A DNA stretch of 64,000 nucleotides from Shouchella clausii (GTDB lineage: Bacteria > Bacillota > Bacilli > Bacillales > Bacillaceae_D). Under the pieces are notes generated by a model that was not told where the DNA came from, ran no database searches, and saw only the letters and a program-made list of their open reading frames with translations. Location: positions 1,550,001 through 1,614,000 of the forward strand of contig NZ_CP019985.1 in assembly GCF_002250115.1 (NCBI RefSeq), written 5' to 3'. Of this stretch, positions 1-64,000 are shown one piece after another. How positions within the stretch are numbered: position 1 is the first letter of the stretch; each line of letters starts with the position of its first letter. A program made the translations under genes and the position numbers.

Positions 1-990
1 GCCACGAACAGTAGTCGGTTGTGCTTTTCCATTTTTAACCGAGAATGCAAACAATTGATCGTTCCACTCTGCGACTGGGTCACTGATACGGAACACAAAG
101 TCGCCTTGCCCATTGGCAAGAAACGGGTAAGCTTGGAAAAACGGAGCGACATCAACAATGCGGGCCATAAAGTATGGAATCGTCTCAGCTTTTGTTTTTG
201 CGTCTGGCAGAAAATACGACAAGCCTTCTGCTGCTGGCACCGTTAACTCAGCTGTGTCAGCCATGGAATCGTGCTGGCCGATAAAGGCAAACAAAGCGGT
301 TAAGCCTTCTTGGTCGCCAAAGATCAATTCCTCTGTTGCAAATTTCCGTTTTTGAATTGTATAGATCATATAGGCGCTCGGCTCTCCCGCCGCGTCTATG
401 TACAAAACGGCTTTCTTTGCTTTATACGCTCCGTTTTGCAGATGCTCCCACCATTGTGGATCGCGGACGAGCATCCCATGGCAGAGGTGCTTCTCGTAGA
501 CGGCACAGATTCTCGGATCAGATGGGTCGACCCGTTCTAACTTGCCGTCAGCAATTGGCAAGGGCTTTGGTAGTTGCTTGGCATTAAGTGTATACGTTGT
601 GTTCTCACATAGAATTTCCCAGCCGAATTTGCGGTAAAAGCTCACCGAAAATGGTGCTAAATACGACAATAAGTGGCCTTCTGCGCGCATCATTTGCAAC
701 GTGTGGCCAAGCAGTTGGCGCACATGGCCTTTGCGCCGTTGTTCAGGGTAGGAAGCAACGCCGGCAAGGCCGCCCATTGGCATCGTTTTTCCGTGGATGT
801 GGACAGCTAAAGGCAAAAGTGCTAGTTTTGAGAGGAGCTGGCCGTTCTCCGTGGCGCCGATGTTAATCGATTTGTCCCATGCTTTTTGGGCACGCTGGCG
901 GTGGTCATCAGGGTTCTCAACTTGAAAAGCATAGCAGCTAAGCTGAAAAGCTTGCTCGAAATCTTTGTCAGTTAGTCTATGAATCGTCAT
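1..990 (-). CDS. Eis-like GNAT N-acetyltransferase, 3' end cut by window edge
   Basis: The minus-strand frame stays open from the ATG at 990 to the first base of the window, so at least 330 residues are present and the C-terminus is missing. The protein has the Eis/YkwB-type GNAT layout. A GGLAGVASYPEQRRKGH segment near residue 75-95 is the acetyl-CoA pyrophosphate-binding turn, followed by a second GNAT-like half and the start of a sterol-carrier-like C-terminal region. An in-frame ATG also lies at 999, but the AGGGGG ribosome site is 9-10 bases from the ATG at 990 and almost touches the one at 999, so 990 is preferred. Eis-family enzymes acetylate amines such as aminoglycosides or lysines; the substrate here is unknown. 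It is divergent from the peptidase at 1113. Confidence 0.8.
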   Translation of the reverse strand, partial: MTIHRLTDKDFEQAFQLSCYAFQVENPDDHRQRAQKAWDKSINIGATENGQLLSKLALLPLAVHIHGKTMPMGGLAGVASYPEQRRKGHVRQLLGHTLQMMRAEGHLLSYLAPFSVSFYRKFGWEILCENTTYTLNAKQLPKPLPIADGKLERVDPSDPRICAVYEKHLCHGMLVRDPQWWEHLQNGAYKAKKAVLYIDAAGEPSAYMIYTIQKRKFATEELIFGDQEGLTALFAFIGQHDSMADTAELTVPAAEGLSYFLPDAKTKAETIPYFMARIVDVAPFFQAYPFLANGQGDFVFRISDPVAEWNDQLFAFSVKNGKAQPTTVRG

Positions 991-1112
991 AGTAAGCATC
1001 CCCCTAGGTTTTGCAGGCTATGTTAAGTTTAGCATGGCAGACGGAGAATGAAAGCGAAAAAATATGATACAATACGATGAAAAGAACTTAATCATAATGG
1101 GGTGTAGCGTGA

Positions 1113-2486
1113 ATGGCAAGTTCAGTGAAGGAACGGCTGCGTCAAGACCGCGCCGCGCATTTAGAAGAATTGAGTGCATTTTTAAAAATTCCAAGCATTA
1201 GCTCCATTTCTGAGCATAAGGACGATATCCGTGCTGCAGCGGAATGGTTGAAGCAAGCGTTTCTTAACGCAAAAATGGAGAAAGTGGAAATCATTGAAAC
1301 GAAAAAGCATCCAATCGTTTATGCAGAGTGGCTTGGCGCAGGGCCAGATGCAAAAACGATATTGATCTATGGCCATTACGATGTTCAGCCAGTCGACCCT
1401 TTGCATTTATGGGAAACGGAACCGTTTGAGCCGACTGTTCGCGACGGCAAGCTTTATGCCCGTGGGGCTAGTGATGACAAAGGCCAAGTGTTCATGCATT
1501 TGAAAGCGGTGCAAACGATGCTTGAAGTAGAAGGGACATTGCCGTTTAACGTCAAATTTTTAATTGAGGGTGAAGAGGAAATTGGCTCGCCTAATCTTGA
1601 TGAGTTTGTGGCTAACGACAAAGAACGTTTAGCTGCCGATGTGTTGCTCATTTCTGATACGACGATGCTTGAACCGGGCAAACCGGCTATCTGTTCTGGA
1701 CTGCGCGGCATTGCTGCGTTAGAAGTCCGCGTAAAAGGAGCAAAAAGCGATTTGCACTCTGGCCTGTATGGAGGCGCTGTACAAAATGCCTTGCATGCCC
1801 TTGTTCAATTGCTCGCTTCGATGCGCGATGAGAACGGCAAAATCACGATTGACGGCTTTTATGAAGGGATTGAAATCCCTTCTGCAGAAGAAATGGAAAG
1901 CATCAAGTCGTTAGGAAGCGGAGAAGAGGCGCTGAAAGAGGAGCTTGGTGTCAACGAACTGTTCGGAGAAAAAGGGTATACAGCCCGAGAGCGCACGTGG
2001 ATTAGGCCGACGCTTGAATTAAACGGAGTGTATGGCGGTTTCCAAGGGGAAGGCGTTAAAACAGTCATCCCAGCGGAAGCAACCGCGAAAATCACATGCC
2101 GCTTAGTGCCAGGACAAGACCCAATTGACATATTGGAAAAAATCGAAGCCCATATTCAAGCACATACGCCGCCTGGAGTGACAGTGGCAACAGAACGTCA
2201 TGATACAGGCAAGCCTTTTGTAGCTCCTGTGACAGATCCTGTATTTGCTGCATGTGCCCGCGCTTACGAGGAAGTCTATAAGACAGAAGTGGCGTATACG
2301 AGGATGGGTGGGTCCATTCCAGTAGTGGAGACATTTGATTCGCAACTTCATATTCCGATTGTCCTTATGGGATTCGGTTTGCCGAGCGAGAATTTCCATG
2401 CTCCAAATGAACATTTTCATCTCGAAAATTTTGACAAAGGGATGGAAACCATTGTCGCTTTTTGGAACCAATATGCAAATAGCTAA
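1113..2486 (+). CDS. M20-family dipeptidase (CNDP-like metallopeptidase)
   Basis: A cytosolic binuclear zinc peptidase of 457 residues, the usual length for the CNDP/ArgE-DapE-like M20 group. The first metal motif GHYDVQP holds H88 and D90, the bridging Asp lies in GASDDKG (D121), and the EGEEEIGSP motif near 152-160 carries the catalytic and metal-binding Glu pair. A lid domain occupies roughly residues 200-330. Family members hydrolyse dipeptides or N-acyl amino acids; the exact substrate cannot be read. The GGGGTG ribosome site lies 8 bases before the ATG. The gene stands alone and ends in a strong terminator. Confidence 0.9.
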   Translation: MASSVKERLRQDRAAHLEELSAFLKIPSISSISEHKDDIRAAAEWLKQAFLNAKMEKVEIIETKKHPIVYAEWLGAGPDAKTILIYGHYDVQPVDPLHLWETEPFEPTVRDGKLYARGASDDKGQVFMHLKAVQTMLEVEGTLPFNVKFLIEGEEEIGSPNLDEFVANDKERLAADVLLISDTTMLEPGKPAICSGLRGIAALEVRVKGAKSDLHSGLYGGAVQNALHALVQLLASMRDENGKITIDGFYEGIEIPSAEEMESIKSLGSGEEALKEELGVNELFGEKGYTARERTWIRPTLELNGVYGGFQGEGVKTVIPAEATAKITCRLVPGQDPIDILEKIEAHIQAHTPPGVTVATERHDTGKPFVAPVTDPVFAACARAYEEVYKTEVAYTRMGGSIPVVETFDSQLHIPIVLMGFGLPSENFHAPNEHFHLENFDKGMETIVAFWNQYANS

Positions 2487-2514
2487 AGGAAAACGGATCG
2501 CCATGTTCGTCGCC

Positions 2515-2571
2515 GGCCTGTCGACTACGTTTTGGACGCGTAACCAAAACGGTCGAGAGGCCTTTTCCTTT
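2515..2571 (+). terminator. Rho-independent terminator after the M20 peptidase
   Basis: Three consecutive paired segments (GGCCT/AGGCC, TCGAC/GTCGA, CGTTTTGG/CCAAAACG) form one long hairpin around an 8-base loop at 2536-2543. The descending arm runs into TTTTCCTTT. Confidence 0.8.
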
Positions 2572-2700
2572 CATTCGTCAATGATATGGCGTAAGCCTTT
2601 GTGAAGTCAGCTTTAAGATTCGTTTGCATAGGCATCAAGCACGATTTGTTTATAGTAAACTAGATATAGAACGCACTGTGAATGGAGGAGACATATTCGT

Positions 2701-3498
2701 ATGGACCAACAAATAGGACCGCACATTCAGTTAATCGCCCTTGATATGGATGGGACACTGCTGGATGACAATCACGAAATTTCGGAAGGCAATCGTGAGG
2801 CGATTGCAGAAGCCCAGGAATTAGGTGTTCATGTTGTGTTGGCAACAGGCAGGACATTAGCAAGTTGCGGGAAGTATGCCACATCGCTTGGGTTGAAGTC
2901 TTTCTTAGTGACCGCTAATGGCGGTGAGATTTATGACTGTGAAGGGAGTGTTTTTAATACGAGTTTGGTGCCGCCAGAGGCGGTTGACCACATATACGAA
3001 CTAACGGAGAAGCATGGCGTTCATGTATGGGGCGCTTCAAGGGAATCGATATTCCGCGGCAAGTTGCCCGATGACAGGCATGGCCACGAGTGGCTAAAGT
3101 TCGGGTTTGATACAGAAGATGATGAAGTGCGCAAAGCGATTATCGCTGAGCTCCAGCTGCGCGCCATTACAGAGATAACCAATTCAAGCCCAACCAATAT
3201 CGAAATCAATGCCCTAGGCATTAACAAAGCGTTTGCGTTAAAGAAAGTATGCGACGACTTAGGCATTTCGTTGCAAAACGTCATGGCTGTTGGCGACAGT
3301 TTAAATGACATTGCTATGATTACCGAGGCAGGCCTTGGAATCGCCATGGGCAATGCCCAAGAGGCTGTAAAGAGGAAAGCTGATTGGATTACAGCAACAA
3401 ACACCAATGATGGCGTTGCCGCTGCTATTCAGCGCTGGGTCGTATTGCCGCAACAGAAGGAAAAGCGGAAAGCAGAGGAGAAATCAGGTTCCCATTAA
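2701..3498 (+). CDS. Cof-type HAD-superfamily phosphatase
   Basis: A 265-residue HAD hydrolase of the Cof/YidA type. Motif I is LDMDGTLL with nucleophile D15 and acid/base D17. Motif II is the ATGR region near residue 50, and motif IV is GDSLNDIAM near 197-205. The C2 cap between motifs II and III defines the Cof subfamily, which dephosphorylates sugar phosphates, flavin precursors or other small phosphates; the substrate is not predictable. The GGAGG site is about 12 bases from the ATG, slightly long. The C-terminus is Lys/Glu-rich. The gene stands alone. Confidence 0.88.
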   Translation: MDQQIGPHIQLIALDMDGTLLDDNHEISEGNREAIAEAQELGVHVVLATGRTLASCGKYATSLGLKSFLVTANGGEIYDCEGSVFNTSLVPPEAVDHIYELTEKHGVHVWGASRESIFRGKLPDDRHGHEWLKFGFDTEDDEVRKAIIAELQLRAITEITNSSPTNIEINALGINKAFALKKVCDDLGISLQNVMAVGDSLNDIAMITEAGLGIAMGNAQEAVKRKADWITATNTNDGVAAAIQRWVVLPQQKEKRKAEEKSGSH

Positions 3499-3600
3499 AC
3501 ATTTGTCAAAACAAGCTTTAATGGAAAACGAGATGTTTTAAAGAGGCGTTGTTCGTCCAGTTGCTTCAAAGCCTTTCACGTATTAAGTATTTATTGGAAT

Positions 3601-3690
3601 TTGAACCAATTAAAGAAAAACGGATATAATTGTTATGGAGTTGTCTGAGGCATTTATGAGCGCCCTTAAGACGGCTCTTTTTTTATTTTA
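3601..3690 (+). ncRNA. Candidate very short transcription unit (promoter plus terminator-like hairpin)
   Basis: TTGAAC at 3601, an 18-base spacer and a perfect TATAAT at 3625 would start RNA near 3637. A weak hairpin (GAGC...GGCTC, 3658-3677) followed by a run of T residues would end it near 3685. The product would be only about 50 nt with no ORF. It could be a small RNA or a decayed leader. Only the sequence signals support it. Confidence 0.25.
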
Positions 3691-3858
3691 TGTGAAACCT
3701 GAAGATGGGTCAGGCTCGTTAATGTTGTCGCAGAAACGGTGTGAACGCTTTTTACTGGCAAGTATGATAACGCTAAACTAGACGCACGCTATGCAGAAGA
3801 ACAGAAAAAGGCCTCGGTTCGCTTGTTGCTTGTTGTGAATATTTTTTGTCTATGAGTC

Positions 3859-3943
3859 TTGACAAAGTTGGCATTGGTTATTAAAGTTGCATTAGAGAAA
3901 CTTTATTGTGGACAGGAAAGTGTCCTGTATTTATGCATAAAGT
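3859..3943 (+). promoter_or_regulatory. mntA promoter with MntR-like operator and nested inverted repeat
   Basis: TTGACA (3859) and TAAAGT (3882) are separated by 17 bases. Overlapping and just downstream is TTGCATTAGAGAAAC inside the inverted repeat AAAGTT...AACTTT (3883-3904). It resembles the B. subtilis MntR operators as I recall them (TTTGC-N-T-N-AGG-N-AAAC). Behind it lie two nested arm pairs, ACTTTAT/ATAAAGT (3900 and 3937) and ACAGGA/TCCTGT (3912 and 3923), which could form a leader stem-loop. Confidence 0.55.
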
Positions 3944-3979
3944 AATGAATGGAGAATATGGCTAAAGGGGGATATGTCA

Positions 3980-4936
3980 TTGAAAAAGAACATATGGGGT
4001 ATAAGTTCAATAAGTGCAGCGGTTGTTTTACTTGCTGCAACAGGGTGTTCAAATGGAGCAGGAGGAGAAGTCGAGCCAAGTGAGGACGACCCCATTCAAG
4101 TCGTCGCCACGATTGCCCAAATTGGCGAGCCATTAGAAAGAATTGGCGGCGATTTTGTGGAAGTAAAAACGATTATGGGGCCTGGGGTAGACCCCCATTT
4201 ATATGAGGCATCGCAAAGTGATTTGCAAACGATTGGTAATGCGGATGTCATTTTCTATAATGGCCTTCATTTAGAAGCACAAATGTCTGACGTATTTGCC
4301 AATGTGGATGTACCTGCACTGGCGATTGGCGAAGAAGTGGCGGAAAGTGAATTGCTAGATGATGAAGAGGACGCTTCGGCGACAGACCCGCATATTTGGT
4401 TTGACGTAAACATGTGGCAACAGGCGATTGACGCCGCCGTTGAACAATTAAAGGAAATAGCGCCAAGCGAAGCCGATTATTTTGAACAAAACAAGCAAGA
4501 TTATTTTGCAGAGTTAGATGAGCTATATACATTTTCGGTCGAGAAGTTAGGCGAAATTCCTGAAGAGCAGCGGATTTTAGTAACAGCCCATGACGCGTTC
4601 CAATATTTTGGGCGTATGAATAACATAGAAGTGGTCGGCTTGCAAGGTTTAAGCACAGAAGACGAGGTTGGCATTTCTGATATTCAATCAACGATTGATA
4701 CAATTGTTGAAAAGCAAGTGCCTGCTGTATTTGTAGAAAGCAGTGTCAATGATTCTTCGATACAGGCTGTGATTGAAGGCGCTGGAGAAGCTGGCGTTGA
4801 TATTGAATTAGGGGGCACGCTTTATTCTGACGCAATGGGAGAAGCAGGGACAGAGGAAGGCACATATATTGGGATGTACCGACACAATGTCGAAACCATT
4901 TATGATGCGCTTATGAATGGAGGCGGCCAAGACTAA
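3980..4936 (+). CDS. mntA: Manganese ABC transporter, substrate-binding lipoprotein
   Basis: A cluster A-I (ZnuA/PsaA-type) metal-binding lipoprotein of about 320 residues that captures Mn(II) outside the membrane for MntBCD. The signal peptide ends in a lipobox with the lipidated Cys in AATGCSN. Putative metal ligands are the His in VDPHLY, the His in TDPHIWF, the His in TAHDAF and the Asp in YSDAMG. An in-frame ATG at 3974 extends the protein by two residues, but AAAGGGGG at 3964-3971 leaves only two bases before it and eight before the TTG at 3980, so TTG is preferred. It is the first gene of mntABCD, in the B. subtilis order. Zn or Fe transport cannot be fully excluded, but the order and the MntR-like operator favour Mn. 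Confidence 0.88.
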   Translation: MKKNIWGISSISAAVVLLAATGCSNGAGGEVEPSEDDPIQVVATIAQIGEPLERIGGDFVEVKTIMGPGVDPHLYEASQSDLQTIGNADVIFYNGLHLEAQMSDVFANVDVPALAIGEEVAESELLDDEEDASATDPHIWFDVNMWQQAIDAAVEQLKEIAPSEADYFEQNKQDYFAELDELYTFSVEKLGEIPEEQRILVTAHDAFQYFGRMNNIEVVGLQGLSTEDEVGISDIQSTIDTIVEKQVPAVFVESSVNDSSIQAVIEGAGEAGVDIELGGTLYSDAMGEAGTEEGTYIGMYRHNVETIYDALMNGGGQD

Positions 4937-4988
4937 TTAAATGATGGCGGATTAGTGGCGGAGCGCACCAACAGGAGATGAACAGAAC

Positions 4989-5744
4989 ATGAATGTAATT
5001 GAAGTCCGGCAGCTTAGCGCTGCTTACCGAAAAAACACGGTGTTGCAAAATGTCTCATTTGAAATCGCCCCAGGTACATTGACGGGCATTGTGGGGCCAA
5101 ACGGAGCAGGAAAGTCGACGTTAATCAAAACGGTGCTCCAATTGCACCCTTACTTGTCAGGAGACGTAACTTTTTTCGGCGAACCCCTTAAAAAAGTAAA
5201 AACGCGGATTGGTTACGTTCCACAGCGAGGCTCAGTTGATTGGGATTTTCCGACAAACGCTCTAGATGTTGTGCTGATGGGTCTGTATGGCCGGATTGGC
5301 TGGCTGAAATGGCCGCAAAAAAAACATCGGGAACAAGCAATGCAAGCACTTGAAAAAGTCGGGATGACTGAGTACGCAAATCGGCAAATTAGCCAGCTAT
5401 CTGGCGGGCAGCAGCAACGTGTGTTTTTAGCGCGTGCCCTCGTACAAGAGGCTGATCTCTATTTTATGGATGAGCCACTTGCTGGAGTTGATGCTGCTAC
5501 AGAACGAGCAATTATGGCGATATTAAAAGAGTTGCGTAAAGAAGGAAAAACGGTTCTTGTCGTTCACCATGATTTACAGACAGTGGCTGATTATTTTGAC
5601 CACGTGCTTTTTCTAAACAAGACGGTTATTGCCCATGGGCCGACGGAAGAAGTGTATACCGCTGCTAATATTGAAAAAACATACGGCGGCGCGATCCACT
5701 TCATGAAAGGGGATGGGCGCAATGTCAGTGCTATCATCCATTAA
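4989..5744 (+). CDS. mntB: Manganese ABC transporter, ATPase
   Basis: A 251-residue ABC ATPase that powers Mn import. Walker A is GPNGAGKST (about 36-44), the Q-loop follows the QRGSVDWDF segment typical of metal-type ATPases, the signature is LSGGQQQR, and Walker B is LYFMDEPLAGVD followed by the H-loop HHDL. AGGAG lies about 11 bases before the ATG. It follows mntA after 52 bp and overlaps mntC. Confidence 0.92.
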   Translation: MNVIEVRQLSAAYRKNTVLQNVSFEIAPGTLTGIVGPNGAGKSTLIKTVLQLHPYLSGDVTFFGEPLKKVKTRIGYVPQRGSVDWDFPTNALDVVLMGLYGRIGWLKWPQKKHREQAMQALEKVGMTEYANRQISQLSGGQQQRVFLARALVQEADLYFMDEPLAGVDAATERAIMAILKELRKEGKTVLVVHHDLQTVADYFDHVLFLNKTVIAHGPTEEVYTAANIEKTYGGAIHFMKGDGRNVSAIIH

Positions 5745-6654
5745 CTTTCAATGGGTCCTCGTTAGTGCGATTTTGCTCGGTGTCGCATCAGGCATGTTCG
5801 GCACGCTAGCTTACTGGAAAAAGCAAAGCTTAATGAGCGATGCTTTGTCTCACGCAGCATTGCCAGGCGTTGTCATTGCCTTTATGATCATTCAAGAGAA
5901 ACAGTTGCTGTTTTTGATTGTCGGCGCCGCTTTAAGTGCCTTACTAGGCGCTTGGCTCATTTATGCGATCCGGTCTGCGACACGTATAAAGGAAGATGCG
6001 GCAATGGGCATTATTTTGTCCGTCTTTTTTGGCGGCGGGATTGTGTTGTTAACGATTGTTAACCGCACTGCTGGCGGCAACCAAAGCGGACTTGATACAT
6101 TTATTTTTGGCCAGGCGGCGAGCATGGTGCGCCAAGACGTGTACACAATGGCGGCGCTGGCGGCAGCGGTTATTTTGCTAATTGTGATTGCCTTTAAAGA
6201 GTGGAAACTCTATTTGTTTGATGCTGATTTTGCCAAAGGGCTGGGGCTGCCAGTACCTGTTATGAATGGGCTCTACGTGTTTGGACTCGTTACGACGATT
6301 GTAATCGGCATACAAGCCGTCGGAGTGATTTTAATGGCTGCTCTTTTAATCATCCCTGCTGTTAGCGCCCGTTATTGGACCCATTCCTTTAAGGGGATGA
6401 TGGTCCTCTCTGCTGTTTTTGGCGGTTTTTCTGGCGCATTTGGCACGTTTATTAGCGCTCAAGGAGCGGGCTGGCCTACTGGCCCGTTCATTGTTCTTTC
6501 GGCAACAGCCTTTTTCCTCGTTTCCCTTGTATTTGGAAAAGAAAAAGGTTTGCTTACTGAACGAATCGAATTCAAAAAGCAGCAACGGGATGCGCGGGCC
6601 CAACATGATGAGGAAGCAAAGCGGATTGCAGCAGAAGGGGGCGGGCAGCCATGA
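5722..6654 (+). CDS. mntC: Manganese ABC transporter, permease subunit 1
   Basis: A 310-residue ABC-3 family permease with eight to nine hydrophobic segments, forming half of the Mn channel. An in-frame ATG at 5713 has AAAGGGG only one base away. The ATG at 5722 has it ten bases away, so 5722 is preferred and the gene overlaps mntB by 23 bp. The C-terminal tail is hydrophilic and charged. The TGA overlaps the ATG of mntD as ATGA, which indicates translational coupling. Confidence 0.9.
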   Translation: MSVLSSINFQWVLVSAILLGVASGMFGTLAYWKKQSLMSDALSHAALPGVVIAFMIIQEKQLLFLIVGAALSALLGAWLIYAIRSATRIKEDAAMGIILSVFFGGGIVLLTIVNRTAGGNQSGLDTFIFGQAASMVRQDVYTMAALAAAVILLIVIAFKEWKLYLFDADFAKGLGLPVPVMNGLYVFGLVTTIVIGIQAVGVILMAALLIIPAVSARYWTHSFKGMMVLSAVFGGFSGAFGTFISAQGAGWPTGPFIVLSATAFFLVSLVFGKEKGLLTERIEFKKQQRDARAQHDEEAKRIAAEGGGQP

Positions 6655-7532
6655 TTTCGTATGAAGGGTGGATTCTAATAACCGGAGCCCTCGTTGGCAT
6701 TACATGCGGCATCGTCGGCGCCTATTTAATTTTGCGGCGGATGGCGATGATGGCCGACGCCATCAGTCATACCGTTTTGCTTGGCATTGTCATCGCATTT
6801 CTCATTACCCAAAGCTTAGAAGGCGTTCATATGCTCATTGGCGCGATTGGCGCAGGGATATTGACCACATTTCTTGTTCAATGGTTCCATTCCAAAGGGG
6901 TCGAACATGACGCTTCAATTGGCGTTGTGTTTACGTCGCTATTCGCTCTAGGGGTCATTTTAATATCAACGGCTGTAGGCAATGTCCACCTTGATATTAA
7001 GCATGCCTTAATGGGAGAGATTGCTTTTATTCCTTGGAATCGATTGACGCTCTTTGGCTTTGAGATTCCTGTGGCTACAGCCACGTTGCTGCTTGTGTTG
7101 GCGATCGTTTTGTTTTTTGTGCTCGCTTTCTACAAAGAATGGAAAATCACCTCTTTTGATCCAGCATTGGCCGTAAGCCTCGGTTTTCCTGTGATGTTGC
7201 TTCACTATCTATTTATGACGCTTGTCTCAATTACGACAGTCGCTTCGTTTGATGCCGTTGGGGCGATTATGGTTGTGGCTATGCTCATTACACCGGCTGC
7301 TTCTGCCTACTTATGGACCAACCGCTTATCGATCATGCTCGTTTTAAGTGCTGCCTTTGGTGCGTTGTCGGCTATTCTCGGCTATTATGTCGCTGTCTGG
7401 CTAGATAGTTCGATTTCAGGTTCGATGGCGTTAATGACCGGCGCTGTGTTTCTTGTTAGTTTTATTTGTTCCCCATCGCATGGGCTTGTCTCAAGATGGG
7501 TACGGCCTGAGGAGACAACGAGAGCACAATAA
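6651..7532 (+). CDS. mntD: Manganese ABC transporter, permease subunit 2
   Basis: A 293-residue ABC-3 permease, paralogous to MntC (shared MSDALSH / MADAISH motif in the first cytoplasmic loop, residues about 30-40). Two different permeases per operon is the B. subtilis mnt arrangement. It starts in an ATGA overlap with mntC and closes the operon before a strong terminator. Confidence 0.92.
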   Translation: MISYEGWILITGALVGITCGIVGAYLILRRMAMMADAISHTVLLGIVIAFLITQSLEGVHMLIGAIGAGILTTFLVQWFHSKGVEHDASIGVVFTSLFALGVILISTAVGNVHLDIKHALMGEIAFIPWNRLTLFGFEIPVATATLLLVLAIVLFFVLAFYKEWKITSFDPALAVSLGFPVMLLHYLFMTLVSITTVASFDAVGAIMVVAMLITPAASAYLWTNRLSIMLVLSAAFGALSAILGYYVAVWLDSSISGSMALMTGAVFLVSFICSPSHGLVSRWVRPEETTRAQ

Positions 7533-7540
7533 GAGAAGGA

Positions 7541-7587
7541 AGCCCAGACTTTTTTGGACAATGAGGTCTGGGCTGTTTTGTGTTTTT
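7541..7587 (+). terminator. mntABCD terminator
   Basis: AGCCCAGAC (7541-7549) pairs with GTCTGGGCT (7566-7574), followed by GTTTTGTGTTTTT. Confidence 0.85.
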
Positions 7588-7600
7588 AGGCGAAAAGCTA

Positions 7601-8230
<630 letters not shown>

Positions 8231-8575
8231 TTAAAAGGTAAACTGGGCGTCTTGATTCGTTACAGCGACAATCACTTTGCCTTGGTCAAGACGCTCTTCC
8301 AATTGTTCAGCTTCATCTGCAGTAAAGCCAATTTCTTCAAATTTGGCCCGAAGCTCATCGCCCTTTTTCCGGAACGTATTTTTAAGTGCAGTGCCTAACC
8401 CGGTCTCAGCTGCACTGATTTTGTTAGCGTCGGCATTATCGGCCACACGCTCTGTCCGGTCGTCGTCGTGAGTGATGACATAAATGTCGTCTTCGGATAC
8501 GTTCTTTGCTTTCAGGGCATTGACTGCTTGGACAACTTCTTCATCATTAAAAAATTCTTTATAAACAGGTTTCAT
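8231..8575 (-). CDS. yflT: General stress protein 17M-like (YflT family)
   Basis: A 114-residue acidic cytosolic protein of the YflT/general-stress-17M family. The N-terminus carries the typical KEFFNDEEVVQAVNALK segment, then a ThDDdRtervAD-type core and a short amphipathic C-terminus. The biochemical role of the family is unknown; in B. subtilis it belongs to the SigB general stress regulon. GGAGG lies about 9 bases before the ATG. The upstream promoter at 8601-8626 fits SigB, which supports the assignment. Confidence 0.88.
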   Translation of the reverse strand: MKPVYKEFFNDEEVVQAVNALKAKNVSEDDIYVITHDDDRTERVADNADANKISAAETGLGTALKNTFRKKGDELRAKFEEIGFTADEAEQLEERLDQGKVIVAVTNQDAQFTF

Positions 8576-8600
8576 GTTGTATCGCCTCCCTGTTTTTTGC

Positions 8601-8626
8601 TTACCCCGCTCTCAAAATCTTAAAAC
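8601..8626 (-). promoter_or_regulatory. SigB-type promoter of yflT
   Basis: Read on the minus strand: GTTTTA at 8626-8621, a 14-base spacer and GGGTAA at 8606-8601. The SigB consensus is GTTTAA-N13-15-GGGTAT. The spacing and the position before the ribosome site both fit. Confidence 0.65.
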
Positions 8627-8643
8627 GTAGGAAAGCAAAAATG

Positions 8644-8928
8644 CTATAAAGCTGGAGGACGCTGTTGTTTTAAAATTCGGCTATCAAACACAAACGGGCC
8701 GAATGGAATAACGGAGGCGATGCTTGCCAACAGCGCAGTTTTAAATGACCAAGCGCGGCTGAAAAAATAGGAAGCGACAAACAGCATATAAACAATAAAC
8801 AAAACGCCATGTGCCATCCCGACAATGCTTACCGCTTCAGGAATACCCGCAAAATATTTTAGTGGCATTGCTACAAACAGCAATAGCAGCAACGAGATGC
8901 CTTCTATATAACTAATCCATTTGAACAT
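8644..8928 (-). CDS. ydzA: DUF3817 small integral membrane protein
   Basis: A 94-residue membrane protein with three hydrophobic segments (about 5-25, 33-53, 62-82) and the DUF3817 hallmark YIEGISLLLLLFVAMPLKYF at the N-terminus. B. subtilis YdzA is the nearest named relative; its function is unknown. The reading frame is open further upstream, but AGGAGGG lies 6 bases before the ATG at 8928, which fixes the start. Confidence 0.82.
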   Translation of the reverse strand: MFKWISYIEGISLLLLLFVAMPLKYFAGIPEAVSIVGMAHGVLFIVYMLFVASYFFSRAWSFKTALLASIASVIPFGPFVFDSRILKQQRPPAL

Positions 8929-9198
8929 ACGTGCCCTCCTTACTCTTTCCTTTAGTATAACAGCAAGCTTGGCAGTGATGTAGCGTAGAAAGAGAAAACA
9001 GGACTTTTTTTGAAAAATGGTCAATTTTTAAAAGGAGACGTCGTTCTGGTAGTAAGATTAGTGTCCGCCGAAAGGAAGAGCGCTTCATTCCATTGATTGG
9101 CCTTAACTGAAGTCGACAAAGCCAATTAGTCAGAAGCCTTCCCTCTCAAACAGCTTATCAATTTTGTCTATGTTATACTACTTAAAAGAGGTGAGCAA

Positions 9199-10401
9199 AT
9201 GAAAGCCTACGAGCAAACCGTTACGGTTAGTGATAAAGTAGCTGTTCGATTAAAAAGGGGATACCCCCTTTTCCATAAAGATGATTTTCACTTGCCTGCT
9301 GACGTCCGCGAGGGGATGATTCTTCGCGTTACAGATGGTGGCGGCCGTTTTTTGGCGCGTGGCTATTACGGAAAACAGAATGTCGGCCAAGGCTGGGTGC
9401 TTTCCACTAACAAAAATGAGCCGATTGACGCCCGTTTTTTTAAGGGGAAAATTGAAACGGCTTTAAACAAAAGGGCTGGGCTTTTTGTCAATGAAGAGAC
9501 AACCGCATTCCGTGTTTTAAATGGGGAAGGAGACGGAGTCGGCGGACTTACGATTGACTATTATGAAGGGTTTTTTGTAGTAACGTGGTACAGCAAAGGC
9601 ATTTATTCATTTCGCAGCCAAGTTCTTGAGGCGCTTACTGCGTGTACGGCCTACAAAGGCATCTATGAGAAGAAACGTTTTGCTAGTGAAGGCCAATATG
9701 TCGAAGATGACGATTTCGTTTGTGGCGAGCGAGGCCAGTTTCCTTTGCTTGTTAAAGAAAATGGCATGTATTTCGCTGTTTATTTAAATGATGGACCGAT
9801 GACGGGTATTTTTCTCGACCAGCGCCACGTAAGAAAACGGATTCGTGACCAATACGCGCCTGGAGCACGGATGTTAAACCTTTTTTCCTATACAGGTGCT
9901 TTTTCTGTCGCCGCTGCGCTTGGCGGGGCAGCTAACACGACAAGCGTTGACCTTGCCAACAGGAGCCGTCCGAAAACAGAAGAACAATTTTTAATTAATG
10001 GCATTGCCGTTGAAGATCAGCATATTGTCGTCATGGACGCATTTCGCTATCTATCCTACGCTGAAAAAAATCGGCTTGAGTTTGATTTGGTAGTCCTTGA
10101 CCCGCCTAGCTTTGCCCGTTCAAAAAAACGGACATTCAGCGCGGCAAAAGACTACACGCTTTTGTTGGAGAAGGCGCTGTCGGTAACAGCGCCAAACGGT
10201 ATTATTGTGGCCTCCACCAATGCTGCCAACGTTGAATTGAAGCGTTTTAAACAATTTGTAGAACAGGCATGCACAGCCAAAAACTGCCGCTATGAACTGC
10301 TTGAAGAACAGCGGCTTCCAGAGGATTTTGCCACTTCGCCGGCCTATCCTCAAGGACAATATTTAAAAGTGCTCATCATCAGAATAACGGGCAAGGAGTG
10401 A
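9199..10401 (+). CDS. Class I SAM-dependent rRNA (cytosine) methyltransferase, RlmI family
   Basis: A 400-residue RlmI/YwbD-type enzyme. An N-terminal PUA domain (about 1-75), a central RNA-binding EEHEE-like region and a Rossmann methyltransferase fold follow in order. The SAM motif NLFSYTGAFSVAAALGGA is near 230-250 and the catalytic motif is VVLDPPSFARS. Family members methylate 23S rRNA C1962; the position here is inferred. GAGGTGAG lies 5-6 bases before the ATG. It is followed after 4 bp by topB, so the two are likely co-transcribed. Confidence 0.85.
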   Translation: MKAYEQTVTVSDKVAVRLKRGYPLFHKDDFHLPADVREGMILRVTDGGGRFLARGYYGKQNVGQGWVLSTNKNEPIDARFFKGKIETALNKRAGLFVNEETTAFRVLNGEGDGVGGLTIDYYEGFFVVTWYSKGIYSFRSQVLEALTACTAYKGIYEKKRFASEGQYVEDDDFVCGERGQFPLLVKENGMYFAVYLNDGPMTGIFLDQRHVRKRIRDQYAPGARMLNLFSYTGAFSVAAALGGAANTTSVDLANRSRPKTEEQFLINGIAVEDQHIVVMDAFRYLSYAEKNRLEFDLVVLDPPSFARSKKRTFSAAKDYTLLLEKALSVTAPNGIIVASTNAANVELKRFKQFVEQACTAKNCRYELLEEQRLPEDFATSPAYPQGQYLKVLIIRITGKE

Positions 10402-10405
10402 TTGA

Positions 10406-12598
10406 ATGAAGAAAAAAGCAGTATTAGCCGAAAAGCCGTCTGTAGCCCGGGACATTGCCAGGGTTCTTGGATGCAATCAAAAAGGAAACGGTTATTTGGA
10501 AGGAAACGGCTATATTATCACGTGGGCGCTTGGCCATTTAGTAACACACGCAGATCCTGAGCATTACGGCAAGCAGTATAAAACCTGGAAGCTAGAAGAA
10601 CTGCCGATGTTGCCAAAACGCCTGGAACTTGTCGTTATCAAACAAACAGCGAAACAGTTCCATGCTGTTAAGCACGTATTAAACCGCCAAGATGTAGGAG
10701 AGGTCGTAATTGCGACTGATGCCGGACGCGAAGGGGAGCTCGTCGCCCGCTGGATTTTGGAGAAAGCCCATGTCAAAAAACCTGTAAAACGATTATGGAT
10801 TTCGTCCGTTACGGATAAAGCCATTAAAGATGGATTTAAACAACTGAAAGACGGCAAACGTTACGAAACGTTATACGCTGCAGCAGCAGCAAGAGCCGAG
10901 GCAGATTGGTACGTCGGAATTAACGGAACAAGGGCATTGACGACGAAGCATAACGCCCAGCTGTCCTGCGGCCGTGTGCAGACGCCTACACTTGCCATTC
11001 TAGCTGACCGGGAGGAAGCGATCCGCAAGTTTGTGCCAAAACCGTACCACACCATTTCGGTCGAAACGAAAGACGGTGTCACATTCCGCTGGGCGGACAG
11101 GCGCTCAAAAGAGGAACGGATTTTTGACGAAAAGCGGGCGAACATGCTGCAAGAGAAGCTGCAGCAGTCTGCCGTTGTCATTGATTCTATCAACGCAAAA
11201 ACAAAAAGGACGCCTCCACCGCCTCTTTACGACTTAACGGAACTGCAGCGCGAGGCAAACAAGCGCTTTGGCTATTCGGCTAAAGAAACGCTTGCTGCTT
11301 TGCAACGTTTGTATGAACAACATAAAGCGATTACGTATCCGCGCACAGATTCGCGCTATCTTTCTTCTGATCTAGTCGAAACGTTGAAAGAACGCCTCCA
11401 TGCCGTCGATGTCCAGCCTTTCCGCAAAATGGTAGCAAACGCCAAAAAACAAGGGCTTGCTAATGCAAAACGGCAAATGGTCAACGATGCAAAAGTGTCG
11501 GACCATCACGCGCTCATTCCAACGGAACAACCTCAGAGCGCAAGCGCAATGAGCGACAAGGAAACAAAGCTGTATCATTTAATTGTACGCCGTTTTCTGG
11601 CAAACTTTTTCCCACCAAGTGAATCAGAGTTAACGTCAGTAGAAGCGACGGCAAACGGAGAGCTGCTCCGGGCCAAAGGCGAACGCCTTGTGTCTGCTGG
11701 CTGGCGCGGACAGGAAACAGGTGAGGAAGACGAAGCGTTGGCTCGTTTGTTGCCAGCTATGAGCAAAGGCGATAAAAAGGCTGTTAAATTTGTAGGCATG
11801 ACACAAGGCAAAACTAGCCCACCGCCTCGTTTTAATGAGGGTACGTTATTAGCGGCGATGGAAAAACCTGCCCAGCATATGGAAGCGAAAGATGAGACGA
11901 TTAAAAAGACGCTTGCACAAGCTGGGGGAATTGGGACAGTAGCGACGCGGGCCGATATTATTGAAAAGCTTTTCTCTAGCTTCTACATTGAAAAGAAAGG
12001 CAAAGATTTATATATCACTTCAAAAGGCAAGCAGCTGCTTGAGCTTGTTCCGGCTGAATTGAAGTCGCCGGCACTTACAGCAGAATGGGAGCAACGGCTC
12101 GAAAAGATTGTCCAAGGCAAAGAACAAAAACAAGCGTTTATTGCAGAAATGAAGGAATACGCCAAAGCCGTTGTCGCCCAAGTGAAAGCTGACACAGCCA
12201 CTTTCCGCCATGACAACAAAACAGGGGAAAAATGCCCTGAATGCGGCAAATTCCTCCTCGAAGTAAATGGCAAAAAGGGCAAAATGCGTGTATGCCAAGA
12301 TCGGGAATGCGGTTATCGAAAAAACATTGCAATGACGACAAATGCACGCTGTCCAAAATGCAAAAAGAAACTTGAACTTCGCGGTGAAGGCGAAGGCCAA
12401 GTGTTTGCGTGTGTTTGCGGCCACCGCGAGAAAAAGGCGCAATTTGAACAACGGCGCAAACAAAACAAACATAAAAACGTATCAAAACGAGAAGTGCAGA
12501 ACTATATGAAGAAGCAAAACAAGCAAGACCAGTTTGCGAATTCAGCGCTTGCCGACCAGCTTGCTAAGCTAGGCCTCGGAAAAGGCGACGACTCGTGA
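10406..12598 (+). CDS. topB: DNA topoisomerase III
   Basis: A type IA topoisomerase of 730 residues (B. subtilis TopB has about 727) that decatenates and relaxes DNA through a 5'-phosphotyrosine. The Toprim domain starts at AEKPSVARDIARVLG with E9, and the acidic metal site ATDAGREGE is near 103-111. The nucleophile is Y311 in TYPRTDSRYL. Two C-terminal zinc-ribbon-like units follow, CPEC...CQDREC and CPKC...CVC, then a basic tail. AAGGAG sits 9 bases upstream of the ATG. Confidence 0.95.
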   Translation: MKKKAVLAEKPSVARDIARVLGCNQKGNGYLEGNGYIITWALGHLVTHADPEHYGKQYKTWKLEELPMLPKRLELVVIKQTAKQFHAVKHVLNRQDVGEVVIATDAGREGELVARWILEKAHVKKPVKRLWISSVTDKAIKDGFKQLKDGKRYETLYAAAAARAEADWYVGINGTRALTTKHNAQLSCGRVQTPTLAILADREEAIRKFVPKPYHTISVETKDGVTFRWADRRSKEERIFDEKRANMLQEKLQQSAVVIDSINAKTKRTPPPPLYDLTELQREANKRFGYSAKETLAALQRLYEQHKAITYPRTDSRYLSSDLVETLKERLHAVDVQPFRKMVANAKKQGLANAKRQMVNDAKVSDHHALIPTEQPQSASAMSDKETKLYHLIVRRFLANFFPPSESELTSVEATANGELLRAKGERLVSAGWRGQETGEEDEALARLLPAMSKGDKKAVKFVGMTQGKTSPPPRFNEGTLLAAMEKPAQHMEAKDETIKKTLAQAGGIGTVATRADIIEKLFSSFYIEKKGKDLYITSKGKQLLELVPAELKSPALTAEWEQRLEKIVQGKEQKQAFIAEMKEYAKAVVAQVKADTATFRHDNKTGEKCPECGKFLLEVNGKKGKMRVCQDRECGYRKNIAMTTNARCPKCKKKLELRGEGEGQVFACVCGHREKKAQFEQRRKQNKHKNVSKREVQNYMKKQNKQDQFANSALADQLAKLGLGKGDDS

Positions 12599-12611
12599 TT
12601 TGATAAATATT

Positions 12612-12645
12612 AAGCCCGTATGCAGCGAAAAAGCATGCGGGCTTT
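12612..12645 (+). terminator. topB terminator hairpin
   Basis: AGCCCGTATGC pairs with GCATGCGGGCT over 11 bp. The T-run is interrupted (TTTGTTGT). Confidence 0.7.
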
Positions 12646-12688
12646 GTTGTACTTCTGTTTTTACATAGTTCAACCACTGCCTCGTCTC

Positions 12689-12752
12689 TTTAGCCAATCT
12701 TTACGAATGTTAACGGTTTATTTGCGGTTGCTTTACAACGGGCCTTTATACT
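12689..12752 (+). promoter_or_regulatory. PhoP-box array and -10 of the alkaline phosphatase gene
   Basis: Five TT(T/A)-rich hexamers recur with 10-11-base phasing: TTTAGC (12689), TTTACG (12700), TTAACG (12710), TTTGCG (12721), TTTACA (12732). They resemble the PhoP consensus TT(A/T/C)ACA repeated every 11 bp. TATACT at 12747 is a fitting -10, which places the array at about -22 to -70, where PhoP acts as an activator. Phosphate-starvation control is inferred. Confidence 0.7.
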
Positions 12753-12794
12753 TACAAATGGAGATTATTCTTACCCTAATGGGAGGCGAAAAGC

Positions 12795-14135
12795 ATGAAA
12801 CGTTCAAAGAAATTGGCAGTGGCAGGGCTGGTTGGGATCGTGTGTCTTGGAGCGACCTACACGGCAGCATTTGCATCAGACAGTGGGGAAGTAGGAGAAG
12901 GCGGCAATCAGCCTAGCAGTGGACAAGCCAAAAATGTCATCTTTTTAATTCCTGATGGCTTTTCGCAAGGCTATACAAACAATTACCGTTTATACAAGGA
13001 AGATGGCGAGCCTATTTGGGACGAACGCAACATGCTGCGCGCCTTCGTGCAAACGCACTCGGCAAATGCAGAAGTGACCGATTCAGCCGCAGCAGGCACT
13101 GCTTTAGCAACCGGGGAAAAAACGAATAATGGCATGATCGGCGTAACCCCTGATGGACAAACATTGTCGACAATTCTTGACTCGGCGAAAGAAAACGGCA
13201 AGCGCACAGGACTTGTGGCGACATCAACGATTACACACGCGACGCCTGCCGCTTTTGCTGTTAGCGTAGAGTCACGGAACAGCTACACAGAAATCGCCTC
13301 GCAAATGGTCGCAAACGATCATATCGATTTAATGCTTGGCGGTGGCCGGACGGAATTTGTGCCTGAAGACCAAGGCGGTATTCGCGAAGATGGCGTTGAT
13401 TTAATAAGCGAAGCAGAAGAAAAAGGGTTTGCATTTGTAGAGACAGCGCGGCAATTAGCGAACTGGAATGGCGAAGAGGATCGCCTGCTTGGCTTGTTTG
13501 CTGAAGAAGCGCTGTCGCCGGCAGCTAATAAACGGACCGACGAGCCTAGTTTAGGGGAAATGACCGAAAAAGCAATTGAGTTCTTATCAAAAGAGGACAA
13601 TGGGTTTTTCTTAATGGTAGAAGGCAGCCAAATTGACTGGGCTGGACACGCCAATGACGCCTATTACGCCATGACGGATACGGCCGCTTTTGAAGAAGCA
13701 GTCGAAGCGGCGGTCGATTTTGCCGATGAAAATGGCGAGACGCTCGTCGTCATGGTCGGTGATCATGATACAGGTGGGATGGCCGTCCATGCCTCGGAGG
13801 AGGGAGATCCGTCTAAGCTTCATAGTGTCTCTGCATTGGGCAGCGATATGGCTGCTGAAGTCGAACGGAATTATAGCAACTTAAAAGAAGTGCTTGAAAC
13901 ATACACGGATTTTGAATGGACAGAAGAAGAACTAGATCAACTGAAAGAAAGCGACTCACTGGAATTAGCGATCAATATGGCCATCAGTGAAAAAGCAGGC
14001 GTAGCCTGGTCGTCGTTAGATCATACAGGGATTGATGTGCCATTGTACGCTTACGGCGCCGGGGCAGAACGGTTTAGCGGCACGATCGACAACACCGAAG
14101 TGCCGAAAATAATGAAAGCAGCACTAGGGATTTAA
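12795..14135 (+). CDS. phoA: Secreted alkaline phosphatase
   Basis: A 446-residue exported phosphomonoesterase that releases phosphate from organic esters outside the membrane. The signal peptide (about 1-27, likely cut after AFA) is followed by an acidic linker. The metal Asp is D54 in IPDGFSQG, the nucleophile is S97 in VTDSAAAGTA, and the metal-site motif GDHDTGG lies near 320. The mature protein is strongly acidic, as expected for an enzyme facing alkaline medium. GGGAGG lies 7 bases before the ATG. The PhoP boxes upstream match Pho-regulon control. Confidence 0.93.
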   Translation: MKRSKKLAVAGLVGIVCLGATYTAAFASDSGEVGEGGNQPSSGQAKNVIFLIPDGFSQGYTNNYRLYKEDGEPIWDERNMLRAFVQTHSANAEVTDSAAAGTALATGEKTNNGMIGVTPDGQTLSTILDSAKENGKRTGLVATSTITHATPAAFAVSVESRNSYTEIASQMVANDHIDLMLGGGRTEFVPEDQGGIREDGVDLISEAEEKGFAFVETARQLANWNGEEDRLLGLFAEEALSPAANKRTDEPSLGEMTEKAIEFLSKEDNGFFLMVEGSQIDWAGHANDAYYAMTDTAAFEEAVEAAVDFADENGETLVVMVGDHDTGGMAVHASEEGDPSKLHSVSALGSDMAAEVERNYSNLKEVLETYTDFEWTEEELDQLKESDSLELAINMAISEKAGVAWSSLDHTGIDVPLYAYGAGAERFSGTIDNTEVPKIMKAALGI

Positions 14136-14162
14136 TCCAGTTGGTTTTTAAGCCGGGAATAG

Positions 14163-14210
14163 CATTATTAAAGGAAGAGGACGCCGACGGCGCCTCTTCC
14201 TTTGTTAATG
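14163..14210 (+). terminator. Alkaline phosphatase terminator
   Basis: AAAGGAAGAGG and CCTCTTCCTTT form an 11-bp perfect stem with inner CGCC/GGCG pairing. Flanking CATTA/TAATG-type bases extend it, so it may act in both directions. Confidence 0.8.
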
Positions 14211-14337
14211 CAGCTGCCACCTCATTAAACAAGCAGATACGAAGAACCCAAATGAAACGCCCAGAGGGACATAAGGCTCTTTTTCGAGTATACTGGAAGT
14301 AAATTTGAGTTAAATGACAAATACTGGAGGTTAAAAC

Positions 14338-15081
14338 GTGTCCATCGAATCAGAACACGATCTCATCGCTCTACAGAAGATTGGCCGTATTGTGGCAATG
14401 GCCCGTGAAGAGATGTTGTCCTCTGTCCGGGCTGGAATTACGACGGCAGAGCTTGACCGCATCGGCGAAAGGGTGCTGGATGAGCATGGAGCTGTCTCCG
14501 CGCCTTATATTACCTATGGTTTTCCGGGAACAACTTGTATCTCTGTAAATGAGGTAGCTGCCCATGGCATCCCAGGCCCGCGGGTGCTGAAGGAAGGGGA
14601 TGTCGTTAATATTGATGTGTCGGCGGAGCTGGGCGGATATTATGCTGACACCGGGGCAACGACAGTGGTAGGATCTCGTTCGCCGCACAAGGAAAAGCTA
14701 TGTCAGAGCTCGCTTCGTGCGCTGCAGCAGGGCCTTAAGAAGGCCAGGGCGGGTACGAAGATCAGTGGCATCGGACGGGCGATTCACAACGAGGCTCGCA
14801 AAGATGGCTTCACTGTAATCCGCAATTTGGCCGGGCACGGCATTGGCCGCAAGTTGCATGAGATGCCAGACGGCATTTTGAATTACTATGATCCACGAGA
14901 CAACAGGTTGCTCACGAACGGACTGGTGCTCGCAGTGGAAACTTTTGTATCGGACGGAGCGGAATTTGTAGATGAGGGTGCTGACGGTTGGGGGCTGCTG
15001 CTGCCGGACAATCACTACGCTGCACAGTTTGAGCACACGATTGTCATTACCAAAGATAAGCCGCTGATTTTAACAGCGTAA
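14338..15081 (+). CDS. mapB: Type I methionine aminopeptidase (MapB-like)
   Basis: A 247-residue MetAP that removes the initiator Met. It is closer to the second B. subtilis enzyme MapB (YflG) than to the ribosomal-cluster Map. Five metal ligands are visible: Asp in NIDVSAE, Asp in ADTGA, His in AGHGIG, Glu in AVETF and Glu in FEHTIV. The substrate His is in AAHGIPG. The start is GTG, with GGAGG 8-9 bases upstream. Codon use differs from the neighbours: all 5 Gln codons are CAG and 9 of 11 Lys codons are AAG, whereas the preceding phosphatase uses CAA for about 9 of 10 Gln. This suggests transfer from another lineage. Confidence 0.9.
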   Translation: MSIESEHDLIALQKIGRIVAMAREEMLSSVRAGITTAELDRIGERVLDEHGAVSAPYITYGFPGTTCISVNEVAAHGIPGPRVLKEGDVVNIDVSAELGGYYADTGATTVVGSRSPHKEKLCQSSLRALQQGLKKARAGTKISGIGRAIHNEARKDGFTVIRNLAGHGIGRKLHEMPDGILNYYDPRDNRLLTNGLVLAVETFVSDGAEFVDEGADGWGLLLPDNHYAAQFEHTIVITKDKPLILTA

Positions 15082-15118
15082 CGTTGTCATGGAGCTTAAT
15101 CCATTCAAGAAAACGGTT

Positions 15119-15147
15119 GCCCTTGAAAGAAAGGGCAGCTGTTTTTT
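15119..15147 (+). terminator. mapB terminator
   Basis: GCCCTT (15119) pairs with AAGGGC (15131), with G-U pairs extending the stem, before GTTTTTT. Confidence 0.75.
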
Positions 15148-15178
15148 AACGAAAAGGCCAATAAATTCTTATCACTAA

Positions 15179-15221
15179 AAAGCTTGCCGGTATTCTCAAG
15201 AGGGAGTCGCCGGCAAGCTTT
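15179..15221 (-). terminator. floT operon terminator
   Basis: AAAGCTTGCCGG and CCGGCAAGCTTT form a perfect 12-bp stem. Read on the minus strand it ends in a five-T run, 60 bases after floT. Confidence 0.85.
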
Positions 15222-15280
15222 CGTTGTTGCTTTTTATGGTGCGTAAATCCCTAAAGCATTCAAACCAATGGAAGGAGTGT

Positions 15281-16738
15281 TTATTTCTTCGATAAGTTTT
15301 CAACTAGCTCTTTTACATCAATGCCGCTAGATGCTTTTAATGATTCTTGGAGGCCAGCCATTAAATCAGTTGCGTAGCCAGTTACTTTGTTAGCGCCGCT
15401 CCCTTGGCCGCCTGCGCCGGTATCGACAACGGTAATCTTATCGATGTTCGCGAGCGGTGCTGCTACTTCGCGAGCGTAATCAGGGAGCATTTCGATTAAC
15501 ATGCTAAGTTTAGCAGCCTCTCCGTATTTTTCAAACGCTTCGGCAATTTTTTCTTTTGCTTCCGCTTCTGCAAGACCTTTAAGGCGAATGACTTCTGCTT
15601 CGGCTTCCCCACGTGCTCGTTCTGCTTCCGCTTCGGCCAGGCCGTCTACGCGGATACGTTCTGCTTCCGCTTTCGCCATTGCTTCGACACGGTATTTGTC
15701 GGCGTCTGCTTCAGCGAATTGCCTGCTTTTTTGGGCGGCTGCCGCTTGCTCGACGGAATAACGGTCGGCGTCTGCTTTTTTCTTCACTTCTGCGTCATAC
15801 TGCCGTTCGCGGCGGGCAATTTCTTTTTCTTCAAGCTCGATTTGCTTTTGCCGTTCAATGATTTGGATTTGCATTTGCTGTTCCGTTACCTCTTGTTTTG
15901 AACGGGCTTCTTGTAAGTGGTAGGCTTGGTCCGCTTGCGCTTTTGCTTGTTCTTGCTCGCTGCGGTACGCAGCTACTTTCAATTGGTTATTCTTTTCTGC
16001 CTCAGCAATTTCAGTGGCACGTTCAATCTCGGAACGCTGCGCCTCCATATTGGCGTTTGCCTGGCGGATGCGCGTTTCTTTATCGGCTTCAGCAGTGGCA
16101 ATGTCTGCATCACGCTTCACTTGGGCAATGCGCGGTTTTCCGAGTGATTCTAAGTAGCCGTTGGTATCCCGTAAATCTTTAATCGTAAATGATACAATCA
16201 CAAGTCCCATTTTGGCCAGGTCTTGAGAAGCAACTTTTTGCACTTCTTGTGAAAACCGTTCGCGGTTTTTATAAATTTCTTCGACAGTCATCGAACCTAG
16301 AATCGAGCGAAGATGCCCTTCAAGTACTTCTTTTGCTTCTTGTTCCCGGTCATCCCGAGTTTTGCCGAGGAACTGTTCTGCTGCTGTCGCAATTTCGCCA
16401 ATGGAGCCGCCAATTTTAATGATGGCGGTACCGTCGGCGATGACAGGCACGCCTTGTTCGGTATAAACTTCTGGTGTTTGTACGTCGAGTTTGCTCGACA
16501 AGAGTGAAAGTGGTTTTGCTTGCTGGAATACAGGCATGACGAATGTTCCGCCGCCTCTGACAATTTTAATGCGGTTCCCAGCCTCATCCATGTTCACATT
16601 TTTGCCGCCAAGGTAACTGCCTGTGACAATCAATGCTTCATCAGGGCCTGCTGTTCTGTAGCGAGTTACGAACACGCCAACAAGCACAGCAAGAATAACA
16701 AGGACAATTCCAATAATAATCATGATTTCTACTGCCAT
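15281..16738 (-). CDS. floT: Flotillin-like membrane scaffold protein
   Basis: A 485-residue flotillin/SPFH protein that organises liquid-ordered membrane domains. A single N-terminal membrane anchor (about 3-25) leads into the SPFH/PHB domain (about 30-190). A long Ala/Glu/Lys-rich coiled coil follows (about 200-400) with repeated EAEAERxRxEGLAEAEA-type heptads. The frame is open a few codons upstream, but GGAGG lies 6 bases before the ATG at 16738. It follows yuaF after 13 bp, forming the yuaF-floT pair of B. subtilis; yuaI is missing. Confidence 0.94.
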   Translation of the reverse strand: MAVEIMIIIGIVLVILAVLVGVFVTRYRTAGPDEALIVTGSYLGGKNVNMDEAGNRIKIVRGGGTFVMPVFQQAKPLSLLSSKLDVQTPEVYTEQGVPVIADGTAIIKIGGSIGEIATAAEQFLGKTRDDREQEAKEVLEGHLRSILGSMTVEEIYKNRERFSQEVQKVASQDLAKMGLVIVSFTIKDLRDTNGYLESLGKPRIAQVKRDADIATAEADKETRIRQANANMEAQRSEIERATEIAEAEKNNQLKVAAYRSEQEQAKAQADQAYHLQEARSKQEVTEQQMQIQIIERQKQIELEEKEIARRERQYDAEVKKKADADRYSVEQAAAAQKSRQFAEADADKYRVEAMAKAEAERIRVDGLAEAEAERARGEAEAEVIRLKGLAEAEAKEKIAEAFEKYGEAAKLSMLIEMLPDYAREVAAPLANIDKITVVDTGAGGQGSGANKVTGYATDLMAGLQESLKASSGIDVKELVENLSKK

Positions 16739-16751
16739 TATATACCTCCAA

Positions 16752-17270
16752 TTAATCAAGTAATGGATCTGTTAATTCTGAGACGTAAGCGATATTGTTT
16801 TCGATTTTCATAATGACCGCCGTTGCCCCTGCGGAAATCGGTTTCCCGTCCATGCTTGTGGCCGTTTTGGCAATGGTGCCGCTGTCGAGGCGAACGACGA
16901 TTTCGCCAAAGCCTTCCGCAGGGATCGAGAGAATGATTTCGCCGTACTCCCCTTCTAGATCTTCCTCGCTGTATGCCGTCGATTCCTCCGTATGCTGTAG
17001 CGGAGTTAAAATAAATAAGTTAAATAAAATGGCAAGCATAGAGGCGACGACTAGACTAATGCCTGCGCTAACCACGCTGGATAAGGGCGAAAACTTTTCC
17101 AGTAAGTATGCACTTGCACTAAAAAAACTAATGGTCGATAGCACAAATGCCGGTGAAAGCCAACTGTCAAAAATGGCAATGCTATCAAAAATATCTGAAA
17201 GCAGGACATAAATGATCGTTACACCTCCGCTTACAAGCAAAACCGTCAGATACAGCGTATCTAGCTCCAT
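16752..17270 (-). CDS. yuaF: NfeD-like membrane protein YuaF
   Basis: A 172-residue membrane protein with three to four hydrophobic segments (about 5-25, 40-60, 65-100) and a C-terminal cytosolic OB fold (about 105-172), the NfeD-short layout. It partners with the flotillin FloT in membrane-fluidity and cell-envelope stress responses. GGAGGG lies 7 bases before the ATG. A SigW-type promoter directly upstream matches the known control of the B. subtilis operon. Confidence 0.92.
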   Translation of the reverse strand: MELDTLYLTVLLVSGGVTIIYVLLSDIFDSIAIFDSWLSPAFVLSTISFFSASAYLLEKFSPLSSVVSAGISLVVASMLAILFNLFILTPLQHTEESTAYSEEDLEGEYGEIILSIPAEGFGEIVVRLDSGTIAKTATSMDGKPISAGATAVIMKIENNIAYVSELTDPLLD

Positions 17271-17305
17271 GAGCTGCCCTCCTTTCTATTCTTTATTTAT
17301 AATGA

Positions 17306-17334
17306 TATACGAAGTGCTTTTGGAAAAGGTTTCA
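17306..17334 (-). promoter_or_regulatory. SigW-type promoter of yuaF-floT
   Basis: On the minus strand TGAAAC (17334-17329) and CGTATA (17311-17306) are separated by 17 bases. This matches the ECF SigW consensus TGAAAC-N16/17-CGTA, about 35 bases from the yuaF start. Confidence 0.82.
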
Positions 17335-17441
17335 ATTTTTAAACAGCGAACGGTTCCTTACTAAAGCATAGTTCCTATGCCTTGTTCATATACTTGAATG
17401 TAATGTGTTGGATTTATTGCCAAGTGGGCAGGTGAGGGCAA

Positions 17442-17810
17442 ATGCCAGAAAGGGATGAACAATTAAGGGAAGAGGAAGCAAGGCGTTCAGAAGAAACGCT
17501 TCGATTTGCTGAAGATCTGATTTACTATGCTGCGATTCTTGGCGGAATTGCGACGGCGATGGATCTTGTCGGCTTAACAATTGCCAGAGAGGAAGCGCGA
17601 AAAGCAGAAACTGAAGTGGAGGAGGAATTGGAGACGCCGTTTCCGCAACAGCCGCCAGTTGGTTTTACTGAGCCAAGGAATAATGGGAGAGACGGGCAAA
17701 GCACAGAAAACCAGTCTAGTATGCAAAGGAAAGTGGAAAACATGGAGCGCGAGATGAAGCAATTACAATGGCAAATGAAGCGGATCGAAAGCATGCTTCA
17801 TCGTCGTTAA
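17442..17810 (+). CDS. Hypothetical protein, one hydrophobic segment plus C-terminal coiled coil
   Basis: This 122-residue protein is not recognised. A highly charged N-terminus (1-24) precedes one hydrophobic stretch (about 26-46). Then come a Glu-rich region, a Pro/Gly/Asn linker (about 65-88) and a C-terminal coiled coil (about 90-120, Met/Gln/Lys heptads) ending in HRR. The layout suggests a membrane-anchored protein with a cytosolic oligomerisation helix. GGTGAGGG lies 5 to 7 bases before the ATG. It shares a bidirectional terminator with the convergent Rieske oxidoreductase. Confidence 0.65.
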   Translation: MPERDEQLREEEARRSEETLRFAEDLIYYAAILGGIATAMDLVGLTIAREEARKAETEVEEELETPFPQQPPVGFTEPRNNGRDGQSTENQSSMQRKVENMEREMKQLQWQMKRIESMLHRR

Positions 17811-17829
17811 AAGGATGATGAACGTAAAA

Positions 17830-17873
17830 AAGCCATTTAAGGGAGGCATCCCTTAAATGGCTTCTATTCTTTT
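17830..17873. terminator. Bidirectional terminator between convergent genes
   Basis: A perfect 15-bp stem (AAGCCATTTAAGGGA / TCCCTTAAATGGCTT) around a 4-base loop, with A residues on the left and a T-run on the right. Confidence 0.88.
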
Positions 17874-19381
17874 TTTCCAAGTGGTTTTTTGGCAGGCCCT
17901 TCAATGACATCGCCTGTATAAGAAAAACGTGAGCCATGACATGGACAATCCCATGTATTGTCTGCGTGGTTCCAATTTACTTCACAGCCCATGTGGGTGC
18001 ACGTTGTATCGACGAGGTGGAGTGTCCCGTCTTTATCGCGGTAGGCGCCTACTCGTTCGCCGTCTTTGTCAATAACGGCTCCCTCCCCAGCTTCAAGTTC
18101 CTCAACATGTTCAATATCCTGATGTAGTTTTCCACGGATCAAATGTTTAGCCACGTCTGCATTTTCTTTTAAAAAGGAACGGATGCTTGGATCGGCATGG
18201 AACCGTGATGGCTTAAATAATTGGCTGTATAAGCTGTTGCCGTCCACAATTAAATCGCACAAGACGTGTGCTGCCACAGCCGAATTGGTCATGCCCCATT
18301 TCCTGAATCCTGTAGCAATGAGCACATCCGGTCGGAGGGCGGACAATTCTCCGATATAAGGGACTTTGTCAAGTGTAATCAAGTCTTGTGCCGACCATTG
18401 TTCTTCTTGTGTAAATCCTTCTAACGTTTTGGTCGCGAATTGTTTGATTGCATCGTAATGTTTGAGCGCATTCATCCCTTGCCCCGCTTTATGCCCTTCT
18501 CCGCCAACTAAAATCATTTCTTCGCCGTTTATTGTGGCGCTGCGAAGAGAACGGCTTGTTTGGTCTACGCTTAAATACATGCCGCCAGGCCAAGGTTTTG
18601 CGCATGTACCAGCAATGACGTAGGATCGATCTGCCCGCAAACGTGTCATGTACAGGCCGCCGCCGTCCACAAATGGGAAGTGTGTTGCCGAGACGACTTT
18701 TTTAGCCGTTACTGTCGCTCCGCCCCTCGTTTGAATGGCCGGGCGTTTATCATTGCCTTGAACGACTTTTTCACAAACGGTGTTTTCGTAAATCAGGCCG
18801 CCTTTTTCGCTTATTTTTTGGCATAAATAAGCCATATAATGCAGTGGGTGAAATCGCGCTTGGCCCCTTAATTTAAGGGCAGCGCGAATTTCCAAGGAAA
18901 TAGGCAGAGACGTAAGCCACTCCCCTGGAATGTCGAGCTGTTTGTAGGCTTCTAATTCCCGCTTGAGTTTATGCTCCCCATGGTGAGTAGTTGCATAAAG
19001 ATAGTGGTCTTCGTCGTGAAAATCACACTCAATGTTATGATTGTTGACGAGATTGCGCATCCAGCTAATCGCTTCATCTTGCGCTTTGTAATAAAGCTTC
19101 GTTTGCTCTTTGCCGATATGGCTCAATAATTCATGGTAAATCACATCATGTTGGGCTGTGATCTTTGCAGTTGTATGACCAGTTGTGCCACCACCAATTT
19201 TAGTTGCATCTAGTACGGCGACCTTTTTGCCTGCTTCTGTTAGCAAATAAGCGGTCGTGATCCCGGTCAAACCGCCACCGGCAATGGCGACATCGACTTC
19301 GATATCTTCTTGTAAAGCGGGGAAGTTAGGGAAATCTACTTTTTGCCAAACAGATCCTAAATTTAATTGTTGTTCACTCAT
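17864..19381 (-). CDS. yhfW: FAD-dependent oxidoreductase with C-terminal Rieske [2Fe-2S] domain
   Basis: A 505-residue two-domain protein like B. subtilis YhfW. The N-terminal DAO-type FAD domain has the dinucleotide motif AIAGGGLTGITTAYLL near 34-50 and the GGGTTGHTTAK loop. The C-terminal Rieske domain binds the cluster through CTHMGC and CPCHGS. The substrate is unknown. An upstream in-frame ATG exists at 19423, but GGAGG lies 8-9 bases before the ATG at 19381, which is preferred. The gene is divergent from bdbC. Confidence 0.9.
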   Translation of the reverse strand: MSEQQLNLGSVWQKVDFPNFPALQEDIEVDVAIAGGGLTGITTAYLLTEAGKKVAVLDATKIGGGTTGHTTAKITAQHDVIYHELLSHIGKEQTKLYYKAQDEAISWMRNLVNNHNIECDFHDEDHYLYATTHHGEHKLKRELEAYKQLDIPGEWLTSLPISLEIRAALKLRGQARFHPLHYMAYLCQKISEKGGLIYENTVCEKVVQGNDKRPAIQTRGGATVTAKKVVSATHFPFVDGGGLYMTRLRADRSYVIAGTCAKPWPGGMYLSVDQTSRSLRSATINGEEMILVGGEGHKAGQGMNALKHYDAIKQFATKTLEGFTQEEQWSAQDLITLDKVPYIGELSALRPDVLIATGFRKWGMTNSAVAAHVLCDLIVDGNSLYSQLFKPSRFHADPSIRSFLKENADVAKHLIRGKLHQDIEHVEELEAGEGAVIDKDGERVGAYRDKDGTLHLVDTTCTHMGCEVNWNHADNTWDCPCHGSRFSYTGDVIEGPAKKPLGKKE

Positions 19382-19550
19382 TTTTTCGTCCTCCATTTTC
19401 TTGTCTGTTATCACTATGGTCATGTTTCCAAGATTTTATGAGCAAAAAGGGCTATTTTTAGTTTTGCGAAATTCGCCATTTGCAACATTGGCTTGTCTGA
19501 GCTACTCTTTAAGAAAAGAAATAGAAAGTGAGTTTGAGAAAGGAGACGCT

Positions 19551-19964
19551 GTGAAAAAACAAGTTGAAAACGGCCTTTTATTCGCATGGGTGACGGCCTT
19601 GATCGCAATGCTTGGCTCGCTGTATTTCTCTGAAATTCGCCAGTTTGAACCTTGCGCTCTTTGCTGGTATCAGCGGATTTTAATGTATCCTCTAGTTGTC
19701 CTTTTAGCGATTGGCATCATTCGCAAAGACTCAAGTGCCGCGATTTATTCTGCTGTTCTTGCTGGCATTGGCTTCTGCATATCGGCTTACCATTATTCGA
19801 TTCAAAAACTTCCAGTCCAGGAAGGCACTGTTTTAGGGTGCGGGTCCGTCCCATGTACAGGAGAATATATTAATTGGCTTGGCTTTATAACGATTCCTTT
19901 TCTTGCTGGAACTGCCTTCTTGATGATTTTTTTAACAAGCATGTATATCATCCGAAACCGCTAG
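19551..19964 (+). CDS. bdbC: Thiol-disulfide oxidoreductase (DsbB/BdbC family)
   Basis: A 137-residue membrane protein with four transmembrane helices that passes electrons from exported thiol oxidases to quinone. Both redox pairs are present: C35-x-x-C38 (CALCWYQR) and C97/C102 (CGSVPC). The start is GTG, set by AAAGGAG 6-7 bases upstream; the open frame extends much further back without a better site. The next gene encodes an anchored thioredoxin-like protein 15 bp downstream, which is probably its partner, whereas B. subtilis pairs BdbC with the DsbA-like BdbD. Confidence 0.92.
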   Translation: MKKQVENGLLFAWVTALIAMLGSLYFSEIRQFEPCALCWYQRILMYPLVVLLAIGIIRKDSSAAIYSAVLAGIGFCISAYHYSIQKLPVQEGTVLGCGSVPCTGEYINWLGFITIPFLAGTAFLMIFLTSMYIIRNR

Positions 19965-19979
19965 GAGTGAGACAGACGT

Positions 19980-20447
19980 ATGAAGAAGTTACTGATTATT
20001 GGCGCAGGCGTATTAGCGCTGTTCATTGTACTCATCATTATTCAAACCGTTAATAACAACAACCGTGTAGCAAATAACGACCTGTATGATAAAGATGACT
20101 TAAACGCGGCAACAATTGACCAGCTGAACGATGAAAATTACCAAAACATTATTATGCCTGATGCATTGGCCGAAAAACTTGAAGCGGGAGAAGATGCAGT
20201 TGTTTACTTTTTCTCTCCTACTTGCCAGTATTGCAAGAAAGCAACACCAAAATTAATGGATGTTGCCGGAGAAGAAGACATCCATATTGACCAATTCAAT
20301 GTGCTAGAGTACGATGATTCCGCTTATGGCATTGAATATACGCCAACGCTTATTTACTTTGAAGACGGCAAGGAAGTCAACCGGATTGTCGGCGACCATA
20401 CAGAAGATGAGTTTCGTGATTTTCTCGAAACGACAAAAGCGCAGTAG
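19980..20447 (+). CDS. Membrane-anchored thioredoxin-like protein
   Basis: A 155-residue protein with an N-terminal membrane anchor (about 4-24), a hydrophilic linker and an extracytoplasmic thioredoxin fold. The active site C82-Q-Y-C85 sits in FFSPTCQYCKKATP and the cis-Pro loop is YTPTLIYF. The last helix is acidic. It forms an operon with bdbC, so it is likely the thiol oxidase or isomerase reoxidised by BdbC. A role as a reductant cannot be excluded from the sequence. Confidence 0.85.
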   Translation: MKKLLIIGAGVLALFIVLIIIQTVNNNNRVANNDLYDKDDLNAATIDQLNDENYQNIIMPDALAEKLEAGEDAVVYFFSPTCQYCKKATPKLMDVAGEEDIHIDQFNVLEYDDSAYGIEYTPTLIYFEDGKEVNRIVGDHTEDEFRDFLETTKAQ

Positions 20448-20514
20448 CATGTGATCAAATCGTTTTTTTGGGTGGCAATCGCTTAAGCCGCCCTTCTTGT
20501 TGTCTTCACTACTC

Positions 20515-20543
20515 TTGCATCCATATTCTGTTTATGGTATGAT
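20515..20543 (+). promoter_or_regulatory. cshA promoter
   Basis: TTGCAT (20515), a 17-base spacer and TATGAT (20538). It implies a leader of about 180 nt before cshA. Confidence 0.6.
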
Positions 20544-20624
20544 ATTTTTTTGAGAACAACGGAGCGCCTTTTGTGCGGTATGCGCTTAGCGATAGTGCGT
20601 CTATGTAAGAAAGCAATTGATCAT

Positions 20625-20687
20625 AAGGCTGTCTCGATGTTGAAAGCGAGCCTAGCGACTGGCTTTTTGCATCCAGGCAGCCTTTTC
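20625..20687 (+). promoter_or_regulatory. Long terminator-like hairpin in the cshA 5' leader
   Basis: The segments 20625-20639 and 20670-20684 pair over 15 positions with one mismatch and one G-U pair. They enclose an inner AGCC/GGCT stem and are followed by TTTTC. It lies between promoter and start codon, so it could attenuate or stabilise the mRNA. Confidence 0.5.
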
Positions 20688-20732
20688 TAAGTACGAAAGG
20701 CGTTCAATCTATATATAGGGAGTTTTTATCAC

Positions 20733-22211
20733 TTGGCAAATTTTGAACAATTTGGCTTGGATGCTTCTGTCGTCCAAGCAGTAACGAATATCGGCTTTAC
20801 GGAAGCCACGCCAATCCAACAAGAGACGATTGAGCTCGTACTCGCAGGCAAAGATGTGATTGGCCAAGCCCAGACAGGCACTGGCAAAACAGGTGCGTTT
20901 GGCATTCCATTAGTCAATCGCATAGACCCTAGCAATTCTCTTGTCCAAGGTCTTGTATTGGCGCCAACGAGGGAGCTTGCCAACCAAGTCGAGCAGGCAT
21001 TGCGTCAATTTGGACGTGTCAAAGGAGTACGCACAACCGTCGTATACGGCGGTGAAGACTTTGGCAAACAAATCCGTTCTTTGAAACAGCGCCCACACAT
21101 TATTGTTGCTACACCTGGGCGTTTGCTTGACCATATGCGTCGTAAAACAATACGCCTTGAATCGATTGAGACGGTCGTATTGGATGAGGCGGACGAAATG
21201 TTGAACATGGGTTTTATCGAGGACATTGAAACGATTTTGGCGGAGACACCTCAAGAAACACGGCAAACATTGCTTTTTTCAGCAACAATGCCAAAGCGGA
21301 TGGAATCTCTTGCCAGCAAGTTTATGAAAAACCCAACACGGATAGCTGTGAAAGCAAAAGAAGTTACAATGGAAAACATTGCCCAGCAGTTTATTGAAGT
21401 CCATGAACGGGAAAAATTTGATGTGCTCTGCCGCCTAATTGATCTAGAGACGCCTGATCTTTCCATTGTGTTCGGACGGACTAAACGGCGCGTCGATGAG
21501 CTAGCGGAAGCTCTTATTAAACGAGGTTACCGGGCTGAAGGGTTGCATGGCGATTTAAACCAAGCCAAACGTAACAGCGTCTTGCGCAAATTTAAAGAGG
21601 GTTTAATCGATGTCCTCGTTGCTACCGACGTTGCAGCACGTGGCCTTGATATTAGCGGCGTTACACACGTCTTTAACTTTGATTTGCCTCAAGACCCAGA
21701 AAGCTACGTCCATCGTATCGGCCGTACTGGACGAGCTGGCCGTTCTGGCATTGCGATTACGCTTGCGACAAAACCAGAGCGTGAGCACGTCAAATTGATT
21801 GAAAGTGTCTCGAAAAGACGGATGACTCAGCGGCCGAAGCCGACATATGAGGAAGCGCTTGAAGGTCAAAAACAGTCAACTTTAAACGAACTTCGTGAAT
21901 TGGCTGCAAAGGGCGAGCAAGACAGCTACCGAGTAGCAGCCAAAGAACTGCTTCAAGAAACAGATGCAGTCACGGCCTTAGCGGCAGCGTTGAAGTTGTT
22001 AACGAAAGAACCTGACCAAACGCCAGTGAAACTTACAAGCGAAGCGCCACTGCGTACGAAAAAGCGCCACGGAAATGGGGGCCGTGATGGCCGCCGTCAT
22101 AATGATCGCGATCGTCGCCCTTGGGGGCAAAAACGGGGCCGCGACGGACGGCGCAGCGGTCATCAACGGAAGTGGGCTTCATCGAACAAAGCAGGCAAGC
22201 GCTTATCGTAA
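20733..22211 (+). CDS. cshA: DEAD-box ATP-dependent RNA helicase
   Basis: A 492-residue helicase, close to B. subtilis CshA in length and layout, involved in RNA decay and cold adaptation. Motifs in order: Q-motif near 5-30, [27 protein letters not shown], then the second RecA domain ending in [13 protein letters not shown]. The C-terminal tail is basic and rich in Arg, Gly and Asp (about 440-492). The start is TTG with GGGAG 10 bases upstream. A long structured leader precedes it. Confidence 0.95.
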
Positions 22212-22220
22212 GTGCATAAG

Positions 22221-22273
22221 AAGAAGGTCAATCACAATGGCATTACATGCATTGTTGATTGACCTTCTTTTAT
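22221..22273 (+). terminator. cshA terminator
   Basis: AAGAAGGTCAATCA pairs perfectly with TGATTGACCTTCTT and is followed by TTTTATT. Confidence 0.85.
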
Positions 22274-22298
22274 TAAGGCAAGTTGTCTATTCACACAA

Positions 22299-22775
22299 TT
22301 AGCGAAACGAGAGGGGCCGCGCCCATTGCTCTTCGGTTAGTTGTTTATTTGACAACAGTCGAACTCTTGTTTCTGTAAGTTCAAATCCATTTCGTTGATA
22401 GAGCTTTCGTGCCGCTTTGTGATCACTATTTGTCCACAGAATGATGTTCTCAAAGCTTGTTTCCTTACAAAACGCAATCGCTGTTTCTAGCAACTCCTGT
22501 CCGTAGCCACACCCTCTTGTGGAAGGGTCAAGGAGAAACAAACCGAGTTGTGCTGTCTCATCGCTCGCCTCTTTTATACTAATTGAGCCTTTTTGTTTGC
22601 CGTTAATCTCTAGGATCCAAATGTTTTCTCGACGATTGGACCTGTCCATAAACCCCGTTACACTGTCTGCAATAAAATCACGAAACGATAAGTCATATTG
22701 AAATTCTCTGTTATATAACTCGTAATGTGACTGAATAATGTAATCTTTGTCCGCTGGTCTAAATGGTCGTATCAT
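22299..22775 (-). CDS. GNAT-family N-acetyltransferase
   Basis: A 158-residue single-domain GNAT protein. The acetyl-CoA loop is RGCGYGQELL (about 88-97), followed by the conserved N-x-x-A-x-x-x-Y-x-x-x-GF motif in NSDHKAARKLYQRNGF. It resembles the acetyltransferase half of MarR-GNAT fusions, but no DNA-binding domain is attached. The substrate is unknown. AGAGGG lies 5-6 bases before the ATG at 22775; the frame is open upstream without a ribosome site. Confidence 0.8.
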   Translation of the reverse strand: MIRPFRPADKDYIIQSHYELYNREFQYDLSFRDFIADSVTGFMDRSNRRENIWILEINGKQKGSISIKEASDETAQLGLFLLDPSTRGCGYGQELLETAIAFCKETSFENIILWTNSDHKAARKLYQRNGFELTETRVRLLSNKQLTEEQWARPLSFR

Positions 22776-22975
22776 CGTATCCCTCTTTATGTTGATGGTC
22801 TTTACTGTTAGCCTATCACTAAAAATAGAACGAGACAAAGGGTTTCCCGTTGCTTCTTTTCAGATGGTCGATTATTATATTTTTGGCGGGGAACATGGTA
22901 CGATAAGGATGAAACAAATAGACGAAGACATACGTATAACCTATGTAACTAACTAAATATGAAAGGGTGTCAAAC

Positions 22976-23443
22976 ATGGTGAAACGAACTGGCGAACGTG
23001 TTCTTGGCATTATCGGAATAGTGTTGTTTATGCTCGGAACATTGTTTTTAGGAGGCGCTACGGTACTCCAAGGCCAAGGCTTTTATGAAGACTTTTTTAT
23101 GGAAATGGCCAATGAAGATAGTGAGCTATGGGAAGGGCAAGAAAACCCGCCTACAGTCAGCGAAGAAGATGCTGCTGCGACGTCTGCGTTTTTTGAAGAC
23201 CTCAATTTCGGGATGTACACGCTTGCTTCCTTTATAGCGGGAGTTGCAGGGATTGTTGCTGTTGTCCTTGTTGGCAAAAAGCCCGTGGTGGCAAGCATTT
23301 TGTTTTTAGGGTCTACACTTCTTTATGCGATCATGGCCGCCTTTACGCTTGCATTCATTATCCCATTCTTGCCAATGCTGTTGTATATTATTGCTGGAAT
23401 TATGGCGCTTGTGCGCAAACCAAAACAGCCAGAGTTGAGCTGA
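22976..23443 (+). CDS. DUF4064 membrane protein
   Basis: A 155-residue protein with an N-terminal membrane segment (about 9-32), an acidic extracytoplasmic loop (about 33-72) and three further hydrophobic segments. The MVKRTGERVLGIIG start is typical of DUF4064. Its function is unknown. AAAGGG lies 8 bases before the ATG; an in-frame GTG at 22967 overlaps that site and is rejected. It ends in its own terminator before the glnA promoter, so it is not part of a glnRA-like operon. Confidence 0.75.
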   Translation: MVKRTGERVLGIIGIVLFMLGTLFLGGATVLQGQGFYEDFFMEMANEDSELWEGQENPPTVSEEDAAATSAFFEDLNFGMYTLASFIAGVAGIVAVVLVGKKPVVASILFLGSTLLYAIMAAFTLAFIIPFLPMLLYIIAGIMALVRKPKQPELS

Positions 23444-23445
23444 CA

Positions 23446-23474
23446 GCAAAACCATCCAATTTGGATGGTTTTGC
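23446..23474 (+). terminator. Terminator after the DUF4064 gene
   Basis: GCAAAACCATCC and GGATGGTTTTGC form a 12-bp perfect stem around AATTT. The T-run follows inside the arm. Confidence 0.75.
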
Positions 23475-23496
23475 CATTATTATCTGAATATTAGTG

Positions 23497-23548
23497 TGTC
23501 AGATAATCTGACAAATCGATTGCATAAAGGGTAGTGTCGTCATAAAGT
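23497..23548 (+). promoter_or_regulatory. glnA promoter with GlnR/TnrA box
   Basis: TGTCA-N7-TGACA at 23497-23513 is a perfect palindromic match to TGTNA-N7-TNACA. TTGCAT (23520), a 17-base spacer and TAAAGT (23543) form the promoter, placing the box centre about 50 bases before the start site. Confidence 0.85.
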
Positions 23549-23599
23549 AGAAAACAAGAAAAAGATGAACTGTTCATCTACTTTAGGGGAGTGTTAGAG

Positions 23600-24958
23600 A
23601 TGACGACACAAGCGCCAACTCGCGAAAGCTTAATTGAGACGATCCGGGAAACGATTGAAAAGAAAAATGTCGAGCTGCTTCATATGCAGTTTGTTGATCT
23701 TGAAGGCATGCTCAAACATGTGACGATTACGGCAGAGCAATTGGATCAAGCTGTGAACGGCAAAACCATGTTTGACGGTTCTTCGATTACAGGTTTTACG
23801 CCAATTAACCAATCAGACTTGTACTTGTCCCCCGACTTGACGACGTTTGCCGTTCTTCCTTGGACGGAAGAAGAAGGCTACTCAGAAGCACGTTTTTTAT
23901 GCAGCGTGAAAAATCCTGATGGCTCTGATTTTGAGGGCGATCCACGGAACATTTTAAAAAAAACGGTTAAGCGTGCAGCCGACAAAGGCTACTCGATTAG
24001 CGTAGGCCCAGAGCTTGAGTTTTTCCTTTTCGACACGGATGAACATGGCGAACCGACGATGCGCACTCAAGACGCTGGTGGCTATTTTGAACCTTCTCCA
24101 AAAGACGACGGTGAAAAAGTGCGCCTCGCTATTTACAAAGCACTGCGGATGATGGGCTTCACGATTGAAGCTTCTCACCATGAAGTGGCAGTCGGTCAGC
24201 ATGAAATTAATTTTAAATATTCGGATGCATTAGGGTCTGCCGATGCAGCAACGACGTATAAATGGGTTGTAAAAACAGTTGCGAAACAATTTGGCCTCCA
24301 CGCTACATTCATGCCAAAACCACTTGGCGGAGCAAACGGAAACGGCATGCACGTCAATATGTCGTTGTTCGATATCGAAAAGCAAGAAAACAGTTTCTAC
24401 AATGAAGACGATAAAAATGCGCTTTCCAAGACGGCCTATCACTTTATCGCGGGCTTGCTTGACAACGTCAAAGACTTTGTGGCAATAACAAATCCACTTG
24501 TTAACTCATACAAACGCCTTGTTCCAGGCTACGAAGCACCATGTTACATTGCTTGGTCTGCTTCCAACCGTTCGGCGCTTGTCCGCATCCCGGCTACGAG
24601 GGGCCCTGGCACTCGTGTGGAAATCCGTTGTCCAGATCCGTCCGCAAACCCTTATCTTGCTTTTGCGGTTATCGCCTCTGCTGGATTGGACGGCGTTGAG
24701 AACGAAATCGAATGCCCAGCGTCTGTAGATGCGGATATTTTCAGCATGTCTTCCGCGGAAATTAAGGAGCGGGCGATTGAGAACTTACCTACAAGCCTTG
24801 AAGATGCGATTAATCGTTTTGAAACAGGGGCCATTGGCCGTAAAACTCTTGGCGATCATGCGTTTGAAGAATACATTGAATTAAAACGCAGCGAATGGGA
24901 TGACTTCCGTACGAGTGTGCATCCTTGGGAAGTTGCCTCTTACCAAAGCAAGTTTTAA
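23600..24958 (+). CDS. glnA: Glutamine synthetase type I
   Basis: A 452-residue GSI-alpha-type glutamine synthetase that joins ammonia to glutamate. Motifs include the DGSSITGF loop, GPELEFFLF, NGMHVNMS, the ATP motif KRLVPGYEAP and the glutamate-binding RIPATRG segment. No clear adenylylation-site KP-rich stretch of enteric enzymes is seen. The upstream GTG at 23591 overlaps the AGGGGAG ribosome site; the ATG at 23600 is 8 bases from it and is preferred. Unlike B. subtilis, no glnR gene precedes it. Confidence 0.95.
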   Translation: MTTQAPTRESLIETIRETIEKKNVELLHMQFVDLEGMLKHVTITAEQLDQAVNGKTMFDGSSITGFTPINQSDLYLSPDLTTFAVLPWTEEEGYSEARFLCSVKNPDGSDFEGDPRNILKKTVKRAADKGYSISVGPELEFFLFDTDEHGEPTMRTQDAGGYFEPSPKDDGEKVRLAIYKALRMMGFTIEASHHEVAVGQHEINFKYSDALGSADAATTYKWVVKTVAKQFGLHATFMPKPLGGANGNGMHVNMSLFDIEKQENSFYNEDDKNALSKTAYHFIAGLLDNVKDFVAITNPLVNSYKRLVPGYEAPCYIAWSASNRSALVRIPATRGPGTRVEIRCPDPSANPYLAFAVIASAGLDGVENEIECPASVDADIFSMSSAEIKERAIENLPTSLEDAINRFETGAIGRKTLGDHAFEEYIELKRSEWDDFRTSVHPWEVASYQSKF

Positions 24959-24994
24959 TTTGCCAATAGGGGAGCAATGGGCTCATTCCAAATC

Positions 24995-25030
24995 AATCCC
25001 GCACCACGCAAGCAGTGGTGCGGGATTTTT
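24995..25030 (+). terminator. glnA terminator
   Basis: AATCCCGCACCAC pairs with GTGGTGCGGGATT over 13 bp and is followed by TTT. Confidence 0.88.
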
Positions 25031-25293
25031 GTGTCCAATCGATTGCTGAAACATATAGTAAGAAGCCGCACAGAGGGATTTCACGTACTGAGAAAGGATG
25101 TAAAGTGGAAGACGTCTACTTCTATATATCAATAATAACAATAGAATAAGGAATGAAACATATCGTTCCATTCCTCAATAACATCTTTTTCGCGAGCGCT
25201 TTTATGTCTATTGTCTGCTTGTCCAGCGAGGCAGTTTAAGCGTAGGTGATCTTGTCGACTTACTGAGCCACTAACGTCCAATTTATAGTACGC

Positions 25294-26280
25294 TCATTCT
25301 GCTTTTTTAGTTGGCCGATTTTCTCGGAAACGTAATCCGCAAATATCCTGAATGACACTATAGAAACCCGGTAAAAATGATTTAAAGAAACCGGTACAAT
25401 GATGCGCTTCTCTATAGCTCTCATTCTCCATTAGGATCGTGTGCGCTTTTTTTAAACGATAATGGGGAACCGCTGGAAAGAGATGATGAACCAAATGATA
25501 ATTGTCGTGATGAGGATGGAGAAAGAAACGTTGGATTGGGTTCCCAAACGTGTTTCTGCTTGAATACAGCTCATGCGTGTTTTTTAAACCTGAATGTTCA
25601 GCCATTTCCGCCCAGTAGCGTATAATCTGAAATGTGGTCAATAAAGGAATAAACCAAAATAGGAAAAGCTCTAACCAAAAATCAAATACCACACTTAATA
25701 GCACGATAACTGGCCAAAATAAAAACTTCGCGACTTTTTCCGAGAGTGGTTCTTCTTTTGTCAAAATATTAACTTTAATGGTCCCGTAAATGTATTTAGG
25801 GACGTGGATTAACGTTAACGGTTTTAAAACATGTCTAAGGACAAATGTCCGAATGTCGTCTTGTGGTTTATCTAACCCCATTAACGCATATCGTTTCGTA
25901 TCTGGATCTTTTTGCTCATGCCATAAATGACGATGATGCAAATAATGGGATTGACAGTAGGCAGTAAACGAAGTAAACACCGGAAAAGCTACAAAAAAAC
26001 AGGCAATCCATTTATTCATTATTCTATTCTTAAATAATTGAAAATGGCTAGCCTCATGCATAAGATTGTCAAATGCCCTCATTCTACTTCCTATGATGGC
26101 TATAGATATTAAATACACCCACCACATAGGAAATGTTCGAACTAACGCAATCGCTCCAATAATGACAAGCCAGTCAAAAGCAATTGTGAACAAATTCCGC
26201 CAGTTATCTCGTTCCTGGAGGGCTCTCACTCGATCTTTAATATCTTTTGAAAAAGTAGCTTTTTCCAATTTGTGTTCCAT
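25294..26280 (-). CDS. Fatty acid desaturase family membrane protein
   Basis: A 328-residue di-iron membrane desaturase/hydroxylase-type protein. Three His boxes are visible: HEASH (75-79), HYLHH (112-116) and HxxHH in HLVHH near 275. Two to four membrane segments lie between them. The family desaturates or hydroxylates acyl chains, using ferredoxin or similar donors. An in-frame ATG lies upstream, but GGAGG is 7 bases before the ATG at 26280. It follows the PLP enzyme by 48 bp with no terminator between, so it is likely the third gene of that operon. The substrate is unknown. Confidence 0.82.
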   Translation of the reverse strand: MEHKLEKATFSKDIKDRVRALQERDNWRNLFTIAFDWLVIIGAIALVRTFPMWWVYLISIAIIGSRMRAFDNLMHEASHFQLFKNRIMNKWIACFFVAFPVFTSFTAYCQSHYLHHRHLWHEQKDPDTKRYALMGLDKPQDDIRTFVLRHVLKPLTLIHVPKYIYGTIKVNILTKEEPLSEKVAKFLFWPVIVLLSVVFDFWLELFLFWFIPLLTTFQIIRYWAEMAEHSGLKNTHELYSSRNTFGNPIQRFFLHPHHDNYHLVHHLFPAVPHYRLKKAHTILMENESYREAHHCTGFFKSFLPGFYSVIQDICGLRFRENRPTKKAE

Positions 26281-26328
26281 TCCTTTTCCTCCTCTCACTG
26301 CCAATTTCACATGCGTGTCGTCAATGCC

Positions 26329-27537
26329 TTATATTTTATCAAGCGCTTGGGATAAGTCGTCTCTTATATCTTCATATTCTTCAATTCCGACAGAAAACCT
26401 TATCATGCCATCTGTAATGCCGCCTTTTTCACGTTCTTCTCTCGGCAATAAATTATGCGTCATCGACGCTGGATGGGTAATGGTGCTCGCATACCCGCCT
26501 AAACTGACAGCCATCTTGTTTAGTTTCACGTTTGAAATCAAGCCAAGCCCGCCATCCATACCATCTTTAAGTTCAAAACAAATCATGCCACCGCCGCCAG
26601 TCATTTGTTTAGTAGCTAGTTTGTATTGAGGATGGCTTTCAGAAAATGGATAAAACACTTGTCTAATTTTCGGGTGTGTCTCTAGAAATTGAGCTAATTT
26701 CAACGCGTTTTCGTTATGCTTTTCCATCCTTAGCCCAAGAGTTCGAATACCTCTACATAGCAGCCACGCTCCAAAAGGGTCTAGGTGCGGACCATGGAAG
26801 GAATATTTATGGCGAACTTTATCGATCAACTCCGTTGAACCAGCACATACACCCGCTACAACATCAGAATGCCCACCTAAATATTTTGTGGCAGAATGGA
26901 CAACGATATCCGCCCCATGCTTCAGCGGTTTTTGATTATAAGGTGTAGCAAATGTTGAATCGACTACAAAGACTGCGTCGCTTTGTTCATGAACGAGTGC
27001 AGCTACTTTAGAAATATCTACTAAACTTAAAGTGGGGTTGGCTGGGGTTTCAGCAAAAACTAACTTTGTATTCGGTTGAATCGCCTGTTTGTAGTTATTG
27101 ATGTCACTAGAATCAATAAACGTGACATTAACAGATAATTGCTCTGCTAAAGACTCATGTAATATTTTCGTTTCAGAGTAACAGTTATGAACAGCGATAA
27201 AATGATCTCCTGGATTTAAAAACGCATGTGTAATCATGGAGATAGCACCTAATCCAGAAGAAGCACAAAGCGCATCGTCTGCTTCTTCTAGTGCAGCGAT
27301 CAAAGCTTCTAACTCACGTTCATTCCTGCTCCCCCACCTTCCATAAAATTCATCTGCCTTAATGTCTGCTGCACGAACCGCACCTTCTGAAGTAGTCGGG
27401 AATTCGAAAGCAGTGGACTGACAAATAGGGGGACTTAAATGGCCTGATTTATTCCAATGATCCCCTCCGTGTGTACAGGCTGTTTGAAATCCTAAACGAG
27501 TTTTGTTTGTTTCTATTCCAGTAGCGATAGGTTTCAT
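26329..27537 (-). CDS. Cys/Met-metabolism PLP enzyme (methionine gamma-lyase-like)
   Basis: A 402-residue gamma-family PLP enzyme. The Schiff-base Lys is K218 in HSATKYLGG, the phosphate-binding Tyr-x-Arg is Y65-G-R67 in EFYGRWGSRN, and the cofactor Asp is D193 in VVDSTFATP. Such enzymes split or build C-S bonds (methionine gamma-lyase, cystathionine gamma-synthase or -lyase, O-acetylhomoserine sulfhydrylase). ASSGLGAIS and the Leu-rich substrate loop look lyase-like, but this is not decisive. The frame is open far upstream; AAGGAG 9 bases before 27537 sets the start. Its neighbours (AzlCD exporter, B3/4 protein, MocR regulator) suggest catabolism of an amino acid. Confidence 0.85.
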   Translation of the reverse strand: MKPIATGIETNKTRLGFQTACTHGGDHWNKSGHLSPPICQSTAFEFPTTSEGAVRAADIKADEFYGRWGSRNERELEALIAALEEADDALCASSGLGAISMITHAFLNPGDHFIAVHNCYSETKILHESLAEQLSVNVTFIDSSDINNYKQAIQPNTKLVFAETPANPTLSLVDISKVAALVHEQSDAVFVVDSTFATPYNQKPLKHGADIVVHSATKYLGGHSDVVAGVCAGSTELIDKVRHKYSFHGPHLDPFGAWLLCRGIRTLGLRMEKHNENALKLAQFLETHPKIRQVFYPFSESHPQYKLATKQMTGGGGMICFELKDGMDGGLGLISNVKLNKMAVSLGGYASTITHPASMTHNLLPREEREKGGITDGMIRFSVGIEEYEDIRDDLSQALDKI

Positions 27538-27589
27538 GATCTTTAGCTCCTTTTCAACTTTGGGATATAGTAGATCGCATCGTAAACGG

Positions 27590-28297
27590 TTAAAGTTGGT
27601 ACACCGGCTTTTGTTTATCCAAACTGAAGAAATCGATTGTAACGTCGTTATTAGAAAAATCACTTATTAGTTTGGATAAATCTGTTAATGCCAATTTTGC
27701 TCTGTTATCGCCCCCTTGTATTTGGTCAACAAAAAAGACAACATTTTTGGTCTTGTCCGTAATTTGAGTATGATCAGCATCCCGGTGGTTCCAATAGACA
27801 CATAAGATTGATCCTGCATCTGAATAGGCAACCACTTTTTCATCTATTCGTATAGGTTTATCACCGCCTATAGGAAGCATTTCTTCGCCTTTTCTCCCAT
27901 ACCTTAAAGAAATACTTCCGGTAATTTGGTCGAGATCATATCCTCCCATGCACAAACAATGCTTTAAAGATACAGCATTGTAGGCATCTACCAACTTATT
28001 GATACCGAACACCTTTTTTCCTTTAGAGACTCTTTTATATAAACTTTCAAATGAACACAATACTTTGCTCGGTTTAACTCCCATATCACTGTAAATAGAT
28101 CTCCAGTTTTGTATCTCACTCTTTGCTAACGAGTCATCTGTGTCTTCATGCTGATAAACGGCATGATTCATGTACCTTTCGAGTTCCTCCGATTTGTCTG
28201 TTTTTGTATCAATCCCTTTTACCGCCAATCCAGAAATGGTTACGTCTGGGTAGCTTTTGAGCACTTCATCGGAAATAGCGATCTCTAAGTTAGCCAA
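27590..28297 (-). CDS. Solo B3/4-domain protein (PheRS-beta editing-type fold)
   Basis: A 235-residue protein matching the stand-alone B3/4 family (COG3382). In phenylalanyl-tRNA synthetase beta the domain removes wrongly attached Tyr from tRNA. Typical features are the W-R-x-x-Y-x-x-M-G-V-K-P-S segment near 65-80, the NKLVDAYNAVSL motif near 105-117 and the GG-D-L/ L-R-Y-x-R-x-G-E core. An ATG at 28312 has no ribosome site of its own; GGAGG lies inside its first codons and is 8 bases from the TTG at 28297, which is preferred. It starts the operon with the PLP lyase and desaturase and is preceded by a paired direct repeat. Confidence 0.8.
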   Translation of the reverse strand: MANLEIAISDEVLKSYPDVTISGLAVKGIDTKTDKSEELERYMNHAVYQHEDTDDSLAKSEIQNWRSIYSDMGVKPSKVLCSFESLYKRVSKGKKVFGINKLVDAYNAVSLKHCLCMGGYDLDQITGSISLRYGRKGEEMLPIGGDKPIRIDEKVVAYSDAGSILCVYWNHRDADHTQITDKTKNVVFFVDQIQGGDNRAKLALTDLSKLISDFSNNDVTIDFFSLDKQKPVYQL

Positions 28298-28386
28298 CGC
28301 GTTGTCCTCCATTTTCAGTTAAGTTGTTTTAGCTCAGGTAGACTATTACTAATTTATCAAAATGTCATATAGTTCTATCTTCTATC

Positions 28387-28433
28387 ATTCTAGTATTTAT
28401 TAGGTATAACAGTATAGTTTGATGTATAACAGT
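28387..28433 (-). promoter_or_regulatory. Paired direct repeat and -10 of the B3/4 operon
   Basis: TATAACAGT occurs at 28405-28413 and 28425-28433, start to start 20 bp. In the direction of the B3/4 gene these read ACTGTTATA twice, followed after 12 bases by TAGAAT (28392-28387), a likely -10. The proximal repeat takes the place of the -35. The same layout lies upstream of azlC. Confidence 0.7.
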
Positions 28434-28520
28434 TAAAAAACGTTCCTTTTTAGCATGTTTGCTACTGGATACACGGCAAAAAAAGCCATTCGGTGACTGA
28501 AAGTCTACAGAATGACTTGG

Positions 28521-29996
28521 TTAAACAAGAGGCATGTTTGATTCTTCATGTCGTTCTTCAATAAAAGTCGTAAAAATTTTACAAAGTGTCTTGATGCCAG
28601 TTTCTAATAATTGATCCTCTACAGCAGCAAAACACAACCGCAGATGATTCATGGCAGGTTCTTTAGGGTAGCAAGCAGATCCAGGGAGAAAGGAGATGCC
28701 AAATTTCTTTGCTTCAAACAGCATTTCATTGGTATCGACCCAAGGGGGCAGCGATATCCAAATATTGACTCCTCCTTTTGGGACAATCCACGTTACTTCC
28801 TTCGGGGCATATACAGTGAGAAGGTCGATAACACGATCCCTTCTTAATTTTAAAGCGATCCGCAGCTTTTTTACATGCTCTTTCATTCGATTCGAACGTA
28901 AAAAAGACAGTACCGCCTTTTGGTTTAACAAAGGAGTACCTAAATCGCTAATGGTTTTGGCGGCTATGATTCTGTTCAAATTCGTACCTGAAGTAGCCAT
29001 CACCCCAATTCGACATCCTGGGGACAGTGTTTTGCTTAATCCTTTCAAATAAATCACATGACCATACTCATCTAGGCTTTTTATTGGCAGCGGGGGTTTA
29101 CCGTCAAAATAAATTTCACTCCAAGAATCGTCTTCGATCACAATAATCTCGTTTGATTGCGCAAAATCAAGCAGTAGTTGCCGTCGCTTTTTACTGAGCA
29201 ATGTTCCAGTTGGATTTTGAAAAGAGGGGATTGTATAAATCACCTTTGGTTTATTTTTCAATGATGGCAGTAAATCCACTCTCATTCCGTTCTCGTCGAC
29301 TGGAATCGATACAATCGATGCCCCTCTGCCTCTGAATACGTCAATTGCCGCCGAGTAAGTAGGAGTCTCGGTAACCACAATGTCTCCTGGGCCAACAAAA
29401 CTACGGGCAACAATATCAATGCCTTGTTGCACCCCATTCGTAATGACAATATCGTCTGGTTCAATCGCTATCTTTAAATGTTTTAAATAAGCTGACATTT
29501 CTTTCCTTAGTGTGATGTCTCCTCGTCCTTCTCCATAAGTAGAAAGTATATAAGGTTCCTCAGAAAGGATTCTTATTGTTTCTTTTATGAGGTAACGGTT
29601 CGGAAGTAAGTTGGGCCATATCTTAGAGGAGGAAAACTGGATTTTTTCTTTCCCTGTATTAAATTGCATGTACTGAGCACGTGGCAAGTAATCAGTAACC
29701 GTTAATTGCCAATCATAAGATAGCAGCTTTTTTTCGTTTTCCGTTTTGCTTGCCCCGCTATTTTTTCGGACAAAAGTCCCTTTTCCTTGGACTTTTTCGA
29801 TCAACCCTTGTTTCTCTAAATGGTTATAAGCTTTGTTTGCAGTCATAAGACTTACCCCAGTTTGTTCTGCTAGTTTACGGACAGATGGTAACTTGCTTCC
29901 TTCTTCGAGCAAGTTGGAGCGAATCCGGTCAGCGATGTTCTCTTGAATTTGTTGGGCAATCGGTATGTCAGAATGCCGATTTATTTCTATTTTCAA
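28521..29996 (-). CDS. MocR-type transcriptional regulator (GntR DNA-binding plus aminotransferase-like domain)
   Basis: A 491-residue two-domain protein. The N-terminal GntR winged helix (about 1-75, with KLPSVRKLAEQTGVSLMTANKAY) is joined by a linker to a fold-type I aminotransferase domain. A PLP-binding Lys sits in YLKGLSKTLSPGCRIG and the cofactor Asp region in EDDSWSEI. MocR proteins sense PLP adducts of amino acids and bind paired direct repeats. It starts with TTG, GGAGG being 7-8 bases upstream. It is divergent from azlCD, and two copies of the TATAACAGT-type repeat lie between them. It likely controls azlCD and the B3/4 operon and may regulate itself. Confidence 0.87.
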   Translation of the reverse strand: MKIEINRHSDIPIAQQIQENIADRIRSNLLEEGSKLPSVRKLAEQTGVSLMTANKAYNHLEKQGLIEKVQGKGTFVRKNSGASKTENEKKLLSYDWQLTVTDYLPRAQYMQFNTGKEKIQFSSSKIWPNLLPNRYLIKETIRILSEEPYILSTYGEGRGDITLRKEMSAYLKHLKIAIEPDDIVITNGVQQGIDIVARSFVGPGDIVVTETPTYSAAIDVFRGRGASIVSIPVDENGMRVDLLPSLKNKPKVIYTIPSFQNPTGTLLSKKRRQLLLDFAQSNEIIVIEDDSWSEIYFDGKPPLPIKSLDEYGHVIYLKGLSKTLSPGCRIGVMATSGTNLNRIIAAKTISDLGTPLLNQKAVLSFLRSNRMKEHVKKLRIALKLRRDRVIDLLTVYAPKEVTWIVPKGGVNIWISLPPWVDTNEMLFEAKKFGISFLPGSACYPKEPAMNHLRLCFAAVEDQLLETGIKTLCKIFTTFIEERHEESNMPLV

Positions 29997-30009
29997 AAAA
30001 ACACCTCCA

Positions 30010-30055
30010 TCTGTTATGTGTGTTTATTTACTGTTATACAGTCTTATTCTAAAAT
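30010..30055 (+). promoter_or_regulatory. Paired direct repeat and -10 upstream of azlC (divergent with the MocR gene)
   Basis: TCTGTTATG (30010-30018) and ACTGTTATA (30030-30038) are again 20 bp start to start. TAAAAT (30050-30055) follows 11 bases after the second copy. The -35 position falls on the proximal repeat, as expected for an activated promoter. Confidence 0.7.
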
Positions 30056-30114
30056 TAGTTTAAATGAATTGTAACATATAACAATTAACAGGTGGAGGAA
30101 GTGGAGAACAAAAA

Positions 30115-30846
30115 ATGAAGGCGGAAACAAAAGAAAATCCTTGGCAGTCTACAGAAAAAAAAGCAGCATTTATGGATGGCGTCTATGCGTGTGTACCTAC
30201 ATTGTTAGGTTATTTAAGCATTGGTTTTGCTGCGGGTGTCGTTGCAAAAACGGCAGGTTTAAGTGTACTTGAAATTACATTAATGTCGTTATTTCTCTAT
30301 GCTGGTTCTGCACAATTTATTGCTGCAAGCATGATCGGAGCTTCCTTTTCAGTCATTGCCATTGCGATTACGATTTTCTTTATAAACATTCGCCATTTGT
30401 TAATGACTGCTGCTTTAGCACCTTATTTAAAGAATCTTTCTATCGGGAAGAATATATTGATTGGTGCACAAGTAACAGACGAAACATTTGGCGTAGCAGC
30501 AAACCGTTTACCAAATATGAACGGAAACCGGTTTTATTGGATGCTTGGGCTAAATATAACAGCTTATATCAATTGGGTATTAGCAAATGTGCTAGGAGGG
30601 CTATTTGGTGAACTGGTCACGGATATAAGCGCATTAGGAATCGACTTTGCTTTGCCTGCCATGTTCGCGGGTTTATTAGTATTGCAAATGATCAGTCGTT
30701 CGAAATATGCCATTGATTTAACCGTTGCCTTGCTTGCAATTGCATTGGTGATTGGTGTTCATTACTTGATCCCAGGAAGCTGGTCGGTCATTATTGCAAC
30801 GTTAATTGCGACGACTATTGGGATGGTGATAAAACAATGGAAATAA
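30115..30846 (+). CDS. azlC: AzlC-family amino-acid exporter, large subunit
   Basis: A 243-residue membrane protein with about seven hydrophobic segments. The family hallmarks are the GYLSIGFAAG segment near 33-42 and the LYAGSAQF motif near 62-69. With AzlD it exports branched-chain amino acids, and in B. subtilis its expression gives resistance to 4-azaleucine. A GGAG site lies 8 bases before the ATG. The 3' end overlaps azlD by 10 bp, indicating translational coupling. It is divergent from the MocR regulator. Confidence 0.9.
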   Translation: MKAETKENPWQSTEKKAAFMDGVYACVPTLLGYLSIGFAAGVVAKTAGLSVLEITLMSLFLYAGSAQFIAASMIGASFSVIAIAITIFFINIRHLLMTAALAPYLKNLSIGKNILIGAQVTDETFGVAANRLPNMNGNRFYWMLGLNITAYINWVLANVLGGLFGELVTDISALGIDFALPAMFAGLLVLQMISRSKYAIDLTVALLAIALVIGVHYLIPGSWSVIIATLIATTIGMVIKQWK

Positions 30847-31166
30847 ATTCGTATATTTTATTGGTCATTATAGCCACAGCACTTGTTACCTTTATCCCAC
30901 GAGTCCTTCCATTAGTTGTCCTTACTAGAATGGAGTTACCAGCGTGGTTATTAAAATGGCTTGATTACGTGCCTATAGCGATTATTGCTGCATTACTAGG
31001 TCAAGAAATCTTCATTAATCAAGAGGGGAATATATCCTTTTCGTTGTATAATTTAAACATTTACGCCATTATACCGACTTTTTTAGTAGCGATCATTTCC
31101 CGTAGCTTATTAGCCACTGTTTTATCGGGGGTGTTCACCATGATGGTCTTGCAATATCTTTTTTAG
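30837..31166 (+). CDS. azlD: AzlD-family amino-acid exporter, small subunit
   Basis: A 109-residue membrane protein with three to four hydrophobic segments and the family motif TFIPRVLPLVVL near 20-31. It forms the exporter complex with AzlC. The start overlaps the end of azlC, in the usual order. Confidence 0.9.
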   Translation: MEINSYILLVIIATALVTFIPRVLPLVVLTRMELPAWLLKWLDYVPIAIIAALLGQEIFINQEGNISFSLYNLNIYAIIPTFLVAIISRSLLATVLSGVFTMMVLQYLF

Positions 31167-31224
31167 TCTGTCGACTTATGGTGAAGCATTTCAGTTACCA
31201 TCCGAAGCACGCTATTTTCTACCA

Positions 31225-31253
31225 TTGACAATTGGACCATGTAAGCATAAACT
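31225..31253 (+). promoter_or_regulatory. hutH promoter
   Basis: TTGACA (31225), a 17-base spacer and TAAACT (31248). Transcription would start near 31260, leaving a leader of about 170 nt before hutH. Confidence 0.6.
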
Positions 31254-31290
31254 GTATCCTAATAGTCGGAACTTTTGGAGAGGATCTTAT

Positions 31291-31325
31291 GGCGATGCCA
31301 CAGAGGCTCAATTCCATACATCGCC
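31291..31325 (+). promoter_or_regulatory. Leader hairpin upstream of the hutH terminator
   Basis: GGCGATG (31291) pairs with CATCGCC (31319). Its loop carries CACAGAGGCT, an exact copy of the sequence that starts the terminator arm at 31343. The loop could therefore pair with AGCCTCT (31387) and compete with the terminator. Confidence 0.45.
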
Positions 31326-31345
31326 TAGCCTGTCATGTAGGGCAC

Positions 31346-31398
31346 AGAGGCTGCCGCTTTTTGAAATCACCGGATTTCAAAGCGGCAGCCTCTTTTTT
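31346..31398 (+). terminator. Strong terminator directly upstream of hutH (possible attenuator)
   Basis: A stem of about 20 bp (AGAGGCTGCCGCTTT with the matching arm up to AGCCTCT at 31393) is followed by TTTTTT. It lies after the hutH promoter and before its start codon, so hutH needs readthrough or antitermination unless another promoter exists. It may also end azlCD. Confidence 0.8.
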
Positions 31399-31429
31399 GT
31401 GGCCTTTAGTCTAATAGAGGGGTGAAGAT

Positions 31430-32932
31430 ATGGTTATTTTAACAGGGCGTTCGTTGACGCTGGATGACATGGAAGCGATTTTGTACAAAGGGGTGAAGGT
31501 AGGCTTAAGCCAATCGTGCATTAACGAGATTGAAGCAAGCCGTCGGGCTGTTGAAAAGATCGTCCAAGACGGACGAACCGTATATGGCATCAATACGGGG
31601 TTTGGAAAGTTCAGTGACGTTCAAATTGCTGCTGCCGATACTGAAGAGCTTCAACGAAACTTAATCTTATCCCATGCATGTGGGGTAGGCGGTTATTTTT
31701 CCGATGAAATTTCCCAGGCAATGATGGTGCTGCGGGCTAATGCACTCGCAAAAGGGTTCTCCGGCGTCCGATTAGAAGTTGTGGAAATGCTGCTCGAGTT
31801 GATCAATAAAGATGTATATCCGTGTATTCCTTCACAAGGGTCGCTCGGGGCGAGCGGCGACTTGGCGCCATTATCCCATTTAGCCCTTGTGTTAATCGGA
31901 GAGGGAGAAGTCCGTTATCGCGGCGAGTGTATGAGTACTGCATCGTGCTTTGCTAAACTCGGTATTCAACCTCTTACGCTGCAAGCGAAAGAAGGGTTAG
32001 CCCTCATAAACGGCACACAAGCGATGACAGCCGTCGGGGTTGTCGCTTACTTAGAAGCAGAAAAATTGGCGTATCAAGGGGAGCAGATTGCTGCGGTGAC
32101 GATGGAAGGGCTTCAAGGCATTATAGATGCTTTCGATCAAGCCGTTCATGTTGCTAGAGGCTACCAAGAACAAATAGACGTTGCTGCACGGATGCGGCAT
32201 CTTTTGCAAGGGAGTAAATTAACGACTAAACAAGGGGAGAAACGGGTTCAAGATGCCTATTCCCTTCGCTGCATCCCCCAAGTTCACGGCGCCGTTTGGC
32301 AAGCGCTCGGCTATGTAAAGGATAAGTTGCTTATTGAAATGAATGCCGCGACAGACAATCCTCTTTTGTTTGATGAAGGGGAGAAAGTGATTTCTGGCGG
32401 TAACTTTCATGGCGAGCCGATTGCGTTTGCGATGGACTTTCTTTGCATTGCGATGGCGGAGCTTGGCAATATTGCAGAGCGGCGCGTCGAACGACTCGTC
32501 AATCCACAGCTGAATGATTTGCCGCCATTTTTAAGCCCGGCTCCTGGGCTCCAGTCAGGGGCGATGATCATGCAGTATGTTGCAGCCTCCCTTGTCTCAG
32601 AAAATAAAACGTTGGCGCATCCAGCAAGCGTTGACTCCATTCCATCCTCGGCCAATCAAGAAGACCATGTCAGCATGGGGACCATTGCCGCCCGCCATGC
32701 TTTGCAGATTGTCGAAAATGTACGCCGCATATGCGCAATTGAAGCGATTTGCGCGCTGCAAGCTGTTGAATATCGAGGCATAGCGGCGATGGCTCCAGCC
32801 ACAAAAGCCTTTTTTGTAGAGGCGCGCCGAGTTGTACCAACGATTACGGCTGACCGAGTATTTGCCAAAGATATTGAAGCGATGGCGCAGTGGCTTCACC
32901 ATGGGGGAAAAGCAGCAGCAGTGCCGAGTTAA
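31430..32932 (+). CDS. hutH: Histidine ammonia-lyase
   Basis: A 500-residue lyase (B. subtilis HutH has 508) that deaminates histidine to urocanate. The electrophilic MIO cofactor forms from A141-S142-G143 in [20 protein letters not shown] near 52-59 carries the catalytic Tyr, and the FHGEP and [11 protein letters not shown] motifs are present. AGAGGGG lies 7 bases before the ATG. No hutU, hutI, hutG or hutP is in the window, so the gene is an orphan here. Confidence 0.95.
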
Positions 32933-32940
32933 GAGGCGAA

Positions 32941-32969
32941 AAAAAGAAGCAGGGATGGAGCCCTGCTTC
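32941..32969 (-). terminator. pdxK-side terminator
   Basis: GAAGCAGGG pairs with CCCTGCTTC. Read on the minus strand it is followed by seven T residues, so it serves the gene at 33150. It also lies just behind hutH. Confidence 0.78.
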
Positions 32970-33010
32970 CAGACTGTAGGCAAACGCTCGCGTACGTCGT
33001 CGTTTGCCTC
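32970..33010 (-). repeat. 41-bp palindromic dispersed repeat, copy A
   Basis: On the minus strand GAGGCAAACG...CGTTTGCCTACAGTCTG, an inverted repeat with 9-bp arms. It directly precedes a terminator hairpin. Copies B and C lie at 42588 and 50353. Confidence 0.75.
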
Positions 33011-33149
33011 ACTCATATGCTTGAAACTGTCGTATCATGCGCAAGAAAACCGCTGCTCATGAACCCACGTTCTATTTGCATCTTTCCTCGGCTGCACTCC
33101 TCGTCTGACAAGCGCTTTCTATCAGTCTGAATGATTTTGTTGAGACTGG

Positions 33150-33962
33150 TTAGTTTTGTTTTTCGTGGCGGTAGGCGCCGTGGGCAACGGAACCGACGTA
33201 TTCGTTGAGTCTGCTGCCGTGCTTGATCGCGGCAGTGACAAAGTCTTTCGCTGTGTGGATCGCTTCCTCAACCGATTTGCCTTTTGCAAGCATAGCAGTG
33301 ATGGCTGCGGCAAACGTGCAGCCTGCTCCGTGGGTATAGGTCGTATCGATTTCTGGATTTTCAAGCAATGTGAAAGACTGGCCATCATACCAAACATCAA
33401 CTGCTTGCGGGTGGTTAAGCTTGCTTCCACCCTTAATGACAACATGGTCTGCGCCTAGTTGGTGAATCGTTTGCGCTGCACGTTTGACATCGTCGAGTGT
33501 TTCAATACGTTGCCCAGAAAGCTGCGTGGCTTCAAACAAGTTTGGCGTAACGACAAATGCTTTTGGTACGAGGACATCGCGCAGGCATGCATCCGTTTCT
33601 GGATTGAGCGCTTCATCTGCGCCTTTGCAAACCATCACTGGATCGACAACAACCTTGTTAACGCCATACTCTTCAATTTTGTTGGCAACAAGTTCAATGA
33701 TTTCAATCGATCCAAGCATTCCTGTTTTAACCGCATCAGCGCCAATGCCTTTTAACACTGTGTCTATTTGTTTGCCGACGAGTTTGGCATCTTGGGGGAA
33801 TACTTCATGGGCCCAGTTTTCAAACGGATTTTGCGCAACAATAGTCGTCAAGGCATTCATGCCATAAACGCCAAGTTCTTGAAATGTCTTCAAGTCCGCT
33901 TGGATGCCGGCACCACCGCTTGTATCTGAGCCAGCAATTGTTAATGCTTTATAACGTTCCAT
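33150..33962 (-). CDS. pdxK: Pyridoxal/pyridoxine kinase (ThiD-like PdxK)
   Basis: A 270-residue ribokinase-family enzyme that phosphorylates the B6 vitamers to make PLP. It follows B. subtilis PdxK (formerly ThiD) closely: LTIAGSDTSGGAGIQADLKTF at the N-terminus, the kinase-type DPVMVCKG with the Cys that distinguishes PdxK, and the anion-hole motif YTHGAGCTFAAA. HMP kinase activity is possible. AAGGAG lies 8 bases before the ATG at 33962; the frame continues upstream without a better site. It is convergent with hutH. Confidence 0.87.
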   Translation of the reverse strand: MERYKALTIAGSDTSGGAGIQADLKTFQELGVYGMNALTTIVAQNPFENWAHEVFPQDAKLVGKQIDTVLKGIGADAVKTGMLGSIEIIELVANKIEEYGVNKVVVDPVMVCKGADEALNPETDACLRDVLVPKAFVVTPNLFEATQLSGQRIETLDDVKRAAQTIHQLGADHVVIKGGSKLNHPQAVDVWYDGQSFTLLENPEIDTTYTHGAGCTFAAAITAMLAKGKSVEEAIHTAKDFVTAAIKHGSRLNEYVGSVAHGAYRHEKQN

Positions 33963-34154
33963 TTTTCTCTCTCCTTCCTTGTCCGTGCTTTCCATTATAC
34001 TAAAGCATGGGCGTCCTTAAAAGCAGTGGCGCTTTTGGAAATGATTTCCCTTTACTGAGATAGACCTCCTGTAAAAAATGTAATAGCCTGGAGAGGGATA
34101 GTTGTGTATAATGATTCATGTTATCTTATTCTTATCCATTTCGGAGGTCCTTTT

Positions 34155-35510
34155 ATGGGAACGAAAGTAAATGTAAAAAATACACTGCTGTTTGTACTGC
34201 CATCTCTGATTGGCATTGTGTTGTTTATGACTCCTTTTACGGTGGTCGAAGAAGGCGAAACGAGTGTCAAGCTGCCCGTAGCCCTTGCCGCTGATTGGCT
34301 AATGGCGCTTCTTACGGTAGACACGATTATTTTAATCACGGTCATAGCGATGGTCATTTCTGCGTTGTTATCGGTTGTTTTTTCCGTGAAAAAGAGAGGC
34401 AGCGAGATTAACACACTTTGGGAAGGCGTTTTTGCAACCACTCCTGGGTGGATCGTCATTCGTGTTGTCGGAGCTATTTTAGGAGTGATGGTGTACGTCC
34501 AAATCGGGCCCCAGTTCCTAATTTCCGGCGACACCGGCCAAGTATTGTTGAACGATCTATTGCCGTTTTTGTTTACCATCTTTTTATTTGCTGGCATGCT
34601 GTTGCCGCTTTTGCTTAACTTCGGTTTGATGGAGTTTGTCGGCTCGTTGTTGAAAAACTTAATGCGCCCGTTATTCCGCTTGCCTGGGCGTGCCTCGATT
34701 GACTGTATTGCTTCTTGGATTGGCGATGGAACAGTAGGCGTCATGCTCTCGAACCAACAGTACGAGTCTGGGAAGTATACGCAAAGGGAAGCAGCAATTG
34801 TCGCTTCGGCATTCTCTGTTGTTTCGATTACCTTTAGCATTTATATTTTATCGCAACTAGGCATTAGCCATTTGTTTTGGCAGTTTTTCTTAACCTTGTT
34901 TGTTGCTGGTTTTCTTGCAGCGATTATCACGCCGCGAATTCCGCCGCTTTCTCGGAAAAAAGACACGTATATTGATGGCTCTCCAGGAAAACGGGAGCCA
35001 AAAGTGAAAGGCGTCTGGAAGCACGGTTTTTACGAAGCAGTCAGCAGGGCTGAAACGAGCGCCAAAAGTGGCAATAACGCAAAAAACGGTTTCAAAAATG
35101 TGTTGGACCTCTGGTTTGGTGTATTGCCTGTCGTCATGACGATTGGAACGCTCGCAGCTGCAGTGGCAACCTACACGCCACTGTTTGAATGGCTGGCTGT
35201 GCCTTTTATTCCACTCCTTGAATGGATGAACGTGCCCCAGGCTGCCGAGGCAAGCAAAACGATTTTAGTTGGCTTTGCAGATATGCTGTTGCCGACAGTC
35301 CTTGCAGAACCGTTTGGCATCACCAATGAATTTACATTGTTCGTGATCGGCACACTGTCTGTCTCGCAGCTCATTTATATGTCGGAAACAGGGGGCGTTT
35401 TAATCGCTTCCAAAATTCCTGTCAGCTTTTTCGATTGTGTGTTGCTCTTTTTAGTTCGCACGATCATTACATTGCCGATTATTGTGCTCATGGCCCATCT
35501 TCTGCTTTAA
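34155..35510 (+). CDS. YjiH-family membrane protein with nucleoside-transporter gate domains
   Basis: A 451-residue integral membrane protein with about ten hydrophobic segments and two gate-like domains (pfam07670 type). The segment PGRASIDCIASWIGDGTVGV near 175-195 and the C-terminal QLIYMSETGG are typical of the YjiH group. The transported substrate is unknown. GGAGG lies 7 bases before the ATG at 34155; an earlier in-frame start at 34104 lacks a ribosome site. Confidence 0.8.
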   Translation: MGTKVNVKNTLLFVLPSLIGIVLFMTPFTVVEEGETSVKLPVALAADWLMALLTVDTIILITVIAMVISALLSVVFSVKKRGSEINTLWEGVFATTPGWIVIRVVGAILGVMVYVQIGPQFLISGDTGQVLLNDLLPFLFTIFLFAGMLLPLLLNFGLMEFVGSLLKNLMRPLFRLPGRASIDCIASWIGDGTVGVMLSNQQYESGKYTQREAAIVASAFSVVSITFSIYILSQLGISHLFWQFFLTLFVAGFLAAIITPRIPPLSRKKDTYIDGSPGKREPKVKGVWKHGFYEAVSRAETSAKSGNNAKNGFKNVLDLWFGVLPVVMTIGTLAAAVATYTPLFEWLAVPFIPLLEWMNVPQAAEASKTILVGFADMLLPTVLAEPFGITNEFTLFVIGTLSVSQLIYMSETGGVLIASKIPVSFFDCVLLFLVRTIITLPIIVLMAHLLL

Positions 35511-35530
35511 AACCACAAACTGCTCGTATG

Positions 35531-35557
35531 GCCAGCGGAACTTCTCCGCTGGTTTTT
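35531..35557 (+). terminator. Terminator after the YjiH-family gene
   Basis: CCAGCGGA pairs with TCCGCTGG and is followed by TTTTT. Confidence 0.82.
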
Positions 35558-35629
35558 GCTGTTTGGCAACATTGGCCATTAACGTTATGATAGATATAGA
35601 GACAACTAGATGAAGAGGAGGAACTGAAC

Positions 35630-36328
35630 ATGCCTATTCTTCGTAACGATTGGAACGATGTGATTGGCGGCGAATTTCATAAAACGTATTACTTAGAGCT
35701 GCGTGAATTCTTGAAACGAGAGTACAAAGAGCAGACGGTCTACCCCCATATGAATGATTTGTTTAATGCTTTCCACTATACGCCGTTTGAACAAGTGAAA
35801 GTCGTTATTCTTGGGCAAGACCCTTATCATGGCCCAAACCAAGCCCATGGATTAAGTTTTTCTGTTAAACCAGAAGTGGCTGTCCCACCATCGCTTAAAA
35901 ATATGTATAAAGAATTACAAGACGATTTGGGCGTTATGCCTGTAGACCATGGCTATTTAGAGCCGTGGGCCGATCAAGGCGTGCTGTTGTTAAACACTGT
36001 GCTCAGCGTCCGTAAAAGGCAGCCAGGCTCCCACAAAGGAAAAGGCTGGGAACTGTTTACGAACGAAGTCATTCATGCCTTAAATAAACGGGAAGAACCG
36101 GTTGCATTTGTGCTGTGGGGAAGGCATGCCCAAGCGAAAAAAGAGGCGATTGATGCAACACGCCATTTGATTATCGAGTCGGCCCACCCGAGCCCTTTTT
36201 CTGCAAATCGAGGTTTCTTTGGCAGCCGCCCGTTTTCGAAAATCAACCGTTGGCTGCAAGAACAGGGTAAAGCCCCGATCGATTGGCAGCTGCCTATGAA
36301 AGCAGAGCTCTATTCTTATGGGAAGTAA
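35630..36328 (+). CDS. ung: Uracil-DNA glycosylase
   Basis: A 232-residue family-1 UDG that excises uracil from DNA. The water-activating D64 sits in GQDPYHGP, the Leu-loop motif [11 protein letters not shown] carries the catalytic His, and [14 protein letters not shown] is conserved. AGGAGG lies 8-10 bases before the ATG. The next gene overlaps its last codons. In B. subtilis ung is ywdG, at the start of the ywd cluster found again further right. Confidence 0.96.
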
Positions 36329-37358
36329 ACTTGTTTTCCTCGCTGTATCTTTTGCAGTTGGCTGGTTGGTGCAAACGATTGGCATGCCAGCAGGTTGGTT
36401 GCTTGGCGCTTTGGCGACGGGCATTTTTTGGTCTTTTTTTGTCCAAAAGCTTATCTTCAAAAGCGAACTGTTCACTGTTTCACTTGCGTTAGTCGGCATT
36501 TCTATTGGGTTTATGGTCATTCCCGAGGAGCTATGGGCATACAGGATGTTGTTGCCCGCTTTTTTACTGACGTTGGCATTGACTCTTGCAGGTGGAATCT
36601 TACTTGGAAAAGGCTTTGAGAAGTGGGCGCATACGACAGGGAATACAGCATTCTTTTGTTGCCTGCCAGGGGGCGCCTCGGAAGTTATTGCTTTAAGCGA
36701 GCGTTACCAAGCAGACCAGCGGATTGTAGCGGCATTCCATACAACTAGGATTACTTTGTTTGTGCTCGTCGTCCCCCTTCTCGTAGGCCTCGCTACTGGA
36801 GGAGGCGTGTCTCTGCCGGCTGCAGCGACACAGCCATTTGCAGCAGATGCCTGGCTTGTTTTTCTCGCGTTGCTTGGTGCAGCGGTCATTTTTTGCTTAG
36901 CACGCTTTGTCACGTTTCCAGGAGCGCCGATGTTTTTAGCAATTGCCCTTGGCTTTGCCATCCACCAGCTGCTTGTGCCTGAATATAGCATGCCTAATAT
37001 TGTTCTTGGCAGCGCCCAAGTGCTGATCGGCTCGTTGATTGGCATGCGCTTTGACCGGAAAACACTTAAGGAACTTAGCCGTATCGGCGCAGCAAGTGCA
37101 GCGGCATTGGCGCTTTATGTTTTGATGAGCGTCGGGCTAGCGCTAATTTTTTTCTTGCTTACGCCGCTGCCGTTTTTTACAAGTTTGCTAGCGATTGTGC
37201 CAGCTGGGGCTGCGGAAATGGCTTCGACAGCGGCTCAGCTAGAACTAGACGCGACCGCAGTAGCAACACTGCAAATGCTGCGCGTGCTTGCCTTATTCAT
37301 CGCTTTGCCGTTTCTGATCAAATTATTTGCTAAGAAGGAAAATCAACACGCTTCATAA
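36318..37358 (+). CDS. AbrB-family membrane protein (COG3180, putative ammonia monooxygenase family)
   Basis: A 346-residue protein with about ten transmembrane helices in two repeats. The motifs WLLGALATG near residue 20-30 and ML...[13 protein letters not shown] near 110-125 recur in the second half as [14 protein letters not shown]. The family is of unknown function despite the historical name. It starts 11 bp before the end of ung with only a weak ribosome site, so translation is probably coupled. Confidence 0.8.
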
Positions 37359-37363
37359 CAAAG

Positions 37364-37399
37364 GAAAACCTCCGAAAACATACGTTTTCGGAGGTTTTC
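37364..37399 (+). terminator. Terminator after the AbrB-family gene
   Basis: GAAAACCTCCGAAAAC and GTTTTCGGAGGTTTTC form a 16-bp stem around a 4-base loop. Confidence 0.85.
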
Positions 37400-37491
37400 A
37401 GCCTTAACGATCATTTCCAGCCCGCTCGTCAGTGAAGCTTGTTTTATAGTTCTTCCGTCGCAGGAAATAATCCTATCTGCTACAAAAACAA

Positions 37492-37542
37492 TGTTAGATA
37501 TCCTGACATACTTATAGAACAATTCTGACATCAGATTATAAT
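37492..37542 (+). promoter_or_regulatory. amt promoter with TnrA box
   Basis: TGTTA-N7-TGACA at 37492-37508 matches TGTNA-N7-TNACA. TATAAT at 37537 is a perfect -10, while the -35 position (ATAGAA) is poor. The box centre lies about 49 bases before the start site, where TnrA activates in B. subtilis. Confidence 0.82.
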
Positions 37543-37575
37543 GACGATATAAAACAAGGGCTGGGGGGAGACGAA

Positions 37576-38841
37576 TTGGAAACTGTACTTATGGATAATT
37601 TATGGCTTACCATTTCCGCAATATTAGTTCTTCTTATGCAAGGCGGTTTTATTTTGCTTGAAGCTGGCTCAACTCGGATGAAAAATGCCGGTCATATCGC
37701 AGGTAAAACGATTTTTACGGTCGGTATCGCTTCGCTTGTTTTTTGGGCCGTTGGTTATGGCTTTATATATGGGGACGGCAATCCGTTTATTGGCATGGCT
37801 GATTTCTTTTTTGGCAACTATGCAGATGGTGTTGGTTCGGTTGACTTCTTCTTCCAACTTACGTTTGCTGCAATTGCGTTAACGATTGCCTTTGGTGGTT
37901 TTGCTGAACGGGGGAAGCTTGCCGCATACGCGATTTTTGCTGTATTGTTCTCTGCCTTTGTTTACCCGCTCGTCGCACACTGGATTTGGTCAGACCAAGG
38001 CTGGCTGGCTAATTTAGGAAAGCAAGATTTTGCCGGTTCGACAGTCGTTCACTTGACGGGTGCAATGGCCGCTCTAGCAGCTACATTGATTTTAAAGCCA
38101 CGTCTTGGCAAGTATGACAAAAATGGCAAAGTCAATGACTTGTTTGGCCATAACCAAGTGTATACCGCCCTTGGCGTGTTGATTTTGTGGGTCGGTTGGT
38201 TTGGGTTTAACGCTGGTTCGACTGGCGGCGTCGCTGATGCGTTCTTTGGTTATGTAGCACTAAATACACAGCTTGCGGCTGGAGCTGGCACCATTGCAGC
38301 ACTGTTTCTTGTTTGGGCACTTAATGGAAAGGCCGACGTGCCGACGACATTAAACGGAACGCTCGCCGGCCTTGTTGCCATCACTGCTTCCTGTGCATTC
38401 GTTGCGCCGTGGGCTGCAGTCCTTATAGGTGTCATTGGCGGATTAATTGTCGTCGTTAGCATGAACATGTTTGATAAACTTAAAATTGACGATCCTATTT
38501 TTGCATTAAGCGTTCACGGTGTTGCTGGTGTATGGGGAACTCTATCAAACGGACTATTTGCAACGCCTGAATTAGCAGAAATGAACGGTGGTCTGCCTGG
38601 GTTGTTTTATGGCGGTGGTTTCGAACAGCTTGGCGTCCAACTATTAAGCGTGGTGGTTTGCGGTGTGTTTGCTTTTGTCGCTTCTTACGTATTGTTGTTA
38701 ATAACAAAAGGGCTTCTCGGCGGAAACTTGCGCGTTACAGAGGAAGAAGAAATTCTAGGGCTCGATATGAGTGAGCACGGTTCTTACGGGTATCCTGAAA
38801 CTGTCAAGTCTGAAAAAACGTCTACGCAAACAGGTTCTTAA
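37576..38841 (+). CDS. amtB: Ammonium transporter
   Basis: A 421-residue Amt/Mep/Rh channel with eleven membrane helices. The signatures are the N-terminal MQGGFILLEAGSTRMKN, the twin-His pore region near GHNQ/HGVAGVWGTL, and a short cytosolic tail. The start is TTG, because GGGGGGAG is 5 bases away; the ATG five codons later is 20 bases away. In B. subtilis amtB is followed by the PII gene glnK. Here a GlnD-like nucleotidyltransferase follows one base later instead, and no PII gene is seen. Confidence 0.94.
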   Translation: METVLMDNLWLTISAILVLLMQGGFILLEAGSTRMKNAGHIAGKTIFTVGIASLVFWAVGYGFIYGDGNPFIGMADFFFGNYADGVGSVDFFFQLTFAAIALTIAFGGFAERGKLAAYAIFAVLFSAFVYPLVAHWIWSDQGWLANLGKQDFAGSTVVHLTGAMAALAATLILKPRLGKYDKNGKVNDLFGHNQVYTALGVLILWVGWFGFNAGSTGGVADAFFGYVALNTQLAAGAGTIAALFLVWALNGKADVPTTLNGTLAGLVAITASCAFVAPWAAVLIGVIGGLIVVVSMNMFDKLKIDDPIFALSVHGVAGVWGTLSNGLFATPELAEMNGGLPGLFYGGGFEQLGVQLLSVVVCGVFAFVASYVLLLITKGLLGGNLRVTEEEEILGLDMSEHGSYGYPETVKSEKTSTQTGS

Positions 38842-38842
38842 C

Positions 38843-39757
38843 ATGAGCAAACCATTGGCCTATGCAAAAGAATTGCAGGCTTACCATGAACAAAAATTAC
38901 ATGCTGCTGTTTGGGCTGCAGGAGAAGAAATAAAAAAGGAGCTGGGAGAATTCCCCGCTCCCTTTGCCTTTTTTGTTATGGGCAGCGCGGGGCGCAAGGA
39001 GCAAATTTACGACAGTGATCAAGACCATGGCATTGTTTTCAAAGGAGAAGATGATCGCCATTTGCCCTATTTTTTAACTTTTGGCGAAAGGATTGTGACA
39101 CGGCTTGAAGCTGCTGGCTATGAACGTTGTATTGGCGGCGTGATGGCCTCATGTGAACGGTGGTGCGGTTCAGCCGAAAAATGGTCTCAACAGCTGGAAC
39201 ATTGGCTCACAGAAGATACGTTTGAACATGTGCGCTATGTTCTCACATTTTTCGATGCCCGGACGATTCTAGGAGAACATGCATTAGTTTTAGACTTGAA
39301 AAAACAATTGTTTGCCCAAATGGAGCGCTCTCCCCACTTAATGAAACGGTTTGCTGACAATACCGGAAGAATGCCACAAGCTCGCAATTTATTTGGGCAA
39401 CTCCTTGTTGAGCAGCGCGGTGAACACCAAGGGGCCTTAAATGTGAAAGAGCAAATTCTGTTTCCGTATGTCAATGGCATGCGCTTGCTTGCTCTTCAGC
39501 AGCGCATGATGGCTACGTCAACTTTAGAACGATTCGCGGCTCTCCCGCCGGGTAGCGGTTTTGAGGAAGCTGAACGCTCTTTTGCCTCCTTATTTGAGCG
39601 GCGGGCTTACTGGATTAAGCAGTTTTCTTCCTATAAGTACATTATCCCTAGCCAACTAACAAAAGAAGAACGCAATGACTTGAAAACGTGGGCAAAAGAG
39701 GGGCGCCGCCTTTATGAAACAATCCAGAAAATCGTTGAGGCAGGCGGAAGCAAATGA
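38843..39757 (+). CDS. DUF294 GlnD-like nucleotidyltransferase-domain protein
   Basis: A 304-residue protein with a nucleotidyltransferase fold of the DUF294/GlnD-like type. The catalytic motif GSAGRKEQ (about 52-59) is followed by SDQDHG with the paired metal Asp residues (about 64-68). A helical DUF294_C-like region (about 150-300) completes it. CBS and cAMP-binding domains often present in relatives are missing. The role is unknown; relatives are found beside exonucleases and sodium/solute symporters. It starts one base after the amt stop with a weak AGG site, so it is likely coupled to amt, and it overlaps the exonuclease gene. Confidence 0.75.
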   Translation: MSKPLAYAKELQAYHEQKLHAAVWAAGEEIKKELGEFPAPFAFFVMGSAGRKEQIYDSDQDHGIVFKGEDDRHLPYFLTFGERIVTRLEAAGYERCIGGVMASCERWCGSAEKWSQQLEHWLTEDTFEHVRYVLTFFDARTILGEHALVLDLKKQLFAQMERSPHLMKRFADNTGRMPQARNLFGQLLVEQRGEHQGALNVKEQILFPYVNGMRLLALQQRMMATSTLERFAALPPGSGFEEAERSFASLFERRAYWIKQFSSYKYIIPSQLTKEERNDLKTWAKEGRRLYETIQKIVEAGGSK

Positions 39758-40473
39758 TGAACAACATGATGCAATTTATGCGGCAATTATCAAATCGCTT
39801 CGGGTTCGCCATGTCGGCGGCGGAAACGGGGAATGCTGCCCAAATGGCACGTTTTCGCCGTTTTCAAAAGGAAGCTCAGCTCGATGTCCTCCACATTCCT
39901 TTTGCTCAGCTCCCGATTGTTGTATTTGATTTAGAAACAAGCGGATTCCATCCAGACCAAGGCGATGGCATTTTATCGATAGGGGCCGTGAAAGTAACTG
40001 GAAATGAAGTTCACAACGATCATTTTTATGAGACGATCAAACCAAAGCAGCCTCCATGTGAGGAGGTGCTGCGCCTGACCGGTTTGTCTTTGCAGGAGCT
40101 AGACCAATCTCCGCCAATAAATGACGTGTTGCTTCGATTCTACGATTTCACTGGCGCAGCAACACTTGTTGCCCACCATGCCGCCCATGAGCGCAAGTTT
40201 ATGCGCCATGCGACATGGCAAGAGCTAGGCCGTACGTTTACACATCGGCTCATCGATACAACGTTTTTAACGAAAATAACCGCCGCCCACCAGCAGTTTC
40301 AAACACTTGATGACTGGTGCGATGCTTATGGGATAGCGATTAGCCAGCGCCACCATGCTTTAGCGGATGCACATATGACGGCCAAGCTTTGGGCGAAACA
40401 TATTACACTGGCAGAACATGCAGGCTATTATTGCCTCGGGGATATTTATAAAGAGCTTGCCCTAAGAAAATAA
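39754..40473 (+). CDS. DnaQ-like 3'-5' exonuclease (DEDDh)
   Basis: A 239-residue protein with a hydrophobic-Met N-terminal extension (1-50) and a DEDDh exonuclease domain. ExoI is VVFDLETSGFHP with D59 and E61. ExoII lies in the LVAHHAAHERKFM region and ExoIII in the RHHALADAHMTAKLW helix. It resembles the PolC/epsilon proofreading nuclease and YprB-like enzymes. It is translated from an ATGATGA overlap with the DUF294 gene, a pairing also seen in other bacteria near symporter genes. The nucleic acid substrate is unknown. Confidence 0.83.
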   Translation: MMNNMMQFMRQLSNRFGFAMSAAETGNAAQMARFRRFQKEAQLDVLHIPFAQLPIVVFDLETSGFHPDQGDGILSIGAVKVTGNEVHNDHFYETIKPKQPPCEEVLRLTGLSLQELDQSPPINDVLLRFYDFTGAATLVAHHAAHERKFMRHATWQELGRTFTHRLIDTTFLTKITAAHQQFQTLDDWCDAYGIAISQRHHALADAHMTAKLWAKHITLAEHAGYYCLGDIYKELALRK

Positions 40474-40492
40474 AGGGAGCAAGCTCTTTTTG
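40452..40492 (+). terminator. Terminator of the amt operon, overlapping the exonuclease stop
   Basis: AGAGCTTGC inside the last codons pairs with GCAAGCTCT after the stop and is followed by TTTTT. Confidence 0.75.
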
Positions 40493-40733
40493 GAGAATAA
40501 AAGAAGAAGAATGAGAATCGTTGCTGTTTCTAGCGAATCGGAGAGGTGACCTAACTTAACCTGGAGAAATGAAAACGGACTCGTTTTTCGCCGTGAAAAC
40601 ACGATTTTCTTTAAGGCAATGCACCGTGCTATGATGGATAAGTTGATTTCATCATGAGCGAACGTGGTGGTCTTTCTTTTCACAAGCTTCACGTTGTCGC
40701 ATTCGTTTTTCCATGATGAGAAAGGAGGCGTTT

Positions 40734-41030
40734 ATGCATATACACGCAGAAGATGTGCTGTTGCAAATGGAACGGCAAATGGGGAGAATCGCGAAAGCCG
40801 TTAAAGACAATGACGGGGACGAATTAAAAGAAGCGGCTGCTGTGTTGGAGAGCTATTGCCAGTTGTTAAAAGGGCATCCTCTTGAGTCTAGGTTACAGCA
40901 AGAGAAAACAAAGCCGATTTCGTATCCATTGCCTGTTCAAAAGCGAGTTCCGGAAACGAAGGAATTTGGTTCTCCTTTGGCCGAAACGGAAGGTGAACAA
41001 GAGGAAAAGCGAAATTTACTTGATTTTTGA
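40734..41030 (+). CDS. ywdI: DUF5327 protein YwdI
   Basis: A 98-residue soluble protein resembling B. subtilis YwdI. The N-terminal amphipathic helices contain EDVLLQMERQMGRIAKAV and a LESYCQLL motif, and the tail is Pro/Glu-rich and probably disordered. The function is unknown. GGAGG lies 5-6 bases before the ATG at 40734; an earlier ATG at 40713 lacks a site. It sits between ung and ywdK, as in the B. subtilis ywd cluster. Confidence 0.72.
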   Translation: MHIHAEDVLLQMERQMGRIAKAVKDNDGDELKEAAAVLESYCQLLKGHPLESRLQQEKTKPISYPLPVQKRVPETKEFGSPLAETEGEQEEKRNLLDF

Positions 41031-41077
41031 TAAAGTCGCCTCCTAATAGAGGCTGCCTTTTAATAGAAAGGATGTAG

Positions 41078-42580
41078 ATGCTCATTCGTTATGAAATTAT
41101 TGTTTCCGTTATAATTTATTTGCTGATTATGCTAGTGATTGGTTACTATGGCTATAAAAAAACAGTAAGCCATTCCGATTATACGCTCGGTGGCAGAGGT
41201 CTTTCGCCAACAGTAGCAGCGTTGAGCGCAGGCGCCTCTGATATGAGTGGTTGGTTAATGTTGGCTTTGCCTGGTTCGATGTATTTGACAGGCATTGGCG
41301 CCGGCTGGCTGGCATTTGGCTTAATTTTAGGCGCTTATTTAAACTGGGTTTTTCTTGCTCCGAGGTTGCGCACTTATACAGAAACGGCGAATGATTCGAT
41401 TACCATTCCAGCCTTTCTAGAAAACCGATTTAATGACACATCCAAACTATTGCGCATGCTGTCAAGTTTGATTATCATTGGCTTTTTTACGCTTTATGTT
41501 TCGTCAGGCATGGTATCGGGCGGCGTCGTGTTTGAGTCGGTGCTTGGAATTGAGTACCGGACAGGGCTTTTGATTGTGGCAGGAGTGACGATTGCGTACA
41601 CGCTGTTTGGCGGTTTTTTAGCAGTGAGCTGGACAGATGTTGTCCAAGGCGGCGTCATGATGTTGGCGTTATTGCTTGTGCCAGCTTTTGCACTGGCTGA
41701 GGTTGGCGGGGTTTCAAGCACCTTTACGCAAATCCGCGACATCGATCCGTTTTTAATGGACATTTTCCGTGGCGTGTCGGTTATTGGCATTATAGGGTCC
41801 CTTGCTTGGGGGCTTGGTTATTTCGGGCAGCCACATATCATTGTCCGGTTTATGGCGCTAAGGACGGCGAAAGAGGCAAAACCGGCGCGGCGCATTGGCA
41901 TGACTTGGATGGGATTGTCTATTGTTGGCGCCATGTTTACTGGCCTTGTCGGAAGAGCTTATTTAACAGGGGAAGGGGTTTTCTTAGAGACAGCAGAAGC
42001 GTCGGAAACGGTCTTTGTTGTCATGGGCGATATGCTGTTTCACCCATATGTCATTGGCTTTATTTTTAGCGCCATACTTGCTGCCGTAATGAGTACGATT
42101 TCCTCGCAATTGCTCGTCACATCCAGTTCACTGACGGAAGATATTTATAAGACGTTTTTAAAGCGAGAACCGAGCGATCGTGAAATGGTCATGCTCGGAC
42201 GTGGCGCGGTTTTAGTCGTTTCATTGGTCGCTTTAGCCTTATCTTGGCAACAAAACAGTACCATTCTAGAGCTTGTCAGTTATGCCTGGGCTGGATTTGG
42301 CGCTGCTTTTGGACCTGTGATGTTGATTTCCCTTTACTGGAAGGGGATGACGAAATGGGGGGCGCTTGCAGGCATGGGTGCTGGGGCGCTTGTCGTTGTC
42401 ATTTGGGCCAATACGAACCTTTATGCATTGCTTGGAATGAATGAACGAGTTTATGAGTTGTTGCCTGGCTTTATCGTCGCTGCCCTTGTGATTTATGTTG
42501 TTAGCAAGCTGACAACGAATCCAAAGCAAGTCCAGGAAGGGTTTGATGTGTTTAAGCAGCGGCTCGATGAAACCAAGTAA
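41078..42580 (+). CDS. putP: Sodium/proline symporter
   Basis: A 500-residue SSS-family transporter of the PutP/OpuE type that imports proline with sodium. Thirteen membrane helices are predicted. The signatures are DYTLGGRGLSPTVAALSAGASDMSGW near 33-58 and the Na-binding region ILAAVMSTISSQLLV near 335-349. AAAGGATG lies 6 bases before the ATG. It may serve proline use or osmoprotection. Copy B of the dispersed palindrome follows 7 bp after the stop. Confidence 0.92.
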   Translation: MLIRYEIIVSVIIYLLIMLVIGYYGYKKTVSHSDYTLGGRGLSPTVAALSAGASDMSGWLMLALPGSMYLTGIGAGWLAFGLILGAYLNWVFLAPRLRTYTETANDSITIPAFLENRFNDTSKLLRMLSSLIIIGFFTLYVSSGMVSGGVVFESVLGIEYRTGLLIVAGVTIAYTLFGGFLAVSWTDVVQGGVMMLALLLVPAFALAEVGGVSSTFTQIRDIDPFLMDIFRGVSVIGIIGSLAWGLGYFGQPHIIVRFMALRTAKEAKPARRIGMTWMGLSIVGAMFTGLVGRAYLTGEGVFLETAEASETVFVVMGDMLFHPYVIGFIFSAILAAVMSTISSQLLVTSSSLTEDIYKTFLKREPSDREMVMLGRGAVLVVSLVALALSWQQNSTILELVSYAWAGFGAAFGPVMLISLYWKGMTKWGALAGMGAGALVVVIWANTNLYALLGMNERVYELLPGFIVAALVIYVVSKLTTNPKQVQEGFDVFKQRLDETK

Positions 42581-42587
42581 TAGGACC

Positions 42588-42628
42588 AAGGCAAACGACG
42601 AATTATGCGAGCGTTTGTCTACAGCCTG
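42588..42628 (+). repeat. 41-bp palindromic dispersed repeat, copy B
   Basis: AAGGCAAACGACGA...GCGAGCGTTTGTCTACAGCCTG, directly followed by a GC-rich hairpin. It matches copy A at about 35 of 41 positions by eye. Confidence 0.75.
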
Positions 42629-42655
42629 AGCCCCGCCTATGTTTTAGGCGGGGCT
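42629..42655. terminator. Hairpin between convergent putP and GNAT gene
   Basis: AGCCCCGCCTA pairs with TAGGCGGGGCT over 11 bp. No clear T-run follows in either direction. Confidence 0.6.
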
Positions 42656-42662
42656 TAAACGT

Positions 42663-43277
42663 CTAACGGACAGGAGGGCGCCACTCCACAAAAACGCCAT
42701 AGTTCAACGATTCTGCATCTTCTACATAACCGTTAAGCACATGGGTAGGAGTAAGTCCTTGTTTCATCATAAACGAAAGGACTTGGTCGCTGCGCTTGCC
42801 GTTTTTTACTTCGGAAACATATTGTTCTGGTCCAATTTCTGTTGAAACGGCATGATAGCCAGGAATACGGCAGACAGCGGCAAACCGTGTCAGACCAAGT
42901 TGGATGACCGTCTGCTTGCGCGCTTCATAGAGTGCTGCGGCAACCCCTTTGCCACGGTAACGGGGACGGACGCATAAGTCGATGCCATACAGTGTGTCTC
43001 CATCAGGTTGGTGGGAAGCGCGGATGAGGCCGTTGTCGCTTATTTCTTCCCATGTATGAGAGCGGTCGGCATTACTGACGAGAAGGGAAGTGGCTGAACC
43101 AGCGACTTCGCCATTGATTTCAGCAAGCAAAGCGCCTGCAGGGAAAACAGCTGCATGTGCTTCGACTTGTTCTACGGTCCACCATAACTCTGAAGGGAAC
43201 GGCGGCGGAAACGCTTCTTTTTGGATTTGCAGCAACGCTCTATAATCGGCTGCGCTATAGCGCCTAATCGCAATCAC
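42663..43277 (-). CDS. GNAT-family N-acetyltransferase
   Basis: A 204-residue GNAT enzyme. The acetyl-CoA loop is RPRYRGKGVAAAL near 107-119, preceded by the strand YGIDLCV. A C-terminal extension ends in VEWRPP, like the acetyltransferase half of YhcX-type proteins. The substrate is unknown. The start is GTG with AAAGGATG about 10 bases upstream; the nearer ATG is out of frame and closes after four codons. Confidence 0.78.
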   Translation of the reverse strand: MIAIRRYSAADYRALLQIQKEAFPPPFPSELWWTVEQVEAHAAVFPAGALLAEINGEVAGSATSLLVSNADRSHTWEEISDNGLIRASHQPDGDTLYGIDLCVRPRYRGKGVAAALYEARKQTVIQLGLTRFAAVCRIPGYHAVSTEIGPEQYVSEVKNGKRSDQVLSFMMKQGLTPTHVLNGYVEDAESLNYGVFVEWRPPVR

Positions 43278-43403
43278 AAATCGTTCATCCTTTCTTCACG
43301 TTTCATTCAATTATACCATTTCCTTCGCTGCGCATGGCGTGTTGCTAGTAAGGAACTATGCTATAGTGGAAGCATGGACGAAACAAGTGGAGGTGATCAA
43401 AGC

Positions 43404-43778
43404 GTGGCAAAACTCTTTTTGCTATTAGGCGCACTGGCGATGGCCCTTGGGGTAGCGATTGGCGCATTCGGCGCCCATGGGCTTGACGGAAAAATAAGTG
43501 AGCGGATGATGAGCAACTATCAGACTGGCGTTCACTACCACATGGTGCACGGGCTTGGCTTAATTGCAGCCGGCTTATTTGCTCTAAAACTAGGCAGTTC
43601 CGGGCTTGTGAATGGAGCAGGCTGGGCGTTTTTAGCCGGAATTGTCCTATTTTCAGGCAGCCTCTACGTCATGGCATTAACGGGAATTACGAAACTAGGG
43701 GCGATTACGCCAATTGGCGGCGTTGCGTTTATCGTCGGCTGGGTATTGCTAGGCTTGGCAGCAATGCGGCATTTATAA
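43404..43778 (+). CDS. ywdK: DUF423 membrane protein YwdK
   Basis: A 124-residue membrane protein with four helices and the DUF423 pattern GAFGAHGLDGKIS near 20-32 and YHMVHGLGLIAAGL near 44-57. B. subtilis YwdK has 123 residues; its function is unknown. The frame is open well upstream, but a near-perfect GGAGGTGA is 7-8 bases from the GTG at 43404, which fixes the start. Confidence 0.88.
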   Translation: MAKLFLLLGALAMALGVAIGAFGAHGLDGKISERMMSNYQTGVHYHMVHGLGLIAAGLFALKLGSSGLVNGAGWAFLAGIVLFSGSLYVMALTGITKLGAITPIGGVAFIVGWVLLGLAAMRHL

Positions 43779-43780
43779 CT

Positions 43781-43811
43781 ATGAACGGCTGAGCAAAGCT
43801 CAGCCGTTCAT
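43781..43811. terminator. Bidirectional terminator between ywdK and gerQ
   Basis: ATGAACGGCTGAGC and GCTCAGCCGTTCAT form a perfect 14-bp stem around AAA. Confidence 0.82.
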
Positions 43812-43814
43812 TCT

Positions 43815-44276
43815 TTAACGAGGCGGGTATTGAGACAAGCCTGGTTCATATCCATACTGATATGTATAGGCGATTGGCTCATCAAATGTAACGAAGTCGA
43901 GGTTGACCATTAACAGCAAGTAATGCTCGCCTGTCTCCGGGTTTCCAAGTACAATGTGGTCGCGCCCTGCCTCTTCAATCCTGCCGCGAAAGACTCGCGC
44001 ATTCCATTCGCTGTTCCCTTCAAATGTTTGATGGACGGTCACAAATTTGCCCCGGTTTAAACGCAAAATGTTTTCAATGAACGATTGCTCTAACGGCAAC
44101 ATGCCTCCTTGCCCAGCAGGCGGTGTTTGTTGTTGCTGCACAAATCCAGGCACTTGGTACCCTTGTGCTGAAAATTGCGGTTGTTGCATCATTTGTTGTT
44201 GGCCTTGCCCTTGGCCTCCATATTGGCCGTATCCTTGTTGCTGGCGATTGGCTTCATTCTCGTCGTATGAATACAT
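43815..44276 (-). CDS. gerQ: Spore coat protein GerQ
   Basis: A 153-residue coat protein needed to place the cortex hydrolase CwlJ in the spore. The Gln/Gly/Tyr-rich N-terminal half (1-57) is followed by the conserved domain with LPLEQSYIENILRLNRGK-type and HIVLGNPETGEHYLLLMVN-type segments. In B. subtilis Lys residues near the N-terminus are cross-linked by transglutaminase; here the only Lys is K77. A GTG at 44285 overlaps the AAAGGG site, so the ATG at 44276, 8 bases from it, is preferred. It follows cwlJ by 20 bp. Confidence 0.92.
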   Translation of the reverse strand: MYSYDENEANRQQQGYGQYGGQGQGQQQMMQQPQFSAQGYQVPGFVQQQQTPPAGQGGMLPLEQSFIENILRLNRGKFVTVHQTFEGNSEWNARVFRGRIEEAGRDHIVLGNPETGEHYLLLMVNLDFVTFDEPIAYTYQYGYEPGLSQYPPR

Positions 44277-44296
44277 GTTTGCCACCCTTTCTATCC

Positions 44297-44728
44297 TTAA
44301 AATGTGCTAAACACGTCGGCGCACTCTGCTTCGAGCGGCTGGTAAAAACAGTGGTTTTTGAAACGCCCGGCATTCCATTGCCCCCACCATTGCGCCGGAC
44401 AGGCACCTTCAGGCCGGAAAAACCAGAGCGAAAAGCTGGCTGGGTGGGTTCTCTCCCCGTTTACGAGCCGCCGTGCCAAGCGCCGTTCCCTTTCTCGTGC
44501 CCTTTGATAAAAATAGCTTTTCTGAACCGCCTCAAATCCACCAGGGGATTGGAACGCCATTTGTGGAATCGTCCTTATATTTGCGAAATCAAGACAGTCG
44601 ACGCGCACGCGGTTGACCATCACATTTCCTGCCATAAGCATGCCTTCCTCGCCTTCGCCTTCTGCCTCTGCTCTTATAAGACGGGCCAGCATATCAATAT
44701 CATTGGATGATGCTTGAATCACAGCCAA
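44297..44728 (-). CDS. cwlJ: Spore cortex-lytic hydrolase CwlJ
   Basis: A 143-residue SleB-fold cell wall hydrolase (B. subtilis CwlJ has 142) that degrades cortex during calcium-dipicolinate-triggered germination. The family core RLIRAEAEGEGEEGM near 16-30 includes the catalytic Glu, followed by GNVMVNRV and FYQRARERERRLARR. The C-terminus SLWFFRPEG...CPAQWW is CwlJ-like. GGAGGTG lies 5 bases before the TTG at 44728; a GTG two codons later is an alternative. It is the upstream gene of a cwlJ-gerQ operon, as in the B. cereus group. Confidence 0.92.
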   Translation of the reverse strand: MAVIQASSNDIDMLARLIRAEAEGEGEEGMLMAGNVMVNRVRVDCLDFANIRTIPQMAFQSPGGFEAVQKSYFYQRARERERRLARRLVNGERTHPASFSLWFFRPEGACPAQWWGQWNAGRFKNHCFYQPLEAECADVFSTF

Positions 44729-44887
44729 TTTGACACCTCCACATATGAATGCACGCAAGGTTGGTGAACGGATCCGATCTGCCAACAATAAGAAAAGCTT
44801 AAAAAACGGGGTTTTTGCTTAAATCGAGTCATTTTTAAAGATATGATCAGGCAATTAAGAATATGCCCTAGATAAGGAGACTTCAGC

Positions 44888-44992
44888 TTGTATCCATTTG
44901 AAAAACAAGAGGCGGAAAAACGTGCTTTACTTTTTTTACTTGCACAGAAAGAAAAGGTGTGTAATACTGTGTATGTAGATATAAACAGATGA
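44888..44992 (+). CDS. Possible 34-residue small protein
   Basis: AAGGAG lies 8-9 bases before a TTG, followed by 34 codons and a TGA at 44990. The product is charged at the N-terminus with an Ala/Leu-rich centre (ALLFLLAQ) and one Cys. It ends 22 bp before the first permease gene, so it could be a leader ORF of the ABC operon. Only the ribosome site and position support it. Confidence 0.3.
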   Translation: MYPFEKQEAEKRALLFLLAQKEKVCNTVYVDINR

Positions 44993-45014
44993 ACATTGAA
45001 AAGGACTGTTGCAT

Positions 45015-45746
45015 ATGGCGAATGCCTACAAACTGCTGCTAGTCGAGTTCCGGAAAATGGGAATTGGCCGTTGGATCGGGATTGTGGCAACGGCTTTGCT
45101 ATGGGGCGTCTTGTATAGCATGCTTGTTGTTGACATTGGCCCACGGATTGAAAATGGGATTATTGCCCCAGGCTTAGGCGTCGTATTGCTCGTGGTGTTG
45201 TTTTTCTACCCTATTTTTTTTGTGCGTGGGGAAGCTTATCGGATACGGGATCCATACGGCAAAGTTGCCGTGCCTGATATTTACGTGCTTTTGAAAATGA
45301 TGCCGCTCAAAAATAGTGAAAAGGCGCTAAACCGGATGTTAAGCATGTCGGCTTTTATTTTAGTGGCTAACGCCTTTCTCAATGTGTCAATTTTTGCCAG
45401 TTCTTTTTTAATCGGACATTCGCCCCTTTGGGGCGTAAAGGCGGCATTAGCTTGGCTACTCCTAACGTGGGTGAGCGGGCTTATATGGGTGGCATGTGAG
45501 CCTTACGCGCGAACATACCGCCATCGGGATTGGTTAGAATTTTTTGCTTGGATGGCCCCTGTCGTTATTGTTTTATCATTGGTTGGATGGCTCAGTGATT
45601 TATGGTTCTTCGGCATTGTTATTTATTTTCTATACCATGCGCCGCAGGTGACGTTGGCAGTGCTGTTTGTGCTGCTAGTTATCCAGTTTTTTGTAACGTT
45701 CAAAGTAGTCTCATCCGCTTTTGAAAAGGTGGATTACTATGTCTGA
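45015..45746 (+). CDS. Putative ABC transporter membrane subunit
   Basis: A 243-residue protein with six hydrophobic segments (about 18-38, 48-70, 110-130, 140-160, 175-197, 205-232). I do not recognise a named family. It lies first in a tight operon with a GntR regulator and two ABC ATPases, so it is probably the membrane partner of the YtrB-like ATPase at 46131. AAGGA is 9-10 bases before the ATG; a TTG two codons earlier is a weaker choice. Its end overlaps the regulator gene by 8 bp. Confidence 0.68.
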   Translation: MANAYKLLLVEFRKMGIGRWIGIVATALLWGVLYSMLVVDIGPRIENGIIAPGLGVVLLVVLFFYPIFFVRGEAYRIRDPYGKVAVPDIYVLLKMMPLKNSEKALNRMLSMSAFILVANAFLNVSIFASSFLIGHSPLWGVKAALAWLLLTWVSGLIWVACEPYARTYRHRDWLEFFAWMAPVVIVLSLVGWLSDLWFFGIVIYFLYHAPQVTLAVLFVLLVIQFFVTFKVVSSAFEKVDYYV

Positions 45747-46134
45747 TCGGTTGCCGATTCAACTAGATGAGTCAAGCCGCACCCCCATTTACGATCAAAT
45801 TGAAGCACAGCTGAAATCGCTGATTGTGAGCGGCCAACTTCCGGCTGGAACGGCATTGCCGTCAATTCGGAAACTAGCAGCGTCACTGTCTTGCAGTGTG
45901 ATTACGACGAGGCGGTCATACCAAAACCTTGAGCAACAAGGCTACATTAAAACGATCCAAGGGAAAGGAACGTTTGTGAGCGAAATGAGTATGCAAGACC
46001 AGTCGGAGCAAAAACAAGAAGCGGTGCAAAAAGCGTTAGAGCAAGCTGCCGCAGTAGGGCGCAGCTATGGTTATAGCAAGGAAGAGCTGTCCAATTGGTT
46101 TGCTGCCGTTTTAGAAGGGGGGGAAGAAAGATGA
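45739..46134 (+). CDS. YtrA-subfamily GntR transcriptional regulator
   Basis: A 131-residue regulator with the GntR winged helix (about 8-75; PAGTALPSIRKLAASLSCSVITTRRSYQ...GKGTFV) and the short helical dimer tail of the YtrA group. Such proteins repress ABC operons that respond to wall-active antibiotics and other envelope stress. AAAGGTGG lies 6-7 bases before the ATG at 45739. It overlaps the ATPase gene as ATGA, so autoregulation of the five-gene operon is likely. Confidence 0.88.
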   Translation: MSDRLPIQLDESSRTPIYDQIEAQLKSLIVSGQLPAGTALPSIRKLAASLSCSVITTRRSYQNLEQQGYIKTIQGKGTFVSEMSMQDQSEQKQEAVQKALEQAAAVGRSYGYSKEELSNWFAAVLEGGEER

Positions 46135-47009
46135 TCATATGTACGGAGATCGAAAAGCGGGTGGACGCTCGTTTTTCAACGGGTCCGATTTCCTTTCAGG
46201 TTGAACGAGGAACCGTTACGGCTCTCGTAGGGAAAAATGGCTCAGGAAAAAGCACGATTTTACGGATGATATCTGGCATGGTACATCCCGATGCAGGGAC
46301 AATCGAACGGTTTCGCCAACAAGTGGGAGAGAGGGAGTGGAAAAATCAGCTCGCCTTTATTCCACAAACAAGCAAATCGTTTGAAAAGTACACGCTTTCT
46401 CATTTAGCCGCCATATACCGGATTGGCTTTCAAACTTGGAACGAACAGCGGTTTTTGCAGCTTGTGGAGCAGTACCGTCTGCCGCTCAATAAACAAATAA
46501 GCCAATTTTCCGGGGGTATGCAGAGAGTCGCACTTGCCGTTTTAGCACTTTCCAGAAACTCTAAAGTGCTCATTATGGATGAGCCTTTTGCAGGCGTCGA
46601 TATTGAATCACAAGAATGGCTTCGTAACGAATGGCTTCAGTACTTGGAAGAAGACCCAGAAAGGGCGATTGTCTTTTCGAGTCACGTGCCTGATGAAATC
46701 AAAGATTTAGCCGATTTTATTATTTGCGTGCAAGACGGCAAACAGACAGGCTACTATGAAAAAGACACGTTGCTGAGCAGTTGGGCTCGCTTTTGGGCGG
46801 TTGCCGATTTAAATGTTGTGCGAAACATGGCCGGGGTGCACTCCGTAATACAGAGAGGACCACAAATCGAAATCATTTCAAGTGACAATGGGCAAACAGA
46901 AGCAGCGATGCTTGCCGCCGGTTTCGAAATTACTATGAAGCAGCCGCTTAAAATGGCAGAGATCTTACGGTTGCTTATCCAAGAAAGGGAGATGGAAGAT
47001 GACGCTTGA
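46131..47009 (+). CDS. ABC transporter ATPase (YtrB-like)
   Basis: A 292-residue ABC ATPase. Walker A is VGKNGSGKST (about 33-42), the signature is FSGGMQRV and Walker B is VLIMDEPFAGVD. A long C-terminal extension after the H-loop (SSHVPDEI) resembles YtrB. It starts in an ATGA overlap with the GntR gene and its end overlaps the next ATPase by 11 bp. It probably works with the membrane protein at 45015. Confidence 0.87.
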   Translation: MIICTEIEKRVDARFSTGPISFQVERGTVTALVGKNGSGKSTILRMISGMVHPDAGTIERFRQQVGEREWKNQLAFIPQTSKSFEKYTLSHLAAIYRIGFQTWNEQRFLQLVEQYRLPLNKQISQFSGGMQRVALAVLALSRNSKVLIMDEPFAGVDIESQEWLRNEWLQYLEEDPERAIVFSSHVPDEIKDLADFIICVQDGKQTGYYEKDTLLSSWARFWAVADLNVVRNMAGVHSVIQRGPQIEIISSDNGQTEAAMLAAGFEITMKQPLKMAEILRLLIQEREMEDDA

Positions 47010-47901
47010 AATTAAGCAAGTGCGCAAACGGTTCAACCAACATGTTGCCGTCGACGGGATTTCCGTTAGCGTTGAAAAAGGCAATATGTTCGGGATGCTT
47101 GGCGCGAATGGGGCTGGAAAAACAACGACATTTCGAATGATTTTAGGATTGCTCGAGCCAACGGAAGGGTCGATTACTTGGGAAAACAAGCAACTTTCTT
47201 ATAAAAATACCCATTTGATTGGCTACTTGCCTGAAGAACGGGGGCTGTACCCAAAACTTACTGTCCGCGATCAACTTACGTACTTAGGGAAATTAAAAGG
47301 AATGAAAGTGCAAGAGATCCACAAAGAGATCAAGCAATGGCTTAAACGATTTCAAGTGGAAGAATACGAAACAAAGAAAGTGGAAGAACTGTCGAAAGGA
47401 AACCAACAAAAGATCCAATTTGTTGCAGCAGTGCTCCATAAGCCAGAGCTGTTAATTTTAGACGAACCGTTTAGCGGCCTTGATCCAGTAAACTCCGACA
47501 TGTTGAAAAACGCTGTCCGTTATTTGCAGGAACTTGGCACGACGATTGTGTTTTCAAGCCACCAAATGCGCAATGTCGAGGAAATGTGCGAAGACATTAT
47601 TATGCTAAAGCGTGGGAAAGCGGTGCTGCAAGGCAGTCTGACTGATATTAAACGGAGCTATGGCATAAAAAATGTCTCGATTCATGCTGATTATGATTTG
47701 TCGTTTTTAGCTTCTGATCCTCATGTGACTAATTTGACGCCAATTAAAAATGGCGTTATCGCCCGGGTTGAAAATGAAGAAGCGGCAAAAGCCGTGTTCG
47801 CTCGCGTTGCCGAAAAAGGCTTTGTTCGCAAATTTGAAGTGGAAGAACCAAGCTTGCATGATATTTTCATTGACCAAGTGGGAGGCGGAGCGAATGAATA
47901 A
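46999..47901 (+). CDS. yhaQ: ABC transporter ATPase (YhaQ/NatA-like)
   Basis: A 300-residue ABC-2-type exporter ATPase. Walker A is LGANGAGKTTTF (about 33-44), the signature region is LSKGNQQKIQF (a relaxed LSGGQ as in NatA/YhaQ) and Walker B is LLILDEPFSGLDP. A C-terminal domain of about 80 residues follows. Its partner is the permease at 47894, whose start overlaps its last codons. The transported compound is unknown; relatives are linked to sodium or drug export. Confidence 0.88.
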   Translation: MTLEIKQVRKRFNQHVAVDGISVSVEKGNMFGMLGANGAGKTTTFRMILGLLEPTEGSITWENKQLSYKNTHLIGYLPEERGLYPKLTVRDQLTYLGKLKGMKVQEIHKEIKQWLKRFQVEEYETKKVEELSKGNQQKIQFVAAVLHKPELLILDEPFSGLDPVNSDMLKNAVRYLQELGTTIVFSSHQMRNVEEMCEDIIMLKRGKAVLQGSLTDIKRSYGIKNVSIHADYDLSFLASDPHVTNLTPIKNGVIARVENEEAAKAVFARVAEKGFVRKFEVEEPSLHDIFIDQVGGGANE

Positions 47902-49150
47902 TTTTTGGACGATAGTCGGCCATACGGCGGGAAGCCGGCTAAAGGCAAAATCGTTTATCATTTCTACAGTGGTGATCATGGCAATTGTTATTATTGCCAC
48001 AAACCTTTCATCGATCATCTCTGCATTTTCCGGAGATGAGGAAAATGAAGTCCAGCAAGTCGCTATTATCGATGAAACCGAAAACGCAGGGGATGTGGCA
48101 ACAATACTTGCAACTACCCACGAAGAATCGTTGTATTCATTTTCAGTCGTGGAAGATGCATCTTTGAAAGCGACTCTCGAAAGCGCCCGAGACGGCGACT
48201 ATGATTATGTCCTTCATTTAAATGGATCGCAAAGTGAATTAAACGCCACACTCTATGGCGGGGGCGATGATTACGAAGCGGTAGCTGCGATTGAGCAGGA
48301 AGTGCAGCGCGTCAAAGAAGCTGTATTAACGAGTGCACTTAATTTAAGCGAGTCGGACCTTGCCGCTATTTTTGAACCGATCTCTTTTGCCCAGGAGCCA
48401 TTGGAAGAAGGGGGAGCGATAGAGACGGAAGAATCGCAAATGCAGGCGTCCTTTACTGTATTAGGCGTGACCTATGTGTTGTTTTTTATCATTGTTTCTT
48501 TTGGTGTCATGATTGCCACAGAGGTAGCCGTCGAAAAGTCCTCTCGTGTGATGGAATTGATTGTTTCCAGCGTCAATCCGGTTGTGCAAATGTTTGGCAA
48601 ATTAGTCGGCATTGGTCTTGTCGGCATTGTCAATATGGTTGCAATTGGGGCAGCGTTAGTCATCGGTATGTTAGTTGGCGGGAATGAGATTGGCGAACTT
48701 TTAAGCGGCGATTTCATTGACATGAGTTTGCTCGGTTACGCGTTTTTCTTAACAATTCTTGGCTATTTCTTGTTTGGCGGCGTTGCGGCTACGTTGGGCG
48801 CCCTTGTCAGCCGAACGGAAGACGTCAATTCATCGATACAGCCACTGACCTTTATCGCTATGGCTGGATTCTTTATCGTTTCATTTGGTTTAAGCACTCC
48901 AGATGCGCCATTTATTACAGTTGCCTCTTATATTCCATTTTTCACGCCGCAGCTTTTGACAATGCGCATTGGTATGGGCGTCATTGCTGGCTGGGAAATT
49001 GCGCTCTTGTTTGCGCTTTTAATTGCAAGTGTGGTCGCCGTCAATATTTTGGCTGCCCGTGTGTATAAAGGCGGGGTTTTGATGTATGGCAAAGTGTCGA
49101 TGAAAGAAGGCATAAAGCAGGCGTTGGCTTTGTCGAAAAAGGAAAAATAA
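47894..49150 (+). CDS. yhaP: ABC-2 type permease (YhaP/NatB-like)
   Basis: A 418-residue membrane protein (B. subtilis YhaP has 419). One N-terminal helix (about 20-42), a large extracytoplasmic domain (about 45-180) and five to six C-terminal helices follow. The conserved EKSSRVMELIVSSVNPVVQMFGK segment at about 210-232 is typical of ABC-2 exporters. GGAGG lies 8-9 bases before the ATG at 47894, inside the end of yhaQ; the longer open frame upstream is not used. Confidence 0.88.
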   Translation: MNNFWTIVGHTAGSRLKAKSFIISTVVIMAIVIIATNLSSIISAFSGDEENEVQQVAIIDETENAGDVATILATTHEESLYSFSVVEDASLKATLESARDGDYDYVLHLNGSQSELNATLYGGGDDYEAVAAIEQEVQRVKEAVLTSALNLSESDLAAIFEPISFAQEPLEEGGAIETEESQMQASFTVLGVTYVLFFIIVSFGVMIATEVAVEKSSRVMELIVSSVNPVVQMFGKLVGIGLVGIVNMVAIGAALVIGMLVGGNEIGELLSGDFIDMSLLGYAFFLTILGYFLFGGVAATLGALVSRTEDVNSSIQPLTFIAMAGFFIVSFGLSTPDAPFITVASYIPFFTPQLLTMRIGMGVIAGWEIALLFALLIASVVAVNILAARVYKGGVLMYGKVSMKEGIKQALALSKKEK

Positions 49151-49163
49151 GCGCGGCAAAGGT

Positions 49164-49192
49164 TTGTCCTGAAGATACGAGTATGGTAAGAT
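49164..49192 (+). promoter_or_regulatory. Candidate promoter of the leader ORF and yidC2
   Basis: TTGTCC (49164), a 17-base spacer and TAAGAT (49187). It is just behind the yhaP stop and in front of the AAAGGAGG at 49216. Confidence 0.45.
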
Positions 49193-49231
49193 GGAAATAT
49201 TGTGAATCGAGGCAGAAAGGAGGCGGATGAT

Positions 49232-49513
49232 GTGATTGATCTTATAATGGAGTTGCCGATGCTATGGGTCAGCGTAGCCCCTGTCATGGTTGTGGTCGCG
49301 ATGGTTGCCTATGAAAATTTTAAGCTCCGTCGCATGCACATGCGGATGAAGCGTACAGTGCATGACACGGATAAGACAGGCTGTGTTGACATGACTCCAG
49401 TCCGCCCCTTGGCGCTGTGGGCGCGGCCAAAAATTCCTTATTTCCGCGACAAAGGCTGCCAAGACGATGATGGTCCTTACCCTTGTTGCATGCACCAACA
49501 AATAGCTGCATAG
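49232..49513 (+). CDS. MifM-like leader protein (candidate translation-arrest sensor for yidC2)
   Basis: A 93-codon ORF ending 25 bp before yidC2. AAAGGAGG is 8 bases from the GTG. One N-terminal membrane segment (about 8-27) is followed by a basic stretch (K31 to R41), giving the N-out, C-in shape of B. subtilis MifM. The C-terminal region carries W63, R65, F71, R72 and an acidic D78-D79-D80-G81-P82 cluster. MifM likewise has W/R residues followed by DEEDAG, where ribosomes stall. The stop lies inside a stem-loop that covers the yidC2 ribosome site. MifM monitors membrane insertion and relieves that block when insertion fails. Overall sequence identity to MifM is low, so the call rests on layout. 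Confidence 0.6.
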   Translation: MIDLIMELPMLWVSVAPVMVVVAMVAYENFKLRRMHMRMKRTVHDTDKTGCVDMTPVRPLALWARPKIPYFRDKGCQDDDGPYPCCMHQQIAA

Positions 49514-49527
49514 ACAACAAAGGGAGG
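49480..49527 (+). promoter_or_regulatory. Stem-loop sequestering the yidC2 ribosome binding site
   Basis: CCCTTGTTG (49480-49488) pairs with CAACAAAGGG (49515-49524, one bulged A). ATGCA (49490) and TGCAT (49507) extend it inward. The right arm includes AAAGGG of the yidC2 AAAGGGAGG site. The left arm starts one codon after the GP of DDDGP in the leader ORF, so a ribosome paused there would melt it. Confidence 0.65.
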
Positions 49528-49538
49528 AAAAGAAAGAA

Positions 49539-50336
49539 ATGAATAAAAAGAAAGTCATGCTTACGCTTAGCGTTGTAATGGTTGCTTTCGTTTTAGCAGC
49601 CTGTAACACGAATGAACCGATCACAGCTGAATCAACTGGTTTTTGGAACTCGTTTTTCGTCTACCCGATGTCATTTTTGATCACCTTTTTTTCTGATTTG
49701 ACAGGGGGACACTTTGGTTGGGGCATCATTATTGTTACCATTTTGATCCGTTTGCTGATTTTGCCCCTTGCGTTAAAGTCGCAAAAAAGCACACGGGCGA
49801 TGCAGGCGCTCCGTCCTGAAATGCAAGAAATTCAGGAGAAAATGAAAAAAGCACAAGGCAATCCGGAAAAACAACGGGAAGTACAAGCCGAGATGTTGAG
49901 CCTTTATCAAAAACACGGTGTGAATCCTGCTGCTGGATGTTTGCCTGCGCTTGTGCAAATTCCAATCGTAATGGCACTTTATTTTGCGATTATGCGGACC
50001 GAAGAAATTGGCGTTGGCCCAGCTAGTGCGTTCCTCTGGTTTAACTTAGGCAGCCCTGACTATATTTTGCCTGTCATTGCCGGCATTACGACGTTTATCC
50101 AGTTTAAAATGTCTATGAGCCAAATGCCAGCGAACCCATTGGGCGAAGGCATGCCGAATCCAATGAACATCATGCTTTACATTATGCCAGCTATGATTGT
50201 GATTGCTGGAATTACATTGCCATCTGCGCTTGCTCTTTATTGGGTAGTTGGTAACTTGTTTATGATTGTTCAAACGTACTTTATTATTGTCCGCCCTAAT
50301 GTGACAAAAGAAGAAGTGCAAAAAGACAAAGCTTAA
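49539..50336 (+). CDS. yidC2: Membrane protein insertase YidC2 (YqjG type), lipoprotein
   Basis: A 265-residue YidC/Oxa1 insertase that places proteins in the membrane with or without SecYEG. The lipoprotein signal ends at C22 (VLAAC). Five membrane helices follow, with the hydrophilic-groove Arg in LIRLLILPLALKSQKS and the cytosolic hairpin EMQEIQEKMKKAQGNPEK. The end is the short VTKEEVQKDKA tail. AAAGGGAGG lies about 11 bases before the ATG. The MifM-like leader and stem-loop upstream suggest it is the inducible second insertase, the other copy being elsewhere. Confidence 0.93.
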   Translation: MNKKKVMLTLSVVMVAFVLAACNTNEPITAESTGFWNSFFVYPMSFLITFFSDLTGGHFGWGIIIVTILIRLLILPLALKSQKSTRAMQALRPEMQEIQEKMKKAQGNPEKQREVQAEMLSLYQKHGVNPAAGCLPALVQIPIVMALYFAIMRTEEIGVGPASAFLWFNLGSPDYILPVIAGITTFIQFKMSMSQMPANPLGEGMPNPMNIMLYIMPAMIVIAGITLPSALALYWVVGNLFMIVQTYFIIVRPNVTKEEVQKDKA

Positions 50337-50352
50337 TTTGAACCAATCAGAC

Positions 50353-50391
50353 GAGGCAAACGATGATCTATGAGGAGCGTTTGTCTAGTCT
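50353..50391 (+). repeat. Palindromic dispersed repeat, copy C
   Basis: GAGGCAAACGATGA...GAGCGTTTGTCTAGTCT, directly followed by the yidC2 terminator. It is slightly shorter and more diverged than copies A and B. Confidence 0.7.
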
Positions 50392-50394
50392 AAA

Positions 50395-50426
50395 AACAGC
50401 CTTGACGTGAGTCAAGGCTGTTTTTT
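50395..50426 (+). terminator. yidC2 terminator
   Basis: AACAGCCTTGAC and GTCAAGGCTGTT form a perfect 12-bp stem around GTGA, followed by TTTT. It abuts the end of the convergent hemQ. Confidence 0.88.
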
Positions 50427-51174
50427 AAATATGGAAATAAGCGGGAATCCGCTCTTTTTCAAGAATGTTGCCTACGTAAAAAGAGCCAAACTCGCCGTAA
50501 CGGGCAGAAACTTCATCAAAACGCATTTCGTAAACAAGCTTCTTAAATTGCAGGACGTCGTCTGAAAAGAGAGTGACGCCCCATTCCCAATCGTCAAATC
50601 CGACAGACCCGGAAATGATTTGTTTCACGACGCCTGCGTAGCCTCGTCCGATCATGCCATGACTGCGCATTAGGTTTTTACGCTCTTCCATCGGCAACCT
50701 ATACCAATTGTCGTTGCCTTCGCGGCGCTTGTCCATCGGGTAAAAACAGACATGCTTCCACCGCGGCAATTCTGGATATAAGCGTGCCCGCACATATGGG
50801 TTTTCATACGGATCTTCGTCTGAATCACCAGCTAAATAATTGCTCAATTCTACAACGGAAACGTATGAATACGTTGGAATCGTATAAGCGGCAAGCCCTG
50901 ATTTGTTAAAGGCATTCTCAATCTCATTTAATTCTTCCATTGTCGGGCGCAGCAGCATAATCATGATGTCTGCTTTTTGACCGACAATCGAATAGAGGGC
51001 GTGGCTGCCTTTTCCGGCTTTTTCCGTCCCTTCCCATTTCGACACAAGTGCTTCAAATTCATTGAGCATTTGTTCCCGTTCTGAAGCAGAAACGGTTTTC
51101 CAGGAATTCCAGTCGATTTTGCGAAAATCATGCAGGACGTACCAGCCGTCCAATGTTTTTGCAGCTTCATTCAT
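50425..51174 (-). CDS. hemQ: Coproheme decarboxylase HemQ
   Basis: A 249-residue chlorite-dismutase-fold enzyme that converts coproheme to heme b, the last step of the Gram-positive pathway. The axial His is H172 in [12 protein letters not shown] and the reactive Tyr is Y145 in [11 protein letters not shown], the same numbers as in the Staphylococcus aureus enzyme. GGAGG lies 10 bases before the ATG. As in B. subtilis (ywfI), it is near pta and lipL. Confidence 0.95.
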
Positions 51175-51358
51175 TGTAGATGGACCTCCAGTATATTCAT
51201 ATTACCTCCACTATAACATAGATGGACGTTTTTTCATCATTTCTGCCCGCTGAAGCGAATCAAGCAAATCATCGCCAGGCAAATGTGGTTGCAGGATGGA
51301 AGCCCAAAATAGAAGTAAATAAAGAACGATCCGCTGGTCAGTAAGCCAGCGGATCCGT

Positions 51359-52147
51359 TTACCTTTTCGTGTCTTCCATGTCTAGGGCTTTTCCGTTTGC
51401 AGGTACTTTTAAGAAACGCTCAAGCGCCAAGCGGTGTTCACGAGAGGCGCCTGCTTCCCGCTGGGCCGTGACTTCCATTTCCAGTAGTTCCGCTAAGTGG
51501 TGGTCAAAACTTTCGCGGAAATTCTGTTTCATGAGTCGGTAAGCGGTAGGAGGCAATTGTTTACAGCGTTTAATGTAAGGTGTGGCTTCGCCAATGCTAT
51601 GGATAAGGCCCATTGCTTTTGCTTCGTCGGCGTCGAACATTCCTTTAACCGCTAGTTCCAAGCTTTGCGGGTAGCCGATCAAACGCGGCAAAAAGTAGGA
51701 TGCTCCGGCATCAGGCACAAGCCCTATCTCTAAAAAGCCTAGCGCAAATCGTGCCTCTTTGCGGGCGACGCGAAAATCACAAGCAAGGGCAATGCTCAAA
51801 CCAGCGCCTACGGCAGTGCCATTTATATCGGCGATAAGCGGCTTGCCAATTTGCACCATGAAAGCAATGAGGCGGTTATAGGTTTCCCGCAGCGCCTTTC
51901 CGTAATTGAAATGCTCTTGTTCCGCTAAATCAATTGACTTTAAATCAGCACCTGAACAAAAAGCATCGCCACTGCCTGTTAGGACAATTACGGTCACGTC
52001 TTCCCGTTCATTTGCTTCCGAAAGCAGGTTATACAACTGTTCATGGCAGGCGTCATTCAATGCATTTTTGACTTCTGGCCTGTTAATCGTAATTGTGGCG
52101 ACTTTGTTTTCGACTTGGAGTGTTATGAGTGGTTGATCCATTGACAT
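51359..52147 (-). CDS. Enoyl-CoA hydratase/isomerase family protein
   Basis: A 262-residue crotonase-fold protein. The oxyanion-hole segments are GDAFCSGADLKSID (about 60-73) and the AVGAGLSIALACDFRVA region (about 110-126), followed by the GLVPDAGASYFLPRLIG motif. The Asp in PDAGA replaces the second catalytic Glu of hydratases, so it may act as an isomerase or on another acyl-CoA. GGAGG lies 5 bases before the first ATG and 11 before the second (52141); either could be used. It is divergent from pta. Confidence 0.82.
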   Translation of the reverse strand: MSMDQPLITLQVENKVATITINRPEVKNALNDACHEQLYNLLSEANEREDVTVIVLTGSGDAFCSGADLKSIDLAEQEHFNYGKALRETYNRLIAFMVQIGKPLIADINGTAVGAGLSIALACDFRVARKEARFALGFLEIGLVPDAGASYFLPRLIGYPQSLELAVKGMFDADEAKAMGLIHSIGEATPYIKRCKQLPPTAYRLMKQNFRESFDHHLAELLEMEVTAQREAGASREHRLALERFLKVPANGKALDMEDTKR

Positions 52148-52187
52148 TGCATCCTCCTTTATCCGTTTAGTATTCGACTTATAGGCT

Positions 52188-52285
52188 TGAAAACCCTTTC
52201 CTTATATGGAAGCGTAATCTAAATGAGGATTTTTAAAATTGACGCTTCAGCAAAGGAGGTTTCCTTTTTAAATAAAGAGGGGTAT
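52188..52285 (+). promoter_or_regulatory. pta upstream region: cre-like site and SigB-like promoter
   Basis: TGAAAACCCTTTCC (52188) matches the CcpA cre consensus with about two mismatches. GTTTCC (52259), a 15-base spacer and GGGTAT (52280) resemble a SigB promoter with a perfect -10. No convincing SigA pair was found nearby. Both calls are tentative. Confidence 0.35.
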
Positions 52286-52329
52286 CCTAAATATAGAAGG
52301 AAATGATGACTTTTTAAGGAGGTTAAATC

Positions 52330-53325
52330 GTGGGCGATTTATTTGCTGACATTAAACGGCAAGTAGAGTCTCATAAGCCAAGTATCGTCTTACCTGAAGG
52401 AACAGACGAACGGGTATTGCAAGCAGCGGCCAAACTTGCTGCCGATAACGTTGTAAAACCGATTGTCATAGGGGATAACGATGCAATTTTAGCGCTTGCT
52501 GATAAATTAAAGATTACACTAGAAGGAATGACGATTTACAATCCAGAGACATATCCTGGAATCGATGAAATGGTTGACGCCTTCGTTGCCCGGCGCAAAG
52601 GCAAAGAAACGGAGGAGTCTGCGCGCAAGCTGTTACAAGATGTGAACTATTTTGGGACAATGCTTGTCTACATGGAAAAAGCCGACGGCCTCGTTAGCGG
52701 CGCTGCCCATTCTACGGGAGATACGGTTCGCCCAGCCTTACAGATTATTAAAACACAACCTGGGATTAAGCGCACGTCTGGCGTTTTTGTCATGGTCAAA
52801 GAAGACAAAAAATTTGTCTTTGGTGATTGCGCGATCAACATATCGCCAAATGAAGAAGAGTTGGCGGAAATTGCCACTGCTACAGCGGATACCGCGAAGC
52901 TATTTGGTATAGAACCAAAAGTCGCGATGCTTAGTTTTTCAACGCTTGGTTCTGCTTCATCGCAAGAAACGAAAAAAGTGTCTGCTGCTACTAAAATTGC
53001 GCAAGAAAGCCGTCCTGACCTTATCATTGACGGTGAATTTCAGTTTGATGCTGCTTTTGTTCCTGCTGTTGCTCAAAAGAAAGCGCCTGATTCCCCTTTA
53101 AAAGGAGAAGCTAACGTATTTATTTTTCCAAGCCTTGAATCAGGAAACCTTGGCTACAAAATTGCGCAACGCCTTGGCGGTTACGATGCAATTGGTCCAA
53201 TTTTGCAAGGGTTGAACAAGCCAGTTAACGATCTGTCCCGTGGTTGTAATGTTGACGATGTATACAAACTCTGCTTAATAACGGGAATGCAAGCTATTAC
53301 ACAAAAAACAGGACAAGGAGTTTAA
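52330..53325 (+). CDS. pta: Phosphate acetyltransferase
   Basis: A 331-residue phosphotransacetylase that converts acetyl-CoA and phosphate to acetyl phosphate in overflow metabolism. The short Gram-positive form is seen: IVLPEGTDERVLQAA at the N-terminus, DGLVSGAAHSTGDTVRPALQ near 114-133 and the NVFIFPSLESGNLGYKIAQRLGG region with the catalytic Ser/Asp/Arg set. The start is GTG with AGGAGG about 7-8 bases upstream. Confidence 0.95.
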   Translation: MGDLFADIKRQVESHKPSIVLPEGTDERVLQAAAKLAADNVVKPIVIGDNDAILALADKLKITLEGMTIYNPETYPGIDEMVDAFVARRKGKETEESARKLLQDVNYFGTMLVYMEKADGLVSGAAHSTGDTVRPALQIIKTQPGIKRTSGVFVMVKEDKKFVFGDCAINISPNEEELAEIATATADTAKLFGIEPKVAMLSFSTLGSASSQETKKVSAATKIAQESRPDLIIDGEFQFDAAFVPAVAQKKAPDSPLKGEANVFIFPSLESGNLGYKIAQRLGGYDAIGPILQGLNKPVNDLSRGCNVDDVYKLCLITGMQAITQKTGQGV

Positions 53326-53348
53326 ATGCTGCTTGGCCATTTTGATGC

Positions 53349-53390
53349 AAAAAAGCTTTGGAGTAAACAAATCCAAGGCCTTTTTTCTTC
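53349..53390. terminator. Terminator between convergent pta and lipL
   Basis: AAAAGCTTTGGA pairs with TCCAAGGCCTTTT (one mismatch, one G-U). T-runs follow on the plus strand, and an A-rich left flank allows use from the other side. Confidence 0.7.
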
Positions 53391-53393
53391 TTT

Positions 53394-54218
53394 TTAGCGC
53401 AAACAACGGTTGTGGCGGTCAATGACCCGGTCAAGCTGTGTTTCGTACAGCAGCTCTTCTTCAGGTGATAGAACCGCTGTCTCTAATTGCCCACCGCTTT
53501 CAAGAATGGCTGTTTTCGCCCGTGCAATAATGGTTTCAATCGGATAAGATTGGTTCGTCAGTTCAGATAAAGACGCCATCACTTCAGGTTTAATGTCAGG
53601 ATAGGAAAACGCTGGTTCACTCGTTTGTACAGCTTTATTGTAAACAGAGCGGATAAACGCGGCTCTATCGCTGCCGCTTCCATGTACACAAAGGTATATT
53701 TGTACAGCAATGCCGCCTCGAATCCTTCTTTGGGAAATGCCTGCAAATTTCTTGCCATTAATACTCAAATCGTAACTTCCTGGGCAGTAAGATCCAGCAA
53801 TTTCTCCTGCTTCAATTTGTTCCTCTTTAAAAATCGCTTTTACAAGCGTTACCATTCGTTCGTAGCCTTCATCAATTGAAAAGGTTGCTTCCCCTGGGAA
53901 CACAAGCGATAGATTTAATATGCCTGCATCCAAACAAACGGCTAATCCGCCGGAGTTGCGAACAACAGCACGATAGCCTTCGTGCTCAATAAATTCAATC
54001 GCTTCGCTAATAAAGGGAAGGCGTGTGTCTTGTGTACCGAGCACCACTGTGTTTTCGTGAACCCAAAAACGGATAAACGATTGCCCCGTTTTTCCTGCAA
54101 GCGTGCATAGTGTGTCGTCAAAAGCAAATGAACGGAGCGCACTTTCTTTCAAATATGTTTTGCTATTGTCCACTACTTTCCAAGCGCTCGGGGGTAGTGG
54201 TTTGTCTACAGTTGCCAT
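53394..54218 (-). CDS. lipL: Octanoyl-[GcvH]:protein N-octanoyltransferase
   Basis: A 274-residue LplA/LipL-fold enzyme that moves octanoyl groups from GcvH to E2 subunits in lipoate synthesis. The nucleophile is C145 in GSYCPGSYDL, followed by the conserved Lys in NGKKFAGISQRR. RNSGGLAVCLDAGILNLSL is the substrate-binding segment. GGAGGG lies 8 bases before the ATG at 54218; the frame is open further upstream but without a site. It is next to pta, as in B. subtilis. Confidence 0.93.
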   Translation of the reverse strand: MATVDKPLPPSAWKVVDNSKTYLKESALRSFAFDDTLCTLAGKTGQSFIRFWVHENTVVLGTQDTRLPFISEAIEFIEHEGYRAVVRNSGGLAVCLDAGILNLSLVFPGEATFSIDEGYERMVTLVKAIFKEEQIEAGEIAGSYCPGSYDLSINGKKFAGISQRRIRGGIAVQIYLCVHGSGSDRAAFIRSVYNKAVQTSEPAFSYPDIKPEVMASLSELTNQSYPIETIIARAKTAILESGGQLETAVLSPEEELLYETQLDRVIDRHNRCLR

Positions 54219-54541
54219 TTCGAAATCCCTCCAACGTCTACTAGCCATTATACCAGATTTCATATCCACTAAGAAAAGGAAGTTGCGAAATATGTCGGAA
54301 GAAGGTATACTGAAAAAAGTTTTTCGCTCCAGTATGAATCGGTTTTCAATGGCCATCATTATGGCTATGTTCTGAAAAATCATAACCAAAAAGCCGATTA
54401 TTAAGCAACTGTTCTATTTTTTTAATTTCTCAGGGAGAAAGGCGATTTATCGGTCAAAACCGACAAGTTTTAATAAAATCGTTATTTTTTGTTCGTGCTG
54501 GGGTACGTAAAGATTATAGTTGATGTGTTTGGGGGGATTTC
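54219..54541. other. 323-bp region between divergent lipL and gltP
   Basis: It holds a possible 27-codon ORF (54292-54375), a small CGGT/ACCG hairpin near 54450, an AT-rich stretch, and the gltP ribosome site. TCGGTTTT (about 54339) and AAAACCGA (about 54456) could pair over a distance. No larger gene is visible. Confidence 0.5.
54292..54375 (+). CDS. Possible 27-residue peptide upstream of gltP
   Basis: AAAAGGAAG lies about 9 bases before an ATG. The peptide has a charged amphipathic start (SEEGILKKVFR) and a hydrophobic, Met-rich end (MAIIMAMF). It could be a leader or small membrane peptide, or chance. Confidence 0.25.
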   Translation: MSEEGILKKVFRSSMNRFSMAIIMAMF

Positions 54542-55789
54542 ATGAATAATTTAACAAAAAAGATTTTAATTGCCCTAGGCATCGGGGTGATTGTTGGGTT
54601 GTCATTGCCTGCGATCCATCAAGGCACCTTTGAATGGCTAAACCAATATGTGTTTGATCCTGTAGGAAGCGTCTTTTTAAATATGATTATGATGGTCGTT
54701 GTGCCCCTTGTGTTTTTCTCGCTTGTAGTGGGGGTTTCCGATTTAGGTGACCCGAAGCAACTTGGCCGCATGGGCGTCAAAACGATTGTTTTCTTCATGG
54801 CAACTTCTGCTATTTCCTTATCAATTGCTCTTTTTGCTGCTTCGGTTATCCAACCAGGTGATCCTGGCTTACTTGGCGAAGGCATAGCTGAAGAGTACGA
54901 GCCGTCTGAGTCAGTGCCGATCATGGATACACTGGTCAACATTATTCCGAGCAATCCAGTTGCGTCCATGTCGGAGATGAACATGCTACAAATTATCGCC
55001 TTTGCGATTTTTGTCGGCATTGCAATGGCTGTACTAGGAAATAAAGTGAGCACAGTAAAGTCGTTTTTCAAGCAAGCTAATGACATTATGATGCAAATTG
55101 TCACGTTTGTGATGAAATTTGCTCCATATGGGGCTTTTGCTTTAATCGCTTCGGCTCTTGGCGAAGCTGGCTGGGCAGCTGTCGGTTCATTGGCTTCTTA
55201 TATGCTGACTGTTACGGGGGTGCTATTTTTCCATTTATTTGTCGTCTACGGGCTACTCGTTTATTTCTTAGGAAAAATGAGCCCGTTGAAATTCTTTAAA
55301 GGTTTTATGCCAGCAATGACAATGGCGTTTAGTTTGTCCAGTTCGAATGGCGTTTTGCCACTATCAATGAAATCGGCGCAAGAAAATCTAGGCGTCTCTA
55401 AACAAGTGTCAGGCTTTGTCCAGCCTCTTGGCGCCACCATCAATATGGATGGCACGGGGATCATGCAGGCCGTTGCAACCGTTTTTATTGCCCAAGTATA
55501 TGTCGTTGACTTGTCGCTCGCCGATATGGTGATTATCGTTTTGACAGCGACGCTAGCAAGCATTGGCACAGCAGGAGTTCCTGGCGTTGGCATGATTATG
55601 CTCGCGATGGTGCTTACTTCCGTCGGCTTGCCTACTGACGGCATAGCGCTTATTATTGGCGTTGACCGTATTCTTGATATGCTGCGCACTTCCGTCAATA
55701 TTACCGGTGATGCTGTACTTGCAGTCATTGTCGACCGTGGAGAGAAGAAACGCGGCGCTATTGATGATAATGTGACAGAAGCCTCCTAA
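54542..55789 (+). CDS. gltP: Proton/sodium-glutamate (dicarboxylate) symporter
   Basis: A 415-residue DAACS transporter with eight helices and two re-entrant loops. The Ser-rich HP1 motif is SLSSSNGVLPLSMKS, the cation-site motif is NMDGTG, and the substrate Asp/Arg pair lies in GVDRILDMLRTSVN, the Arg being typical of acidic substrates. Glutamate, aspartate or C4-dicarboxylates are the likely cargo. The ribosome site GGGGGG is 6 bases from the ATG. Confidence 0.92.
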   Translation: MNNLTKKILIALGIGVIVGLSLPAIHQGTFEWLNQYVFDPVGSVFLNMIMMVVVPLVFFSLVVGVSDLGDPKQLGRMGVKTIVFFMATSAISLSIALFAASVIQPGDPGLLGEGIAEEYEPSESVPIMDTLVNIIPSNPVASMSEMNMLQIIAFAIFVGIAMAVLGNKVSTVKSFFKQANDIMMQIVTFVMKFAPYGAFALIASALGEAGWAAVGSLASYMLTVTGVLFFHLFVVYGLLVYFLGKMSPLKFFKGFMPAMTMAFSLSSSNGVLPLSMKSAQENLGVSKQVSGFVQPLGATINMDGTGIMQAVATVFIAQVYVVDLSLADMVIIVLTATLASIGTAGVPGVGMIMLAMVLTSVGLPTDGIALIIGVDRILDMLRTSVNITGDAVLAVIVDRGEKKRGAIDDNVTEAS

Positions 55790-55790
55790 G

Positions 55791-55814
55791 TATGCGAGCA
55801 GAATGACCAGTCTG
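55791..55814 (+). repeat. Degenerate relative of the dispersed palindrome
   Basis: TATGCGAGC and a following CAGTCTG recall the middle and end of copies A to C, again right before a terminator, but the 5' arm is missing. Confidence 0.35.
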
Positions 55815-55849
55815 AAAGAGCCAGCGAGTTTTAGCTGGCTCTTTGTTTT
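55815..55849 (+). terminator. gltP terminator
   Basis: AAAGAGCCAGC and GCTGGCTCTTT form an 11-bp stem, followed by GTTTT. Confidence 0.85.
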
Positions 55850-55905
55850 CACGAAACCGCGACTTATAATAAGGACAGGATAATCAATAGAAAGGGGGAG
55901 AAAGA

Positions 55906-57192
55906 ATGTTTACGACCCTTCATGAAGAAAAAGTCTTCAAAGATCCGGTCCATCGCTATATCCATGTACGTGACGGGTTGATTTGGGAGTTGATTGGCAC
56001 GAAAGAGTTTCAGCGGTTGCGGCGAATTAGGCAACTGGGGACGACGTCATTCACCTTTCACGGCGCGGAACATTCACGTTTCAACCACTCGCTTGGAGTG
56101 TATGAGATTACGAGGCGCATGACGGAGATTTTTTCCGGCAAGGCCGATTGGAATGAAGATGATAGGCTTCTTGCCTTGACGGTCGCACTTCTGCATGATA
56201 TTGGCCATGGGCCTTTTTCCCATTCGTTTGAGAAAGTGTTTCACACAGACCATGAGGAGTGGACTAGGCGAATCATTTTAGGCGATACAGAAGTCAATCG
56301 GATTTTACGGAAAATGGATCGTTGTTTTCCTCAAGCTGTTGCCGATGTAATTGAAAAAACGTCAACCAATAAATTAGTGTCTAGTATGATCTCAAGCCAA
56401 ATCGATGCTGATCGGATGGATTATTTGTTGCGAGACGCCTATTACACAGGAGTCAGCTACGGCCAGTTTGACTTGGAGCGAATCTTGCGTGTCATGCGAC
56501 CAAAAAATGATGAAGTCGTGATTAAAGCTAGTGGCATGCATGCTGTTGAAGATTATATTATGAGCCGATACCAAATGTATTGGCAAGTGTATTTCCACCC
56601 AGTGACGCGAAGCTCAGAAGTCATTCTTAGCAAAATTTTAATGCGCGTGAAAGATTTGCAAGAACGTGGCTATGACTTTAAGCAAAAACCACTTCATTTT
56701 TTATCCTTGTTTGCAGGTGAGATTACGTTAGAGGATTATTTGCGTCTTGATGAATCGATTGTCCATTATTATTTTCAAAGTTGGCAGGAAGAAGACGACG
56801 CCATCTTGAAAGATTTGTGCAATCGTTTTTTAAATCGGCGCTTATTCCAGTATATCGAATTTCATCCGAACGAGCGGATGAAAGACTGGCCGAAACTTGA
56901 GGCTTTGTTTGCGGAAGCTGGGGTTGATCCAAGTTATTATCTTGTCATGGACTCTTCTTCTGATTTGCCTTACGATGTGTATCGTCCAGGGGAGGAAGAG
57001 CGGTTGCCGATTCATTTATTAATGCCAGACGGTTCACTAAAAGAGTTATCGACACACTCGGATGTTGTCGAAGCCATATCCGGAAAAAAACGAACCGATC
57101 ATAAACTTTATTACCCAGCGGACGTATTAACGGATACACGTGTCGATAAGGACATCCGAGACAGCATTCAATCATTACTTGCGACTACATAA
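55906..57192 (+). CDS. ywfO: HD-domain phosphohydrolase YwfO
   Basis: A 428-residue protein of the dGTPase-like HD family. The HD core comprises the His in RFNHSLG (about H61), H97-D98 in ALLHDIGHGPFSH and the late Asp in SQIDADRMDYLLRDAY near 165. A C-terminal regulatory region follows. Related enzymes hydrolyse dNTPs; the B. subtilis substrate is unsettled. GGGGGAG lies 7 bases before the ATG. It forms an operon with ywgA, 15 bp downstream. Confidence 0.9.
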   Translation: MFTTLHEEKVFKDPVHRYIHVRDGLIWELIGTKEFQRLRRIRQLGTTSFTFHGAEHSRFNHSLGVYEITRRMTEIFSGKADWNEDDRLLALTVALLHDIGHGPFSHSFEKVFHTDHEEWTRRIILGDTEVNRILRKMDRCFPQAVADVIEKTSTNKLVSSMISSQIDADRMDYLLRDAYYTGVSYGQFDLERILRVMRPKNDEVVIKASGMHAVEDYIMSRYQMYWQVYFHPVTRSSEVILSKILMRVKDLQERGYDFKQKPLHFLSLFAGEITLEDYLRLDESIVHYYFQSWQEEDDAILKDLCNRFLNRRLFQYIEFHPNERMKDWPKLEALFAEAGVDPSYYLVMDSSSDLPYDVYRPGEEERLPIHLLMPDGSLKELSTHSDVVEAISGKKRTDHKLYYPADVLTDTRVDKDIRDSIQSLLATT

Positions 57193-57207
57193 AGGAGGAA
57201 GACTGCC

Positions 57208-57717
57208 GTGCTGCATGACCATTTAAATGTTCTGACGCTGTTTGCGCTGTCAGGTGAAATTGTTGGCAGAAAGAAAGTGCAAAAGATAGTCTATATCGCA
57301 AAACAGATGGGCTATCCATTTAATGAGCGTTACCACTTTCACCGGTACGGCCCTTATTCGGACGAGCTGACAGTGCGATTAGAAGAGTTGTGCAACCTTG
57401 GTTTTTTAATCGAGAGCGAAGAAGACAAAGGCCATTATTCACAATATCGCTATACGCTTTCGCCCCAAGGGCAAGCGTTTTTGGAAATGTACCATCCCCC
57501 TGTTGCCGGCTACAAGGACTTGTGCCAATCATTGAACAACCAATCAGCTCGTTTTTTGGAGCTATTGTCTACCATCCTTTATTTTAGCGATTTAGAAGAA
57601 GGAGCAAGGCGTGAGAAAATACGTCAGCTCAAAAAAAAGCAAAATTATAGCGATGATGATTTTGATGAAGCCCATACATACTTGCAAAAACTGGCCCAAG
57701 TTGTAGCCAGTGCGTAA
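57208..57717 (+). CDS. ywgA: Conserved protein YwgA
   Basis: A 169-residue soluble protein with a winged-helix-like N-terminus (FALSGEIVGRKKVQKIVYIAKQMG near 12-35, then the HRYGPYS motif), also reminiscent of SocA-like or Panacea-type domains. The function is unknown. The start is GTG; AAAGGAGG is 9 bases upstream. It is co-transcribed with ywfO, as in B. subtilis. Confidence 0.87.
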   Translation: MLHDHLNVLTLFALSGEIVGRKKVQKIVYIAKQMGYPFNERYHFHRYGPYSDELTVRLEELCNLGFLIESEEDKGHYSQYRYTLSPQGQAFLEMYHPPVAGYKDLCQSLNNQSARFLELLSTILYFSDLEEGARREKIRQLKKKQNYSDDDFDEAHTYLQKLAQVVASA

Positions 57718-57834
57718 ATAGAATCGCTCATAGATTTTACATGTTGTTTGACAAGGATTTTGTAGATATGGCATCGGTTTAGCGCTACACTAGAAAAGTG
57801 AAAGGAATTCAAGGAAAGAAGGGTGGAACCACTC

Positions 57835-58026
57835 GTGCTCAGCTTTTTTCTCATGCTCCTTTTATTTGCGGCTGGGATTCCGTTGCTTCTCATTTTGATA
57901 CTCCATTATCCGTTGATCGGCGCTTGTGTAATCGCCTTTATTTCTATAAATTGGTTCATTGCCGCACGCCTCCACCGTAAACACGAGCGGATGCAGCATG
58001 CAGGCCATGACAAAAACGGACTGTAA
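57835..58026 (+). CDS. Small membrane protein, two hydrophobic segments
   Basis: This 63-residue protein is nearly all membrane (about 2-22 and 25-45), with a basic His-rich tail (ARLHRKHERMQHAGH). I do not recognise it. GGGTGG is 8 bases before the GTG at 57835; a GTG at 57823 overlaps that site. A terminator follows directly, which supports expression as a separate unit. Confidence 0.5.
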   Translation: MLSFFLMLLLFAAGIPLLLILILHYPLIGACVIAFISINWFIAARLHRKHERMQHAGHDKNGL

Positions 58027-58046
58027 TCCGATGATACAGCCCGTCG

Positions 58047-58076
58047 GCCATGCGTTTTGATTGCATGGCTTTTTTC
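58047..58076 (+). terminator. Terminator after the small membrane protein gene
   Basis: GCCATGC pairs with GCATGGC and is followed by six T residues. Confidence 0.75.
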
Positions 58077-58124
58077 TTGTTTTGTCTTGGATCACAACAT
58101 GAGAGCAAAGATGTGATTACACCA

Positions 58125-58658
58125 TTAATAGTCCATTTGTATCGCGCGGTGAGCGTTGGTAATGTCGTTTTCCAGCAATTGGCCAAGGTTGTAAGACGGG
58201 TAATAACTGCGCTCGTTCATATAAGAGTAAACATTGGCATGCCACTGTATTGCCCCTTGGAGTTGCTTACTTAGCACATTCCGCAGCACAGGGGTGGCTG
58301 TTTCGGTAATAGCGATCGCATAATTACGGACAGCTGTTTTGGCTGCACCTAATAAGTCGCCTGCCCAAAAACCTGAATCGGGATGTGGAGCTGCCACATT
58401 TTCATGCCTCGGTGCATACGAAAAAAACGGCAGCAACTCTTTAAGGTTCTTTTCAAGCAGCTGAATCGATTCTAAATAAAGGTTTTGTAAGACCGGGTCC
58501 GATACTTTCGCAAGCGACAGTTTGCACCTCATTAAAACAATTGATTGAAAAGCCGTTAATTCATGGAGCTCAAGAGTTTCGTGCCAGGCCAGATGTTGGG
58601 TGGGTGTGCGCGCGGATTGGCTGTTTGTTCCATACGGCTCGTGGTTTTGATAAGACAT
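58125..58658 (-). CDS. Coat F (CotF/YhcQ)-like spore coat protein
   Basis: A 177-residue helical protein. An N-terminal polar region (1-25) leads to two ferritin-like helical segments. The second (about 100-165) has the Coat_F pattern: [27 protein letters not shown], then a His and the [11 protein letters not shown] ending. Members are structural spore coat proteins made in the mother cell. AAAGGAGG is 7 bases before the ATG. Sporulation control is inferred from the family only. Confidence 0.8.
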
Positions 58659-58888
58659 GAATATCCTCCTTTACAGTTACTAACACTGTATTCCAAAAAA
58701 GGAAATTGGTCTCTTGTCCCGTAGCCATCTTTTCGTATTAAAGAACCGATATATTCGTCTAAAGGTTGGAACTGGCGTTGGAGTGCGAGGATTTCGAGAA
58801 AGCTTGAATGAGCGTAGGCGAAACGCTTTTTAGCGGGCTTTGTTTCAGCATAGGAACTATGTGAGTATGTTAGTGACGTCTTCAATTG

Positions 58889-58930
58889 GAGACGGCCCGT
58901 CGTTAAGGACGGCCCGTCTCAGATTGTAGG
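58889..58930 (-). terminator. Hairpin after ywhB with a remnant of the dispersed repeat
   Basis: Two GACGGCCCGTC palindromes (58890, 58909) can pair into one 13-bp stem with a single mismatch. On the minus strand CCTACAATCTG precedes it, like the end of copies A and B. No T-run is seen. Confidence 0.5.
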
Positions 58931-58945
58931 AAAAGGCACCCATTC

Positions 58946-59140
58946 TTATTGTTCGTTTTGATCGCTTGGCCGTTTTCCAGCGACTCCGTAGTCGTTTGGT
59001 TTCATTTCGCTAATGATGATGGAAACACGTTCTTTTGGTGCGCCTGTTGTTTCACTAACGGCATCTGTTACTTTTTCAACTAATGCGCGTTTTTGCTCAT
59101 CTGTACGGCCTTCAAGCAGTTGAACGGTGATAATTGGCAT
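58946..59140 (-). CDS. ywhB: 4-oxalocrotonate tautomerase family enzyme
   Basis: A 64-residue tautomerase whose catalytic base is the N-terminal Pro exposed after Met removal (M-P-I-I-T-V). The pattern LLEGRTDEQKRALVEKVTDAV and the ending VxISEMKPNDYGVAGK are typical. B. subtilis YwhB is close in length (62). The physiological substrate is unknown. AAAGGGG lies 7-8 bases before the ATG at 59140, and a Pro second codon confirms that start. Confidence 0.92.
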   Translation of the reverse strand: MPIITVQLLEGRTDEQKRALVEKVTDAVSETTGAPKERVSIIISEMKPNDYGVAGKRPSDQNEQ

Positions 59141-59201
59141 AAAAAAGCCCCTTTCTATTCGAGAATACATTCAGTATACCAAAAGAAAGGGGCTGTTTTG
59201 A

Positions 59202-59885
59202 TCATTTAGGAAAAAGCGCGAGTGTTTCATAAACATCTTCATCGATTAAATCAGCGACAAGCACATAACGATCTGGGGCAGCGCCAATAAAATCGAATGG
59301 ATAACAAGTGATCACCGTCAGCTGTGCCTCTTCCGTCGGAACAATGACGGTGCGGTCATCTTCATCGACGATCCGTACCGTATGCACCTTATACGTGTAG
59401 ACGCCACTTCGTGTTTCGACGATGAGTTCATCCCCTTCGCCAACTTCTCCTAGTTTGCGGAACACGGTATCACGGTGTCCAGATAAAACGGAGTTGTCCT
59501 TTTCTCCAGGAAGAACACTGTCGGCAAAGTGGCCGACGCCTTTATCCAATTCATCTTCATTTGTCCCGTGAATAATCGGAAGGGTTGCGTCGATTTTTGG
59601 GATCGTTAATGTCCCCATTTCTTCGCCTATTTCTGGCTGCCAGCTGGCAACGTCCTGGCGATCGTTCTCGTAGGCCGGTATAGCTTCTGGTGCCTCCTCA
59701 ACTGGGGCAGCGACCGTTTCCGTTTCGCTGTGCGCCCCGATTTTATAGAGAAAGTAACCGTACGCCAGCTTAAAGCCTGTCGTTGTTGTCAACCAAAGTC
59801 CGAAAGCAATAAAGGCGGCGGCGACGAAAAGCAGAGCTGTCTTTTTGAAACGGCCCTGCTTTCCATTTGATTTACGAAGAGCCAC
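59202..59885 (-). CDS. Class D sortase
   Basis: A 227-residue membrane-anchored transpeptidase (anchor about 14-33) that cuts cell-wall sorting signals. The catalytic set is H137 (SGHRDT), C194 (TVITCYPF) and R206 (PDRYVL). The start is GTG, two bases after the stop of the upstream gene, with AAGAAGG about 10 bases away. It is translationally linked to the acidic LPXTG-type protein at 59888, its probable sole substrate. Confidence 0.9.
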   Translation of the reverse strand: MALRKSNGKQGRFKKTALLFVAAAFIAFGLWLTTTTGFKLAYGYFLYKIGAHSETETVAAPVEEAPEAIPAYENDRQDVASWQPEIGEEMGTLTIPKIDATLPIIHGTNEDELDKGVGHFADSVLPGEKDNSVLSGHRDTVFRKLGEVGEGDELIVETRSGVYTYKVHTVRIVDEDDRTVIVPTEEAQLTVITCYPFDFIGAAPDRYVLVADLIDEDVYETLALFPK

Positions 59886-59887
59886 TT

Positions 59888-61024
59888 TTAAGCAACCTTC
59901 TTCTCACGAAGGAGGCGGCGGAAGATAAGGACACCAGCAAGGGACATCCCGATGCCGATCAGCATATAAAGGGGATAGTTTGTTGCTGTTTTTGGCATTT
60001 TGGCACCATTTGCCGTTTTTGTCACTTTGCCATTCTCGTCCCGTTCTGCCTTTTTGCCACCATCGTTATGGTGATTGGTGTCAGTGTCTGCTTTAGCTGG
60101 TATAGGGGCTTCATCCTTGCCAGGCAGCGCCGATTCCAGTGATGGCTTTTTCGGTTTATCTTTTAGGCCTTTATCAATTTGAGTGACGTCATCAACGATT
60201 TTTTTGACAAAATGAGAATTGAACATTTCCGCAGTGATATAAAAATCAGCTAAGAAATATCCATCGGCATCGTATAGCTCGACCAATAAGTCGTACCCTT
60301 TAATCGCATTGCCGCTCATTAGCTCTTTATAGCTAATTGGCTTTGGATCTTCGCCAACGCGGTCAAGGTAATACTTTGGATGGAGGTCAAGGACAGATAT
60401 CGCTTTCTCGCCAATAGCGAACAGTTCAGCAACATCGGCAGCCGACAGCTCGCGGATCGATTCAAAGCCGTCAAATGCGTACGCTCGTTGTTTCAAGTCA
60501 TCGAGTTCGGCAGATAAGTTCGGATTAGTTTCCTGAATATACCAAAAATGCTCGTAAAGCGCCCACTCTTCTTCATCACTTAAAGAAAACTCTGACAAAA
60601 ATCCAGAGAAATCAGGGTAATATGGTTCGTTGCCCCACTCTTCTTCTAGTGTGATAATGACATGGACAACCATGTAAAACGTGTTGTAAAACAATAAGTC
60701 GCTTGGAGGCAGGCCGAGCCATTCTTCAAGAAGCCCGTCCAACTCTTGGCGAGTAAGGTCAAATTCAGCAGCGATCTCATTAATGCCTTCTTCTGTTAGC
60801 CGTGGGCCTAAAAATTCGGCAAGCTCACTTACATCGGTAAAATCATAAAAAGTCGTGCCTTCCCACCAATACATCAAGTGTTCAGCTAAGTCTTTTTCGC
60901 TTACGCCAACATCTTCTAAATAAGCCGTAAACTCCTCATCGTCAAATCCATGGGCAAGGCTGGCCGCTGGAGCGGAAAAAAGAAAGAGTAGAGTGAAAAT
61001 TGCTGTGAATAACGACTTCTTCAT
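59888..61024 (-). CDS. Processed acidic surface protein with sortase signal
   Basis: A 378-residue exported protein: signal peptide (about 1-26, after ASLA), a strongly acidic Trp/Tyr-rich body (about 27-290), a Lys/Asp-rich linker and a C-terminal sorting signal. That signal is MPKTA (343-347) with a membrane helix and an RRLLREKK tail. It fits the 'processed acidic surface protein' group found next to class D sortases. MPKTA is an LPXTG variant. The function is unknown. AGGAGG lies 6-7 bases before the ATG at 61024; the frame is open further upstream. Confidence 0.82.
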   Translation of the reverse strand: MKKSLFTAIFTLLFLFSAPAASLAHGFDDEEFTAYLEDVGVSEKDLAEHLMYWWEGTTFYDFTDVSELAEFLGPRLTEEGINEIAAEFDLTRQELDGLLEEWLGLPPSDLLFYNTFYMVVHVIITLEEEWGNEPYYPDFSGFLSEFSLSDEEEWALYEHFWYIQETNPNLSAELDDLKQRAYAFDGFESIRELSAADVAELFAIGEKAISVLDLHPKYYLDRVGEDPKPISYKELMSGNAIKGYDLLVELYDADGYFLADFYITAEMFNSHFVKKIVDDVTQIDKGLKDKPKKPSLESALPGKDEAPIPAKADTDTNHHNDGGKKAERDENGKVTKTANGAKMPKTATNYPLYMLIGIGMSLAGVLIFRRLLREKKVA

Positions 61025-61298
61025 TTTGTTCCTCCTATATTCAATTGTCATTTTTATCCGTGCATATGAATTATATAAAGATGATGGCTGAATTGTCACG
61101 ACTTATTTTCATATTTTATAAAAATTTTATAATAGAGGCTGCTTTTGCCAAAAAACGACGAAATTCGCTTGTCTGTGTTGAAGAGGGTAACGGCGAGGAG
61201 GCCGCCACTTTTTCTCACAGGCAGAGAGGATGAATGGGCGTGGCGTTTTATGATACACTAGTGTTTAGCTAAAATGAAATTTGGGAGGGCCGATAAAC

Positions 61299-61856
61299 GT
61301 GGATTTGCTCAATAATGATAACTTAAAGAAAGCGAAGAAAAAGTCTTCCAGTTTTACGATATTAAGCAATGATTCAACAGACGGACACGGTGGCTATGGC
61401 GCTGGGGTCATCAATCTCGACAATGTGACGCCGCTATTTATTGATATTGAAGAGAAAGAAGCGTTTGTGGATATGGGTGCCCTCCATGCTCGCTCGGCTG
61501 TTGAAAAGCGTGTGAAATTTATCGCTGACGAAGAGGCGGTGCCAAAAGAAGGGCTCAAACGGTACTGGCTTGTGTGGGTCACAATCGACACAAAGGATAA
61601 AAAGCCATACTATAGTGGAGTTGCGGCCTGTTACATGACAGTCAACAAGCAGGCGAAACGGGGATACAAGAGCATGCCGGAACATGTGAACCATATGGAT
61701 AAATCGTTAAAAGGCAAAGTTGTCGTCAGCCAAATGGATGATTCGTCACGCCAAGTGCTAAAGGTGTTTTTGCAGAACCATAATGAAGAAATGTGGAATC
61801 ATTCTTCGCAGGAACTCCATGATGCCCTTGAAGCAAGCGAAAATGTGAACAACTAA
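61299..61856 (+). CDS. ywhD: Conserved protein YwhD
   Basis: A 185-residue soluble protein that follows B. subtilis YwhD, with the conserved FTILSND...GHGGYGAGVINL, VDMGALHARSAVEKRVKF and MTVNKQAKRGYKSMPEHVNHMDKS-type segments. The function is unknown. The TTG at 61281 overlaps the GGGAGGG ribosome site; the GTG at 61299, 10 bases from it, is preferred. It is convergent with pepF. Confidence 0.85.
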   Translation: MDLLNNDNLKKAKKKSSSFTILSNDSTDGHGGYGAGVINLDNVTPLFIDIEEKEAFVDMGALHARSAVEKRVKFIADEEAVPKEGLKRYWLVWVTIDTKDKKPYYSGVAACYMTVNKQAKRGYKSMPEHVNHMDKSLKGKVVVSQMDDSSRQVLKVFLQNHNEEMWNHSSQELHDALEASENVNN

Positions 61857-61944
61857 TGAACAAGTTGCCAAAAATCTTGTACTCTTTTTTCGCTTCGGCT
61901 ACGCTAGAGACATGGATGAACATCCTGACGATAAGTACTAGGAC

Positions 61945-61983
61945 AAAAAAGCAGCGGAAGGGCTCTCCTTCCGCTGCTTTTTT
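61945..61983. terminator. Bidirectional terminator between ywhD and pepF
   Basis: AAAAAAGCAGCGGAAGG and CCTTCCGCTGCTTTTTT form a 17-bp stem around a 5-base loop, with T-runs in both directions. It overlaps the pepF stop. Confidence 0.88.
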
Positions 61984-63770
61984 TATAGCTGCTTTAGTTC
62001 TTCAACGAGTGCAGAGAAGCGTGCCATCGCGGCTTGGACTGGCTCTGGCGTCGTTAAGTCGACACCTGCTTTTTTTAGTAGTTCGAGTGGCTCGTCGGAA
62101 CTGCCGCTTTGTAAAAAGGTCATATAAGCGTCAAGTGCGCCTTCCTCACCGTCTAAAATGGCTGTGGCGATTTTGATTGCTGAAGCAAAGCCAGTCGCAT
62201 ACTGGTAAACGTAAAAAGCCCTGTAAAAATGGGGGATGCGCGACCAGCCGTATTTGACTTCATCATCAAAAACAATGTCCGGGCCATTATACGTACGGAA
62301 CAACTGTTCATAAAGCTCATTTAAGCTCTCTGCATTAAGGGGTTCACCTGCTTCTGCTCGTTCGTGCGTTTGCTTTTCAAAATCAGCAAACATCACTTGT
62401 GTAAAAAAGGTCCCGCGGAATTGCTCAATAAAATGATTCAGTAAATAGGCACGCATTTTCTTGTCGCTTGTTTCTTTCAGCAAATGGTTAATCAGCAACA
62501 CTTCATTAACAGTGGAGGCGACTTCAGCGACAAAAATTCGGTAATTGGCCGTAATTTGTGGTTGGTATTTGCTGGAATAGTAGCTGTGCATGGCATGGCC
62601 CATTTCATGGACGAGTGTAAACAAACTATTTAAGTCATCATGGTGGTTGAGCAATACGAAAGGATGAACGCCGTAGACGCCCATATTGTAAGCGCCAGAT
62701 CGTTTTCCTGGCGTTTCACGCACATCGATGTAACGCTTTTCCTTAAACTCTTTTAATTTAGCGATATAATCGTCACCAAGAGGCTTAAGCGCTTTCAGCA
62801 TCGTATCATACGCTTCTTCATATGAAATTTCCGCTTTTACACCAGGAACAATAGGCGCATTTAAATCATATTGACGCAACTCGTCGAGGCCAAGCTTTTG
62901 TTTGCGGAGTCGCGCATATTCATGGAGCGGTTCAATGTTCGCTTTAGCGGCATCAATCAATTGGTCATAGACGCTTTGCTCAATGTTGTCAGCAAATAGG
63001 GCTTTATGGAGAGCCGATTCGTATTGACGGACTTTCGCCAATGTGACATTTGTTTTGATTTCCGCTGACAGCGTTGTTGCAATCGTATTGTTTAATTCCA
63101 TGTATGGCTTGTAGTAAGCTTTGTATGCTTCTTTCCGTTTGTTGCGGTCTTCGTCTTCGATTAGCTTTGAATACATGCCCCTTGTTAGTTGCACTTGCTG
63201 GCCATTGTCGTCTGTCACCGTGCCAAACTGAATATCAGCATTGTTCAGCATATTGTATGTGTCGCCAGGGGCTTGAAAAGTTGCGCCTAATTGCGACAAA
63301 AGCTCTTCTTTTTCCTTTGTTAGCACATGTTTTTTAAAGCGGAATGACTTCCACAATTCGTCCTCGAAATAGCCAAGTTTCTTTTCCGCAGAAATGTAAG
63401 CACGGAGCGTTTCTTCGCTTAAGCTTAAAAGAAACGGCATGAAGAAGGATGTGGATTCACTCACCTTTACGCTTAGTTGTGTCGCTTTGGCACTTAATTT
63501 TTGGGCATGGGCGTCCCGTGTATCAATATCAGATAAAAACATCGTGTAGGCGAAAACTTTTCGCAACGTGAAGGAGAGCTTCTCTTGTGTTTCTAGGAAA
63601 TCGAGCAAGCTTTTTCCGTCTTTAATCGCGCCATCAAAATGGTTTAACGTGTCCGCTAGCTGATAGCACGCGTCTACATCTGCCTGCCACGCTTGTTCGT
63701 CAGCATAAAGATCGGTTAAGTCCCATTTTTCATGTTCAGGTACATCTTTACGGGATTTGTATGTACTCAA
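61983..63770 (-). CDS. pepF: Oligoendopeptidase F
   Basis: A 595-residue M3B zinc peptidase that cuts short peptides in the cytosol. The zinc motif is HEMGH in LVHEMGHAMHSYYSS, with the third ligand Glu in VAEVASTVNE about 25 residues on. An N-terminal helical domain precedes it. The start is TTG with AAGGAG 8 bases upstream; the ATG six codons earlier has no site. Confidence 0.93.
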   Translation of the reverse strand: MSTYKSRKDVPEHEKWDLTDLYADEQAWQADVDACYQLADTLNHFDGAIKDGKSLLDFLETQEKLSFTLRKVFAYTMFLSDIDTRDAHAQKLSAKATQLSVKVSESTSFFMPFLLSLSEETLRAYISAEKKLGYFEDELWKSFRFKKHVLTKEKEELLSQLGATFQAPGDTYNMLNNADIQFGTVTDDNGQQVQLTRGMYSKLIEDEDRNKRKEAYKAYYKPYMELNNTIATTLSAEIKTNVTLAKVRQYESALHKALFADNIEQSVYDQLIDAAKANIEPLHEYARLRKQKLGLDELRQYDLNAPIVPGVKAEISYEEAYDTMLKALKPLGDDYIAKLKEFKEKRYIDVRETPGKRSGAYNMGVYGVHPFVLLNHHDDLNSLFTLVHEMGHAMHSYYSSKYQPQITANYRIFVAEVASTVNEVLLINHLLKETSDKKMRAYLLNHFIEQFRGTFFTQVMFADFEKQTHERAEAGEPLNAESLNELYEQLFRTYNGPDIVFDDEVKYGWSRIPHFYRAFYVYQYATGFASAIKIATAILDGEEGALDAYMTFLQSGSSDEPLELLKKAGVDLTTPEPVQAAMARFSALVEELKQL

Positions 63771-63940
63771 GAAAATCACTCCTTGCATGTTTTTTCGTTC
63801 TAGTGTAGCACTTATCGCTGAAAATATGTTCGTTTCTGCTTTTTTGTTTGAATTTTTGCTGGCGGTGGCAAAAATGGATTCATAAAAGTAATAAAAATAA
63901 CGGTCACGTTCTATGTTATACTGAGGAAAAAGGCGGTGAC

Positions 63941-64000
63941 ATGATCATGCTCTCGTCAGAGCAAAAAAAAGCGATCCAAAGCCTTCAGGAAAAAGTGGAA
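63941..64000 (+). CDS. Start of an unidentified gene, cut by the window end
   Basis: Twenty codons are visible from the ATG at 63941, or 18 from the ATG at 63947. The segment (LSSEQKKAIQSLQEKVE) is charged and helical and too short to name. AGGCGG precedes it by 4 or 10 bases, favouring the second ATG. TATACT at 63917 is a possible -10. Confidence 0.4.
   Translation, partial: MIMLSSEQKKAIQSLQEKVE

Follow-up and report, generated by a model that had tools for sequence, protein, structure and literature searches.

Translation-arrest peptides encoded upstream of yidC genes have been counted as three, namely MifM, ApcA and CliM, in the available portion of a 2026 paper (PMC13183943). The sections on MifM accessible to us (PMC4423224, PMC6037786) give R69, I70, W73, I74, M80, N81 and the DEED stretch at 86–89 as required, and place the stall at codons 89–92; for CliM the same stem-loop logic has been shown (PMC13183943, in the same portion). 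According to the accessible part of a survey of Firmicutes (PMC10987492), 572 MifM sequences were recovered from 592 genomes by clustering combined with an acidic window, defined as a five-residue mean charge below −0.3 between residues 70 and 100, and the median spacer is 54, measured differently from the spacers given below. In the literature that we searched we found no description of MifM in clausii or pseudofirmus, or of YqjG/SpoIIIJ in alkaliphiles. Here we compare with these systems a short upstream open reading frame (uORF) that precedes yidC2 in the window, the stretch of 64,000 nucleotides of Shouchella clausii DNA that was analysed; all features described lie on its + strand.

The uORF and its neighbourhood

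The uORF has 93 codons and runs from a GTG start to a TAG stop (49232–49513), separated by 25 nt from yidC2 (49539–50336). The yidC2 product is a YidC insertase of 265 aa with a lipoprotein-like N-terminus that matches PF02096 (E 3.9e-54), and its closest solved chains are of YidC 2, the nearest being 3wo7, 'Membrane protein insertase YidC 2' (E 3.6e-90), and another 3wo6. Its Shine-Dalgarno sequence (SD), GGGAGG, is read from the sequence at 49522–49527. The window genome (4.52 Mb) has two PF02096 matches, yidC2 and spoIIIJ, the latter adjoining rpmH, rnpA, jag and mnmE (neighbours named by eye), and two YidC matches, some of them partial, are found in 41/41 genomes of the family.

Upstream of the uORF, its own SD, AAAGGAGG (49216–49223), can be read from the sequence, and SD-like purine-rich sites also precede the starts chosen for the uORFs of relatives. 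By eye there is a promoter-like TTGTCC-17 nt-TAAGAT at 49164–49192, which we regard as weak because the promoter scan listing omits it; a TA(A/T)(G/A/T)AT box lies 31–49 nt 5' of the chosen start in 17 of the 20 printed loci. Just before the GTG, the sequence ATG ATG TGA (49227–49235) presents two out-of-frame ATGs followed by a stop that overlaps the uORF start, and these ATGs may tune uORF initiation. The 5' neighbour of the uORF is an ABC-2-type permease gene; judged by eye, the equivalent gene is permease-like in 14/20 printed loci and something else in 6/20.

By hydropathy, a single N-terminal membrane segment occupies residues 8–26 (49253–49309). It is preceded by D3 and E7, positions that are D or E in 21/21 members, and the 12 residues that follow it contain four basic residues (zero to five in other members); these flanking charges therefore predict an N-out/C-in orientation for the window uORF. 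The predicted arrest sequence is the conserved tail R65-P-K-I-P-x3-D73-x4-D78-D-D80 (49424–49471), which ends in the acidic patch D78-D79-D80 (49463–49471), with D78 kept in 21/21. A simple charge count gives −0.6 over CQDDD (residues 76–80), below the threshold used for MifM. The spacer between the end of the hydropathy peak and D80 is 54 residues; across 21 diverse uORFs, MifM included, it is 50–62, and MifM measured likewise on its residues 4–92 has 59. The uORF has no match in Pfam or NCBIfam, Rfam gave no result over 49000–49700, and a PDB search gave no result with the window uORF and unrelated chains only with the family profile A1 described below.

Conservation in the family

A search of 60 relatives with the window uORF gave a match at E 1 or better in 39, many of them weak, and the loci of the best 30 of these were read. 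The next gene 3' of the uORF is yidC-type in 30/30, at a gap of 25–44 nt in 29/30 and of −4 in the remaining one, L012. In that locus (L012:1507–1810, from G006, an assembly 86% complete) the uORF is frameshifted soon after RPKIPGL, either by sequencing error or by decay. Profile A1 was made from 21 of the 30 loci, leaving out 8 near-copies and L012, and it matches 38 of the 41 genomes of the window's family (those without a match being G007, G033 and G465). Sister loci found with the uORF of L011 belong to Shouchella shacheensis, xiaoxiensis, oshimensis and miscanthi.

Within the uORF, constraint is strongest on the tail. Its family consensus is (R/H/K)-P-K-I-P-x3-D-x4-D-(D/E)-x, and mean pairwise identity over 22 rows, taken per 10 columns, reaches 0.62 around RPKIP, compared with 0.35–0.42 in the membrane segment and 0.15–0.18 in the linker. 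Pooled over six Shouchella pairs, which share sequences, pN/pS is 0.15 in the tail (residues 62–80) and 0.39 in both the membrane segment and the linker. The residues kept are P66 and K67 (each 21/21), D78 (21/21), D73 (20/21), P69 (19/21) and I68 (18/21). A motif of the RAPP type, (R/Q/H)-(A/G/D/S)-(P/G/S)-(P/G), does not occur after residue 50 in any of the 21 rows, two of which have other xAPP strings, TAPP (L017) and DAPP (L021); the CliM motif K-Y-x-I-W occurs in 0/21 rows.

The region 49478–49486 has one extra base relative to sister species. The extra base follows the DDDGP codons in L001–L004, the window's clade, to which this frameshift is restricted among the family loci read; it shifts the stop and turns a PFFVV-like C-terminus into PYPCCMHQQIAA or PYPCCMHQMIAA, so that the window uORF ends in PYPCC. 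In spite of the frameshift CUUGUUG is retained and still paired in all four loci, the frame being lost and the hairpin arm kept, and the last codons therefore appear to serve the RNA rather than the protein.

An earlier note on this DNA had described a 93-codon ORF placed 25 bp upstream of a YqjG-type yidC and a tail with W63, R65, F71, R72, D78–D80 and G81-P82, and both descriptions are accurate. Where it called for conservation of the reading frame and of the tail above the membrane segment, 38/41 family genomes match the uORF profile and the identity and pN/pS values above give the tail the higher conservation. Its proposal that the tail echoes the W and R residues of MifM fails in relatives, since W63 is kept in 2/21, F71 in 7/21 and R72 in 6/21. 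As for the prolines and the Cys pair, which it had considered unlike MifM and possibly part of an independent arrest sequence, P66 and P69 lie at the heart of the motif, with P82 retained in 13/21, but P84 and the C-terminal Cys pair are products of the frameshift and for this reason were rejected as part of the arrest sequence.

A hairpin predicted to mask the yidC2 Shine-Dalgarno sequence

Folding brings together a left arm within the uORF, CCCUUGUUG (49480–49488), and a right arm, CAACAAAGGG (49515–49524), that overlaps the yidC2 SD; the two pair with one bulged A, and the SD is masked, as the earlier note had claimed. The stability on which that claim depended is confirmed by the fold of 49463–49545, at −19.3 kcal/mol with a z of −3.10, a stability reached by 1 of 200 dinucleotide shuffles. 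At least three of the five SD bases are paired in the minimum-energy folds of 28 of the 30 family loci, the exceptions being L006, in which bases just 5' of the SD are paired, and the frameshifted L012. The z of the hairpin is above −1.2 in 7/30 (−0.5 to −1.1 in L011, L019, L021, L022, L026 and L027, and 0.4 in L012).

RNAalifold found zero pairs on the MAFFT alignment A5, we think because the left arms are out of register there, and we therefore relied on an alignment-free test in which arms were swapped between 19 loci. Cognate arms have a mean of −18.4 kcal/mol and swapped arms one of −12.8 kcal/mol, and the observed sum is reached in 0 of 20,000 permutations, which shows that the hairpin arms co-evolve. 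The mean z of the left arm is −3.46 against dinucleotide shuffles and −2.44 against synonymous recoding. The arms of the window are middling in the swap test (rank 7 and 8 of 19, z −2.3 and −1.8), and its left arm stands at 8/200 in both shuffles. We also folded 18 further loci, consisting of L043 from the window's family and 17 from other families of the order (L114, for which no start was found, was dropped): 14 have at least three of the marked SD bases paired, three have two and one has none. For some of these (L046, L099 and L109) z is near zero, in shuffles that kept base composition only.

Taking the first base of the last acidic codon as the origin, we expressed the position of the left arm in nt, in a folded stretch that begins 45–48 nt before the stop, a choice that restricts the positions the arm can take. 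On this scale the start of the arm lies between −1 and +11 and its end between +17 and +25 in 20/21 loci, L019 being the sole exception, and the stop codon is spread over +18 to +42. In the window the arm with its extension spans +5 to +20, the stop is at +42 and the yidC2 SD at +53 to +58. With the last acidic codon in its P-site, a ribosome covers the mRNA to about +15 to +17 (toeprint distance), and one stalled there would therefore open most of the arm without occluding the SD. Termination at 49511–49513 would instead bring the ribosome onto the yidC2 SD. Taken together, these distances favour a stall at the acidic patch over coupling through the stop codon, and the placing of the arm beneath a ribosome stalled at the patch, which the earlier note had put forward, agrees with the predicted geometry in 20/21 loci.

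Two types of uORF in the order

The uORFs that precede yidC2 in the loci read from the order are of two kinds, here called R-type and W-type. R-type tails include RPKIPSVFDKGQSDDE (family f1), QRKIPSKSDKSHSDDEE (f77), KRKIPGLRDRVHDCDEED (f5), RRKIPMREQASRTDED (f12), FRKIPTKEIGNNVLDED (f65), YRKRPTKETTLDEED (f10) and YRKKPVKEKNNDEED (f78), and W-type tails, among them that of MifM, resemble WINSKIKRKESPDDDSD. By eye, uORFs that combine a hydrophobic N-terminus with an acidic patch are present in 35 of 40 order loci (L055–L094) picked as likely yidC2 copies and not drawn at random; none was seen by eye in L073, L077, L078, L089 and L094. The main text of the MifM survey (PMC10987492, available in part) does not contain the words Shouchella and clausii, and R-type uORFs may be included in its supplementary lists. 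An RPKIP-type motif was not found described as an arrest peptide in the literature searched.

A test profile was made from eight R-type members of f5, f65, f72, f77 and f78, with f1, f10 and f12 held out. The held-out members scored above all 100 tail shuffles in 10/10 cases, and we therefore regard the R-type as one family. Applied to W-type uORFs, the R-type profile placed 6/18, MifM among them, above at least 95 of 100 tail shuffles, and for MifM itself 5/100 score as well. Conversely, under the W-type profile 7/18 R-type uORFs scored above at least 94 of 100 tail shuffles, and for the window 0/100 shuffles are as good, although at 5.6 bits. For the remaining cross-type members at least 8 of 100 tail shuffles score as well or better, and at the level of sequence the signal between the two types is weak.

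In a tree of 64 YidC proteins, in which the YidC2 of G072, encoded behind a close MifM look-alike, stands in for that of B. subtilis, SpoIIIJ and YidC2 are split at 97/86. When rooted on SpoIIIJ, W-type YidC2 proteins form one group (100/99) nested among the R-type, with f65 outside and f12 sister to the W-type at 96/74, both on long branches. An AU test does not reject the R-type as a single group (p 0.162), and with f12 and f65 on long branches we therefore treat R-type ancestry as only a lead and not a result. It is possible, though we consider it doubtful, that tails of the RxKxP-plus-acid kind are the original and most widespread YidC monitors of Bacilli and that MifM is a later offshoot whose contacts were rebuilt around W73 and M80-N81. 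If true, the circuit would have retained its RNA switch and acidic patch and swapped the motif that grips the tunnel.

At E 0.01 or better the R-type profile A6 has matches in 85 of the 397 genomes of the order. Those at 1e-4 or better fall in f1, f5, f10, f12, f65, f72, f77 and f78, and each of these families contributed members to A6. Within the class, 17 of 299 genomes have a match, and 8 of these belong to other orders. Six of these 8 were opened (L175–L180, from four families, E 2e-8 to 8e-4) and have tails that are alike, for example YVRRKQPQERVSTDEDD or CVRRKCPVKESSTGDEE; the other two matches (E 0.007–0.008) are inside long frames. In L175–L180 a shorter yidC-like gene, named by eye and with its start chosen by script, begins inside the RRKxP...DE uORF, the overlap being roughly 50 to 160 nt, and the arrest-like tail is just 5' of the start of that gene.

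The three genomes of the window's family without a match to profile A1 fall into two kinds. In G033 and G465 (L150, L152, L165, L166) a W-type uORF, with the tails TKRKESPEDDGDY and VKRKESPEDDGDY, is present before a W-type YidC2 that clusters with family f25 at 100/97 (the G465 protein being a fragment), and the uORF type therefore tracks the YidC2 type there. This suggests that uORF and yidC2 were replaced together as one unit. The gene before the W-type uORF of G033 resembles one for a small spore protein and not a permease. In G007, a reduced genome of 2.6 Mb from the window's own genus, yidC2 follows the same permease gene with no such uORF between them; the hairpin is also lost, and the yidC2 SD is free in a different leader. 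This leader (L149:850–965) retains the promoter-like box TATGATAAG and, by eye, has a terminator-like hairpin between the box and the yidC2 SD.

Discussion

From the comparison of sequences, namely the constraint on the ORF and its tail, the co-evolving arms, the near-fixed distance from patch to arm and the linkage to yidC2, we infer arrest, its exact codon and its release by YidC. We propose that the uORF very probably encodes a YidC-monitoring translation-arrest peptide that controls yidC2 and works as MifM does with another motif. The uORF product would be the monitoring substrate, its N-terminal segment being built for insertion by YidC. At low YidC capacity no pull would act on the nascent chain, and the RPKIP...D...DDD tail would arrest the ribosome while the acidic patch sits at the peptidyl-transferase centre, the P-site being at about D80 to P82, a position transferred from MifM (PMC4423224, in the part available). 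Stalled over the left arm of the hairpin, the ribosome would expose the yidC2 SD and the second insertase would be switched on. With insertion working, the pull on the chain would end the stall, the ribosome would depart, the hairpin would reform and yidC2 would be silent. The literature read contains no stall, toeprint or reporter data for this uORF family.

The retention of yidC2 without the uORF in one genome, G007, counts against arrest, as do the weak sequence link to MifM, the middling arms of the window, the lack of pairs in the RNAalifold result, the seven family hairpins with weak z and the limit that the folded stretch sets on arm positions, and there are other ways of accounting for the conservation that we see. 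Plain translational coupling, in which any ribosome that reaches the uORF stop opens the hairpin for yidC2 and no arrest takes place, would make use of the same hairpin, which is real and conserved, and in 17/21 loci the stop, at +18 to +27, falls close to where the left arm ends, so that a terminating ribosome could open the hairpin. However, coupling needs no constraint on the tail, the part of the protein that is most constrained, and the distance of the arm is steadier to the acidic patch than to the stop; in the window, with its stop at +42, a terminating ribosome with the usual footprint would reach the SD and not free it. We therefore think coupling unlikely. An alternative explanation of the uORF conservation itself is that it encodes a functional small membrane protein, for example a partner of YidC, and the membrane segment is indeed conserved too (identity 0.35–0.42, pN/pS 0.39). 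Such a protein would not be expected from a linker that is free to vary between genera (identity 0.15–0.18), from last residues that are frameshifted in the window's clade with the RNA arm intact, or from a sequence that no Pfam or NCBIfam family matches, and of the explanations considered we find this the most improbable.

It is also conceivable that the uORF encodes an arrest peptide whose signal is not YidC capacity but, for example, pH, ions or membrane potential, and that YidC2 is the response. The sister loci belong to Shouchella, a genus known for alkaliphiles, which would be in keeping with a signal of this kind. A yidC-type gene is nevertheless next in 30/30 family loci, the membrane segment of the window is predicted to lie N-out/C-in, and this kind of tail recurs in eight families of the order and resembles tails seen in other orders. 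The spacer, too, fits published YidC monitors (PMC10987492, accessible part), and sensing of another signal seems to us very unlikely. Under the preferred reading, arrest released by YidC, several of these loci are useful beyond the window. The natural deletion in G007 and the natural replacements in G033 and G465 bear on what the switch is worth, and the frameshifted C-terminus makes constraint on RNA and on protein separable within one gene. R-type and W-type uORFs form matched pairs, with the same circuit and acidic patch and different tunnel contacts, that bear on how nascent chains silence the ribosome.

Comparison with known systems

Like SecM and VemP, the uORF would combine an arrest peptide, masking of an SD and release by export in one general scheme, but SecM and VemP monitor secretion, precede secA or secDF, mostly have longer spacers and carry other motifs. 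ApcA of actinobacteria is likewise encoded by a uORF 5' of a second yidC and differs in having an R-A-P-G motif at its stall site, of which there is none in the window family. CliM (uC_KYxIW) of Clostridia, as portrayed in the accessible part of its description, shares YidC monitoring, a membrane segment, an SD-masking stem-loop and conserved residues away from the peptidyl-transferase centre; it differs in its K-Y-x-I-W motif, no acidic patch is described in that part, and its comparison with the window is by motif alone.

The closest likeness is to MifM of Bacillus subtilis, which controls yidC2 (yqjG) and also has a uORF of about 90 codons directly 5' of yidC2, with spoIIIJ elsewhere in the genome of the window, one N-terminal membrane segment at 54 (window) or 59 (MifM) residues from the acidic patch, that patch near the C-terminus and a stem-loop that masks the SD. 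The earlier designation of this locus as a MifM-like leader thus stands for the type of working (segment, tail and SD-masking hairpin) and not for a residue match. The MifM tail, as in 3j9w, is RITTWIRKVFRMNSPVNDEEDAGS, and R69, I70, W73, I74, M80 and N81 have no conserved counterpart in the window family, the core of which is P-K-I-P...D before the acidic patch, with the last codons serving the RNA arm. A residue-by-residue match was rejected, R-I-x-x-W-I-x5-M-N being absent and the acidic patch alone clearly shared. Profile–profile comparison gave an hhalign probability of 24%, in an alignment over the acidic patch, and the W-type profile A3 finds the MifM of 3j9w at E 0.67, fifth after four chains of an unrelated ceramide synthase subunit. 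Set beside MifM, ApcA and CliM, this distinct core, which occurs in eight families of the order and of which there are hints in other orders, may represent a fourth sequence solution to the monitoring of YidC, or the parent of one of them.
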